Below the pieces are notes generated by a model. It did not search any database. It was not told the origin of the DNA and saw nothing but the letters and a program-made list of their open reading frames with translations. Source: Paracyclopina nana (lineage: Eukaryota; Arthropoda; Copepoda; Cyclopoida; Cyclopettidae). Taken from it: a stretch of 64,000 nucleotides of DNA. Both the position numbers and the translations under genes were made by a program. Shown piece by piece: positions 1 through 64,000 of the stretch. The DNA lies in NCBI GenBank assembly GCA_019096065.1, contig JAGUCH010000001.1, forward strand, positions 1,054,001-1,118,000, in the 5' to 3' direction. Every line of letters starts with the position of its first letter. Position 1 is the stretch's first letter.

Positions 1-2774
1 ATGTTCAGCAGCTTCCCTTTTTTGACTTTCTTTCAGAGCTTTCCAATTTGATTACATTCACCTATACTCTGATGTATTTCAGTGTATTTGTGATGTATAA
101 AAACAAGGCTTAGCTCAGGTTGAAAGAAGATCTTGCACACTTGTATACTAACAGTAGTAAGTGGGCTATTATTTGATATTGGAGAAGAAAATTGTCCCTT
201 GGCCTCTCATTATTTTGCCAATGCACAGAAAATCAATTACAGTGCTGCAAATCCCTCTCTCAAGTGGTTGAATTGAAGTTGTATGACTTCTTGAGGGGCT
301 GCTTTATTAGGTGCACTTGTATATAGCATAATTTGATTTTTAACTCAATACAGCAGCAATGGAACTCAAAGGGGATTATGGCCTTTTATAGCTTTTCTTT
401 GCACATTTAAAGCCATGGTTGGTGGTGTGTGGCAGCTAGCAAGCAAAGTTTTTATGACAGCTAGCAGCAGAAAGAGTTGGAAAATTTGCAGCTTTCCCAT
501 ACAAAAATGGCAAAAGTCACGATTTTTGCTCACAAAGCAATAAAAGCCCATAATATTTCTAGATGTAGAGCCTATTATCAAAGAACTGACAATCATCAGC
601 AGATGTTTTGATTAGCCCAAAAACATTCATTAACTTATTTGATAAGTTACTGAAATTAAAAACTCTAATGTAAAGAGTGGCAGACGCAAGAAACAGCTGA
701 AAATTACGGGCACTCGCTGTATCAAGATTGGAGCTTTTTCAAGACGAGCCGACTTTTTTAAGGCAATTTTGTTCTGAAGTTGGTAATGGAAATTGGAATG
801 TTGGAAAAAAAGGCCCAAAAAAAGCTTTAAATTGTGTTTTGCAATGAAGTGTATGTCAAGAAATTAAATTCTCTTTTTAGCAAATGAGATTCCGCCCCTA
901 TTGATAGTAGAGTGTTTAGTACGAGCTTAAAAGTGAATTAACCGGCTAAGTGTTGAAGCTCAGTTCTTTCCTCCTTGATTTTGACTGTGTCTGCTTCAGT
1001 TGGTCACAAATTGACAAGTAAAGGAAGGAAGTCGAGAGGATCAAACAGAAATGTGGAAGAAGTATGAAGCTTTTCCAAACACTAATGGATATGCAAGCTC
1101 CTCATTCTGCTTCGACTATACATCTAGATAGTTGATTGAAAACTTCACCTTGAAGTGTCTAAGTATAAAGGTATGTGCTGTAGTCTTTCCTGCCTTACAT
1201 AGTATAAACGCATTTATCAAATTGGAAAGGTCTTCAATAAGAAAAAAAATACATTGGAAACAAGGGCCATTTTCTCCTTGCTAGGAGCTAGAAATGAAAC
1301 CAAAGATTGCAGAAAATCTGTTCTGGAAAGAAGAGAGAAGAAACTTCAGGGCCAATTTGGGAAAAAGTCAAATGAAAGAAGATAAAGTGGGCCCCTGTGA
1401 AAGCAAAGGCCATAATGTCTCTAAGCAAAGAACTGCCAAAACACTTTTAAGCTAGAGTATTTCACTCTCATTTTTGACCACAAATATTGTATCTCAATTG
1501 GTCTGGTTAATTCTGGTTGCAAAGTTAATTTGAACCTTAACTCAAGCTATAACTTTTATCATGAATACTGTTATTGCACTAGAAATTAAATGTCAGCTGA
1601 TGGTCATGCTGAAAAACAACATAAACAACAACAGGCTAGTTGTCAGCTCTTTGATGTTTAGGCTTTAACTAAAAGTCATCTCCTTACAAGAAACAGGCCA
1701 ATTCAAATGTATTTGTAAATTCCATTTAGAACAGGTTTTTCTTTCAAAAATTGAGATGCTGCCAGCTCTTTGTATTTAGGCTTTCACTAATATAGTACCA
1801 TAGTGCTATCTATATAGAAGCTGTGACTTGGTGTAGTGTTTTTATTTGCAACGAACCTTTTGCTATTTGGCTCCCAAGGGAGTCGAGAATCTGAGCCATA
1901 AATGACTTCCACTTTTGTTCTCGATAGGCCATTTTAAACTTAGCTTCCTGGCTCCAAAAAAAGCCACTCAACGAGCCCTGAGGCTCTCTACAGCCACTTC
2001 TTTTCCCCCCTTTCTTCCTTCCTTCTTCTCTTCCTTTTTGGCTCTAAAAAGTTGCATTATTAAAAGACTAATTTTTTCTAAAGCAAAAAAATATCCTTTT
2101 TTGCCCAAGCATTCATCTTCTCAGCACAATGGTCATCATTTGGACACTCCCAAATCTGACATGACATCCCAGTGCACATTGGCGGAATTTTATTTTCCCC
2201 TTTTCCACCATTACTTTTACTGGTTTGCATCAGATGCAGGCACACGTGAAATGGGCATTTTGCATGAACCTGCCATATTTCATGCAAAAAGGCCATAAAA
2301 TGAGATGATTAAAATTAACCAGTTCAAATTGGAATTTGTGGGGAAATTAGAATTAGTGCTTATGTATGGATGTATTTTTGTCCTAATGACAAAGATTTCT
2401 CACAAAGAAGCATTGTTGTCATCCATTAGCATCTTACAGAAGAGCTAAATGTGGGCTAGGACTCTTACAATGTATTAGCAGAGCTTGTTTCTGTATTTTC
2501 CATGCTAGCTACTACATATAAATAGCCAGCCTGGAATTACGAAGGTTTGGGCAAGCTGCCAAAATACAAATCCTGACACACACACACACAACACTGCTAT
2601 CACTTCTTGCAGCATTTCGTACCAGTTTTCTTGAGAAAACCTCCAGAGAGCCTCCATTTTTCATTCATCTGAATGCCACCACAGTTGGTTATTGGAATGT
2701 CAGAATGTCAATAGGGAAGGTGTCATAATTGTGAATACAGGCTATTCAGCCAAAAATACATGGGTGTACCAGCA
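1..2774. other. Left host flank, no supportable gene
   Basis: No open frame here shows recognisable protein features or convincing splice structure. Fragments of the inverted-repeat element family found throughout the host DNA are visible near 1640 and 1757 (a TGTCAGCTCTTT end followed by AGGCTTT). A short CA microsatellite lies near 2577-2592. Confidence 0.6.
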
Positions 2775-2780
2775 TCTATA
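2775..2780. repeat. Left target site duplication TCTATA
   Basis: Six bases immediately outside the left terminal repeat match the six immediately outside the right terminal repeat (23546-23551). A 6-bp duplication fits Polinton integration. Confidence 0.85.
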
Positions 2781-3164
2781 TGTTGTTAGTAAATTACGGT
2801 GAAACCGAAGTCAATGTGGTTCTGGTTGGCGTTCTGTTTTGGCTTGTAAATGCAGGTGTGAATGGGCTTGTAAAAAGGGTTGTCGTTGGCTTGTAAAACC
2901 GTTTGTGGATGTGCTTGTCAAAAAGTTGTAGATGAGGTTGTGAAAATTTTCTGACTTGCAGGGTGACTTGGGGAGTGAGCATTGTGCTGCCAAGTGTGTC
3001 GGTTACTGCATAGAAGTAACTTGACCTAAAAGAAGTGCTTCATAGAGAAAAGTAGTTTATTCAAAAATGCCCTTTGACATTCAATTTAAGGTAGATAAAT
3101 ACTTTTAAATATTTTCAATAAAGTGATACTAAAAAAATTATTTAGCATCCAGCCACATATTTGG
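2781..3164 (+). repeat. Left terminal inverted repeat of the Polinton
   Basis: It begins TGTTGTTAGTAAAT and is nearly identical in inverted orientation to 23162-23545. It contains short internal repeats around GGCTTGTAAA. At 3067-3090 it carries a copy of the first coding exon of the packaging ATPase with its splice donor, which is a dead duplicate at this end. Identity stops at about 3164, in the middle of what is ATPase exon 2 at the other end. Confidence 0.93.
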
Positions 3165-3414
3165 AGAGAGTATTGAGAATGCCATAGCAGCATTTTTGTT
3201 GTTATATGAGCTGCTATATTCAGCACTCATAAATGTTTTGCTATTTTGCACAATGAGGAGGGGTAGAAAAGTAAACAAAAATATATATAGATCGTGACTA
3301 AAAGTGCATATAGATCAATTCTAAAATGCATCTTTGCATGATGATCTCATTATTGGCAGTTAATATTTGCTTGGCAGTTGAAGAGAAAGGAAGTCAATTT
3401 TTTATTGTGGCAAG

Positions 3415-4197
3415 ATGAAGTTTTTCTTGCTGGCTTCTCTTGTATTTTTGAGTGGAAATTCTGCTTCTTCCAACAAGGATTGTAAAATGTGCTTGCACAA
3501 AGCACTCTCTTGCTTGGATTTGGAAAACTGCTTTGGTGAGATGATGGTGCTTCAAAACGAATTTGGGATCACGCACGATGAGAAGAAGCCAAGTGACCAA
3601 GCCATACGAGCAAATGAGGAAATAGCAGCTAAACCACACGCACACGAGGACAACAAGCTCCACATGTGTGAAAACAATTTGTCCAAGAGTCAACTCAAAA
3701 TTGAGCACATGGACAAAATGCTGACTGAGGCAAGAAAACAATCAATTCATTTGGAACAGGAATTTTTCACATGCCATCACCAATTGGACAAGCTGCAAAA
3801 GCTTTTGGAAGAGGCCAATTATTTTGTCAATGTGACTCATCAATTGTCACATTTGTCCCTGAATGCCCATGACATGATTTCAAATGTGAGCAAAAAAGCC
3901 TCGAGCACAATGAAGACACCTGAAGAAGCAATCAAGAACAATCTGTCACCAAACAATGGTAGCATAATGGCTGCTCCCCTGGACGCGCAAGAGGTCAATG
4001 TTTGGCTGCTCATTATTGTATTGACAACAACGTGTGGAATTTCCGTGTGCTGTCATGCTGTGCAACTTGTCATGTGGGTCCGCTTAAACAACACTCGTCG
4101 TCGCGAAGAGAATCGCAGCAGTGGCAAGGAAGATAGTGCAAGCGAAGACGCAGTTGAAGATGACAACAATGATAAAGTGGCTGAAACCAATGTTTAA
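3415..4197 (+). CDS. Polinton type I membrane protein with coiled-coil ectodomain
   Basis: A 260-residue single-exon frame that starts at the first ATG after the left terminal repeat. Residues 1-19 look like a signal peptide (MKFFLLASLVFLSG). A cysteine cluster follows (CKMCLHKALSCLDLENC), then a charged, heptad-like helical stretch at about 85-140 with potential N-glycosylation sites (NVT). A hydrophobic membrane segment lies at about residues 194-222 and leads into a basic stop-transfer (RRR) and a strongly acidic tail. I do not recognise a family. The architecture is that of a surface or envelope-type protein, and Polintons are known to carry variable membrane proteins. It lies 250 bp inside the terminal repeat, so a promoter in the repeat could drive it. 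The function is inference only. Confidence 0.75.
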   Translation: MKFFLLASLVFLSGNSASSNKDCKMCLHKALSCLDLENCFGEMMVLQNEFGITHDEKKPSDQAIRANEEIAAKPHAHEDNKLHMCENNLSKSQLKIEHMDKMLTEARKQSIHLEQEFFTCHHQLDKLQKLLEEANYFVNVTHQLSHLSLNAHDMISNVSKKASSTMKTPEEAIKNNLSPNNGSIMAAPLDAQEVNVWLLIIVLTTTCGISVCCHAVQLVMWVRLNNTRRREENRSSGKEDSASEDAVEDDNNDKVAETNV

Positions 4198-4275
4198 TGT
4201 CACCCATAATCTCACAAATGGACATGAATTTTTTGTATATGTAATTGTGTGAAAATGTAGTAGTAATCTATAGTG

Positions 4276-4752
4276 TCAAAACTTCTTTGCTCTCGATGAA
4301 TTTGCAGACTGCGGTTTCATAGCTTCAGCTGTTGTATTTTTAGTGGCTTGAGCAGCAAGGTTGGGAGAGTTATTGGCAGTAAATTGCTGTCCTGGTGGCA
4401 AAAAATTGTGGTGAAAGTTTGAGTACGGAAATTCATCAGTGGCTGCTGTCATTGTAACGGTTTGTTCTTGATGCTGCGCAAGCACTGTCTTCATAGCTAC
4501 AATGATTTGACTCATTGCAATGCAGCAATAAGAGAGAAGCTCTTGCTTGGAAAACTGATTATAATTGTCCATGTTGACTCTCCAAGAGCCAATGACCAAC
4601 TGGCACATGTGTAATAAATGTTGACAAGGCTCGATATTGCGTAATTTCTCATCAACATACAAGCAGGTGAGCAAAACATTGCAAGAGGAGTGAAAAAAGA
4701 GCCGTTGAAGGTCAGCAGCTGCATGTTTTCCCTTTTCTTTTTCAGCTACCAT
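4276..4752 (-). CDS. Polinton hypothetical protein, Gln/Asn/Ala-rich C-terminus
   Basis: The frame extends further upstream, but the ATG at 4752 gives a cleaner start than the upstream Cys-run ATG, which reads the opposite strand of a CAG repeat. The product is about 158 residues. An N-terminal helical, Cys-containing part (LTCLYVDEKLRNIEPCQHLLHMC) is followed by a low-complexity tail rich in Gln, Asn, Thr and Ala with a basic end (RAKKF). No family is recognised. Its start codon overlaps the start of the divergent small gene at 4751 within a single CATG. It converges on the membrane-protein gene to its left, with 78 bp between the stops. Confidence 0.5.
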   Translation of the reverse strand: MVAEKEKGKHAAADLQRLFFHSSCNVLLTCLYVDEKLRNIEPCQHLLHMCQLVIGSWRVNMDNYNQFSKQELLSYCCIAMSQIIVAMKTVLAQHQEQTVTMTAATDEFPYSNFHHNFLPPGQQFTANNSPNLAAQATKNTTAEAMKPQSANSSRAKKF

Positions 4753-4960
4753 GCAGCAGCAGCAGCAGCAAGAAATACCGTACAATAATTACCATCACAG
4801 CAGGAGATGCGCGTTTGTGGAGCGAAAATTCAAAGTCATTATAATTGTTGCTACAACTTTTTTAGCCTTTCTTAACATTGTTAAACTTATATTGACCAAA
4901 ATTGATGCTGATGTATTGAACCAATTCATTGTGAATTATACACGGAGAAATGATGATTAA
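4751..4960 (+). CDS. Polinton small single-pass membrane protein (candidate)
   Basis: A 69-residue frame with a Gln run at the N-terminus encoded by a CAG repeat, a basic stretch (RRCAFVERKFK) and one strongly hydrophobic segment at about residues 28-48. It ends in a short polar tail. The arrangement resembles a type II membrane miniprotein. It starts on the same CATG as the divergent gene at 4752, which leaves no room for separate leaders, so one of the two starts is probably wrong or the transcripts overlap. Being so short, it could be chance, but the hydrophobic segment makes it worth keeping. Confidence 0.4.
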   Translation: MQQQQQQEIPYNNYHHSRRCAFVERKFKVIIIVATTFLAFLNIVKLILTKIDADVLNQFIVNYTRRNDD

Positions 4961-5161
4961 AAATCAATTTTATTCATGCATTCATTCTCAACAGTCAATC
5001 CAATTTTGAGTATTTTTTTGTGTTTTTGCTACAATATTTGTGTACTTGATTATTTTGGGCAAAAAAAAGTAAGCATAAATGTCCCCTTTAGCTAGCAATC
5101 TTAAGATATTTATAGCTTCTTTTTTTTTACTAATTTACTCCTACAAAAAAATTGGCAATGC

Positions 5162-6228
5162 TTATTCCTTGCTTTGCAATCGAGTGGCCTTTTCAATAGC
5201 ATGGAGGCCTTCCAAAATGGTTGGAAGAAGATTCAATGAAAAGCTATAGGTGAAAGTTGTCCCATTTGCCAATTTACGACAGAAACTTACTGCTGTATAT
5301 TTATAACCATCCAACCGTCCCCTTGAGCCAACAGCAATTTCAGACAAAGTGATGAATTGATTGTCCGATACGGGAATTTTGAAGGGCCTAAATCCAGGAG
5401 CTGCAGATGGTGCGCGTTTGGCTAAATTCATCAACGTGGGCATGGCATCCAAGTGTAGGCCTGTACTGTTTGTTGCTTCTTGACCCAATTGCTGCTCTTC
5501 AGACGTTTTCATCATGCTCATTAATGGGGCAGATTTTTGACGCTCCATGCGTCGCTTCTTTTCAGCTTGTCGTACAGCCTTAATGGATGGATTGGGAGGC
5601 TGGTTGGTGACTTGCGGGGTGCAAGTCACCATCCTTTGGCCACATGTTGGCGCCTCAACATGTAGTTGAGGGCCCTGGTGAGACGAGAAGCTGGTGGTTT
5701 TCTCCGCATTCGACGACGACGACGACGTCTTTTGGCCGGTGGCTGTTTTGCGTGAGATGGTTTTCGAGGAAGCTGTCTTTTGCGATGCCTGACTTTTCCC
5801 CGTGTCTTGGCCATCTGTAGTATTCAGCTTGGCATGAGTTGTTGAGGTCAAATCTTGGGGTAGGCTTTCCTCCTCCTCCTCATCTGAATAGACCAGCTGT
5901 TTACGTGAATGAGACTTGCCTGAAATGTAAATCACACTCTGCAATCGATAGGCTTAGCACAAAAGCTATTCTTTTCATTACCTTTAAAAACAGGTGATGG
6001 AGTTGTCAAGTCATGTGACCTCCTAGTTTTAGAAGAATGGCTGCCCTCTGTGAAAGTTTGGTTATCACCATCGTCATCGCTGTCCTCATCAGCGCTCAAA
6101 GTAGCTTCTTCATCACTCCCAACTTGGACTTCTTCATCGCTGACCAAAGCTTGAGAGTCGAGCATATTTTCCACCTGAGTCAGTGGGTAATCCTGGAAGG
6201 GCGGTGGATTGCATGTTTTTCTACTCAT
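5162..6228 (-). CDS. Polinton acidic/Ser-rich protein with a PC4-like C-terminal domain (candidate)
   Basis: Two exons, 6228-5982 and 5919-5162, are joined by a GT-AG intron (donor GTAATG, acceptor TTTCAG) with matching phase. The product is about 334 residues. The N-terminal 150 residues are acidic and Ser/Thr/Lys-rich (VQVGSDEEATLSADEDSDDD, YSDEEEEES), typical of a disordered nuclear protein. The last 75 residues are ordered: a strand (FRPFKIPVSDN), a second strand (QFITLSEIAV), two more strands, then a helix (LLPTILEGLHAIEKA). This four-strand-plus-helix order, after a Ser-rich acidic leader, resembles the single-stranded-DNA-binding coactivator PC4/Sub1. I saw this by eye and it is not proven. 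With TBP- and TFIIB-like proteins in the same element, a transcription role is attractive but inferred. A GTT microsatellite lies just upstream (6231-6259). Confidence 0.6.
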
Positions 6229-6565
6229 ATTGTTGTTGTTGTTGTTGTTGTTGTTGTTCAGTCAAAGTGGCAAGAGGAAATGTGAGCTGCTCGGGAGCAA
6301 AGAGAGCTTATAAGCCAAAGTAAACTCTCTTTTTTACCTACATTCTTGTGCGCCCTTTGTTGATTGCAATCTGCCAGCTTTGGTTAACAAAGCTTTGTTT
6401 TGACACTGGCAATCGATCAAGGCCGGTAAGCTGAAGCCGCGCGCAAATGGAATCCGATGATGATGATGATGGTAGGCGAATGAAAAAGTGAACAAGAGTG
6501 TGCACATACTGCTCACAAACACACGTTTCACCTTTAATTTTTCTGGTGGAGAAAATTTGCTCAAC

Positions 6566-7488
6566 ATGCCCAAAATTGTGCAGTGCTTCAATTGTGGTAG
6601 CAAATTCAGCGCGTTTGCTGCATATCAACAGCACAAAACAACTTGTAGTAAAGCTCATCATGATGAAAATCCAGGAAAAAAATATAAAAAATTGGGCGAA
6701 TTTCGCACTCAGTATAGCTGCTTTGTATGCGCTTCTGTGTTTGAGAAAAAATCTCAGCTCGATGCCCACATCAATGTGCTTCATAAAGATGTAGGAAAAA
6801 GGTGGAAGTGTCATAAATGCAGTGCTACTTTTGCGAGACTGTTTGCCTTAAAGCTTCACCTCAAAAAGCAACACAGTGGCATGAAGCAATCTTATAACTG
6901 TCCATTGTGTGCTAATTTGTACATTCCAAGCTATGAGATTTTAGAGCAGCATTTGTCAACAGTGCATGGCTCATTACACGAAGAAAATGGAGGATTTTTT
7001 TCACCGTGCAGCAATGCTCTAAAAAACACATTGGAATGTTTCACGACCAACCTAAAGGCACTACAGATTGAAACGTTTGGACAATTAACCATGGCAAAAA
7101 AATTAATGAGTGCCATTTTCAAACTTGTTGAGCACAAAGTGAGTCAAAATTAACAAATCACTATTATTTATAGCAAATACTTTTTTGTTAAATTTTTTAG
7201 GTACTTGATAAAATTCGAGTGAAAATATCCATCATTGTTGTGGGAAAGTTCATCAAATTATCGCCTGACATGCAAGTGGTAGAAACGCAATTTGTGCCAC
7301 TACGCTCACACGCAGTTGAGTTCAATCCTGAGAGAATAAAGCATATGAAACGCATTATTGTGGACTTGCTCGGCCAATGCGAAGAACGCTCTCGTGATTT
7401 GTCTTTGAGTGGAAGTGGATGGACAGAAGACGGTCTGTTATCATTGAATTTGGAATTTTCAAAATGTAAAGAATTTGCTTGCTTTTGA
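6566..7488 (+). CDS. Polinton C2H2 zinc-finger protein with a GSGW motif
   Basis: Exon 1 is 6566-7138 and exon 2 is 7201-7488, with a GT-AG intron in phase 0. The product is about 286 residues. Four zinc knuckles follow each other: CFNC...C (C2HC type), CFVC...H, CHKC...H and CPLC...H. Exon 2 encodes a strand-rich part (VKISIIVVGKF) and ends with SGSGWTEDGLLSLNLEFSK. In many Polinton polymerases, a zinc-finger region and a similar SGW...L.L motif precede the polymerase proper. This may therefore be a detached N-terminal module of the DNA polymerase, or its first exons. A possible donor (GTAAAG) lies within the last codons at about 7465. The start at 6566 was chosen over 6488 because the extra residues look like leader sequence. 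Confidence 0.65.
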
Positions 7489-7918
7489 TATATAAAAAAG
7501 TGGACACAAAAAGGTCTAATCACATCACTTTTCACCACATTGTTTACACTTTGAAAGTGGCTGCAAGACAAAGCAGGTAGCCTCTTTGAAAATGTGCCAA
7601 AGTCAATTACATAATTAAACCGTTCAATCAATTTCATCCAAAGCAAGAGGCGAAGAAAGGCCATGCTATTATCATGACCTAAAAAAAAAAAATCCTCGAG
7701 ACGTCTGTCTAGAATGAGCACATTTAGGTGTCCAAATGCAACCACTTTTAATTTTTATATCCAAAAAAGTGTCCTTGCATGTTGAGCTAAAAAACTCACA
7801 GTCAATTGTGACCATATGAAAAAAGAAGAACAGATTGTACACTTTATTGCCACAAATTAATAGAGTGCTCATCGCTCCGCTCTTTTTGGAAAATGTACCA
7901 TGCAGAGGCATCAATGGC

Positions 7919-7926
7919 TATTTAAA
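7919..7926 (+). promoter_or_regulatory. TATA-like box (TATTTAAA)
   Basis: A TATTTAAAG element lies about 100 bp before the ATG at 8020. A CAGTTT initiator-like sequence follows about 30 bp downstream, near 7955. The spacing fits an RNA polymerase II core promoter. The element-encoded TBP-like protein makes this box of interest. Confidence 0.4.
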
Positions 7927-8019
7927 GGGCCCCATCCCACGCGACTAATTGTGCAGTTTAGTATCAGATGTTAAACTTCACTCCTCTTGCTACCAGCAAA
8001 ATCTTTTTCAACTTTGACC

Positions 8020-9617
8020 ATGTCCAGGCCAAGTTCTCCCACGTCTGACTTGAAGTCGCACTTTATGCGCAAGATTGGAGATGCTTTAGCCAATCCCAAC
8101 ACCAGCGGAATCGATTTCAAGTGCTTCACGTTGGGCGAGGGACCGACGCAGAAATTGGCCACCCAAATCATTCGGGATGCGAGGGAATCTTACGGTGGTG
8201 AAAATATGAAACTGTTTCATTTCATGGACGGTAAGTCAAGCATCTACAAATTGCACACGATCATTGTGATACCATTTTTCTATGCAGGTAAATATTTTGA
8301 CCGAGACGGCATCGAAGTGACCTTGTCGGATGTCGATGGGGGCGATGATGAAGATGACGAGTTTGTCTGTGTGGTTCAGCATCGTCCTTGCCCGGTTGAC
8401 CATGCCAAGGAAAGGCAAACAGATTTGCCCGATTCGACTACAACTGACGACGACGACAAGGCTGAACGAAAGGATTCCGCTGCTGCTGCTGCTGTAGGAG
8501 GTCTTCCCCCTGCTGCTGCTGCTGCTGTTGGTGTCGGAGGCCTTCCCCCTGCTGCTGTTGCTGCTGCTGTTGGCGGTCTCCCCCATGCTGCTGTTGCTGC
8601 TGCTGGATCAAATGGAAGTGGACAGTGGAAGATGCATTCTCCTATGACCAGAGCCATTCTGACTGCTGCAGCGGCTGCTGCTAACCGTGTCAAGGAAGAC
8701 AACTCACAACCTCTTGACCTGTCATCTCCTACTAAAAAGCTCAAGATTAGGACTGACGACGGACTTGAAGTCATGCAGAGAGATCTTCATCGGCTTCATT
8801 TGGACATGTACAACAAAGCCAAGGCGATCTATGGGGTGGACAAGGAACCAAGTCTTGCTCATGCCAAACAAAATTCACTGCTGCAGAAAATGGTCAAGGA
8901 AAAAATGCCTTTACGTCAAGTGGCAGGCCTTTCTGGGGGTGGTCACGCACATGCTAAACAAAGCCCATCAGTGGCACACCGGATTGTGGGTGCAATGTCT
9001 GCGCAAGAGGAGGCCGAATTTGAAAAGATGACCATGAGCCATGTGTATGCATCTGATGCTACCAACGACTTTAGATGCCACCCTTTTTCTCACTCTTTTC
9101 GCTCAGAAGCAGTCGCACCAGCAGATGATATGGCTGACATTGATGCATGGAGATTGGTGGGACTTCTCGAGGTAACGCAACCAACTTTGCTCACAATTTT
9201 ATTTCTCATCGTGGACATCTTTCTGTTTTTTGGCAGGTCTCGTATTTTAATGCACCAGCGAGTCTACCTAAAATTATCACAGGCTTGAAGAAAATTGTGA
9301 AAACTCTACATCGCTATGGATTATTTGCACGCATGCAGCTGAACGCCCGTGCTGATGCTGCACGTTTGCTACGAGAATTTTGGGTCGGTGCTGGACTCAT
9401 TTTGCCAACAGGCATTGCTTCGCCAGATGACCCTCTCCTCTTTTTGGAATGGATCACTGATGAGAGGCAAGATTCTGGTGAGCATACTCACTGCAGGCAT
9501 TGCCCACCTGAGTGTCACAATGATGCAAAAGAATCTTTTTTGAAAATGCTTGAAAAAGCTGCTGCCACCACCAAAACCGCAGGAGATCAGCAACGCAGGA
9601 AGAAGCAACAGCATTAA
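8020..9617 (+). CDS. Polinton nuclear-type protein with Ala-rich repeats and a PLDLS motif
   Basis: Three exons (8020-8230, 8288-9171, 9237-9617) join in phase through clear GT-AG introns and give about 491 residues. Residues 1-100 are folded-looking (FKCFTLGEG, FDRDGIEVTLSDVDGGDDEDDE). Next comes a low-complexity block of Ala runs alternating with GGLPP/GGLPH, then PLDLS at about residues 212-216, followed at once by a basic patch (KKLKIR). The C-terminal 125 residues are helical (LPKIITGLKKIVKTLHRYG) and end in a Lys/Arg/Gln-rich tail. PxDLS is the known docking motif for the corepressor CtBP. Here it sits next to a potential nuclear localisation signal. I do not recognise the family. A role in modulating host transcription is inference. 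A TATA-like box lies upstream. Confidence 0.7.
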
Positions 9618-10097
9618 TTTTCTATTGATGTGTCTCTTTTATTAAACTCCACACTTTTTTTTTTTCCAAATTCAAAAATGACTCGACAACATTTGTAACC
9701 CGGCATTGGATGAAAAATACAGATTTTTTTTTATTTGGCCCTGTAAAAAAGCAGCATTAATTTTCTGCGCGTGAGAGGTCTAAAAGCCAATCTATGACAA
9801 CGGTGGGAGCCAAGTTAGTGGCCCGTTTGCACGCACGTGCAAGGAAGGCACTTACTCGCACAAAATGGAAACTTGAGCGAGCAAGCAAGCGTGTGCGCGC
9901 ACATGTGTTCATACCACAAGTTGCTGCTTGAACTAGCAAGCAAAAAGACTGTTATACAGTGTAACCAGACACGCAATTTGTATTGGTGTCAAAAAATTTC
10001 TGAAGCAGCCAAAACAAAATAGCACTTTAAATCACCAATTTCTGAACACCTCTACGTCTCACCTGTGCTTCTACAGCTGACATTAATAGAGCCTAAA

Positions 10098-13000
10098 ATG
10101 CAGTTTGATGGCTCTGAAAAGTTTCATCATGTGCCACGTAGCAAATTTTTACATTTGCTTCCACTGTCATCTGCCCAAAAATCCTTTGAATACGCAGTAG
10201 CCATCAGCCTTTTTTACGAGAGTGTTGTCAATAGTAATGATTTTGGAAGTGGTGGCATTTTAGGCCAACTTGATTCTATCCTAAATGACCATTTCATACT
10301 TGAATCACCAAATCATGAGGATGGAGAAGAATGTGCTGAGATAGCAAGCGAAGAAGATTGGTTGCACAAGCTGAATATTGAAACGAGCTCTTTGACAAGA
10401 GCAGAGCGTCAGTTTGTACTCTTAAATGCAGCAAAACTTGATTTTTGTGTCAATCTCTTGGGCATATGGAAGAAAAAGGTGTATCCCATTGTGCTCGGAA
10501 TTGGTGAAGGAAATTCAGCCAAAAATAGGCGAAAGCATGTTGTCAACATCTTTAAAATTACTCTACACAAAGAAGATTTACCCGACAATCTTGGTCAACA
10601 CATGATGGACCCAATATGGCTAGATACCATGCAAAATCTATTTGCCAATGTCAACAAAACAGAGGAGGCATTATGGCTTGCTCAGCAATGCAGCGAATCA
10701 ATGCATGCACAAGAAGACCGTTGTGCTGTGCGAGCAAGATTTGGACGCGAGCTGCCATTCAAAAATGAAGATGCTTGCACATTGGAGCAGCAGCAACAAC
10801 AACGTGATCAAGAAGTGCTCCGAGTAGAAGAATTTTATTTTGCGATAAAAAATGTCCAAGGCTTTCTCAGGCAAAGTTATACCATTGAATCTGCAACACT
10901 GAGTGGCAGCAAATCAAAAGTGTATTGGCAAAATGCTACATTTTGTGTCAGGTAAAGGCATGTTGTTTACAAGCCATGTGCATTCATCACTCCCGGTTTT
11001 TTTTAGGTGCTGTGGGCCTTTTTATAGCCATGCCAAGCTCGCAGATCACACCAAATTTTGCTTGGCTAGGAGTGGACCCGTTCGCGAGTCAATGCCTGGA
11101 GATTTGAAGGTGCCCCAACTACATGAAACCTTTAAAAGGCATTGCGCCAAAGAGAGAGCAGAGATTGTGATCTATGCGGATTTTGAAAGCCTCTTGACCT
11201 CACCCGAAGTTGCTTGCCAAATTTGCCAAAGCTCGCCTGAAAATGCGAGAGGACGTTGCAAATGTCATGCATCAGTTGATAGTGGTATCCCAGCTTCAAC
11301 AAAAGTCCTGAATGTACACACGCCTATGGCATTTGGTTATGTAGCTGTTGATAGCTGTGGCAAGCTTGTACGGGAACATTTAGAGCTATTCCAAGATGAC
11401 GCATCATGCCACATGAATGGAAAGAAACGTTTTATTCAGCACTTTCTTGACCTAGAGCCTTTTTTCCAAGCTTTAATCAGCAAAGATGAGACACCAAGAC
11501 CTGTGAAAGCTGACTTGGATCGTTTCTTTGCCACCAAAGCCTGCGTCATTTGCGAACAGCCATTTGACTTTGGTCAGGATTACTATGGTGCAATGTACTA
11601 CAGAGGTCTTCGAGACAGAGGGCTGCTTGGCCAACGCATTGTAGCAAAGCAGAGGCCTGAGGACGGTGGGGAGCAAATTGTGCACCATCATCACCATATA
11701 AAAAAGGAATGGATCGGGCCGGCACACTTTGTAAGCTTTGTTGCGCATAGCACAAATGTCCAACTCATTTATATTCTTTCAGGTGTGCAACGTAGAAATT
11801 GGAAAGCACAAAAAAGTCCAAATTTTTCTCCACAACTTTAGTGGCTACGATTCTAGTCTTTTACTGGATGCACTGGATGATCCGAGAATAAAATTCATGT
11901 CAGCCATTGCAGGCAATACCAATCGCTTGAAATCTTTAACATTTAACATTTTCAGAATTTGTAAGTTTCAGCACATACTCTACTGTCTGTCTACCTATCA
12001 TACGCAATGCTGTTATTTTTTTTCTAGCCGACTCCTTGAACCATTTACCAGCCTCGCTGTCTACCCTAGTAGACAATTTGAAGCAAAGTTGTCATACGTT
12101 CCCTATTCTGCAGCAAAGCAGCCTCATCAATGATGAAGGGAGTAAAGAGGTGAACCCTGAAAAACTCCATGTGGCACAGCAAAAATCATATTATCCCTAT
12201 GAAGCAGCAACGTCAATAGCTTGGCTTAAATCTCAAACACAGCTTCCACCACCAAGTGCTTTTTCATCAGTCTTAACTGCTTCCATGGGTCTAAATGAAA
12301 CAGAATATGCATTTGCACAAAAAGTATTTCGGCTTTTGAATGTGCCAACATGTATGACTATTGTGCGATATACCTGTGGCTCGACTGCCTGCTACTGGCC
12401 GAAGTTTTTGAAGTGTACATGGAAAAAATGCACGAATTATTTGGACTGTATCCAAATTACTATTTGAGTAAGTCAATCATCATTGATCAGCTTTCTATTC
12501 AATTTTCAATTTTCACCATTTGCAGGCATGCCTGCCTATACATTTGATGCGTTCCTCTACTCAGAAAAAGTCCGCTTGCCGTTTATTCAAGATCGTACAA
12601 TGTACAGAGCCTTTGAGGACTCGGTAAACATATCTTGCTACCAAGACAAATTGAGCAATGTTTCAGCTACCATGATTTAGGTGCGTGGAGGTCTCTGTTT
12701 TGTCAATAAAAGATTGGCTGTTGCAGACGAACCTGGAGATGAAGGCCTACATTGGTCCACTTTATTGGTGGATGCAAATTCACTTTATTCTATTGGTGAG
12801 TGGTCTCGTGCATATGCTGGAAGCTTCAACACTGTTGATTTTACTACCTAGGTATGGTGCAAAAACTGCCTTTTAGCAACTTTGAATGGCTGACTGTTGA
12901 AGCCATCCAAATGTTTGACACCACGGGTCAAAGCTGGGACCTGGAAGGCGAATATGGCTATTTGTTGAATGTGGACCTTGCATACCCCGCTCACTTGCAT

Positions 13001-14399
13001 CGCGCACATAATGATTTTCCACTAGGTTAGATTTCTTTTTAAGTGAATGCTGCTTCATCATAGTTTTATTATTATAACTGTAGCTCCCACTCAAATGGTG
13101 GTGCCTTATGACATGCTGTCTCGGCAAACAAAACAACTCATGGTTAAATTAGGACGTACACGCTCAAGCATTGCCAATCGAAAGCTTGTAGCTACTTTAT
13201 TGCCAAAAAAAGGTTACAGTGTGCATTGGAAAACATTGCACTTGTATCTGCGATTAGGCCTTGTCATCACCAAAATCCATTCCATTCTCCAATTTAAGCA
13301 AAAGGCCTTCATGCAAAAATATGTGAACATGTGCATTGAAGCTCGCTCCAAGAGCAAAAGTTCTTTTGACAAAAAGCTTTTCAAGAGTGCACAAGTATCT
13401 CTTTTTGGCAAAACCATTGAAAATCTTCGTAAGAGAATATCGTTGAAAATTGTATGCAAGCCATCTCTATTGGAGAAGCATATGGCAGCTAAAACATATA
13501 TGCTGACACGACCCATCACAGAAAATATTGCAATGGTATTTCACCGACAAGACCACATTGTATTAAATAAATTTCCACACATTGGTAATTGATTGCCTTC
13601 AACCCAACTGCAATTCAACATTTACATTACTCATTATCTTTTAGGAGCCACCATTTTAGATTTGGCCAAAGCCTTCATGTACAAAGCTCATTATGAGTGG
13701 TTCATGCCTGCGTTGGGACCTTCTGCAAGCCTTTGCTTTGGCGATACAGACAGCTTGGCTTATCATTACATAAGCCAAGGTGGCAATGAAGACATCCTTT
13801 CGGCATTGAAGCCACACTTTGACTTTAGTAATCTACCACAGAATCACCACTTGTACAGCATTGAGCATGAAAATGCTATTTTTAAATTCAAAGACGAATC
13901 AGGAACAAAGGTGCGATTGTCGTCGGTGGTGGCTTTAGCTCCCAAAGTCTACTCGATCAAATATGTGCCCGCAGGACAAGCATTGGCAAGCCGTCAGCAG
14001 CCATTTGAGGACCATAAATGCAAAGGCGTGTCAAAAGTTTATGTGAAAAAAGAGTTGAGCCATGACCACTATTTGCAGGCACTATTGCAGGAAAAGCAAA
14101 TTTATGCATCATTTGCACAAATACGTAGGAGTGGACTTACCAAGCTTGAAACTGTGGAAACTCGAAAATCAGCCTTGACGAGCTTGTGTGTAAAACGACA
14201 CTACTTTGACTGTGCTATCCACTCTGCTGCATTTGGAAGTGTGCTCATTGACCAACTCGATGGTGAGTGCTTTCAATGTCGTGAGGAAAAAAAATTTGAA
14301 CTATGGCAGAGAAGCCTTCAGCAGGCAAAAAAACGCAAGTTCACACAGGACTCTGATGGAGGAGTGTCCTCGAGTGCAAAACGAACAAGGCTTGCATAA
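10098..14399 (+). CDS. Polinton protein-primed family B DNA polymerase, multi-exon, one frame break
   Basis: Exons read as 10098-10951, 11007-11730, 11783-11960, 12028-12467, 12526-12623, 12681-12795, 12852-13025, 13084-13584 and 13645-14399. All have GT-AG borders and matching phases. Landmarks in order: a Cys/His knuckle (FCVRCCGPFYSHAKLADH), exonuclease motif I (VIYADFESLL), an HHHH-IGPAHF region, exonuclease motif II (LHNFSGYDSSLL), polymerase motif A (VDANSLYSIG), the FGKTIENLRKR region and motif C (FGDTDSLAYH). These are diagnostic for the Polinton/adenovirus-type polymerase. In exon 4 the frame changes by one base between about 12335 and 12350, just before the conserved YLWLDCLLLAEVF stretch. 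That looks like a one-base deletion or an assembly error. The 280 N-terminal residues are unlike families I know and may belong with the zinc-finger/GSGW protein upstream. The 3' end overlaps the protease frame on the other strand by 99 bp. Confidence 0.92.
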
Positions 14400-14969
14400 A
14401 ATGTATTTACATCTTTGGTTGTATATGTAATCACAAATGTATTTTACAACACGCTCATCATTCTTCAATAATTGTTGTTCGCTATTATTGCCTTTGGCAG
14501 TCTTAAACAAAGCGCAAAAATGTCTTGAGTGACATCTCAAGCATGGGTCTTGGCTCAAAATAAAAGCAAGTGCATAATAGCCACAAAAATCAGAGAAATT
14601 ACTTTGAATTTTTTTATGGAACCTCACCACTTTAAAATGGCTTCCTTGCTGCTGAAAGATGTTTTGACATGCGCGAACAAAGTGCTCAATATTTGGGTCA
14701 AAAAAGCCGAGGGCTAAAGCATCAAATATATACAATATGTTGGATTGAGCTGATGCTTTAGCTCGAAGTATTGACAGGGAGACAAAATGAGTTCCTGCAA
14801 ATTTGCTTGGGCTCAAATTGACAATACAGCTACATCCTTCTTGGTGGCTGCCAAGCATCTTAGTTACCAATGACTCGAGTTCATCGCAAGCAAAGACGCC
14901 CAAAAAGTTGCAACTTAAACGAGAGCCCAGGCTGTGAAGATAGGTGCTGCTCAAGCCTGCTTTTTTCAT
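14301..14969 (-). CDS. Polinton adenovirus-type (Ulp1-like) cysteine protease
   Basis: The product is about 222 residues from the ATG at 14969. The catalytic layout of adenovirus-type maturation proteases is present: His61 in GTHFVSL, Asp83 in YIFDALA, Gln122 in KKIQS and Cys129 in FCGYYAL. Spacing is close to that of adenain. In Polintons and adenoviruses this enzyme processes capsid precursors during virion maturation. The start lies only 15 nt after the stop codon of the capsid gene on the same strand, so the two may share a transcript. The last 33 codons overlap the 3' end of the polymerase on the opposite strand. That Cys-rich tail (CKPCSFCTRGHSS) may or may not be real coding sequence. 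Confidence 0.9.
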   Translation of the reverse strand: MKKAGLSSTYLHSLGSRLSCNFLGVFACDELESLVTKMLGSHQEGCSCIVNLSPSKFAGTHFVSLSILRAKASAQSNILYIFDALALGFFDPNIEHFVRACQNIFQQQGSHFKVVRFHKKIQSNFSDFCGYYALAFILSQDPCLRCHSRHFCALFKTAKGNNSEQQLLKNDERVVKYICDYIYNQRCKYILCKPCSFCTRGHSSIRVLCELAFFCLLKASLP

Positions 14970-14984
14970 GCTGCTTCTTTTCAA

Positions 14985-16466
14985 TTAAAAATCAAGGGCT
15001 ACTTCGCGATCACCATTGATGGTCAGCATTCGATGGGTGGACGTGTAAAATACAATTTGGAGTGGCTCAGATGGTGGTTCTTCAAAAGTAATTTCCACAC
15101 CAATATTACCTATTATTTTAGAAAAAAAATGTTTAAGTTGAAACGAGCATTTGCAAGGACAACTTACCTTTGGCATCCAGCCCCAAATGTGAATGGTACC
15201 CAGCACAGCCGCAAAAACTTCGATCAAGGCTGAAAATTGTGTAGAGATGCTTGAACTCCTCTTTAGTAATTCCAATTGTTGGACTGTTTGTAACACTCAA
15301 ATCAGACAGCAATGAGATGTATTCGCGATCATAAGAATTTTCCCTAAATTTTGGCTCATATCTCGTGGAGGGAAAAGGTGTACCATTCACTTTGAACTGA
15401 AGGCTCGCAATGTTCCAATTTTTAAAGACAAATGAGTTGACGCTCATTTTACCAGATATAGCCGAATTGGGGACAATTGCGAGCAAACACAGGTGTGGCA
15501 AAATACCATTATGAAGGCTTGGAATATAGGTTTGAGTCAAATTAGCAGGGATTGCATGAAAAGATACATTGCCTTGAATGTATGGATACAGAGCTGGCGT
15601 TCTTAGTAGGGCTGCTGTCTGAGCATCTAAAAGCTGACTCACGACTTTGTGTGATCGCATTTTGAGTGTGAGGCTGACAAGTTCAATTTTCAACTTGTCC
15701 TTAAGTGCATCTTTAGCAATGAAGCAAAATGCATCAGGCGAACGAGTCAGCTCAATCCTGATGTTGACTTCTGATAGCAGCATCCTTGACATGTTAAGAA
15801 CGTCCACAAAAAGTGGCATGCTAAAGTGAATTTCACCATTACTGTCTAAAAACTCCTTTCTGCGATCATTGTAGCCAGATGCTTCAGCCGTTTTTTCTGT
15901 GGTTTCACAATTGGCTGGCAAGTCTGGCTTCCAAAGCATAGACTTCATGCCGCATTCCTTTGCAACAGGTCCGTAGCTGAAAAGGCTTTCAAAAAAGGCT
16001 TTGTATGGATAGCCACCTACAGGCAAATTTGTCAATTCCACTCCATTAAAGCTCACAGCGACCCGGCTAAACAAGGCTTGAGGTAGCAAATTGACAAAGC
16101 TGAAATCTGTTTGATCTTGAGGAGGACCTATAAAGCATCATTGTTGCAATGAAGCAAATTAGTTTTTTTAAGCATCATGAATTCTTTACCTTCGCTTCCA
16201 TCATCTTTCAGTTCAAGTATTTTCAGCTTGCCAAATAGTCTGGTTTGTTGTAGATCAAAGAAATCGTAGCTAAGCCCTGGCACGTTGAACACAACATTTC
16301 CATGTTGTGACAAAGCATTAAAAGGCTGATAGAACAATTCTTCGCCTCCCAGCAACACTTGATCTCGTTGCGGTTGAGTAAACAAATTATACCTTGATTG
16401 GCCTTGCTCGTAGATTGATGTCACAATTTCGCCCAATCCGGGGTGATCCGTATTATAGCCTGCCAT
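14985..16466 (-). CDS. Polinton major capsid protein (double jelly roll)
   Basis: Three exons (16466-16190, 16127-15168, 15109-14985) join in phase and give about 453 residues. Recognisable capsid stretches are GGYPYKAFFESLFSYG, then VNIRIELTRSPDAFCFIAKD, ALYPYIQGNVSFHAIPANL, VFKNWNIASLQFKVNG and the C-terminal strand motif EPLQIVFYTST. These correspond in order to the Polinton major capsid protein, often annotated in arthropods as F54H12.2-like. The protein is expected to trimerise into hexon-like capsomers. The frame is intact. Its ATG is 56 bp from the divergent ATG of the TBP-like gene, and its stop is 15 nt from the protease ATG. It is the best-preserved structural gene here, together with the penton-like gene. 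Confidence 0.93.
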
Positions 16467-16522
16467 GCTCGTTGCTTAAAAGAATACTCGCCCGATGCAC
16501 TCTCTTAAGTCATCATTCCACA

Positions 16523-17161
16523 ATGTTCATTCGTTCAGTTCGCACGTGTTTTTGTGGCCAGTTCCTGGATATTTGTAATATCAAAGGTTCAGTAAAAATA
16601 TGTGGACAAGTGGATTTGGACAATTTAATACAGCAGTGCCAAGCAAAGTTTCACATCAAAACAAGACGTTTTCACAACTTTGTGGTGCTATATTTTTATC
16701 CATCAAGTTTGCGAATCACCGTTTTTCAACGTCGCAAAGGTCACAGCAGCTTTCATGTCAACTGCACTGGGATGAAATCTATAACTGACATCAACAAGTG
16801 TTTGGAGAAAATTGAAGCCATTTTCACGTGTAACAAGGATGACATTTTCTTTCGAATTGACAACATTACTTGCAAAAGTTCCATTTTGCACCACCATATG
16901 AGACAATGTTCATCCACGCAGGGTAAAATTAATTTGCTGTGGTTGAGACAAGCAGTGCTGGATTTGTACAAGGAGAAAATTGAACACGCACGATTCCAAC
17001 CCGAAGTCTACTCTGCTTTAATTGTACGTGGTTTTGGCGCTTCTACCTTAATCTATGAGAATGGGTCAATGCTTGTTTGTGGAGCAAAATATTATCATCA
17101 GTTGCACGAAGCCTCCCTTGCAATTTACACAGCATTATGTCAGATGACTGCCAACACTTGA
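16523..17161 (+). CDS. TATA-binding-protein-like factor encoded by the Polinton
   Basis: An intact 212-residue frame with the two-repeat layout of TBP. Repeat 1 runs from about residue 17 (ICNIKGSVKICGQVDLDNL) through RRFHNFVVLYFYPSS to NCTGMKSITDINKCLEKI. This follows the TBP pattern of a beta saddle, CTGAKS and a long helix. Repeat 2 runs from FFRIDNITCKSSI to FQPEVYSALIVRGFGASTL, YENGSMLVCGAK and a helix (EASLAIYTAL), matching the second TBP repeat (Y/FxPExFPGL...SGKVVLTGAK). Divergence from cellular TBP is large, so this is not a recent host capture. It diverges from the capsid gene with 56 bp between start codons. It overlaps the TFIIB-like gene by 25 bp. The expected role is DNA bending at promoters and TFIIB recruitment, probably on element genes; that role is inferred. 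Confidence 0.82.
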   Translation: MFIRSVRTCFCGQFLDICNIKGSVKICGQVDLDNLIQQCQAKFHIKTRRFHNFVVLYFYPSSLRITVFQRRKGHSSFHVNCTGMKSITDINKCLEKIEAIFTCNKDDIFFRIDNITCKSSILHHHMRQCSSTQGKINLLWLRQAVLDLYKEKIEHARFQPEVYSALIVRGFGASTLIYENGSMLVCGAKYYHQLHEASLAIYTALCQMTANT

Positions 17162-17890
17162 GTCAAGCAGACGACCATCAAACAGGCGATGTTATATGCC
17201 TGTTGTGTGGACTCATATTGGCAGAACGAGTGTCATTTATTGCACCCTTGGGAAGTGTGACAAACCCTTGCGATCGAGATTCAATTGAAGGGATCCAAGA
17301 TAAACTCGACAAAAATAATGAGCCATCTTCGGCTTGCAAGGTGGGCAAATGGGATCATTTATTTGACATTATAGTGAATGTGTGCTCAAATGCCAATTTA
17401 CCTCCTCGGTTTGCAAAGCAAGCACATGACTTGTACCTTCATATAGCCCGAAAGGAAAAGATGCCAAAATTTGTGCTGAGAAAAAGGCGATTTTATTCGC
17501 AGCCTTGTATGAGATTTTGCAAGAAGAGCAGTGTCCGCTCACATTTCGCGAATTGACAAGCCTCGACAGTGATCTCAGATCATCGCTCATATCTGCTGCT
17601 CACATCAAATACTTTGCACAACAAAAAATACTAAGCCAGATCAATTAGTGGACCGATTCTGTGGGAAACTCAACCTCTCTCAAGCTCAAGCTTGTCAAAT
17701 TCGGAAACTCATTCATACCTCCGGCCTTAATCATTACTGCAATTGTAATCCTGCCACCATTGCTGCTAGTTTCATAAAAATATTTTGTAATTTGCAAAAA
17801 ATTGATGTACATGTTAAAGATATTTGCAGCGTTTCGGGCATTAAAAAGCACACTTTGGTGCGATTCTTGAAATGCTATGGCATGAACTAA
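17137..17890 (+). pseudogene. TFIIB-like transcription initiation factor, frame interrupted twice
   Basis: Three successive frames together show a complete TFIIB plan. 17137 to about 17465: an N-terminal zinc ribbon with the signature GDVICLLCGLILAERV, close to cellular TFIIB, then the start of cyclin repeat 1 (LFDIIVNVCSNANLPPRF). About 17470 to 17645, one frame over: the end of repeat 1 (KKAILFAALYEILQEEQCPL). About 17648 to 17890, another frame: cyclin repeat 2 (VDRFCGKLNLS ... DICSVSGIKKHTLVRFLKCY). Each junction needs a change of one base; the first is at an A5 run. The gaps are too short for introns. This may be a recently broken gene or may hold assembly errors. It starts inside the last codons of the TBP-like gene, so the pair is expected to be expressed together. 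Confidence 0.8.
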
Positions 17891-17939
17891 GCTGTTGCTG
17901 GGCCATGGTGAGCTTCTATACAGACAATAAAGCACCATC

Positions 17940-18329
17940 ATGCCTATTGGAGGCAACTTTGAAAGTGAACTGATGCCTGGTGTAGGCGGACTGCTTAAAT
18001 TTCATCAAGGTTCTCATATTCAAAGTGGATCCGGGCTTGGCGCAATTTTCTCATCCCTTTTCTCAAAGATCTTGCCATTTGCAGCTAAAGCTGGTAAGGC
18101 TGCACTTTCGGGTGTGAAACAATTAAGCAAATCCGAGCTGGGCAAAAATTTGAAGGCAACTGCTTTAAGTGCAACAACCGATGCTCTCGCCGATTTGGTC
18201 CAGGGACAAGATCCAACCGAAGGCTTAAAGTCAAAACTTGATGTGGCAAAAGAGGAGATTGCATCAAGCTTGAGAAATCTCTCTGAAAAAACTGCAAAAA
18301 GCGAAAAGCGGATGCTGCGACAACAGTAG
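17940..18329 (+). CDS. Polinton small virion-like protein (pVI/pX-type candidate)
   Basis: A 129-residue intact frame. The Gly-rich N-terminus (GNFESELMPGVGGLL) is followed by an amphipathic hydrophobic stretch (LGAIFSSLFSKILPFAAKAGKAALSG) and a Lys/Ala-rich helical half. Small proteins with a GLGxFxSSLFxxxLPFAxKAGKA pattern recur in Polintons and related adenovirus-like elements beside the capsid genes. They are thought to be minor virion or core proteins with membrane-active or DNA-binding properties. The assignment rests on remembered family pattern and position, not on a search. Confidence 0.65.
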   Translation: MPIGGNFESELMPGVGGLLKFHQGSHIQSGSGLGAIFSSLFSKILPFAAKAGKAALSGVKQLSKSELGKNLKATALSATTDALADLVQGQDPTEGLKSKLDVAKEEIASSLRNLSEKTAKSEKRMLRQQ

Positions 18330-18384
18330 TCAAAACTGTAAAAAGTCCAAGAAAAAGATAGCTCTCAACCCTATGATTTACTAG

Positions 18385-19532
18385 ATGGCATCTAACTGGA
18401 GCTCCGTTGAGGCTAAAAAGCTTTAAAACAGCTGTATACATCGATTGGAAGTCCCATTGCGTTTGCTGGTCCACAGACAATTTACAAGTACTTCAATGGT
18501 GCACTCACCTATCATCAAATCCGACAGTTTTTGTCACAGCAAGATGTGTACACAGCCTATAGGCTCAATCATCCTCGCGCAGGAGCCACTCAATGTGGTT
18601 TTCATATAAAAACGACAATTGGTTGAAGTTGATTTGTTAGATGTGAGTCGATATGCTGAACACAACGATCAAGTGCGATTCCTATTATGCGTAATTGATT
18701 CTTTTACCCGCTACTTGTGGGTAGGAGTGCTCAAGACAAAAACTTGTCATGAAGTGACAAAGGTTTTTAGACAAATGTTGGATCGTGAAATTACTCCGCC
18801 CAAGGTGGATGCAATCTGTAGTGACTTGGGTAAAGAATGGACAGGAAGCCTATGCTGGCTCTCTTGAATGAAAAGTCCATTCAATTGAGACACTCGTATG
18901 TGTTGGGACATTGTCCCAAAATTGAACGAGCTCAAGCTTCGTTGAAAAGACTGATGCTGGCTTTTATGGATGAAAACCGGACCGAGCGTTACATTGACCA
19001 CCTTGACCTAATTGTTAGAACATATCGTACAAGGCAACATCGCATGATACAAATGAGCCCTCAAGAAGCTGAACTTCCAGAGAATCATATGAAATTGAAG
19101 CATATTTTTGAAAAAAACTATGCTTGCGTGAAGCGAGAAAAGCCAACTTTTCAATTGGGACAAATTGTTAGAGTGACCAAGCTGGAAACATTGTTCAATC
19201 GCGCCTATGATTTGCAGACCAACAATGAGCCTTATGTTATTTACCGCATTAGGAGGGTGCACAAAATACCAACGTATGATTTGAAAGTTTTAAAAACTGG
19301 TGAAATTGTACAGGGGTCATTTTCAAAACATCAATTGGTGGCCCTGGATCCAAGCATGAAGTTTAGCATTGGAGAAGTGCTAAGAAAGAAGGGAGCAAAA
19401 AGTCTCATCACATATCATAATTTACCAGCTTCATATCAAGCTTGGCTGCCAACTCGACTAGTTGAACAAGTGCTTGCTCAAGGAAATATTCCCCAATTTC
19501 AGCCTCTTGCAGCCTACGTCAATAAAAAATAA
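18385..19532 (+). pseudogene. Polinton retroviral-type integrase, frame interrupted three times
   Basis: The integrase plan is complete but spread over shifting frames. A possible start at 18385 (MASNWSSVEAKK) runs into a frame break at an A5 run near 18415. The N-terminal region follows in the next frame to about 18610 (TYHQIRQFLSQQDVYTAYR). The catalytic core continues from about 18619 with the first Asp (VEVDLLDVSRY, CVIDSFTRYLW) and the second Asp (ICSDLGKEW). A third break lies near 18845. After it come the catalytic Glu (PKIERAQASLKRLM), an SH3-like part (FQLGQIVRVTKLETLF) and a chromodomain-like C-terminus (FSIGEVLRKKGAKS...YQAWLP). Three single-base changes imply that the integrase is inactive or that the assembly has indels. 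The stop codon overlaps the penton-like start as TAATG. Confidence 0.88.
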
Positions 19533-21223
19533 TGAAGAGTAATTTTTTTTTGGCTTCAAATGGTTCGAGTGATATATACCCTAACAACACATTAAGCAAT
19601 TTTACCAACGCTCTTAGTGCTTCATTTACAACATCCAACCACGTGTATGAAGTGGCAGTTGAAGAATGCTTTATTGATGCCCAATTTCTGACCGAAGGCA
19701 TCATGGCCTCAAATCATGAGCATCCAGTTATTTTGCTCAGCACTGAACCTGTAGCTGGCACATATGAGGATAGAGGGATCATTTCAAGGATTTTTCTCCC
19801 GCATAAAAGCTTCACATTGCGAAAACTAGCTGATACCCTTAATTTGAGCATTCATACTGCAGCTATTCAAGGTAACCAACCGCTGCCAAGCATAGCCTAC
19901 ACAGATCCTTCATCCTTAGTGACATATTTTGGGTGCTTTGCTAGTGAAAAAGTGATGCAAAAGTTTAAACGTGCCGACGAGCCAGAAAGGGCAATTTTTA
20001 TGAGCATTTACGAAGAGCTAGCAAATATTCTATCGGATGGAACATTTCAGCCAAAGCAGAGCATTATTCAACACGGGCTGCTATACCATGTCTACGAAGC
20101 AAATGATGAAGGAATTTATTTTGCATGCAAAAAGAGTGTGCAGTTGAGGCCGCAAGTGCCAAAGCACATCTTTTTGTCGGCTTCATTTGTAAAAAAGCAC
20201 CAAATTGATGATCGCACCTGCAACTATGTGGCGACTTTTGATATACAACAGCAACAGCCAACTTTCAATGGATTCTACTTTGAGCTGAAAAATCCAATCT
20301 ATTTTCAGCTGAGTGAACCCAAGCCTAGAAATAACTTGAAACTACAACTCCTCGATGAAAATTATCAACAACTTAAACTTCAACCTGGCAGAGCAACTAT
20401 TGTCAAATTTAGTGTTCGAAAAACAACGCTTGCCACCATGTCAAACTTTTTTATTCGATGTACATCAAGGCCAACTGCAAATTTCAAAAATAATACGCCT
20501 AGTAGCTTCACATCAAGCTTGGCAGTGCCCATCACATTTTTTGGATCGGATTGGTTTGTAGCATTGGTCTCCTGCCATTTGCCGACACGATTTGAATTGC
20601 CCTTCTCCAATCGCGAAAGAAGCCTGTATTTCAAATTTTGGGCCGAAGAAGATGCGGCTGAAATCACTTCTTTTACGCTTATTATGCCAAAAAATGTAAA
20701 TCATGTTCGTGATATAGTACAGTTTTTTAATGATAAATTTAGTGGATTACGCACCAAAGCAAGTATTGACATTCACACTGGAGGTCTTTGCTTTCTTTCA
20801 GAACTCAATATGAGAATTGTGCTACAAAAAAAGCTGTTTACTTTTTTAGGTGGTACACCAAGCGATGACAAATATCCTGTGATATCCATCGAAAGACTTG
20901 CTAGAAAGCCATTCAGTTTTCCATTTTTGCCAAAATTTAATCATTATCTACCCAATTCTGTCTTCCTATATGCCGATTTTATTACTGACACAATTGTATC
21001 AAACAATGAGCTAAAATTGCTTAAAGTATTGCCTGTGAAATCTGTGGCAGAGGGAAGCAATTCAAATATTGAATTTGAAAAGCTGGAATATCACAAAGTG
21101 AATATAGCAGCCGCTTCCACACTCCATTTTGATTTACGCACACACAGTGGACAAAAAGTTGCTTTTAATAATGAAACTGACTTTGTAATGCTCAATCTTT
21201 TATTTACTCAGCATGTACAATAA
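19532..21223 (+). CDS. Polinton penton-like (minor capsid) jelly-roll protein with duplicated N-terminal module
   Basis: An intact 563-residue single-exon frame. The characteristic opening of the Polinton minor capsid protein occurs twice: near residue 4 (FFLASNGSSDIYPNNTLSNF) and again near residue 306 (FFIRCTSRPTANFKNNTPSS, then SDWFVALVSCHLPTRF). The C-terminus has the family's end pattern: NSVFLYADFI, a stretch resembling the leading strand of the jelly roll, EKLEYHKVNI, then LRTHSGQKVAF...VMLNLLF. In virus relatives this protein forms the pentameric vertices. The duplication makes it longer than the roughly 250-450 residues I would expect. Its ATG overlaps the integrase stop by one base. 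It converges on the zinc-finger gene, with 17 bp between the stops. Confidence 0.85.
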   Translation: MKSNFFLASNGSSDIYPNNTLSNFTNALSASFTTSNHVYEVAVEECFIDAQFLTEGIMASNHEHPVILLSTEPVAGTYEDRGIISRIFLPHKSFTLRKLADTLNLSIHTAAIQGNQPLPSIAYTDPSSLVTYFGCFASEKVMQKFKRADEPERAIFMSIYEELANILSDGTFQPKQSIIQHGLLYHVYEANDEGIYFACKKSVQLRPQVPKHIFLSASFVKKHQIDDRTCNYVATFDIQQQQPTFNGFYFELKNPIYFQLSEPKPRNNLKLQLLDENYQQLKLQPGRATIVKFSVRKTTLATMSNFFIRCTSRPTANFKNNTPSSFTSSLAVPITFFGSDWFVALVSCHLPTRFELPFSNRERSLYFKFWAEEDAAEITSFTLIMPKNVNHVRDIVQFFNDKFSGLRTKASIDIHTGGLCFLSELNMRIVLQKKLFTFLGGTPSDDKYPVISIERLARKPFSFPFLPKFNHYLPNSVFLYADFITDTIVSNNELKLLKVLPVKSVAEGSNSNIEFEKLEYHKVNIAAASTLHFDLRTHSGQKVAFNNETDFVMLNLLFTQHVQ

Positions 21224-21240
21224 ACTCATGATTGTTCTAC

Positions 21241-21930
21241 TTAAAATTTCCATTTGCAAAAGGTTTTTGTTTTTGCACAGCCTTTCCCGTACTGGATCAG
21301 GCCTTGTTTTGCTTTCCTCGGTCGTGGTGTGTACTCGTTTGCATCTGTAGGTGGAGGTACAAACTTTCGCTTTGCTCCTCGCGTTTTCACTGGTGGAGGT
21401 GAAGGTGGTCGCGGGCGTGGAGTTGCTCTTGGCGGTGGTGGTGGTGGTGGTGGAGGCTGCGGATTGTCTGTTTGCGTACCAAATGTAGCATTGTTGGGTC
21501 TGCTGTGATAGGCTTCCATATGGCTCTCTACACTTTGGGGCCCACTAAACAACCCATCGCAAATCGGGCAAGCCACAAGCCCGTCTTCATCATCATAATT
21601 TGTGCCAACATCAGCAGTTGTAGTAGTCGTAGCAGCAGAAGGAGCAGGTTCTAATGCCTCGTTGGTGATGCTGTCTTCTTCGAGAGGAATCAATGGGGAT
21701 CGATCTTGTTCCTCGTTGCCTACTACTTGCTCAGCCCTTGTTGGGTGTGGAGGTGATCTGGGCGGTTCAACTGGCATGGCTTGATCAGAACACTCTGCAG
21801 GGGCCTGGTTCATGCGTGACAGGTCTTGGTTATCGGCAGTATCGATGCAATGCAAAAGTTTGTCGTACAACTTAGTAGGTACAAGATATAATGTGGAGAA
21901 ACTGCCTTTAAATGACTTTGGTCTAGGCAT
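21241..21930 (-). CDS. Polinton proline-rich protein with one C2H2 zinc finger
   Basis: The product is about 229 residues from the ATG at 21930 (MPRPKSFKGSFSTLYLVP). A proline/acidic low-complexity region is followed by one classical finger (CPICDGLFSGPQSVESHMEAYH, about residues 120-141), a poly-proline block and a basic C-terminus with possible nuclear signals (RGAKRKF, RPRKAKQ). Small zinc-finger proteins of this kind lie between the minor capsid and packaging genes in some Polintons. I cannot assign a function. The start is 7 nt after the stop of the next gene on the same strand, so a shared transcript is likely. Confidence 0.65.
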   Translation of the reverse strand: MPRPKSFKGSFSTLYLVPTKLYDKLLHCIDTADNQDLSRMNQAPAECSDQAMPVEPPRSPPHPTRAEQVVGNEEQDRSPLIPLEEDSITNEALEPAPSAATTTTTADVGTNYDDEDGLVACPICDGLFSGPQSVESHMEAYHSRPNNATFGTQTDNPQPPPPPPPPPRATPRPRPPSPPPVKTRGAKRKFVPPPTDANEYTPRPRKAKQGLIQYGKGCAKTKTFCKWKF

Positions 21931-21937
21931 TGAGTAT

Positions 21938-22315
21938 TTATTGTTTGCTAACTCTATTTGCAATTAAACTAGTGATTGCTGGCACAAGGGCTGATAAAAT
22001 CAGTCCAATGCCTTGGCCACTTTGCTTCTTAGCACGTCTTCGTCTCAATTCAACTGGCTTGGAACGGTCTGCAATGAACCTTAAGTCAGTTGAAGATTCG
22101 CTCAGCTGCTTCCGTAGCTTTTCTTTCGTGGCCTTTGAAAGACCCAAATCGGAATGAATGGCGTTAAAAATAAAAGTCCCCAAGTCATTGATCGACTGTG
22201 GATTTAGCCTTGAAAGCAGATCTTTTCTCTCTTCATTGGTTAACTTTTTAAGTGTGTTGAGAAATAAAAGTTTGCACTTTTTTTCAGTCACCTTGGAGGA
22301 TGAACGGTTGCTCAT
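21938..22315 (-). CDS. Polinton small basic protein with C-terminal hydrophobic segment
   Basis: An intact 125-residue frame. A helical, Lys/Arg-rich body (EKKCKLLFLNTLKKLTNEER) leads to the motif LSKATKEKLRKQLSESSTDL, then a basic run (RRRRAKKQ) and a C-terminal hydrophobic segment (GIGLILSALVPAITSLI). This layout of leucine/lysine helices, a 'kxxLrxLadkk' stretch, basic residues, then QxGxLxxLLxP is a recurring Polinton protein next to the ATPase and is presumed to be virion-associated. The frame is intact. The gene stop is 7 nt from the start of the following zinc-finger gene. The role is inferred from conservation in the family. Confidence 0.7.
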   Translation of the reverse strand: MSNRSSSKVTEKKCKLLFLNTLKKLTNEERKDLLSRLNPQSINDLGTFIFNAIHSDLGLSKATKEKLRKQLSESSTDLRFIADRSKPVELRRRRAKKQSGQGIGLILSALVPAITSLIANRVSKQ

Positions 22316-22379
22316 TGTGATCAGTGAAGTTATTTTTTTTCATCAAGCTATATGTGCAAACTGTCATGCATTGCTTAGT

Positions 22380-23259
22380 TCAACTGTTTTTCACAAAACA
22401 TACTGGGATGCCTGCAACATGAATAAAACCAAAAGTTATGATGATGGGACACAAAAGCAGAGTTTCTCTACCTTCGTGCGAGAAAATCTTGCTTCGCAGG
22501 CGAACTATATCGCTTTGTGAGGCGTGCATGTCAAGAATTAGGTAGGAATAAGGCGTTCTTGTTGCAGCCAGATAACTGTTGACAATAAAAGATGATTGAT
22601 AAGGTGCAATTTGCGAGCTCAAGGTTGAAATTTGTCGCTGTGAACGCACTGATTTCATCAAAATCAAGTATGTTGCATTCAGACTAATGGTGCGTAAATG
22701 GGGCCCTTCACCAAATAAAACTTGTGATGCCACCAACGTGCTCGCATTCAAGTGTCTTGAGCCTAAAGGAAATAATTTTTGTTGGCATGTTGAATGTTGG
22801 TCGAGACAAAAACATACCAACAGTATAAAGTTGATGTAGTTCACCAAAACTTTGCAGCGAATCATCGAAGATGGCAAAACTGCCTTCTTTTTTATAGCTG
22901 GCTAAAATTTCTCGTATTTCTTCATAGGGTGGAATACCTTCAATAAGTCTGGTAATCAAACCATTTTTTAAAAGTGTTTGGTAAATGGGCTGATACTCTT
23001 GATAGAAAAGCAGTTTGACGGGAGGATTGGGATAGATGAGTTTGTCTGCCTCCAATAGAAGATTTTGTATAAATGTTGTTTTTCCAGAGCCTAAATTGAC
23101 TTTCGGTCAGCATAAATGAAAAAAAAAAGATTCACCTTGTATTTACCTGCTGGACCACACACCAAATATGTGGCTGGATGCTAAATAATTTTTTTAGTAT
23201 CACTTCATTGAAAATATTTAAAAATATTTATCTACCTTAAATTGAATGTCAAAGGGCAT
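22380..23259 (-). CDS. Polinton FtsK/HerA-type genome packaging ATPase
   Basis: Four exons (23259-23236, 23180-23147, 23090-22818, 22762-22380) join in phase by GT-AG introns and give about 237 residues, the usual length. Walker A (CGPAGSGKTTFIQNLL) is split by intron 2. Walker B is SFAIFDDSL. The downstream block (SRHLNASTLVASQVLFGEG, ATYLILMKSVRSQRQISTL, YSYLILDMHA) is the sensor/arginine region of A32-like ATPases. The enzyme would pump DNA into the capsid. The 24-nt first exon and the first 19 nt of exon 2 lie within the right terminal repeat, so the promoter must be in or beyond the repeat. The frame is intact. Confidence 0.9.
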
Positions 23260-23545
23260 TTTTGAATAAACTACTTTTCTCTATGAAGCACTTCTTTTAA
23301 GTCAAGTTACTTCTATGCAGTAACCGACGCACTTGGCAGCACAATGCTCACTCCCCAAGTCACCCTGCAAAACAGAAATTTTTCACAACCTCATCTACAA
23401 CTTTTTGACAAGCACATCCACAAACGGTTTTACAAGCCAACTACAACCCTTTTTACAAGCCCATTCACACCTGCATTTACAAGCCAAAACAGAACGCCAA
23501 CCAGAACCACATTGACTTCGATTTCACCGTGATTTACTAACAACA
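23162..23545 (-). repeat. Right terminal inverted repeat of the Polinton
   Basis: This is the inverted copy of 2781-3164, with only scattered substitutions. It contains the start codon and first exon of the packaging ATPase, plus the beginning of its second exon. Confidence 0.93.
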
Positions 23546-23551
23546 TCTATA
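23546..23551. repeat. Right target site duplication TCTATA
   Basis: Matches 2775-2780 directly outside the other end of the element. Confidence 0.85.
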
Positions 23552-26500
23552 GATGAATTCTTTCAAGATCACTGTATTTTGGGTGGAAGTTGTATTGGAT
23601 ACATCTCTAACTTAAAGGCTGCCCTTAAACAATTTAAGGATACAATTGGTCAATTTCCACTTTTCCACGGTTGTCAGCTCTTTGTGCTCAGACTTTAGAA
23701 CATCTATGCATACTTTCTTTGCAGAATATGCCTTTTTTATGTAATTGCCTAATCGATGCGCGATGTAGAGATACTGCTGCATGTATCGTCCCTTATGAGT
23801 AAGGTCTGTGGTTGCCCTGCTTTCTACCATCAGCATGCAGTTATTGTTTCTTTTAAAAAGATAGTGCTCCAAAAGAAAAGAGCTCCTACAGGGCTATACC
23901 ATCCTCTTCTTTAGTAGTGAGTAAACATCTCTGGCTAGAAATGGAAAAAGCCAGCTAGAAAGTCAACAGCAACGATAAAAAGCAGTAACAGCAGCAGCAG
24001 CAGCAGCTGAGAGCAGAGATTAAGTAGCCTGTATAATGAGTTGCTACTTTCTTTTGCTCTGTATAGTGATTCAAAAAAGTAATTTTCTACTGCCTTTTTC
24101 AATGTTAAACTTAGAGCCAAAATTATGCTTGATGACTCAGCATATTTTCGAAATTGGGTTGCTTTTCCCAGATCTTCCTAATTTTCTGCCAAAATGGGAA
24201 AAGGAACAGATTAGCCTAATTTTTCTTCCACGGATTGCTAGGAGTCATTTGTATTCATTGCAGTCATTCTACAGCTATTTAACCTTGAATTACTGTATAT
24301 TCACTATGTGTGTACTAGTACATTATAAGCTAGGCTGCATGGTTTATTGGGCACATTGAGCTTCATCACAGCATTGTTGTCTGTTGTCCTTATCTTTCCT
24401 GGCCATAGACTTTTGATGGGTTGTAAAAAAACGTAGGCCTCTGTTCCAAAATACATACATGTATTTTTTTCTGCATAATCCAGGGCTGCAATCAATTCTT
24501 GATTCAATTTCGAGAAAAACTTGCTGGAAGAAGCTGAAGAAGACAAGAAGGACGTTTTCTTCTTCTCCCTTTAAGTGCTATAAAGGTTGAATCTAAAGCC
24601 TGCCATCGAAAGAGCTGACAGCCGTATATGATCAGCTGTATATGAAAGTAGCTTTTTTCATCAGCTGACTTCATCCCTTTTCATGTAGCACTCATGGTCT
24701 TGAAAATTACATAGAATAGCCCAAAATTACAGAGATTTAGTCAAAAAAAAATAAAACTGTATGTTTAAAACATTTTAAGGCTTTGTTTAGCTGAAAAGGC
24801 TGGTTGATTTTTTGGTAAACTATTAATGTGAAAAGCAATTAAAAAGTGCTTGAAAATGCGATGGGATTTTTTGATGCTGTGTAGATAAGCCGAATAAATG
24901 TGAAAAAATAAAAAGAAACTGTCTTGATTTTTTCTATTTTTGAGGGCTTTTATTTTGGCAAAATAATGTATGTTATGTCCATAATATGCGATATTTTGGC
25001 AAAATATTATACAAAATTAGCAAATGCTAGCCAGTTTGTTAAGGCTTTTCATCATTTTTTGCGCAAAATTGGCTTTACTAAGCAAGAATGGAAAATCTCA
25101 TCGTACATTCAAGCAATTTTCACATGTTTTTCACATCAATATTTGAATTGGTTACGATCAAAAGTTGAAAACAGGGCTGCAAAAAAGCACGAATAACAAT
25201 TTATTGCAGATTCTAAATACGTTGCGTGTAAAACAAAAGTGAACTGTTGTAGTTAGGCTTGTTAGCGCATTGTCAGCTCTTTCCTAGAAGGAATTAGTTC
25301 TGCACTAAAATCAATAGAGCTTTCCTCCTCCTTTCATCGTCACACCAATTGACCAAGAATTTGAGACCTTTAGTCTTCTTCATCTAGGATTTCACCAGAT
25401 GGTTTTCCATCCTTCATTTCTCCCAAGAGAGCAATTCCAATAAATATGGTATTTTTGCAAGGCTTAAAAGACCCTGCCAAAAAGCTGCCAAATATTATTG
25501 CTCTAATTAGCTTGCCAATTGAATTATGAAGCCATTGTTGACTGAATACATAATGAGGGATAAATGTTTGCTTTAGTGCTGTTGTTTGTTGACATACAAA
25601 GTCTCCCAGAATTCGAGATAAAATCCTGCTTTGGGATAGCTCAATAAAGACTTGAAGGTCTCATGCAATCAGGAAAAAAGGATCCTTTGTTGTGCTAGCA
25701 TTGACAGCAACGTTTCTGCCAATTGCCATTATTTTCCATTCTCGTGTATCAAGCTGTAAGCTGTATGTATTCACTGCTACATCTGGTGGCTTAATTATGA
25801 GCATGAATAACAATGTCAATATTGAGCCCATGCTTTCATGAAAAATTACTCTAAGGCAGCCAATTAATATCTATTTTAAACCTGCTATCATGAATTATCT
25901 CAGTTTTTTTTTGGCTACTTGATAAATGTTTGATTTTTTAGAAAAGGCCTTTGAAGTTTCTGGCCTTTTTGTGTGTGCTCAGCACAGCAAATATGGCCTT
26001 TTCACCAGCCTCAAAATTGAGTTGCCATTTGACTGCTTTTTCTCTGTGAAAATTAAGTTAATTGCAACTACCCTAACCACTCCACTTTTTGTACTGTGTG
26101 TAAGTTGTAGGGGCAACTTCATCAAAGGGTATCTATCTTTATTTAGCAGTCTGATAGCAATTTTACAGCCTAAAAAACAAAGAGCTGACAACTTCGAATA
26201 TAAAATGGCCTCTGCCGTAGTTTGCCAAATCATAATTTTTGTAAGTAACCTAAATTAGCGAAAATGAGCTCAATATTTAATATTTGGCGCGCGACCCAAT
26301 GAAAAACTAAAATTGCTGACTCGCGCGGACTCGAACCTCTCACCTCTCACACTTGAGCCTAGAGCCCAAATAGAAGCGCCATCAAAACATTGCTACATTT
26401 GCGCTAATAATTGCTGCTGAAATTACCCAAGGCGGTATAATAATATCACAGCTCCCAACCTCTGACACCTAAGTAAAGTAGTTATGCGTTGTTTGCTCTT

Positions 26501-29500
26501 TACGCGTAGACTTTATTAGCAAGGCAGCTCCATTTTTCTCCTGCAGAAAATTTGCGCTAATCTCTTGTGGGAATCGGCGCATGCATTCTTCGCTATTTCT
26601 TGAGCTGACACAGCCACATTTTGAGATAAGGCTGGCGCAAAAAAGTGTCTCACTCACGTGTGTGTGTGTGTAAATTATCCAGGGCAGGCCTGCTCCTGGT
26701 TTTCTGATATCCTCTGCAGAATAAAATCGTGGATTTTCACGTGTTTTTATTCTCCTAGCGCTATGAATAGCAATTGCTTGAATGTCATGCATAAAATGCC
26801 TTTTTATGGACCATGTGAATTTTTTTCCTACCTTTTTCTTGGGCCGCCAATCAATATTTTGCTAAAAGGAAAAAGTTGGTGGTAGGAATTTCCCCTTTTT
26901 GTGCTGGCAGCTTAATACCAATTTTTCTTCTTTTCCACCACGCATTTCAAGTGAAAAAATGGCCACTATTTGCTATTAGCAGAATTTCCATCAAAAGTCC
27001 CTTTCTGTTCACGTGGAGGCTTCTTGTTCAACTGAAAATAAAAGCTTTCGCGAGCGAAGAGAAACTCGCGCTTAGCTCTGTAAGCTGGATACAGTTTCAA
27101 TACTATATACATATACCAACCTCACATATATAGATTTGACTATTCTGCTGCAGTATGCTTTTGTTTCATTCTTGTAATAATATGCCAAAAGCCACAAAAG
27201 CAAACAGAACCTCTTCTGTTGGTGCAAGGGGGAGAAAGTTTATCATGTCATGACAGCTGTGCATGTGGGCAAATTATTATGTATTACTATGTTAGCAAAG
27301 CTGGGAAAACAATTGAATATAACATATTTACTTAATGGCCAATCATAGTAATTTGTGAGTTTTTAAGGGTTTTGGTAGAAGTCACGTTTTGAGTGGATAA
27401 AGGAGATTTGACATCTTGGCACGACTATATTTGGCTTGGTCCGGTGCAGGCCTTTTAAAAATGACCCAATCAACTTATGTTATAAAAGCTATTTAAAAAA
27501 TGCTTTTCTAACATTGATCACTTAAATTCCTACAAGTAAAGAACTGACACTAAGCTAGTTTTCATAAGAATCGTTTTTATGTTTCTGTTTACACCCGCTC
27601 AAATAATCCGTGACTATTTTGAACATCTCCAGTAATTGGACACCTATTTGCCGCCTTTTTAGCTATTTTAACAGATATTTCGCTATGCGGTTCATAGCCA
27701 ATAAATAAGATTTTTTTAAATATTTTTTTCTCTATAACTAATTTTTGAACCAGCTGCAATGGACCAAGCCTTTGATTCTTTTAGAATGGCATAAAATGTA
27801 ATGTAGGGCTTGTAAACATGCCATAATTGAAAAACGATCCACAATTGGGCAATTTGGCAAACAGCTCCGGAAAAAAATCGATATCAAGCCCAAGAAGCAA
27901 GTACTGCTCGATAAGAATTCTCCTTTTTTGCTGTAGCCTACATAAAAAGCCCTGTATAAAAAAGTTGATTTATTGTGGGAATCATGCCCTCCTTTTATCT
28001 GTAACAAAATGGCAACAACTTTGTTGCTGCTGCCTTCAACTTTTTTGTTTGCCTGTCTAGTTTTCAAATTTCCTACCAGTGTGTTTATTTTATATGAAGT
28101 ACATTTTTTAATCATGATGTTTACCAAATCAACCTTAACCCCTTTTGACATCATCATCATGCATGATATATGAAGGCTTAGCAATAGCTAATCCATTTCC
28201 AATATAATACTATGGCACCAATGTGCTTTCTTCTCACATATCATAATTCATAATTTTTGTAGCATATATGATAGTGAAATACACAAAAAAGAAAAAAGTG
28301 ATGTTTTGAGATTTTTTTATCATTAAAACAGAGTTTCTTTTGTCCTTCAAAATTACATCTTCGGCCACAGTGAGGAACTTATCACACTATTTTTCCAACA
28401 AAAGCAACTTTCTGCCATCTTCAGCTGAAACTTTTTTTTAATGACTCTCTCACTGGTTGCAAAAATTCTCCCCGTTAATATAATGCTATAGGTAACAAGG
28501 CATTTGTGGTGGAAGTGCCGTTTAAGTGCAAAGAAAATCAAGGCTTTTGCACTTGGACGAAGAAAACCTTCTTAGTTCAAGTCGTAGTTAAGCTCTAAAC
28601 TATCCTAAAGCCTCAAAGCAAAGAGCTGACAACAAAAAATTGCCACTTGACATTGATTATGTCCACCTTGACCATTAAAGCGACATAAGCCAGAATATTT
28701 ATTATAGGTTTACAAAACTGCTTGAATCAAACCTTGAGGAAAATAAGCTCCATATTTTGTCAAGGTTGCGTGACAATCAAAATATTCCTTAAAGTCTTAT
28801 TTGTTTCTTACAACTTTTGTGCTCAAAAAAGTTAGCTGTCATAGATTCAACAATGGGGTTGAATACAACTAAAAATGTATCAAATAGTCCAGCTTATATT
28901 TAGGTCAGTATTACATCTTGTATTTAGTCAGTTGTCAGCTCTTTGCTGGAAGTCTTTCTCAACAAATATTGCGCAAAATTAGCAGCATATTTAGTTGAGG
29001 TTGCGTGAAAATCAGAAACGAAATGTTCCTACAAAGCAAAGTTGTTTTTAGTAGAAGTTTATTGACATACAACTAAAGATTTGGATACAACTAAAAATGT
29101 ATCGAAAAATCATGCATATGTTTAGATCAGTATTAGATCTTGTAGTCAATTGTCAGCTCTTTGCTTGGAGGCTTTCGACTGCTGTCCCAACTTTTGGCCT
29201 ATTGCAACTTTCCAAAGTTTTCTGGCGCGTTTGTTCCAGCCCCCAAACTAGCATGGTAGTACACACCGCAGCGCCGCCGATGCTCCAAGTAAACAACCAT
29301 CAATCTTAGCAGCTTTTGATGCAATTTTCTCTCCTTAGCTTGTAGTGTTTCTCATCAAAACTTCAAAATGCCAGCCATTGTCTGCAGAGGTTTCGAGAGT
29401 GACTTCATGAATTTCTTAGTGTCTTTTCGGCATCAAATATTCATTCTTGCGAGGCTGTTTGTGGCAACCTTGCTCAGGTTGACCCTGACAACCTGGATAT

Positions 29501-29526
29501 ATCCTTGACTCTTTAGTGACTGTAAA
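23552..29526. other. Right host flank, no supportable gene
   Basis: Six kilobases without a convincing exon. It holds several ends of the short inverted-repeat family (for example near 24596, 25272, 26165, 27538, 28617, 28931 and 29150), a CAG run near 23990-24008 and a degenerate tRNA-like piece near 26310. The copies near 28760-29180 include the GGTTGCGTGA internal motif of that family. Confidence 0.55.
26310..26400 (-). pseudogene. Degenerate tRNA-like sequence (possible SINE fragment)
   Basis: On the minus strand a good RNA polymerase III B box (GGTTCGAGTCC) is preceded at roughly the right distance by a weak A-box-like TGGCGCTTCTATTTGGGC. The acceptor stem does not pair well and I cannot assign an anticodon. 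It is probably a tRNA-derived repeat or a decayed tRNA. Confidence 0.3.
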
Positions 29527-32500
29527 ATGGCCTCTGACCAAAGGCTTCTCCTACGAGGTAATATTCACCTTTAAAATCATAAGTTTTTGGATACATTTTG
29601 TGCTCTAGGCCTGCTCCTGTATTTGGCTGTATTATGGCAATCCGTGAGCTGTATTACGTATTTGGACAAGTGCTATTGCCCAGGCAAAGATCCCTATCTA
29701 AATCGAGATGCTCAGCTCAGAAATGCAATGTATCAGCTCAAAACGACTTATACAAGTGACAACCTGAAAATCTACTACAGACCAGGTAACTACACTTGAA
29801 TACAATGAATACAATTGGAGTTTTTTCTTGATAGTCTTGGCCAAGCCTGGAGTGCCTTCAGTGATGACTTTGGAACTCATGTTTCCTGACTTGAGCTATG
29901 AGGAATTGGCAGATTTGGGCCTGCCAGAATATTTGGCATTGTTGGATGCAAAAGCTGCTGCTGTGGATGAACGAAATACAGCTCTTAATGAATCAGCTAC
30001 ACTAAGAACAACTACAACTACTACTACAACAACTACAACCACGACTACAACTACTACGACTTCAACTACAGCTGCACCTACAACACCAGCACCTGGAGCA
30101 CCTACAACAGGTGCACCTACAACTGCTGCACCTACAACTGCAGCACCTACTACAGCTGCACCTACCACTTTGGCTCCAAGTGGGAAAAAGAAACGTAGTG
30201 TGGTTCCAGGAGAAAGGGAGAAAAGGCAGACCACATTGACCGAGTTGTATGATGCAATGTTGCTGCCAGAATACGTCGTCAAAGGAATTCATCCAGTCGG
30301 TGGCAAAATTCAAAACGCCAAGCTCTGCAATTGTGGCGTTCCGACTGGAAAGCTCCGAAAGGAGCTGAAATTGTATTTGGCATGGGAGGAGGACATGTGG
30401 GACCCTGCAACGAGCAACTTTAAAGCTGTGAAGGCAGCCGTTGAAAAACAGGTTGAATTGCCATAAAGCCTATTCAGGAAAGAGCTGACAACATGAGTAA
30501 TCATTCCTTTTCATCAACTGGTGAATTAATCCTGCCTAAAAAGAGTTTGAGAATAAGTTCGCGTTTTATTGTAGCGATTATTCACCTTGAAACTCTGGAT
30601 TCACATCCAAGTTGTAACAAATCTCGAGCAAGATAAGTTAAGGAGTCTGTTCGAGTTGCGTGAAAATGACAAGTGAAATGTTCCGAAGGAGCTTGATGAT
30701 GTGTTGTCATTTCTTTGCTTGCTGGCAAAGAATACATATTTCGTCAATCGTAAACTATCCTATTTTTCAGTGCAATAAAGGATACTCAGCAAGTGATTCG
30801 TTGCTGAGTGATGGATATGCTGACACCACTGTGCTTGCTATACGGCTAGAGTCCAAGGGAACTGTGGCTACTGCAGCAAAAAGGAGGAAAAGGCAGCTAC
30901 AGTCGAATGAAACTGTATCCGATACAACCGATACTCCCACTACAACTACATTGAGCACAACTGTAACAACAACAACGACCACCACAACCACCACAAAACC
31001 AGTACGTGAGAACAAAGGGAAGTATTTCTTTTCTGCCTCACTTTCCTAATTTCAGCCAGTGGACCTGGTTGTGATAGAGACAGAGATCTCCTTTGGTGGG
31101 GATAAACCAGTTGCCCCACCAAAGGCCTTTGTGGACTCACTCATGGGTCAATTGAAAGGCAGCCTTGGCTTTTCAGCTGCTCTACCTTCCACAGGTGATT
31201 AGTTTTGATAATACAGCTAAATACAAACTGACACATCAATTGTTTCAGCTGCATTTTGCAAGTTTGAAGACCTGAGCACAATCAATCCACCTGGCTTTTT
31301 GCAACCCAATATCAAAGCTGGGGATGTAATTGCTGCTGGCCAACATGTATCTTACACTTGTGCTGAAGACTACAAAATGCTCCCATTTGTAGTGGACACA
31401 GACTCCAATTTTGCCCTGGAAGTCTACTGTGTGGATGGCAAATTTTTGATGCCCAACTGGCCAGCTGAATGTGAGGATGAAATTGTGTGTGATTCCTCAG
31501 TGTATTTGCCTGAGCCACCAGCCACAGCTGATATCAAGCTAGTTAGAGCTGACAACAGGACCAAATACAGATCAGGAGAGCAAGTGTATTTTGTCTGTGA
31601 AGATCCCACTGCTGTAATTGATGATGGGTCTGGGTCCAACATGTTTGGTGTCACTTGTCCCATTGGGCTGGTTGATGCAGCAGATCAATTGAATTTCCCG
31701 CAAAATGTTGTCTGGCCTAAATGTATTATTGAGCCTACCTGCCAACAACTGCCAGTGCCCAGTGCTGAGTCCCTGCTTGAAAAGACCACAGTGGATAACT
31801 CTGTGAAAATTGGAGAATACATTGAGTATGGATGTATCAGCAGAGCTGATTTCTTCGAAACCCCTCAGGTACGCAAGTTTAAAAGTTGTAAGAAAGCAAA
31901 GAATTGACAATACATCCATAAGCTTTTGTGGTACATTCCACTCTTGCTTTTCACTCAACTTTGTTAAATTACGCAACTTATGTTGTCCAAGATTTGTTGC
32001 AACCAATCTGGTGCACCAATGAATTCCCCATTAACGAACTTAATTCAATTTTACAAACCAAAAATGACGTGAAAGCTTTTTAAAGAAGAGTCCTACATAA
32101 ACTTCAAATCAGAATGGGTGTCAGTTCTTTGGTTTTAGGCTTTTGGCACTAATTAATGAATTCTTTACAGGGAGCCACGATTAAACTACTTTGTGACAAC
32201 CCTGACTACCCTGCTTACAAAGGCAAAACTGTGATCAAAACACCCAATCCATGGCCTAAATGTGAAAAATTGCCTTGTCAGTGCCTGGCTGCAAATGGTC
32301 TGAGTGTCAATGATACACTGAACATTTTGAAAAAATCTTGTGTATCCATTGACTCTGTCAATCAGTTTTACAGTGTGCCCACAGCCATGAATTACACGAT
32401 TCCAAGACGATACAATTGCGGTACATACAAGCCCAAAAATCCTCTACGTGAAAACCAGTGCACCTGTCCTGAAATGGGAACACGTAATACATCCTACACT

Positions 32501-35500
32501 TGTGTAATGCACTTTTTAAAAATGGCCCTCTTTTAAACAGCTATTGCTTATGTGAATGAGGTGCAAATACTGGATTTCACCTGGTTTGACAAGCTCAGTG
32601 ATACTGCCACGTCTATGTATTACAAGAGGAAGGAAATAGCTGAAGCTGAGGTGAATACATAAAATACATTTGAAGAGACTTTTCATAGCATTCCTATTTT
32701 AGATGGACAAGTTTTACTTGAATCAAAAATGGATGCGGGACAATGGATACATTCGCTCAATTGTGTACAGATTTCGCCAAGGGAATGCCAATCCAAAGCA
32801 AGAGGGCACGTATTATGTGAGAGCCACGGTGGAGCACCTTTTCCGCAATGACTCCAAAATCGACTTTGAAGAGTTCAAGGCTTACCATGCTGCGCTGCTT
32901 ACACAAACGCAGGGCATATTTTCCGATACATTTTCAGTTGTACCCACCTCCTTAGTGGAATGTAAGCCAACTCATTACATAGATCAAATATCTGATGTTA
33001 ATACAACAATGCTTAAAAAAGACCGAATTTTTAAAAAACCTAAAAACAAAATCCAGAAACTCAATAGCAATATGAAGCTTTGAAGCTTACACCAGCTTGT
33101 AAAATTAATGTAAAAAACGAAAAAAGCTCGTAACGCTGAAAGTTCAGTTTTCTATTTTTTCTAAAATAAAAAGTTAGGTGTCCGAGGCGGATTACGGTGC
33201 TTTGCCGCCTCGGATAATTTGAGCAAAAGATTAGCAGTATTCTAAAACGGAGTAATCACTGTGGGGCATTTTGGGCCAAAAAGTCAATCCAAAAAAGGAA
33301 AACTCAGGCTTTTTCCGAGAAAAAATGACTTTCTCTCTTCTTTTTTCTCGCAGTAAACAACACTTGCTCTGAGGAATCGATGGCTCGCCTGATTAAGCCG
33401 CAATACATCGTGACAGGCGACGAAGAGCCCGTAATTGTGGGGGAATTTATCGAAGTGCGCTGCGCTCGTGACATTCAGCTCTTTACGCAAGACATTTGGG
33501 ATGAGAATGCGACTGACAATGTGCTCCGAGTGAAGTGTCGACCCGACAAAAAATTCGATGCTCCAGCCTCGAACGATTTGCCCGAGTGTTTGGCGCAATG
33601 CGCGGCCGACAAGCCGAAACCGCCCAGCCCTGACTTCAATATTGTATTGGATACAGCCAAAACTTCGCCGGACAAAAAACTGTGGGAACGAGAGGAGCTC
33701 TGGTAAATGCTATGCTTAAACTTTTTACATAGCCGCGTGTTTGCCATGGATGAATTGAGGAATACAGTGCATTGGATTTTAGATAGGTGTCCATGAATTT
33801 ATTGTTTACTTGGGTTATTCGAGTAGCAGTATTTTTCATTGTTACCTCGCTACGCTCGGACGAAAAATAGTTGTTCGGCTCCTAACTTTTTCCGACTTCC
33901 ACCTCTCAATGAATTTTCTTTTACAATTTATCTAGTAATGTATTCGTATTTTTTCAGGTATAAATGTACCAGATCGAGCGATGGAATTGCCATTTTGGTC
34001 AATGGCACCTACGAGGGCAGTGATAGTCGGAGTATCATGTATACTTGCAAGGGAGATGGAGTTTATAGCATGGCAGCAGGGAAATTTCCAAAATGTGTGC
34101 CGAGACGTATGTATTTGCTGTATTTCCTTATATTGAGCGAGCGGAGCGAGTCGAGCCGCCGAAGGGTGTAAAGTCGAGCGAAGCGTATTTGTAAAATAAT
34201 CAACGCATGTTTTATTTTTTTTTATTCTATTTCATAGTAATCTAAGGCAAAAAAAAATGCGGGAAAGTCACATCTATTCATTAATTTATAGCTACTTATG
34301 AATTTTTTAATCCGCTCGAATTATCCCCGCCTCGGACGCCTAAATTAGTTTGGATACATAATTTTGAATCGAGTCCTTTTCAGCTAAGAGGTGCCAGTGT
34401 TTGGGTGAATTCAAGTCGGCCAATTACTCAAAAGTGGCGCTGGACATGTATTGTCGAAATGACACGTATACAGTGATGAAAAGTATCGTGCGAGACAGCT
34501 CGAATAACCAGGTATTGCAAATCGTCCCGAACAAAACGAGATGTGGCTCCGAGGATCCCGTGGAGATGAACGTGACCAATCGATGCTATTGTTGGACCAA
34601 GGACAACAGAGGAGCCAGTAACATCAACTATAGAGTCTGGTCGCGAAAAAATGAACCAAATTCAAATTTAATACTAATTTAGTATTCCATTTTCGGTCTG
34701 ACATTTTTTTGGGATCAGACTCCACGAGATTTGAGAATACGTGATGATGAAATGTATTCCTTACAGAAACTGGATCCTGGATTACATACGAGATTTTCAA
34801 TATTCCGTGGCGTGACGAACTCGCTGATTTCTCCTCGCAAACCTTCAAAAATGCCAAATACATCGTGGAACGAGCTGTATTCCGCCCAAAATGTATTAGA
34901 AGCATTTGCCTCCAATTCCTCATTTTTTCAGATGGATTTGGCGTTCATAGAGGAGAAGCTCATATTCGGTGGAGGATACGTGCGAACGATTGTAATGAGA
35001 TTCTTCAAAGGGAGCACCATTTTAAACCCCAAATGGCTCGAGCTGATTGACATTGCTGCCAATGTGACTGGCAACAATGGCACCAATGTCACCAGCTTGG
35101 ATGATTTTCCTGATGGCATTCTTCCTGGGGAGCCAATTATCGCCCTATTAGAGCCTGCTTTCGAGCCAGGCAAACGAGGCATTTCAGCCACTTCTTACTA
35201 CAGCACAATGGTTGAGGTAAGCCAAATTCTTCTCTGTTTGTGGCCACGGCTTTCTAAATTATTCAATCGCAGGTTGAGGTTCAATTTTTGGAGTCTGTGG
35301 GAACCTTCTTCAAGGATCTGACCATGGAAACTGTATTCTTCAATGATTGGGTCGATGATACACTGTGGGTCAATGAAAAGTGCTTTGAAGGAGCTTTCTC
35401 CAAATGTAACTTCAACAGTGAGTATATCTATCAAAGCCTAGCAGCAAAGAGCGTACAGTCAATAAGCTTTTTTTTATTAATTCAATGATTGACACACTGA

Positions 35501-36899
35501 AACATTTTTCCGAGCGTAGAAAGAAAATCATGTAATTGTAATAGCTCAATTAAGTGCTTTACGATGATTTGGTTATGATTATTTGTCATGTGAGTTGAGA
35601 TAAATCTTGAGCAAAATAAGTTGCGGAGTCTGTTGAGGTTGCGTGATTTCTACAAGCGAAATGTTCCTAACGAGCTTGACTGTGTTTTGTTAGTTCTTCG
35701 CTCGCAACTTAACTAAAATGTACTAATCTTACCTACAGGCATGAGGAGGTGTGAGAACAGTGCAGTCTCCGTTATTTTTGGCTTTTCCTTGACTCATGGC
35801 AATTTTGAGGCTGACGGCACTGAAAAGGATGCAGTTCCTGTGGGCTCCACAATCAACTTATTTTGCAACGTGGATTACAAGCGGATTGTCACCGACAAAT
35901 GGGACCAGGATCCAAATGACCACCTCATCACAGCTCTGTGCCAGCCTGACACCAATTTCCAGCTGTATGTCAATGACTTTCCTGAATGCTTGGCTTGGTG
36001 TCCAGCTGAGAAGGCTGTGCCACCAGATGACACTGGCCTGATTATTGAGCCCTCCCACAATAACACGAGAGAATACTGGGAAGGTGAAGAGCTCACTTAC
36101 ATCTGCTTGGATCCAGCTTTGGGCATTGATGCCTCGGATGCCAACTTCAAGACCTACAAATGCAAAAAGGACATTCCCTTTGGAAGATATACCACTCCAA
36201 GGGAGGATTATAATGAAACTTGGCCAATTTGCCAAAAGAGAACGACCACAGTGAAACCACGTGAGATTTACGAGGCATTTAAAAAGAGATTTCTTCTTCA
36301 CTACTATATTATAGCTATTAAACTGGGGCTCAAAAATATCCTCAAACTCTACGGCAAGACTCTCACTGAGAACAAAACGGCTGAGCTCTACTTGATAAAT
36401 CGAGATTCCGGAGATCCTGATTACCTGACAACAGTCATGATTCCAGTGTTCTTACGTAAGCTCCTCTCGCTCTAATTTTGAAATACTAGCATGTATTGCT
36501 TCAGGCTAAAAGCAAAGAACTGGCAACCACTCGGATTTGTTATCGAAACCTTTTTTTGAGTAATATTGTTCATCCGCTGAAAAGTTACATGCCTGTAATG
36601 GGGAAAGTTCCAATTAGGGCTAAAGTTAATATTCCGATATTCTTGGAAGCCGTAATTGACAAATTGTTTGGGACAAATATGAAGCAAAGTAATTTGCAAA
36701 GTCTGATGAAGTTGCGTGATTAGAACAAGTGAAATGTACAAATGAAGCTTGAGAGTGCATTGTCAGTTCTTTGCTCGTACGGATTATTATTACGTGTCTA
36801 TTTTTAGTGCTGTTTTTGATTACGATGGCCTGCTTGTGTTGCACGAGGAACGACAATCCGCTTTGCAGATTCTGCTCAAGGAACTACAAGTCCATCTAA
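29527..36899 (+). CDS. Large mucin- and sushi-like type I membrane protein
   Basis: About 17 exons and roughly 1,500 residues. Exons read as 29527-29557, 29609-29785, 29835-30451, 30771-31001, 31056-31194, 31249-31868, 32171-32501, 32541-32650, 32703-32961, 33354-33702, 33958-34106, 34384 to about 34640, 34767-34892, 34932-35216, 35273-35417, 35739-36455 and 36808-36899. A signal peptide (LLLYLAVLWQSVSC) spans exons 1-2. Exon 3 holds a long Thr run with APTT repeats (mucin-like) and a furin-type site (GEREKRQ). Exon 4 has a second dibasic site (AKRRKRQ) and another Thr run. Cys-rich sushi/CCP-like units follow (VSYTCAEDYKML, VYFVCEDPTAV, LTYICLDPAL), with related units recurring after 33354 and 35739. 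The last exon gives a membrane segment (VFLLLFLITMACLCC) and a Cys-rich tail. No named family is recognised. The 34640 donor is uncertain, and an extra intron at 36259-36314 is possible. Five introns, including those after exons 3, 6, 15 and 16, are expanded by repeats. Confidence 0.72.
30465..30726. mobile_element. MITE-like inverted-repeat element in intron
   Basis: The left end is AAAGCC...GAAAGAGCTGACAAC. The right end has the family's internal block (GTTGCGTGAAAATGACAAG, GAAATGTTCC) and then a mutated GTTGTCATTTCTTTGC. It fills most of the 319-bp intron after exon 3 of the sushi-like gene. Confidence 0.65.
31889..32144. mobile_element. MITE-like inverted-repeat element in intron
   Basis: Left end AAGCAAAGAATTGACAA, right end TGTCAGTTCTTTGGTTTTAGGCTTTT. 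The internal TTTCACTCAAC and GTTGCAACC blocks match the family. It occupies the intron 31869-32170; without it a 50-bp intron remains. Confidence 0.65.
35433..35707. mobile_element. MITE-like inverted-repeat element in intron
   Basis: Left end AAAGCCTAGCAGCAAAGAGC. Toward the right are TTGAGCAAAATAAGTTGCGG, GGTTGCGTGA and GAAATGTTCC, then a mutated end (TTAGTTCTTCGCTCG). It sits in intron 35418-35738 of the sushi-like gene. Confidence 0.65.
36503..36780. mobile_element. MITE-like inverted-repeat element in intron
   Basis: Left end AGGCTAAAAGCAAAGAACTG, right end GAAGCTTGAGAGTGCATTGT then CAGTTCTTTGCTCG. The internal GTTGCGTGATTAGAACAAG block matches the family. It sits in the last intron (36456-36807) of the sushi-like gene. 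Confidence 0.65.
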
Positions 36900-37415
36900 T
36901 CCAAAGACCAGGCACTAAGATATTAATGTATCATAGCTATTTTGACCAAGACAGAAGATGAAATATACTGCATAAAAAATGTAATGACTGCCCTGGTAAT
37001 TGGTTGACTTTTTCAAGTGTTCTCTAGTGTACTCACTGTCATACACATGTATTATGCATCACAAAACTGTCCATAAGTGGATTTTTTTAAGTTCTCAGAA
37101 CACAAGTGCACAGTGGCCACCAAAAATGAAATGATGCACTGATTTCCAATAGAAGTGGGAAAGCCCAGCAAGAGAGGCCATTTTTGACTTCAAAGGGGCT
37201 TTTCAAGGGGTTTCCCTCAGAGTGTCTGACAATGAGAAAATTAGGTTGGAACTGCTGTTGAAGCTCACATGCATCATCAGTGACTACAGCAACAAAAGCA
37301 AAGACATCAAAACAGTGTGAAACTTTTATGAGGACATATCTACTTTGGTACCTTCCTCTAGAGACAATTAACTCTTGTTGCTCCATCTCAAGTCAATTAT
37401 TAAGTGAAGGCAGTG

Positions 37416-37423
37416 TATAAAAG
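37416..37423 (+). promoter_or_regulatory. TATA box (TATAAAAG)
   Basis: A consensus TATAAAAG lies 53 bp before the ATG at 37469. An initiator-like CCAGCATCAG is about 27 bp further on. It is the likely core promoter of the DUF4789-type gene. Confidence 0.6.
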
Positions 37424-37468
37424 GGCAAACAGCTTGCCAATCCAGCATCAGAGCTCTTTTGGACACTC

Positions 37469-40055
37469 ATGCAGCCAATGGCATCTTTTCTGCCAGGAAA
37501 ATTTGCTGTCTTGGCTCTCACCCTCCTTACTTTGTCCCAATTTGGGTTGGTGGCTTCAAGACACAACAACAATGGAGCATTCAGCTTTGATTTTGGTTTT
37601 CAGCAGCCCCAACAGCAGCAAACTCAATTCCAACCAAGGAAAATGTGCCCTCCTGGGCAAATCATGGTGAGCAAGCCAGAAGGATTAGTCTGCATGCGTG
37701 ACATGAAATACCTATGGATGGGACAACAAGATCTCTCAGGTACATCCTAAAAATTGTAATCATTATTTAGTGTTACGCACAAAGAACTGACAACTCACTT
37801 TCAAGCTTTTTCGGGACATTTCACTTGTGCTCTTCACACAACTTGAACATAACCCGCTAATTACTTTTTGATAGATTTCTTGCAACTCACAACGATGACA
37901 AAGCTTATCGAGACACATTGTAATCATTTTTAAGCCGAAAAAGAAAATTGAGTTGGAAAGCCTAAGGAATTAAGGAGTTGATTTCAAATTTTAAGGGTTT
38001 TAATGAATCCGATTCTAAAATATCATTTAATAAAGTTGTGATTCCGGATGCGTCTGAGGCCTTCACTCCGGAAGAGGAGCAATGCTTCAACCAAAGGAAA
38101 ATCTTCTGGCCTCAAGATGGCGAATGCTACGCTTTGCTTCAACAAGGCCCCTGTGGAAATGGAGAATGGCTGGTTGCCACAGAAGCCTCCAAATGGGGCA
38201 AAAGGGAAATATCTGTCAGCTGCAAAAAGAGGAAATGTCCTTGTCTCGCACACGATCCGGATTTCTGCGAAGTTCAAATAAGAGAAACATGGCCTAATCC
38301 CAATTGTCGCAATTGCGTCACAGCCTTGGCAGCTGAGCAGGACGGAATTTGCGGCCAAGGGGAGCAACTGCTGACGACTCCATTCGGATTTGGCATTTGT
38401 GGGTGTCGACTCAAGCCCAAACTGCATGTGGCCGTCGAGGGCACTTGCTACCCTTTGCATGAGCAGGGGCCTTGCAGGGACAACGAGACCCTGCATTGGG
38501 ACCCTAAAAGCAACGAGCCCGCATGCGTGCCCACAGTTTGCCCAAATGGATACGTTTTGGCCATCGAGGATGGTCGATGTCATGTCATCAACACCCAAGG
38601 TACGTATATTTTATTTTATATGATGGAAAGCAATTTTCGCATGTATAATTCAGTTTACCAATTCGTCTCAGTTCATATTACTATACATATATAAAAGCTC
38701 TGACGTTTAACTTTATCAAGTGACACGCATTATAAAGTATTTTATAAGGTGTGTTGCTCCTCTGTTTGACCAGAGACCATGATATTGTCCAAGAAGTAAA
38801 TCCCATGTTAGAAAAAAGGAGAAAAAATGCCGAGTATGGGGATCGAACCCTGATCATCTAGATTAGGAGTCCAACGCTCTACTGACTGAGCTACCAATAC
38901 AGACAGAATAATTAATGTCAGAATTCCTTCTTATTCTTATTCTCAGCTGAGCTAAGCTTAGTAGAACAGTAGAGCCTTTTCAGAGGTACCAGACAAAACT
39001 TAATCTAACACATCTTTTAGCCCCCAAAAATGCCAAATTCTAAATGCACAATTTTTTAATTGATTGATTAACGCTTTCTGTTACTCTTGCACTATTGAGG
39101 TCCTCTTTACACTAGCCTTCTTGTAATTGTTCAGGTGCTGAGTCATGATCGCCTGGTCTGGTAACATCATTAACATTTGTAAATTAGTTTCCATCATATG
39201 ATATCGTCTATATATGTATACAAATTATAAAACAGGCTTACAAAACATCTGAGCTCATTTTGCAAAGTAAAAATCTCGTGGCATTACTTGGCTCTCGCAA
39301 GCTCGAGCCCGCAAAAATGCCACTCGATTTCTACTTTACAAAATTTGCTCAGCTATTTTATTAGCTTGTTTTATAAATTGTTTACATATATAAATAGATA
39401 GTAGGAGCTTATAACTGACAACGCGCTATCAAGCTTCATCGGAACATTTCACTTGTGCTTTTCACTCAACCTCAACAGAGACTGCAAATTAATTTGCTCA
39501 AGATTTGTCACAACTGGTATGTGAAAAAATGATTGCTTGGCGTAACGAAACATTAACTACGCTTCCTAGACCCGTTAAAGTAGTGGAAATAATTTACCAG
39601 TTGATGGAAAAGCTTAAGCGATAATAAGGGCAATTACGAGTGTGTGTCAGCTCTTTGCTTCCAGGCTTTGGGTAGAATTTTTCAGCCTAATTTGTTTAGG
39701 GCCCTGCGAGCATCCAGGTGATGTCTACGAGATAGATGAAGTTAGCAAGCAAGTGAAATGTCACCCTCGGAATCATCATCAAGTCAAGAGGATATTTGAT
39801 GTGCTGCCCTCCAATTTGAGGAGAGCTGAGGGCCAAGTTGGATTCGAGGCCAACATGTTGATGTGTGGCAGTTTGACGAGTGGTGGAGGCAAATGCATTT
39901 CTGGAGGATCCGGACGTAACCAGTTGTCCACCATAGCTGATCCACGAATGGGGAAAAGATATGGGAAACGCTACTACAGCAATATTAGCCAATCCGGACA
40001 AAGCCAAGAGAAAGCTCTCGAATTTGTCCAGTGGATCAGGGAGTTCTTGAACTGA
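37469..40055 (+). CDS. DUF4789-type secreted cysteine-rich protein
   Basis: Three exons: 37469-37739, about 38036-38599 and 39700-40055. The start has a signal peptide (FAVLALTLLTLSQFGLVAS). A Gln-rich linker leads into Cys-rich units of the arthropod DUF4789 type. Each unit carries a QGPC tetrapeptide preceded by CY.L: CYALLQQGPCGNGEW in the middle, CYPLHEQGPCRDNETL later, and a third QGPC reassembled across the exon 2/exon 3 junction. The C-terminal exon is basic and Gly/Ser-rich (MGKRYGKRYYSN) and ends in EFVQWIREFLN. Function is unknown; the family is secreted and arthropod-restricted as far as I recall. The exon 2 acceptor is weak and may be misplaced. Both introns contain inverted-repeat elements, and intron 2 also holds a tRNA-like sequence. 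Confidence 0.75.
37776..37895. mobile_element. Partial MITE-like element (left half)
   Basis: CAAAGAACTGACAACTCACT, then CGGGACATTTCACTTGTGC and CACACAACTTG, match the left half of the family. No right end is evident. It lies in intron 1 of the DUF4789-type gene. Confidence 0.55.
38830..38903 (-). pseudogene. tRNA-like sequence, possible anticodon CCT, with intact pol III boxes
   Basis: On the minus strand, TAGCTCAGTCAGTAGAGC fits an A box and D arm, an anticodon-type stem encloses CTCCTAA (anticodon CCT, arginine), and GGTTCGATCCC is a B box. The acceptor arm (5' GTATTGG against 3' CTCGGCA) does not pair and the T stem is poor. I read it as a tRNA pseudogene or tRNA-derived SINE head rather than a working tRNA. 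It lies in intron 2 of the DUF4789-type gene. Confidence 0.5.
39410..39670. mobile_element. MITE-like inverted-repeat element in intron
   Basis: The left half (AACTGACAACGCGCTATCAA, GGAACATTTCACTTGTGC, CTCAACCTCAACAGAGACTG) and the right end (TGTCAGCTCTTTGCTTCCAG then GCTTTG) are both visible. It sits just before the acceptor of the last exon of the DUF4789-type gene. Confidence 0.7.
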
Positions 40056-41111
40056 AAAAACCAGTCATTTTAATTTTCTTTGAGGCATGGGCAATTTTGG
40101 ACACTGAATAACTACTAACAATAAATGATGATAGACAACCAGATCAGTATATAGAGCTTGTATTTTCGACTTCATTTTGTCTATGTACAATTGTGGTAAG
40201 CAAGTGAGACAAACAATGATCACTATTCTAGACATTTCATTTGATGAAATTTTTTGCTGTTGTATAGAAGTTATTATTATGAGAAAAGGAGGGAATGAGA
40301 ACAAATGTCTTGTAGTCGAGTGGTTTGCCTTCACATTTAGGCACGTTCAAATTTGATTCCTTTTAATTTCACATTGAGGCAAAACGTGCAGTAATTGAAT
40401 TTTCCGTCAAAATATATTCCTTGTTATCATCATGAGATTGCAGTTGGGCATTTTCCGAAAGATTGCGGCTCTTTTGAAGAGATTGAGAGAGAGAGAAGAA
40501 AATATGTGTTATTTTTTTTAGCTGAATAACGTTTTGAGGTAGCTATAATTTTTTAGCAGTTAGAAAAACACTTTGCTTTGCAGAATTTCGGTGCGAAATA
40601 TGTACACACTCAGTCTTGTAATAATTGTTTAAGCATATAATTAATAATACAGTAATTGTTGAAGCCACATAATTAGCAGATTGGGTGTGTGTGTCAGGAG
40701 ATGCCCAAAATAGAAGCAGTATTCTCTTTTAACATCAGGTACGAAAAAACACTTTTTTCTTCTTCTTTGCAAGCTAAAAAGCCAATTGAGTCGTGTATTA
40801 TTATAAGGCAATCTCCAGTCTTGTTCAGTTACAATAATCTTGTTTGTCTTCAATTTGAGAAATGCACACATCCAAAAATTTGATTTTCTCCACGTCAACA
40901 AATCATATATAGTATAATATCTAATCTAGTATATATCAGTAATAATTAATAGTTTCGATGATAATAGCCACAAGAAAAAACTGTTCATTATAATGTTTCC
41001 AATGCCGATCCAGTGGTGAAATTGCACAGTATGTTTAAAGTACTTCAAATATAGCATGTATATAGATAGAAATTCAGAAAGACATCCTCTCACAACTCAA
41101 AATTAACCAGT
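40056..41111. other. Intergenic, nothing recognised
   Basis: AT-rich sequence between the convergent DUF4789-type and Blimp-1 genes. A short GA-repeat lies near 40485-40500. No coding exon or RNA gene is apparent. Confidence 0.5.
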
Positions 41112-44100
41112 TCAATGAGCCTCCTCCATCTTCATTGCATTCTCAATGACTGAGGCAATGTTTTGTTCAGGGAGGCTCAGCTGAGCATGGCTCAAGTTGA
41201 TGGTGGGCGCTGATTGGCCGCTCAGCACTGAGTCAGCTAGCTCAGCATGATCGGTGACCCGTGTGACGGTCATCCGCCGATGCGCCGGCACATTCTCATC
41301 AAACTCCATGTCATAGTCATCTTCATAGTCCGACTCATGGCCCTGCTCATGGGGTTTTTGAATTTTGGCGCCATCATCATTTGGCTCACCAGAGGCTGAG
41401 TTTGTGGAGTCGCGAGATGATTCACCTGAAATGGACAAAACTTGTTAGAAAAAGCCCATATATTTTTTTCTCGTTTCAGCAAGCAAAAAACTGACTTTAC
41501 GCTGTCAAGCTGCATCGGTACATTTCACTTGACGCTTTCACGCAACCTCAACAGACTCCGCAACTTATTTTGCTCAATATTTATTACAACCAAAGCGAAA
41601 GCTAAGGGCTCGATACTATATCCCGACCATTTTTAAACCATTTCCTTTAGCTAAAATCAATTTGTTAGCTGACTAAAAAAAATTAATATGACGTAATGTC
41701 AGCTCTTTCTATCTAGGCCTTTGAAAAGTAAACATACTTTGATGCTGGTGTTGGTGGTGTTCATGGTGGCAAACTGAGTTCATGGCATTCTCCTCCTTGA
41801 TCCTGGCCAGCCTTTTCTCATCATCTGGACTGCTGCAGGGTGCATGCGTCTTCCAGTGAGTCTTGAGGCCCGACACACTGGTGTAGCTCTTGCCACAAGA
41901 GTCACACACATAGGGCTTCTTGCCATGGTGCACATGCGTGTGGAGCTTCATGTGCACCCTTTGGGTGTAGTCCCTGCAGCAGGTGGGGCAGCTGTAGGGT
42001 TTCTCCCCAGTGTGCAGCCTGAAGTGTGTCTTGAGGTTTGAGGTGGAGCTGAACCTCTTTCCACACACCTTGCACTCATGTGGCCTTTCACCTATATAAG
42101 AGCAAAACAGTAAGTAACCAAAGTGAATGTATAATTTTAGGCTCTCCATACCTGTATGCACCAGGGCATGTTTGTCCTTGTGGGCGAGCTGTGTGAAGGA
42201 TTTGTCACAGCTGTCACACTTGTAGGGCCTTTCACCAGTGTGCGTCCTGTGGTGCACCTTCAGGTTGGAAAGCTGGCCAAAGAGCTTGTCGCAAATGTTG
42301 CACCTGTACTCATACTTCCCGTTCACCTTCTTGAGCGTGTAGGGCAGCCCCTTGGAGCCCCTCACACCTGCAGGTGACGCAGGTGCTTTGGCTTTGGCCT
42401 GCTTCGCATCCAGCTCGGCGTCCTGCCTCAAAGGCAGGGGTTGCTTCAGGGCTCCAATCAGGGCTGCAGGGCTGTTGTTGTTGTTGTTATTTTGCCAGGC
42501 CCTGGAAGAAGCAGGTGGCTCCGGCACCTGTGGCAGGCTGATGGCAGGTGGGGGAAGTCTCCCAGCCAAAGCCATGACTTCAGGTGGTGGCAAGGAAGAT
42601 TGCTGTTGTCTCTGGAGGATGTTTTCAATGTCAATCGAGTCCCTCCTGGCCTGGATGCAGGCAGGGTTATACTGGCCTGGCCTGGCGTAACCAGGCAGCT
42701 CCTCAGCTTTGACAGGGCTCGGAGTCGACCTCTGACTGGCTGATCCGGAGGAGTTGTTGCTGCTCAGGTTCACCGGGTAGAGGTGTCCGGATCTCCGGCT
42801 CAGGTCCAGCACACTGTCATCACACTGCTGCTGGGGCGAGGCCGAGCCCACCCTCATTTGGTAGTGGGGCGAGACGTTGGAGTTGTACCCCGAGGAGGAC
42901 TCTGACGCGGGGCTCCGGTGGCCCAGCCTCCTGGCTGCGAGCACGTGCTGCAAATGCCTCACGGCCTCTTCCTTGTCATCCTCCACAGCCTGGGCCACCA
43001 TCAGCTGAACTGGAGCCTGCTGGGGCTGATCCTGAAGCTCAGCCTGAGCCTGGGGATCGATGACAAAGACCTTGCGCTCGTAGATGTGGTTGTACATGAG
43101 CCTCCGCTCCCGCGGGTATTTCATGCGCAGGCTGAACTCCTCGGAGTACCAGACGAGCAGCTCCTCGTGGGGGTTGATTTGCTTGATGGCCAGGAAGTAA
43201 ATGTCCTGGCCTTCCTGGTAGGCCACCAGGTTCTGCTCGATGAACGAGTAGGCCGGCTGCACGTGCTTCATCCAGTTGGAAGTGCTGTTGTCCTTGCCGT
43301 CCCGGATGAAGGCCACCTTGCCAGTGATCTTGTTGAAGATCCGCCAGAAGTACTTCCTGTCCATGGTGGGGTTGGCGTTGGCCTCCTCAGTCGTCACGAT
43401 TTTGCCCACGAAGGGGCCGAACCGCGTGCCCCGAGGGATGAGCACGTTGGACCACACCCCCAAGATGCCGCCCTCCACGTCCGCCTCGTCCTCGTCCGCT
43501 GTCACGTATAAACTGGTGGTGGGGCGCAACGAGAGGTTGAGTGGCAGAGAACGCGTGGCGCGGTCTGGTAGCTCTGGCGGCAGCTCCGTAGAGTCCACAA
43601 CGCAAAACATGCCTAACTTGTGCAGCTGGTCCTCTTTCATCGTGCTCCATTGGGCCCAGTATTCATCCATCTGCAAATTTTTTAAAAAATGAAATTTTTT
43701 CAAATTTGAATTTTTTAAAATTTTTTGGGGGGCATTACGTGAAACAACTTGGTGATGTTGCCGTCCTTCAAATAGGCCTCTATGAGGCCTTTCTTTTGCC
43801 GAAGCTCGTCTAACTTTGCAGCTATCAAAAGGTACATTTGTTCGGTTTCGTCGAACCTAAACAGCGTTTCGGAATAGGGATCAGATTTTTCTGCCGCCTC
43901 AGCCGATTCGGGAGGGGTGTGCTGACTGTTTGGCCTAACTACCAATTCGAGCGGCTCATTTGGGGTTTTTGGCCTCACGACCAATTCAAGAGGTTCATTG
44001 GGGGTGTGCTGCTGTTGTGGCCTTACGACCAATTCGAGCGGCTCTAGGGTTTCTTCTTGGCTCTCAAAAGGCCGAAAAAGCTTGAAAGGCCTATTTTCGG

Positions 44101-44155
44101 CCTGCCGCTCATGGCCTTGATTTTCAGCACTTTTCTTTTTCATGGAAAGATCCAT
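41112..44155 (-). CDS. Blimp-1: Blimp-1 / PRDM1 transcriptional repressor
   Basis: Four exons (44155-43739, 43670-42152, 42091-41738, 41425-41112) join in phase and give about 867 residues. Exon 1 encodes three EPLELVVRP repeats and an acidic/helical leader. Exon 2 opens with MDEYWAQWS and contains the PR/SET domain at about residues 205-335 ([34 protein letters not shown]). A disordered Pro/Gln/Ser region follows, with a CtBP-type motif ([10 protein letters not shown]). Five C2H2 fingers run from about residue 590 to 735 ([20 protein letters not shown], and so on), the first two split from the last three by intron 2. An acidic C-terminal exon follows. Blimp-1 is a sequence-specific repressor of developmental and ecdysone-regulated genes in arthropods. 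Intron 2 (60 bp) has no in-frame stop. Intron 3 contains an inverted-repeat element. Confidence 0.95.
41480..41722. mobile_element. MITE-like inverted-repeat element in Blimp-1 intron 3
   Basis: The left half (GCAAAAAACTGAC, GGTACATTTCACTTGACGC, CGCAACCTCAACAGACTCCG, TTGCTCAATATTTATTACAA) and the right end (TGTCAGCTCTTTCTATCTAG, GCCTTTG) match the family. Removing it leaves an intron of about 70 bp. Confidence 0.7.
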
Positions 44156-44164
44156 TTTTGCCAC

Positions 44165-44595
44165 TTTTCACAATGAAAGCCCGCGAAAGACTGAAATCTT
44201 GATATCAAAATGTGACCTCTAATCAAACCGCGCGCGCGCGCGCAAATTAAAACAACGCCAACACCGTTAGTTTCTTCAGCGTGCGCGCGCCGTTAATTTG
44301 ACCCGTTCATTGACCGGCGCGTGACCCCAAGATTTGACCGCTAAGAGGTCATTACACTCTTTATTAATCCAACAGATCGCAGCTGTAGTAATCGAAATCT
44401 AAGAAGACGCCACTACTACTACTAAGAAACGCTATATCCCGTTCCAATCCCAGACTCTCTTTCTCGAATTCCTCAATAAGTACAAAATTCCATTTTTGTT
44501 TGCTATCAAACAGCTTTCTTCTCATGAAATTATTTTGGACCTTTGAAGCAGTTTTAAAAACATTGCTTCTGGTACTTTCCTTGCATAAAACTTTA
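44165..44595. promoter_or_regulatory. Upstream region of Blimp-1 with alternating CG tract
   Basis: The stretch just 5' of the Blimp-1 start contains an alternating CG run (about 44228-44243) and a second GTGCGCGCGC near 44281, unusual in this AT-rich window. It is the expected location of the Blimp-1 promoter. No TATA box is obvious. Confidence 0.35.
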
Positions 44596-44599
44596 AACA

Positions 44600-45660
44600 A
44601 GTCGGCTTATGGTCAAGTCGGCTCAAAGTTAAGTAGGCTTTAAGTCAAATAGGCTTTAAGTCAAGCAGGCTTTAAGTCAAGCAGGCTTTAAGTCAAGCAG
44701 GCTTTAAGTCAAGCAGGCTTTAAGTCAAGCAGGCTTTAAGTCAAGCAGGCTTTAAGTCAAGCAGGCTTTAAGTCAAGCAGGCTTTAAGTCAAGCAGGCTT
44801 TAAGTCAAGCAGGCTTTAAGTCAAGCAGGCTTTAAGTCAAGCAGGCTTTAAGTCAAGCAGGCTTTAAGTCAAGCAGGCTTTAAGTCAAGCAGGCTTTAAG
44901 TCAAGCAGGCTTTAAGTCAAGCAGGCTTTAAGTCAAGCAGGCTTTAAGTCAAGCAGGACTTGAGTCAAGCAGGCTTAGAGTCAAGCAGGACTTGAGTCAA
45001 GCAGGCTTTTAGTCAAGCAGGCCTTTATTCAAATAGGATTTTAGTCAAGCAGGCTTAGAGTCAAGCAGGCCTTGAGTCAAGCAGGCTTTTAGTCAAGCAG
45101 GCCTTTACTCAAATAGGGTTTTAGACAAGCAGGCTTAGAGTCAAGCAGGCTCAGAGTCAAGCAGGACTTGAGTCAAGCAGGCTTTTAGTCAAGCAGGCCT
45201 TTATTCACATAGGATTTTAGTCAAGCAGGCTTAGAGTCAAGCAGGCTATTAGTCAAGCAGGCTTTTAGTCAAGCAGGCTTTTAGTCAAATAGGCTTTTAG
45301 TCAAATAGGCTTTGTCAAATAGGCTTTTTGTCAAGCAGGCTTTTAGTCAAATATGCTCTTAGTCAAAAAGGCTTTAAGTCAAACAGGCTTCTAATCAAGC
45401 AAGATTATAGTGAAGTCGGCTTATAGTCAAGTAGGGATATACCTTGTAGAAAAGCAGGCTCGTAGTCAAGTATGCTTGAAGTCAAGAAGGCTTGTAGTCA
45501 ATAGGCACATAAATCATGCTTATATTTATTATAGTCAAGTAGGCTTACAGTTAAGTAGGGCTATAGTTAAGCATGCTCATGCTCAAGAATGCTTATAATC
45601 TTATGACTTATTGTCAAATAGGCTTTTAGTCAAAAATGCTGTAAGTCAATCAGGCTTATT
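44600..45660. repeat. 16-bp minisatellite, about 1 kb
   Basis: Tandem copies of AAGTCAAGCAGGCTTT. The block 44640-44950 is essentially homogeneous. Variants (AGTCAAGCAGGCTTAG, AGTCAAATAGGCTTTT) spread to about 45660, becoming more divergent to the right. The gradient suggests recent expansion on the left side. Confidence 0.92.
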
Positions 45661-45865
45661 GTGGATCAGGCTTATAACCAAGCAATCTAATAACAAAAAA
45701 GCCTGGTCAAGCAATTTTAAGGCCAAAATTGCCTACGTCAAGCTTAAATTCGAGCAGGCTTCAATTAAGCATTTGTAGATGCAAAATAATTGAGTGAACG
45801 TTGATTTTCAACTCAAAAAGTAAACGCGACGCTCTGTAGTAGAAGATTTCCACCATCTTATGAGA

Positions 45866-46120
45866 TTAGGGGAGAATTTCGCCCCTTGATGCGAGTTTAA
45901 TGAATTCCCAAAGGGAAGAAGAGCCCACCCCCATTTTTTCCTCGCTGCGTTTTCGCGACTTTTCATTACTTTCGAGAGGGGCCGCGCCGACACAGGAAGA
46001 CGCTGAAAAAGTGATCATGAGGAGCAACGGTATAAAGTATAATCTGAATCTCGCCAACAACAATGAAAGTCTTGAGAATCGAGCAACTGTTGCGGCTGCA
46101 AGTTTTCCTACCTGGAACAA
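45866..46120 (-). CDS. Candidate short secreted peptide precursor (weak)
   Basis: An 84-residue frame with a hydrophobic core (LYFIPLLLMITFSASSCVGA), followed by a cluster of basic residues (SRKRSEEK) and a short C-terminal peptide. This superficially resembles a neuropeptide-type precursor. The signal segment is far from the first Met, and no homologue is recognised. It could be chance. Confidence 0.2.
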   Translation of the reverse strand: MFQVGKLAAATVARFSRLSLLLARFRLYFIPLLLMITFSASSCVGAAPLESNEKSRKRSEEKMGVGSSSLWEFIKLASRGEILP

Positions 46121-46854
46121 AATTCACTCACTCTCTTCCATTCTGAAGCAACAAGGCAAAACCTGCTGCTGCCTCAGCTAAGCGCTGTGAAAAAACAGCG
46201 TGACGCCGAAATATTGAACTCTTCTAGATGAAATCATAGATACTTTTTTAAAAATGTTTTATCACTTATTACCTTTTTCTATGAATGTATGAGCAACACA
46301 AATAGTATTTTTTGCTATGTGTTTTATGATAATTTACACAGCTTAATTAAAAATGATGTTTGCTTTTACATTAGGTGATTTTTCAAATAGGCAAAAGAGC
46401 GTTTAAAAAAGAGAATTTTCGCTGCTACTTTATAAATAGAAGTTAATAATAGAGGACATTCAACTCATGGCATATGGTAGACTCATGTAGGAGGAAAATA
46501 GTCTCCAAAAATGTAAGTTTCAAAATAGTATGCTTTAGAAAAATATTCCGGGCGGAAAAAGTCAACCACGACGAGAATTGGCACGAAATCGTCCAATTGG
46601 AAATGAGACGCTAGAATTATTGCATTATTGGCCTGAGTTGCAGTTTCCAGTCTGATGACGTTTTTATAGGGCAGAATTGCATGGTCACCCGGTATTTCGC
46701 AGTAGTAGTAAAAGTCAATGTCCTCCCTTTTCACGAAACGCCATGCAGCAGAATCGCGTTCCTTTTCCACAACAACAACGTTCACTTGTTACAGGCAACA
46801 GCAGAACAAAGCCTACGTACAGCAGCTTCAAGTGCATTGAACTCTCGCTGCTCC

Positions 46855-47305
46855 AACCCATCATGCCACAGTGGATTATCGCGCAATTCAGCGCGCATAC
46901 TTGAAAAAAAATTTAAATCACTCGAAAAAGGCAAAAATAATTTTTTAGGGCTCTTTAAGGCCGAGTTAGAGGTAATTTGATAAATGCGGGGTGAAATAGT
47001 CCACTGTGGACCATGTTGCCACAATGGATTATCGCGCAATTCCGTGCGCATACTTTAAAAAATCGCATAAAAAGAAGGCAAAACTAATTTTTTGGGATTG
47101 ATTTTTAGGCCAAATTAGAGGTAATTTGATAAATGCGGGGTGAAATAGTCCACTGTGGACCATGTTGCCACAGTGGATTATCGCGCAATTCCGCGCGCAT
47201 GCTTGAAAAAAATGGCAAAAAATGCCAATTTAAATTTTTAGGCCAAATAAGAGGTATTTTGGGATATGCGGGGCGATATAGTCCACTGTGGACCATGATG
47301 AAATT
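46855..47305. repeat. 148-bp tandem repeat, about three copies
   Basis: Units start near 46863, 47011 and 47160. Each contains CCACAGTGGATTATCGCGCA, a GCGCGCAT block, an A-rich stretch and a TTTTTAGG(C/G) box. GATAAATGCGGGG and the near-palindrome GTCCACTGTGGAC close the units. A fourth, partial closing block lies at 47262-47295. Confidence 0.75.
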
Positions 47306-50300
47306 GGTCCCCTCTTTTTTTCTTTTGGTGCGTTCATGTCAAAATGGCCGAAATGTGATTTTCGAAGTGGGATTGCAGCTTTAACGAAAGTTGAGAATAA
47401 CGGTAAAAAAAGCACCTGTAGCTTGCACAAGTGATTTACAGTACCGCGTTGCATTCTCACTTTCGATAACTGTACTACTGGTGAGTCATGATGGCAATTG
47501 CGTATCTAAAGTAGTTTACATAACGAGGCTTGGTTTTCCCATTTTTCGGGGTTTTCCTTCTCAGCCAGAAAAAGCTCGAAAAGTTGGAGTTGAGGGGAAA
47601 GTATCTCGAGGCCCCGCTCATCTGCTTCAAATTGCAAATTGGAAAAGGTGCCAAAATGGCCGCTCAGGTTTACACAGTGGCTTTTCGCGGAATTCCGGCT
47701 GTATTCATAGTACATAAAGTTGGAGCTAGGTGAGAGCTACCTTCTTCCCTTGGGAGAAATGGGAGCATTGAACTTTGTTGGTATATAGCCATGCAGCAAA
47801 GTTGTACGCAAGTAGCGACGACGGCGATGAAAAGGAAAGTTCGGCTTTCTCCCTGCTACTTTCGAGAGGGAAAGGGATAGTTGGCCTAGGAGAGAAAGCT
47901 GAGGTCATTGCCCTGAGCTTACTAAAGTCTAGCTGAAATGGCTTGCGTTCGTATCAAAATTCGAAGGACGTGAACACCAATCGTACAATTGTGGAAAAGT
48001 ACATCTCCAACTTTTGGCTTTTTTGCACACCACAAACGTCCTCAAATTCAATTGGAATGGCTTGAGTTGAAGTAGGCTTTTTATCGAATACGTCCACGTC
48101 TTACGCTTTAAGCTTTTTAAAAAAGAATTGATATGTATTTGTCATTCAATTAGTTTTACTTAATGCATTTTTGCATCATGCATTGGAAATATTGGAAATG
48201 AGATCAAATTAAGCATGGAAAAGCGCTTTAAAATCAACCTAGGTGTGAAAGTATTCGATAGTAATCTGCAAAAAAACCTACAAGGTAGCAAGCCAGCGCA
48301 CTTAAATTAGGATGTCTTTGTGCTGTCCAAAAAAGCTAAAAGCCGGATTTGACTGTTTTTTCAAGTCGAATTGTCTGTCTCTCTTTTTTTGGCGATCATC
48401 AATTTCCCAGCAAAAAAAGGTCTGTGGCTCTTTTTGGACAGCTGAGCTTGCAGATTTGCTGAATTGACCTCGGTTTTCGGATCGAATTTCATGCTCATTT
48501 ATGATGATGTTGACACGATTTCGATCGCGAATACGACACCCTGTCTCAAGGACAGGATTCATTTATTTCCCGTAATTCTTATACAGTTCAAATTGGAATT
48601 GAAATGAAAGTTCATTCAACTCTCAACTTCCACTTTTCCTGGGTTGTGTCCCAAGATTACTAATATTTTTCAGGTCTTCACCAGCTTTTGCAGAATAATA
48701 ATTATTTTCAATTTATATGCGTGAAAAAAGCCCTTTCTTTTTGGTAGGTAGAAAGCTTTGAAATACTAAACAAGCCATTAAAATTCAGTTGCTAGCTGAT
48801 AACTTAATATTATTTATTCTGGGAATTTTGGGGCACAGTGGAAAATGAATCCGCTCTGATTACTAGAAAATGCAGATTAATTGAGCTGAATTTTTGCTGT
48901 CTTTTGTTGCATAACAGTGAATCTTGACCCGCTATCGCAGCATGTGGCGCCCATTCGCGCCGGTCAGCTCACAAAGTTCACTGACCCAATCAAAACAGAT
49001 TAGCAATTTCCGAGAATTTCCCGTTACATAAAATTCTCCGTAGCTCAAATATGGTCAACTTTTCCAGAGAGTGAAATAAACTTTTCTTGCCACATTTACA
49101 CAACTCCACATTGGATTCTTCAGTTAGAAAAATAAATATTGGATCAATCCTACTTTTTCTTAAAATCACACTTTTAAAATATTTAATAAAAGAAATATGG
49201 CTTTCGGATGCGCGCCTAAAAATCTGAAATTGCCCACTGTGCATTACTTGTTCAAAATATGGCTCAAAATCCAGGACTTTTGCAATTTGGTGTTGTACCA
49301 AAAGAGGAGCCATAAAAAAAGGTGCAATAAGTTGCGCAGGTCAGGTAGTAATGCAACAAAGAGGCTTGAAGCCTTTTCAAATTGGAAAATAAAAGTAATA
49401 AGATTTATCTCCTTCTTTAATCTGCAGAGCGGAGAAAAAAGGGGAAAAATGTCAGACTGAAAAAGCATATGGAGTAAATACTGTTTACCCAAGTCATGTG
49501 ATTTATTCGGTCAATGACCTCAAAGGAGAGCAAGCCGGCTTTCGAAAAATGCACAGATACATAATGAACCACCTTTTTTTACATACATTGGAGTATATTA
49601 AAAAATACCTCTACAAACTCTTGGTTGCGCTCAAGTCGAATGGTTGTCTACAACTGACTCGGTTTTTTTTAGTTAAAAAAAGCTAATAAAGGTCGAAATT
49701 TGAGATATGCAGGAGCTGAAGTGGAAAATATTCCCTTTGCGCCAAAATATTCATCTCCGCTCAAATCTAATCTAATCATCAATGACGTCGCGTTGGGAGC
49801 TTGACTTGCAAATTCGACGCCTCATTATGCCGGGCCGCGCGCGTTGCCAGGCCGAAGTCTAACCAGGACAGTGACTCGCGCAATCTTTTCTCGGGCCCGC
49901 TGAGACTCGAAAACATACACAGATTTTCCACACATTTTACGGCCTTAACTAATGCGAATGACCTCGCATGGCAACTGAAGAAATTAGAAAGCCTTCCTAA
50001 TATAAAAGCCGCCTTCCAGACAGTCAAGGTCGGCAGCAATAAAAATTCAGCATCTTTCAGCTCTGTGAAATGAAAAATCTCACCATGCTCAATTTTGGCT
50101 GGGGCTCCAATCTGGATAGTTTTCTTGCAAAAAAATTGGGGCTGGCGTCATGCAAAAATTGCCTTTTTTTCAATGGGAGACCCAAAAAGGTGTGGAGAGT
50201 TCACATCACAAATGTCAGCACTGATCGCACTCAAAATGAGGAATTTCGGCCGAAACTTTTGTAGTTGGTGGTGGGGCCTCTTGCTGTTGTTGTTGTCATT

Positions 50301-52835
50301 GCAAAGTTGACTGACTTGAGGCCAAAAGTGTAGAATGTGTGTGTACAGCAACGAAGCCGGCCGGCCCAACCAGCAGCGGCAACTCAGGCGCTCACTCTCG
50401 ATGACGAGAGCCATAGTACAATCACCTACACTTGCCGAAACTTCTGGCTTCAAAGTGGCCTTTCAAGCCAAATTTTTCAAGCTTGTAAAATCACCTTTGA
50501 GAACAAGTTATGAGTTGCGCATTAGAATTAAGAATATCAACGTTATATTCTTAATGAGGCTTAATTTGTGAAAATGCCAAAGACTCATAAGGTGTTGAAA
50601 TTGTACTTGAAATCTCCAAAATTGGATGTAACTTTAAACTTTCTTTGTCACAAAATTATGAAAACTTGGACTTTCTGCATAGCATCTTCGTATCTTTTGC
50701 GTGAGAAAACTGTCCAAGATCCCTACTTAAATTAGTTCCATTGGAAGCAAGGGTTTGATTAAAAACCTTATGAAGTGAAATGGAAACCTTATAAAGTGAA
50801 ATGGAGTCTGGATTGGAGCTCAGATCCTAAAATTTTACGTTTTGCCAGTGTGTGTTCTGCCGGATTTTGTCCGCATTTTTCGTCTTCAAACTGAATGGAC
50901 AGAATTGAAAAACAATACAAGCCTTACTTGAGCAGGGAATTTATAAGCTACTTTCAGCCTGCATATTTTTAACATCATTTAAAAAAAAAGTGTTTAGACT
51001 TTTTTGAAATTATAATTATTTGTTTCACATCCACGACGTAAAAGCGAACAAAGAACAACAGCGCACTATGTGCAAAAGGCAAACCTAGGCCTAGCGAGAA
51101 TGCATTTGCAGTGGCGCATTAAAATTCTCCACTTTCTACGGGTGAAGTTTCGCGTAGTGTCAATGTGGGAGAGCTTGAGCCAAGCAGCTCTCGCTTTTGC
51201 TCCGTGAGCGCTCGTGAGTCTGGCTATGCATTGCGCTTTGCAGCGCGACGTTTGAGGCCAACAACCTCTGAAACACTTGCACTTTTACCGAAAAAAACTA
51301 GCATGGCCAAAGGCCATTGACTCCTCCGAGGAAGCAGGCAATGCTCTAAGGGACGGGATCGGAGAGAGACACAGCCGCAAAAAACACTGCCCGGTTCACA
51401 ATAAACACACAACCGAGGCCAATGACCTCGGAGGCCACGTGGTCGCGGATTTTCATAGTTTCCATTGGATCGCTAATGGACACAGTGGATTATTTTCTGC
51501 TATTGAGGCCGCGTGATAGATTTTGCACTTTTCGTCCAATCTTTGATCAAATTTCAAAAATTGGCTTTTTATTCACTTAAAATTGTTGAAAATGGGCTAA
51601 TTTTGATGCAATTATGAGCATTAAAAAGAATGTGAAATTTTTGCTTAATTTTTTGAAAAAAAGTAGATAATAGTGGTAACTAGTTTTTTTTGCGCGAAAT
51701 TCCGTGCTCGGAAATGACTTGCGAATCTTTTTTTATTTTTTTGGCAAACTGGCTCGATATGCAATAAAATGGCGGAACGACGGCTTTTATGCCTCTTTAT
51801 TGCGAATTTGCTGCCAGAGCTTTTTTTCTGTAGATTCCAGAAAAGCAAGTTTAAGTCCTGTTACAATTTCAATAGATAAGAGACACTTTTTTATCAACTT
51901 TTGGGGGCATTTCAAAGTTTATTCCGATAAAAAAGAATCATGCGTTATATGCATGTTCTTTTTATTTAAAAAAAACCACTGTTTACATTCTGTCACACAT
52001 GGCTTTTTTATTATTATGAAAAACCAGCCAAAAGCAGCATAGTAACAAGGAGATTTCTTAGGTAATTACGGCACGGTAAAAAAGCGGATACTATGGTACA
52101 CCATTAGGGTATTAGGAGATTATAGCCCCACATAACCAGGGCCCATTCATCTCGGGTATATAGGCAAAATGATTGCTTTTTTGTGTGTGTTCTGTTGAAC
52201 TCGTAGAGTTCGTTGACCCACGAATAGATTAGGAATTCTTGCCACATTCAAGGTCAGCTTTATCAAATGTGTATACACTCACACACTTATAAGTAAACTA
52301 GCAGCTAAATAGAGCGTTTATCGCTCTTTTCTTTAAAAAATCAATACCTAAGCTTGAAACATTTAATTTAAATAGATAGGAATATGAATTGCTAAAACTC
52401 TTTAAAATACTATTAGGCCATGTAGGGATCAAAATTATTTTTTTGAGTATAATTTGTAATACATTTTAAAAACATTAAAATTACTGGCAAGCGCAATCAA
52501 AGTTAAAGTTTTAGGTGTAAAAGAAAAGCATTAATTTATGCTCATTTCAAACTCAATTGACTTAAAATGCAGTTTATTTCCAGTTTTTTCAGATTAACAT
52601 TTTTATCCATGCTCTTTGTGACAAGGGATAAGGTTTTTTTCTGGCAAAAATGTGGCATTTCAAAATAAGTAAAGTGCTCCATAAATACACAAGTGTAGTT
52701 CCCAAGCAAAAACTGCATACTTTTCACAGCTAAATCCACATACTAGCCAATCTTCAGAAATAAAGAAAATTCAAGTGCTTCAGGCTGCTTTGTATTTTTG
52801 CTTTTTTTAAATTATTGTATTGAAATCACATCTAA
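47306..52835. other. No supportable gene; scattered promoter-like and GC-rich patches
   Basis: I find no multi-exon structure or recognisable protein. A GC-rich patch lies at about 49795-49870. A TATAAAAG box near 50001 precedes an ATG at 50070 whose 64-codon frame I do not recognise. Degenerate relatives of the 148-bp repeat (CACAGTGG and GCGCGAAATTCCG cores) occur near 47674, 51482 and 51691. Confidence 0.4.
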
Positions 52836-53830
52836 CTAATGTAATGTTGATGCAGAAAGAACAATGCCACCATTATGTTTATGTCCTGAAGTTCTTTGTT
52901 GAGCTTCAACATCTTCTAGCTAAAAATAAAAAATAAAAATCAGAGTTTTCATTCAACTAATGATAGTTTTACTCCATGAAGTATTTGCAGAGGTTGCGCA
53001 TGAGCAGTTCTTTCACTTGATTTAATTGAAACCCTAAGAATTAAGGGCACATAAACTGCGCCAACAAGTGTCATTGAAATGTTGAAATAACTGCTGCCAG
53101 AATAGTTTGCCAAAATACCAACCACTACTGCAAAGCTGAAAAAGAGCAGAGAAATGAAACTTGACTTCAGTGGAATGGTGGCCTTAATTTCTGGCCTTGT
53201 CGACCAAGAAATCAACCGAGCTGACTGGACCCGCTGTGCTCTTTTCTTGATTATGGACGCCAACAATGCATCAAAGATAAAGGAGGCAAGGAAGCAAGCA
53301 ACCACGAAAAGTATCCAAAATACAGCCATAAATGAGGCATGAACTGTCACAGGTGACTTTGATTTCGCGCAAGTGCTCACAGAAATGGGCAGTCCACCAT
53401 CAGTGACAAAATACGTCACAGAAAAAAGCATCGAAGAGAAAGTTGCAATGATGCCAAAAGCGGCATAAGTGCCCTTTTTCAGCAAAGCGTGCTTTATGCT
53501 TAAATTGTTGTGGGTTTGATATGTCAGATGATACCTCACCATCGAAATGAGAAGAGTCATCAAAGCCATGTTAATTGAAGCTACTGTGTAAGGAATGTTC
53601 ATTAATGAGCACTGAGCTATGCTTCTGTTACCATCGACAAGGAACCAAATGTAACCAGTTAAACCAACTGACTGAGAAATGATGGCTATCGTCACAAAGA
53701 GAATCAATACTCTCATGATGTGAACGGTGAGTTTGAGCTTGCGTAAAATGTACCACAGACTGCAAATCTTGGCAAAGATGCCAAATACCAAGGCCCCAGT
53801 GGTTAACCAGTCAGTAAAAATAGCTGCCAT
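52836..53830 (-). CDS. Seven-helix membrane protein, GPCR-like, paralogue 1
   Basis: Exon 1 (53830-52973) and a short exon 2 (52919-52836) give about 313 residues. The ATG at 53830 (MAAIFTDW) was chosen over an upstream in-frame TTG. Seven hydrophobic segments alternate with short loops. After helix 3 there is MVRYHLTYQTHNN, in the position of a DRY motif. Loop 3 is basic (IIKKRAQRV) and carries LISWSTRPEIKATIP. Cysteines in loops 1 and 2 (AQCSL, STCAK) could form the usual disulphide. I do not recognise a named receptor family. The neighbour at 54323-55404 is a clear paralogue in tandem, with the same exon structure and a conserved C-terminal exon (LED...IVLS.STL). Confidence 0.75.
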
Positions 53831-54322
53831 GATTGAAGATACTTTCCTTGTGAAACTTTGCAAACATACTGAATATGGCTTTTAATCGAGAGAAAGCTTT
53901 TACTTCTCTTGGAAGGAAACAAGGAGAAAAATTAAAAGCATCATAGCTCATGAATCGTCTGTAAAAGCTATTATTTTGAACAAAGGGAACTACTTAACGT
54001 TGGAAAACGTATCCAAAAACTTGTGAGAAAGTATGATTTTCTTGGAAAACCAAACATGTTTTCTTTTAAGGAATGTCAAGGTGTTTCATACACTTGTGTG
54101 AATTTCAACCAACACAGCAACAGCGAGAAGAAAGCAGCTGGTGTAAAAGGTTGAGTGACTAAGTCACAATTTATCCGAATTCACAAGTAATCTTTATTTC
54201 AACAATGCACATTTACGCTAACTTTTCACATTATTTAAAATGGAGATGGCAGGAAATGAAAAAGTTAACTTTTGGTATACATTTTCTTTGCCACCTTGAA
54301 GATTTCTCCAATTTTACCCTTC

Positions 54323-55404
54323 TCAGAGCATACTGGTTTTGGGCTGAAAAAAAACCACATTATTGCGTGCAAAATAAGAAAATATAGATTGTGTTACTTA
54401 CAACATTCAAGAGGTTAGGTGAAGGCAATGTGGATACAGAAAGAACAATACTGCTGTTAACTCCTGAAGGTCTCTGGCTTTCTGTATCTTCCAACTAAGA
54501 AAAGAAAGAATGATTAAAAAATATCGAATTCTGAAAGATTATTATTTACCCCTTGTAAAATTTGTGGGGGCCTCGCATGAACAACCTTTTCGCCTGATTT
54601 TATAGAAAGCCTTAGAATTAAGGGCACATAAACTGAGCCAAGCAAAGTCATTATAATATTGTAATAGCTGCTTCCAGAATAACTAGACAAAAAGCCAACC
54701 ACAAGAGCAAGGTTAAAGTAGATGAGCGATATGAAACTTGACCTCAGTGGAATGGTGGCCTTGATTTCTGGCCGTGTGGACCAAGAAATCAACCTTGCAG
54801 GCTGGACCCGCTGTGCTCTTTTCTTGATAATGGATGCCAACAATGTATCAAAGACAAATGAGGCAAGGAAGGAGGCAACCACAATAAGCACCCAAATCAC
54901 AGACACAACTGATGCTATGGCTGCATTGCTCGAATTAGATTTTGTACAAGTTTTCACCGACAAGGGCATTGCATGAAACACAAAATAGATGATGGAAAAA
55001 AGGAAAACAATGATAGCCGCAACCAAGCCAAATGCCGCATAAGTACCCTTTTTCAGCAGATCGTGCTTTATGCTAAAATTATTGTGGGTTTGATATGTCA
55101 TATGATACCGAACCATTGAAATGAGCAGAGTCATCATGGACATGTTGATTGAATTGACTGTGTAAGGAATGTTCATTAATGAGCACTGAGCTATGCTTCG
55201 GCTATCATCGACAAGGAACCAAATGTAACCAGCTAAACCGGCTGATTGAGCAATAATAGCCCATGTGACTGTAATGGTCAATACTCTCATGATATGAATG
55301 GTGAGTTTGAGCTTGCGCACAATGTACCAAAGACTGCCAAATCTGGCAAAAAGACTAATCATGATAGTGGAAGTAGTGATCCAGTCTATTGAGTCTGTGG
55401 CCAT
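54323..55404 (-). CDS. Seven-helix membrane protein, GPCR-like, paralogue 2
   Basis: Exons 55404-54550, 54494-54402 and 54343-54323 give about 322 residues. The start MATDSIDWITT aligns with the start of paralogue 1. Helix pattern, the MVRYHMTYQTHNN motif, the basic third loop (IIKKRAQRVQPARL) and the second exon are shared with paralogue 1. Divergence is concentrated in helix 4-5 loops. The pair arose by tandem duplication. A third, very short exon is specific to this copy and is less certain. Confidence 0.72.
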
Positions 55405-56226
55405 GATGATAGATCTGATCTGTTGAAGCTTTGGGAAATTACTGGAGAAGTACAATTTTAGAATCCTGCAAATATAAGATAAAGAGAGCAATCGGATTTA
55501 ATAGAAAGCACTTTTTCTGTGAATTAAGGAGAAGAACTGTTCACACACTGAATTTGGGCTGTATCAATTAAAGCAGTTATTATGAGGTTTTTTTTTCAAA
55601 TAGAGTAATTACGCCTTTCAAATGTGATTACTTAATAAGAAAAAATACATGACCTAAACTTCTTCCTTACCCTATGTTAATACTAAGAGTACTGGAAACA
55701 CCTGTATCTAGCCGAAAAAATGATCCCATAATCCGGATTTACGCAGCTCGTATCTCTAACTTCACCATGGGTGGCTCTTACGAGATTTGTGAATCCAAAA
55801 AGAAACGATGCCTCGATGGTATTTTTTGTATCCTTTGCAAGATACCGTGCATGTTAGCCAATTAAGCCAATCAATGTTACTTGCAACAAGTATGTGCATT
55901 AAAAAGGAAATCAACTTATTATCTGAAAAAAATATTGTATTAAATAAACGTACGCTATACATTTTCAAACATTTCAAAAAAGAATGGAAGCAGTTGTACA
56001 TTATCAAACTTTTTCTATCTCTATTTCTCCAATCTTAGTTAAAGACTGCGTTCATTTGATGCAAATATAAAAATAGGTTTCAAAATCTTCCATTTCCAAC
56101 GAATTTATTAAATGGCTTCTAATAGGTGTATTTAGCTTTCCAAGAAGTCAGACAAAAGCATTGGAGCTATAAAACTTTTGTATTGACGCGTGCTGACAGT
56201 GCAGCTAAATTGTATCACAAATCAAA
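55405..56226. other. Intergenic, nothing recognised
   Basis: AT-rich spacer between the seven-helix pair and TTC1. No exon, RNA gene or repeat is recognised. Confidence 0.5.
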
Positions 56227-57235
56227 TCACTTGCTAAATTGGATATTGTATCCTCCGGTGTTGGGATCTTGAACCATGTTGAAATTGTTCGTGGAAAGGC
56301 CGAAAGGCTTGAGTACGACATTCCCAAGCTTCTTTAGAGTGTCTAAAAAGAATTCATTTAAAGTTAAGATAAAGACTTCCAGTAGTTTACCTTTCACTTA
56401 CCAAACATTTCTGCTTTCAACTTTTCGTCTTTTTCGTGAATCTTTGCAGGAAGTCTCTGAAAAATAATTTAAGCGGTAAAATTACAGCCATAATTTTATG
56501 ATTTTTCTTTTTGCGGTTATGCTATATTAGTTGAATGATTTTTTTACCATCACAGCAACTCTGGCCTCTTTATGGCCAGGATCAATTTCGAGAACTTTTT
56601 CAAAGTCTTTCATGGCCTCATGCGGTTTATCAGTTTCCTCGTAGGACTGAGCTCTTCGAAGGAGAGCTTTGACATACGTTGGGTGCAGTTCGAGAGCTGC
56701 AGAACACTCTTCGATAGCCTTTTCTTTCTGTCCCATTTTGATGTAAGCAGCAGCCTTATTCGCCAATAAAATGGCTCGATCTTCTTTGAAGCACAGTGGG
56801 CAAATCTCAAGGCCTTCTTCGTATTTCTTTACGGCTTCAGAGTTGTCTCCAGCCAAATAAAGCTCGTTGCCACTTTTCTTGCACTCCACAGCCTCAGATT
56901 TCTTCGCCTAATAACTTACAATAAGATGAATGCTTTAATTATGGGACAGTTTCAAAATTCACCTGCATTTCCTCCTCTGTCAATTTTTCCTCCAGTTCCA
57001 TGCGTTCTTTTAGCTTTTGCTCGGCAATGTCAACATTTGTCGCAGCATAATCTTTCAACTCCTCATTTTCACTACAGTCGTCATCTTCTTTGTTTTCTCG
57101 CCAATCGACGTCGAAAAATTTGTCGGCGGGATCTTCGTTATCTTCGCTCGGCTTCTCGACGGCATCAGAAAACTCCTCCGGATCAGAATCCGTTTCACAT
57201 TCAATCACTTCAGGCTTCGTCGCTGATTCCTCCAT
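56227..57235 (-). CDS. TTC1: Tetratricopeptide repeat protein 1 (TTC1)
   Basis: Exons 57235-56963, 56907-56548, 56456-56402 and 56342-56227 join in phase and give about 267 residues, the usual size. An acidic N-terminus (ECETDSDPEEFSDAVEKP) precedes a helical lead-in and three TPR units (ECKKSGNELYLAGDNSEAVK; LLANKAAAYIKMGQKEKA; LLRRAQSYEETDKPHEAMKD). The C-terminus has the TTC1 signature: RLPAKIHEKDEKLKAEMF, then NVVLRPFGLSTNNF and the closing GGYNIQF. TTC1 is a cytosolic adaptor that binds Hsp90 and Ras/G-alpha proteins in other animals. It is divergently arranged with VPS15, with 369 bp between the start codons. Confidence 0.93.
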
Positions 57236-57604
57236 TTCCTTTCAGAAATCTGGAAATTTTTGTTTGTTATGATTTCGCAAATTTTCTTGTCATCAGTTCG
57301 AATAACTATGTCAATCTTTCCTTTTTTTTGACAATTCGGGTCACTTTTACTTCTTTTCAACTTACATTTATAAATTAAAAATAAAATAAATAATTTCAAA
57401 AGTCTTCTAAAATTCATTAGAAATAATTGAAAAAATAATAATAACATGCAAATAAGAATCAAAATGTAACTTTTAGCCTCAATGAACAACGCTCGCTTTT
57501 TCAACGCAGCTGCTTTGCATGTAGGCGAGTTTGCGTTCTGCAGATTGACGTAAAAAAATCGCTTTGTTTAAGATTCTTCTTAACTCTTAAGCGAAGCAGA
57601 AGAA
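57236..57604. promoter_or_regulatory. Shared intergenic region of the divergent TTC1 and VPS15 genes
   Basis: Only 369 bp separate the two start codons. The region is AT-rich in its middle with no clear TATA box, as expected for a bidirectional housekeeping promoter. This is inferred from gene arrangement only. Confidence 0.45.
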
Positions 57605-60600
57605 ATGGGTAACCAATTGGTAGGGGCGGCTCCGGCCCAGATTTTTCCAGTTGAACATTACATGAGCGATATTGCGGACTTGGAATTCGACATCAGCTTG
57701 GGCTCGACTCGGTTTTTGAAGGTGGCGCGAGCCAAGCACCATTCGGGCCTTGTCGTTGTCAAAGTGTTCACCATTCAAGATGCCGGGCTAAATTTGAAGA
57801 AAGACCGAGACAAGTTGATGGAGATCAAAAAAGTCCTCGAAGGATGCGTCAACTGCTTGCCATTTCACCAGGCTTTCGTAAATTTAATGTCCTAATCCAT
57901 ATTTGTCTCGTTAAAAAAAGTTAGTTCTTTCAGGTGAGCGAACGCGCCGGATTCATTGTCAGACAATATGTGAAGGACAGCCTTTACGACCGCATCAGCA
58001 CTCGGCCTTTCCTCACCTTGATCGAGAAGAAATGGATTGCCTTTCAGCTCCTTTTGGCGCTGCAACAAGCTCACAAGCATGGCGTGTGTCATGGTGACAT
58101 CAAGATGGAGAACGTGATGATCTCATCCTGGAATTGGGTCATCTTGACCGACTTTGCCAGCTTCAAGCCCACGTTTCTGCCCGAGGACAATCCGGCGGAA
58201 TTCTCCTACTTTTTCGACACGTCCAGGAGGAGGACATGCTATATTGCACCGGAGAGGTTCCAAACGAGGACCATCACCGAGGTGACGACTCACATGACTG
58301 CCAGCGTCATGCATGACAGCACCATGACAGCTGAGGCTGAGTACCACAACTCGTCCGTGGCGGCTTCCGGAGAAATTCTGCCCTCCATGGACATCTTTTC
58401 GGCTGGATGCGTCATGATCGAACTCTTCACCGAAGGCGCCTCCCCCTTCAACTTTTCCCAACTCTTGGCCTACAGAGCGGGAGAGTACAGCCCTGACAAG
58501 GTCATGGAGAAAATCGACAATCCCGACGTCAAAGCCATGCTGGAGGCCATGATCCAAAAGGACCCATCGCTGAGGAAAACTGCCAACGAGCATTTACTGG
58601 AGCAAAGGGGCAAAGTGTTTCCGGACTACTTCTACACGTTCCTCCAGTCCTACATGCAAATCTTCTCCACTGATCCCAACATGGTGTCGGACCACAAGAT
58701 GGACAAGATCTACGAGAACCTCGATATTGTCCTGCAGAAGGTGGATGATGAAGAATTCGACGTTCAAGGCTTGATCCTTGTTTGCGGACTCGTCACATCC
58801 AACATCAGGAGCCTCAAGTTCTCTGATGCGAAAGTGAAAGCCACCGAGATTTTGAGTCGCTTAGCTCGGAAAATGACCAGCACCGAGATCATCTTGGACC
58901 GCATTCTGCCTTTTGTCATCACGCTGCTGGCGGACAGGTTTCCGAGCGTGAGAATTGCTGCTTTCAACTGCATCACGGAGTGCGTTCAAGCCGTCAACCA
59001 TGTCCCACTTGGGGATGCCAACATTTTTCCAGAGTACATTTTGCCCAATTTGCTGCCATTGTGCAATGACCGCTCGGATCTGGTGAGGTCTGCTTTTGCT
59101 GCCAGAATTGCGGACATTGCACAGCAATCTGTCAGGTTCCTGGATTTGGTCATGTTGTCAGGAATCAACACAGATCGCCCCATGCTGCCTTCCTACGACA
59201 CTGAGCTTGTCGCTCTGCATGACTTCATGGGTCATGCGGTGTCAGTGCTGTTGGCAGATCCGGCCAACTCTGTCAAGCAGGCCCTGATGGAGCACAGCGT
59301 GACAAAATTGGCCATCTTTTTCGGGAAGCAAAAAGCCAATGATGTCATCTTGTCTCACATGATCACATTCTTGAATGACAAAGAAGATCCGCAGTTGAGG
59401 CTTTCGTTCTACGAAAACATCATCGGAGTGGCTGCATTTGTCGGGTGGCAGTGTTCGCCTATTTTGCTGCCGCTTTTGCAGCAAGGCTTGTCTGATCCGG
59501 AGGAGTTTGTCATTGCCAAGTGCATCAACACTATGGCGAGGCTTACAGGTAAACTGCTTTTTTTACTGCTTCCAACTGCACGATGGGGAGCGTTCAAGCC
59601 ATGAGCCATGTTCAAGTTGGAGATGCCAACATTTCTCCAGAGCACATTCGGCCCAATTTATTATGATTGTGCTAAAGCGTAATTGAGCGTATTTGCAGGT
59701 CTGCAATTATTGCAGAAGGTTGCACTTTACGAGCTGATCAAAGAAACGACACCGTACCTATTGCACCCCAACTTATGGATCAGACAAGCGACAGCCGAGT
59801 TTGTGTCATCGACTGCCAAAATATTGGATGGAGTTGACGTGGTTGTGAAGCTAGGCTCAATTTTGGCCCCTTTCATGAGCCGAGCCGTGATCCAAATGGA
59901 CAACCCAGCCTTGATTTTGGCCAACGTGGACCACCACATTCCAAGAAATGTCCTTGATGGAGTCGTCAGGGCTCCAATCGATCAGCTCCAGGAATTTCTC
60001 AATTTATTGGAAGAAAGGCAGACAGCTCGGACGATGTCAAAGACCAACATCCAGGCTCTCTATGCCGAAATGCCAGCCTCGATCAAGCCCCTTTTTCGCA
60101 GGTTGGCCTCTGAGGGAATGGTGCCCTCAGTGGAAGACAAGTTGCTCCACATGAAAGACAACCTAGTAAAGATATGCAAGCATCGAGCTTTGAAGGTGTC
60201 GTCCTCTGCGGAGGTCGGAGTGCTCGATTTGAGCCATTGGAGGATCTCGAAGAAAACAGTGACATTGGATCGAGAAGCCACCAAAATTTCAGTCGGAGCT
60301 GAAGCCATTCCCAATTTGGTGGCAGAAAGCCAGCAAGAACTCAAGGAAGAGTGGATCAACACGATGACAATCACATCCAATGAAATGGAGCTCGAGAATG
60401 TCGATCGAAAAATCAGCTCTGTGAGGTCAGAGCCTTGCTTGGGTAAAACATGAATTAATTATGTATGCAAATTGGCCAAGTTTTGTTAGGCAACATTTGG
60501 CCTTCAATTTGATACGGTTTAATCATAAAATCGTTACTTTTATGGCCTTACTTGTGTTTATTCATGCACTCCTAGAATGACCTCTAATTATAAGTTGAGC

Positions 60601-61823
60601 CCTTATTTATTGTTTTTTGTACACTATTTTCAGGCTCGTCTCCAGCTAACAATCGGGCCAAGGACTTTCACTTGGGATCTTCGCCTAATTTCGACCCAGC
60701 TCACATCCAAATCAAAGGGGCCAGCCCTCAGCCTTTTGACACATCAGCTCATGATCCTCTTGCATTTATGCACGAAATCAGCCCCTCTCGTAATTCATTT
60801 TTATCATCAATAATCATATGTCAACAGAGAACCGACAACTTATCATATTTGGCATTCGACATTTCAGCTTCATTTCAAGCTTTTCATGTATTGAAAATGT
60901 ATTTGCTCTATTAAGCTTCATGGGGACATTTCGCTTGTGATTTCCACGCAACCTAATCAGAGTACGCAACTTACTTTGCTCAAGATTTATCACAACTTAT
61001 GCGTAACTTGAAGTTGCATTGCTTATCGAAACGCTAGCACTCTTTCGAAAATGCAATGTACCACATTTGGCATTCAACATTTCTGCTTCAGTTTCGAAAG
61101 AGTGCTAACGTTTCGATAAGCAATGCAACTTCAAGTTAAACATAAGTTGTGATAAATCTTGAGCAAAGTAAGTTGCGGACTCTGATGAGGTTGCGTGCAA
61201 ATCACAAGTGAAATGTTCCCATGAAGCTTAACAGCGCGTTGTCAGTTCTTTGCTCGTAGGCGTTACATTGCATTTTCGCTCTATTCTTTATAGAATCACG
61301 CGCTGCATGCAAACTGGAATTGGAGGACACCATTTCGAAGAAACGCTGCGAATTCGCCATTAATAGTCGAAAAAGGAGGAACATTGAGCGTGGCTTAACC
61401 GACAAAAATTACCCTCAGTCCACGTGGAAGCCAAAGGGAATTTTAGTGGCTCATTTGCTTGAGCACAAAGTGAGTTTTATCGATTTTTACTTATTTTGAA
61501 AAAGGCTAATAAAAACCTTTTCAAGGGCGGCATTTCCAAACTTGTGAGGATTCCCGACCGGCCTTTGTTCGCAAGTGCAGCAGCCGATGGGGGAGTTCGA
61601 GTAAGTATAAAAAACCTAATTACTCAAAATAATTAGATAATAATTATTATTGAAATTTCCATTAGCTCTGGGATTGCTCCAAATTCGAAGGCTCCAATTT
61701 GGCCAATAAAGCTCATCGTTTATTCAATCACCACAATAACTCCCAAATTAATGGCCTTGCCGTGTCGGCCGATGGCCAACTTTTGGTTTCTGGTGCCGAA
61801 AATGGCTCGGTATGCGTGTACAA
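57605..61823 (+). CDS. PIK3R4: VPS15 / PI3-kinase regulatory subunit 4, 3' end missing
   Basis: Exons 57605-57877, 57934-59548, 59699-60442, 60634-60789, 61294-61469, 61526-61600 and 61666-61823. The start [14 protein letters not shown] carries the N-myristoylation glycine typical of VPS15. The kinase-like domain has [16 protein letters not shown] and TDFASFKP (DFA, not DFG, as in other VPS15 proteins), then [12 protein letters not shown]. Long HEAT-repeat exons follow, then the start of the WD40 propeller ([40 protein letters not shown]). It is the scaffold of the VPS34 class III PI3-kinase complex in autophagy and endosomal sorting. The last visible exon ends in a splice donor (GTGAGT). The remaining propeller blades are not seen in the following 2.2 kb, where an opposite-strand sulfotransferase lies instead. 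Confidence 0.93.
60830..61262. mobile_element. Long foldback MITE-like element in VPS15 intron 4
   Basis: This is the largest copy of the family. Two arms (about 60915-61035 and 61105-61258) are near-perfect inverted repeats containing CTTACTTTGCTCAAGATTTA and its complement, plus GCATTGCTTATCGAAACG and its complement around a short centre. The right end is TGTCAGTTCTTTGCTCGTAG. The left arm is interrupted at about 60850-60910 by sequence resembling the centre. Confidence 0.75.
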
Positions 61824-62694
61824 GTGAGTGTTTTTTCTTTATTACCGAGCCTAGACGCGTCTATTGATTTATGGACTATGAATAGGCCTCAAAGTTATCA
61901 ATAGTGTGACTATGAAAGCAAGCATTCAAAAACCAGCTTTGTTGACAGACCATTTTTCAGTGAACTCATTATGTGGCTTTTTTAATGCCTATCTGCCAAA
62001 GAGCGGACAACTTTAAATTTTTGTTACTACTGCTTTCAGTTATTTATGCTGCATTTAAGTGTAATTGGTGTATCATTTCCATTTGCAAACTCACCTAGGA
62101 AAAACTCTTTTTATGGCTTGATTTAAAAGAACTTTTATTTATTTATTGCATGCATTTTTGGAGCAAAATAAGATGTTGCTTTAATTGGGTTAATTCATTA
62201 TGTCTGTATTTCAGAGCATTTTTTAGTTGGCTTTCTAATATCTTATTTCTTTTCTAAATTGCACTTTTTTAAAGTGGCACTTAATGATACATTTAAGTAT
62301 TCTAATCAATTGACGCCTCATTTCTGTTTGCGTTTCCTTCAAGGAAAAGCCAATTTTAAAGCTCGAGTAAATGTTGCAATAAGCTTGGCAAAACCTTTTT
62401 GTTGATTGGTAGCAATAAATTGGGTGTAAAAAGTTTCTGATTCTAGATTGCATTCAAAGAAAAAAGCTTTCTAATTTTTTGTCAGCTCTTACGATGAAGG
62501 CTTTCTAGAAACTAGGTAATAATAACAAGCCTTGACATGCTATCCCAATGATTGCAATTACCTTTGTTTTTGTTATCTGTATCCGTGCATCTTTTTTATT
62601 TTTACCATTCTTAAAATAGATCAAATGCTCAGTTAGGGATGATTTCTGGATGAATTTTCACATAAGCAAAATTGTAGGCTTCTTTCCCCTCAAT
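61824..62694. other. Noncoding, presumed VPS15 intron
   Basis: No exon continuing the VPS15 propeller is recognised. A family end (GTCAGCTCTTACGATGAAGG) lies near 62480. Confidence 0.45.
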
Positions 62695-63185
62695 TTATGG
62701 CAAGGACACATTTCTGAACTGAAAAGTGTAGCCAAACATCTTGAAATCGTCCTGGTACACAAGGTACAAATTCCGAATTTCCGAGTCTGTCAAAGTACCA
62801 AAATACAGCTTGGTCACATCCTCGCTGAAATTATGAGCAAAATTAGGTACCTTAAGATTGAATACAATTTATTTTGTACCTTGACATTTGATCAGGGCGA
62901 TTTGGGTTGATGTGCCTTTCGAGCAGATTTTCGGGCACAAATCGCGTCAAATTCGCCATTTTGAGGAAGGTTTCGCCCTCGCGGAAGTAATCCTCAAACT
63001 TCACAATGTAGTCGTAGTCAATCATGCAAGCTGAGCAATACAGTGAGGCAGGTTTCCAGTGCTCATCCATGACAGTTGGCTTCGAAGCGAGGACAAACTG
63101 AACAAATTCCCAGAAAATGGGCAAATCTGAGCTGGGCCGATTTTGATCCCTCACTGGCAGCAGAGCTCCATAATTGTTGCCCTCG
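62695..63185 (-). CDS. Carbohydrate sulfotransferase (sulfotransferase-2 family), C-terminal exons
   Basis: Two exons (63185-62880 and 62824-62695) join through a GT-AG intron and end in a stop at 62695. The visible part is about 145 residues. FWEFVQFVLA, then VMDEHWKPASLYCSACMIDYDYIVKFE, is the family signature of Golgi carbohydrate sulfotransferases of the CHST8-15 type (HWxPxxxxCxPCxxxYDxIxKxE). The end (LYFGTLTDSEIRNLYLVYQD, DFKMFGYTF) is the usual C-terminus. The PAPS-binding exons should lie further upstream, beyond 63185 or outside the window, since an acceptor precedes the first visible exon. It lies on the opposite strand to VPS15. Confidence 0.88.
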
Positions 63186-63339
63186 CTGCAAAAAATACAA
63201 GAAAAAACAATAGAGACATAAAAATATGCTTATTTTATGCGAAGCTCCTTCCAGTTTTAAAGCTCTTCAAAATTAGATTCCAAAAGATTCATTTTAGCCA
63301 TTTATCAAGGTATTCGAAAAATATTTTTTTAAATGTCAA

Positions 63340-63870
63340 AAATCGTGCAAGTACATTAAGAATACGTACAAATACATTCAAAATCCTTTCGAATATATTG
63401 AGGCTTCGTTCAAATACATTACGAATTGAACGAATACATTTGGAATTCATGCGACTAAATTCGAAATTCATTGCGAACTCATTTTGAATACGTACCAATA
63501 CAGTCAGAATTCTTACGATTGCACTCAGAATTTGTACGAATACTCTCAATATTTGTACGAACACAATCAAAATTCGTACGAATACAATCAGAATTCGTAC
63601 GGATACAATCAGAATTCGTACGAATACATTCAGAATTCGTACGAATACATTCAGAATTCGTACAAATACATTCAGAATTCGTAAGGATACAATCAGAATT
63701 CGTATGGATACAATCAGAAATTCGTGCAAATTCATTCAGAATTCGTACGAATACATTCAGAATTCGTACGAATACATTCAGAGCCCGTACGAATACATTC
63801 AGAATTCGTACGAATACATTCAGAGCCCGTACGAATACATTTAGAACCCCTGCAAATTCGTTCACGAATT
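63340..63870. repeat. 21-bp satellite with palindromic core
   Basis: Tandem copies of a 21-bp unit containing CAGAATTCGTACGAATACA are most regular from 63560 to 63850, with diverged copies from 63340. The core ATTCGTACGAAT is its own reverse complement. The unit length is a multiple of three, so long artificial reading frames run through both strands. Confidence 0.88.
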
Positions 63871-64000
63871 CCTACGGATTCTGAGATCATTCATTCCAGA
63901 ATGGGCATAGAGAAGGCTTACTTTATAAGGCCAAATTAAATCTAAAAAGTTAAGGAATGCATTGAAAATACATCAAAATAAGCTCAGAATGCTTACAATT

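Follow-up and report, generated by a model that had tools for sequence, protein, structure and literature searches.

Polintons figure in much of the discussion on giant DNA viruses, as their relatives or their ancestors, and giant viruses encode genes of the TBP and TFIIB type. Among described elements, the vertebrate Mavericks (12.7-24.6 kb) resemble the element reported here in their inverted ends and in a gene set of family B polymerase, integrase and, putatively, capsid; the accessible part of their description lists eight core genes, none of them a transcription initiation factor, and the word 'transcription' is absent from that text (PMC8097293). The algal virus CpV-BQ1 encodes a TBP and two TFIIB proteins, which, according to the accessible sections of its description, are thought to redirect host RNA polymerase II (pol II) (PMC12085832). 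In the open-access literature (Repbase and most subscription papers being outside this scope) no Polinton with a TBP or TFIIB gene was found among the papers listed; those naming both 'polinton' and 'TFIIB' include, in the portions covered, none on a Polinton-encoded TFIIB, one further paper mentions TBP in a different context, and 'TBP', 'TFIIB' and 'transcription' are all absent from PMC11071308. Here we present the description of a Polinton-type element in a stretch of 64,000 nt of the Paracyclopina nana genome (the window), together with its relatives in the same genome. Polintons themselves are known; what appears new is a general-transcription-factor module within them.

Element structure and gene content

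The coordinates of the element and its genes are summarized in Table 1. Lineages A to E are the groups of related copies described below; the window element belongs to lineage A.

Table 1. Features of the Polinton-type element (positions refer to the window)
Feature	Position	Strand	Remarks
Left terminal inverted repeat	2777..3164	+	388 nt, 97% complementary to 23162-23549
Family B DNA polymerase region	10098..14399	+	split over several ORFs
Putative capsid gene	15133..16475	-	two ORF pieces, 15133-16137 and 16128-16475; head-to-head with TBP
TBP-like gene	16418..17161	+	ORF; alternative start 16523
TFIIB-like gene, first piece (putative zinc ribbon plus beginning of the core)	17137..17556	+	PF08271 18 bits; A2 profile 61.3 bits
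TFIIB-like gene, second piece, other frame	17430..17648	+	A2 profile 49 bits
TFIIB-like gene, third piece (second cyclin repeat)	17573..17890	+	A2 profile 93.4 bits
Small glycine-rich ORF between TFIIB and integrase	17940..18329	+	adenovirus pVI-type resemblance by eye only
Retroviral-type integrase, in pieces	18417..19532	+	pieces 18417-18626, 18610-18867, 18834-19532
Right terminal inverted repeat	23162..23549	-	pairs with 2777-3164, 388 nt, 97%

The inverted ends expected of a Polinton were found in the window element, to which this result applies. Its flanks share the tetranucleotide CTAT, and a 6-bp target-site duplication would require moving one of the two boundaries. Within the polymerase region, ORF 10933-11841 was 25% identical over 255 positions (E 9e-12) to the lineage C polymerase, whose frame is open and which in turn was assigned to DNA_pol_B_2 (77.5 bits, Pfam); for ORFs 10098-10955 and 13047-13592 Pfam gave no polymerase assignment. 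The family B polymerase, putatively protein-primed, is thus recognized through the lineage C frame and the homologous window piece. The integrase was identified in the same manner: the piece at 18834-19532 was 33% identical to the lineage C integrase over 180 aa (E 2e-28), which matched the window integrase over three stretches in the host-genome search and belongs to the rve family (43.6 bits, cut-off 32.6). In respect of two further Polinton hallmarks, the packaging ATPase and the adenain-type protease, ORF 14301-14969 had no Pfam match, and the glycine-rich ORF belonged to no Pfam family.

The putative capsid family adjoins the TBP-TFIIB pair in all five lineages (alignment A5), and the window and lineage D members are related with an E-value of 1e-15. 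A double-jelly-roll match was obtained for one of six members, at 15 bits and below the cut-off of 27, so the capsid identity is kept as putative. The family had no plausible relative in a profile search of the PDB, two members had no PHROG, and the single-sequence fold model of the window piece (pLDDT 30) was unusable. The TBP-like and TFIIB-like genes lie between this gene and the integrase and are part of the element, as the first-pass annotation had it; they are also inside the inverted ends. The assignment of the window element to the Polinton type is supported.

Two ORFs inside the element resemble C2H2 fingers, one by eye (6566-7153, + strand), the other with a zf-C2H2_4 score of 15.7 bits, below the cut-off (21241-21930, - strand). 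Outside the element, the window contains an inverted repeat at 60905-61237 (arms of 149 nt, 93% complementary, 35 nt spacing) and, at 41709-43856 on the - strand, a long host ORF with a SET-like start and C2H2 fingers that looks Blimp-1-like by eye.

TBP-like gene

The TBP-like ORF of the window scored 40.6 bits against PF00352 (cut-off 22.9) over two stretches. A second member of lineage A scored 41.3 bits, and the representatives of lineages C, D and E scored 26.2, 35 and 29 bits; that of lineage B remained under the cut-off with 15 bits. The start had been placed at 16523, which is an internal ATG of an ORF that begins at 16418; the gene itself was correctly recognized. Structure matching gave the two-repeat saddle fold of the TBP family, and in the structural alignment the window protein was 21-23% identical to cellular TBPs. 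When the TBP family profile was compared with PDB sequences, TBPs ranked first with strong E-values. A separate profile alignment with the TBP core of the host extended over 173 of its 178 columns (probability 98.1).

Four columns of the alignment, which we take to be those of the DNA-intercalating phenylalanines in cellular TBP, hold F or Y in all seven TBP-like sequences. In the stirrup motif YEPEL, the first Glu of YEPE is replaced by N or Q in all seven sequences, and the second, which is E188 as counted on the yeast chain numbering, is kept in six of them. In yeast TBP, E184 and E188 are critical for TFIIB contact, and both are missing from KSHV ORF24, as stated in the accessible part of PMC12529657.

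TFIIB-like gene

The TFIIB-like gene starts with an ATG at 17137, its first 25 nt being shared with the TBP ORF, in agreement with the adjacent and overlapping arrangement noted in the first-pass annotation. That annotation had missed the breaks in the frame; the identity of the gene stands, and the frame changes twice in the window and leaves three ORF pieces. The third piece was 62% identical over 87 aa to the C-terminal end of the open frame of L002, and both L002 and L003, of lineage A, have a single open TFIIB frame of 273 aa. The copies L004 and L005 (99.5% and 99.1% identical to the window over an 801-nt stretch here) are also broken, with first and second pieces as in the window, so that the lesions are largely inherited and not the slip of one read. 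The subfamily of the window, L004 and L005 seems to have multiplied without an intact TFIIB of its own, and help from a TFIIB in trans is possible.

The window zinc ribbon is weak by itself (PF08271 18 bits, cut-off 29). Under the same cut-off remained 21.5 bits for the other lineage A sequence, 22.1 for D and 7.2 for B; no PF08271 score is listed for C and E. Against the cut-off of 23.6 for the core repeats, lineage C alone scored above (38.8 bits), followed by E (23.3), A (L002, 21.2), D (14.3) and B (13.3). The doubt left by the weak ribbon score was removed by the family profile A2, built from the relatives with open frames, which matched residues 83-287 of human TFIIB with an E-value of 4.9e-25 among PDB sequences and contained the two cyclin-type core repeats of TFIIB-related proteins. 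The best 12 of its 16 PDB matches were TFIIB, archaeal TFB or BRF-type proteins. Profile searches, which had been set beforehand as the test of both assignments, thus returned a match for TBP and for TFIIB. A BRF1 or TFIIIB identity does not fit, as the A2 profile scored 16.4 bits with host BRF1 vs 67.9 with host TFIIB, and 22.6 vs 91.9 bits with the PDB sequences.

The zinc ribbon is the polymerase-docking part of TFIIB, and paired Cys/His ligands of a candidate ribbon (CxH or CxC, then CxxC) were recognized by eye in all five lineages. A marked shortening between ribbon and core had been missed in the first-pass annotation. The last ribbon Cys and the core motif are separated by 62 aa in lineage A, 46 in B, 25 in C, 52 in D and 22 in E, compared with approximately 94 aa in human TFIIB, from presumably Cys37, as the last ribbon Cys, to Pro131 as counted from the profile alignment. 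The B-reader and B-linker of a canonical pol II TFIIB were accordingly not recovered, and judged by length the region cannot hold both together in lineages C and E. Because of this short region the proteins are classified here as TFIIB-related and not as TFIIB proper. The lineage D TFIIB ORF (L018:1673-2869) runs on into a long basic tail, a stretch of which resembles by eye the small ORF located before the integrase gene in lineage A, a possible fusion.

Among 5.8 billion proteins, none matched the window TBP-like protein at an E-value of 1e-3. The five-lineage TBP profile found one protein at E-values up to 0.01 (P0001, 194 aa, longest contig 1103 nt, E 1.9e-12), and the profile alignment with the host TBP core gives 17% identity for the profile led by this protein. 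A scan of the same kind of protein database with the TFIIB profile returned no match, and IMG/VR yielded none for the TBP profile, the TFIIB profile, P0001 or the integrase. As scans with host TFIIB and host TBP were also empty, even though giant viruses carry genes of this type, this absence of database relatives is weak evidence.

Copies and lineages in the host genome

The host genome (92 Mb in 10 contigs) was searched using the window TBP and Pfam families as queries. The host has ordinary genes for TBP, TFIIB and BRF1 (L013/L015, L028 and L029), and some of the further TBP copies were only about 34% identical to that of the window. The pair occurs in five lineages: A (window, L002, L003, L004 and L005), B (L008, L009 and L010), C (L011/L033), D (L018 and L019) and E (L025, L026 and L027). 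In every lineage the putative capsid gene (- strand) stands head-to-head with TBP (+ strand), which is followed by TFIIB and the integrase, and the TFIIB start overlaps TBP or comes directly after it.

The lineage C integrase had at least 31 matches in the genome, which were grouped by place into 24, inverted pairs of E-derived elements being counted once each. Both genes were present in 14 of the 24 places (A 5, B 3, C 1, D 2, E 3), with both frames open in 10 of these. The two D loci, on contig C9 at approximately 0.81 and 0.83 Mb, are inverted, about 19 kb apart and 90% identical, and may be the arms of one structure, in which case the count would be 13 of 23. A TFIIB remnant with no TBP match was found in five places, namely D-like L041 and L042 and three E-derived elements (five of their six arms being covered). 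The other five places make up lineage F, whose integrase is less closely related (about 30%). This lineage has a polymerase besides the integrase, and ORFs that look capsid-like by eye. In four of its five places, over 27.7 kb around one copy and over parts of three others, neither the TBP nor the TFIIB profile matched; Polintons can therefore do without the module. The copies L036, L037 and L040 (C4, approximately 2.80-2.82 Mb) represent this second branch, with no pair match, and for two additional F-type polymerase matches (C3, 4.11 and 9.95 Mb) there is no integrase match.

The E derivatives (L034/L045, L035/L048 and L043, on contigs C9, C7 and C3) carry pairs of integrases in inverted orientation; the arms were compared in two of them and are 99.6% and 99.2% identical along more than 7 kb. 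TBP is gone, only the tail of TFIIB is left, and no capsid-like ORF was seen by eye beside the remnant; one deletion accounts for both losses, that of TBP with most of TFIIB and that of the capsid. An IAP-like gene with a BIR (73.9 bits) and a RING is located in lineage C (L049:6329-6976, - strand), and ORFs of an E-derived element (L034:2376-3624, + strand) look IAP-like by eye. These are possibly anti-apoptotic genes of the element.

Selection and phylogeny

Between lineages the TBP-like proteins are 22-53% and the TFIIB-like proteins 19-44% identical, which bears out the earlier view of a highly divergent and old pair. Ratios of dN/dS were computed with the gene overlaps included; none is given for the near-identical pairs of B and E, with too few changes, or for the A and C-E comparisons, where dS is saturated. 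In lineage B (L008 vs L010) the ratio was 0.21 for TBP and 0.19 for TFIIB; the putative capsid gene next to them is under tighter constraint (0.06). Comparisons in lineage D gave 0.28 and 0.34, and for the lineage A TBP (window vs L002) pN was 0.155 and pS 0.741. As judged from these ratios the module is under purifying selection. Over 3.2-3.7 kb, close copies share 99.2-100% identity in lineages A (L002/L003), B (L008/L009) and E, so that the elements have moved recently although the module is old. C and E group together in all three trees, those of TBP, TFIIB and the putative capsid (99-100%); these trees cover the five lineages, and cellular factors are compared through profile scores. Deeper, their order differs (D with C/E in the TBP tree, 70%; B with C/E in the TFIIB tree, 92%; A with D in the capsid tree, 76%), which leaves inheritance of the pair as one vertical unit unproved.

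Proposed function and alternatives

We consider it probable that five or more Polinton lineages carry a two-gene initiation module that acts on element genes via host pol II. The saddle and the four aromatic residues would let the TBP-like protein bind and kink the promoter DNA of the element; the TFIIB-like protein would bind the C-terminal stirrup of the co-encoded TBP, and its zinc ribbon would recruit host pol II. The pair would act like a sigma factor on element genes, most likely those for capsid and integrase and late genes alongside, targets that we infer from the gene order. The element encodes a DNA polymerase; no RNA polymerase was noticed in searches aimed at other genes. Scans of the window element for TATA-like motifs and of the divergent intergenic regions for shared 6-mers gave, on few sequences, no promoter motif common to all lineages; short TATA-like stretches that are visible by eye in the latter regions may be due to chance.

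It is conceivable, though we hold it with some doubt, that each lineage has a private promoter code, in which a minimal pair without B-reader and linker evolves together with the late promoters of its element and redirects host pol II as a two-part sigma factor. If so, these would be 20-kb integrating animal viruses that took a step toward the giant-virus transcription machinery with no polymerase of their own.

With only 22-62 aa between ribbon and core, an active role in initiation cannot be taken for granted. Also counting against the proposal are the lack of a shared promoter motif, the replaced first Glu of YEPE, the lineage B TBP score under the cut-off, lineage F with no pair, and the weaker constraint on TBP and TFIIB relative to their neighbour. 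The chief alternative is a decoy or repressor, in which a pair with no working B-reader occupies promoters or host pol II and starts no transcription, for host shut-off or silencing of the element. We regard this as unlikely, although it is favoured by the missing reader region (22, 25, 46, 52 and 62 aa in E, C, B, D and A, too short in C and E for reader plus linker). The four DNA-kinking aromatic residues are kept, however, as are by eye the ribbon Cys/His pairs of all five lineages; the poxvirus VITF-3 is, in the part of PMC12917281 available, an odd TBP/TFIIB pair that is nevertheless active; and the pair sits in the structural and integration block in each lineage.

TFIIIB plays a part in the integration of Ty3 upstream of pol III genes. 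Service to pol III or to another step, such as choice of the integration site or binding of a replication origin, is improbable: the pair adjoins the integrase, and Ty3 inserts upstream of pol III genes (PMC8632968), but the profile is far nearer to TFIIB than to BRF1. It is very improbable that host TBP and TFIIB genes or fragments landed in one element by chance and have no role. The TFIIB of the window is broken, its pieces being common to two sister copies; against this stand the presence of both genes in the same order at 14 of 24 places in five lineages, 10 with open frames, the purifying selection, and the low identity of the window TBP-like protein to cellular TBPs (21-23%), which speaks against a recent host copy. 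The one-off host insertion, named beforehand as the outcome that would count against the module, is contradicted by these other lineages and was rejected. Chance similarity from weak profile matches is hardly credible and was likewise rejected, for although single TFIIB-like proteins fall below the Pfam cut-offs in A, B and D and just below in E, as does the lineage B TBP, the family profiles rank TBPs and TFIIBs of the PDB first with strong E-values and the structure match agrees.

Comparison with known systems

Polintons with a TBP-TFIIB pair would represent a small, integrating stage of a transcription machinery such as that of giant viruses, dependent on the host polymerase. Five lineages in one genome provide a natural divergence series of such pairs (19-53% identity), in which it can be asked which parts of TFIIB, such as reader and linker, are dispensable for pol II initiation.

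Host TBP, TFIIB and BRF1 have the same folds, whereas the Polinton pair is very divergent and has a shortened ribbon-to-core region. Among the best 50 matches of the window TBP-like protein in a library of viral structures, eight were named TBP or TFIID (8-14% identical) and the three best were unnamed (15-18%). CpV-BQ1 is alike in its virus-encoded TBP plus TFIIB proposed to act with host pol II, but is a free, large virus of an alga, whereas the window element is a 20-kb integrating element of an animal (PMC12085832, accessible sections). KSHV ORF24 has a viral TBP fold with conserved phenylalanines and works with host pol II on late promoters, much as is proposed for the Polinton pair; according to the accessible part of PMC12529657 it lacks the acidic residues of the TFIIB contact and may not bind TFIIB directly, whereas the Polinton TBP keeps one such Glu in six of seven sequences and has a TFIIB-like partner encoded beside it. 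Vaccinia VITF-3 is likewise an atypical viral TBP/TFIIB pair, which works with the viral RNA polymerase and shows minimal sequence conservation (PMC12917281, available part); the Polinton pair differs in that the host polymerase is its presumed partner and in that its homology is visible in the sequence.
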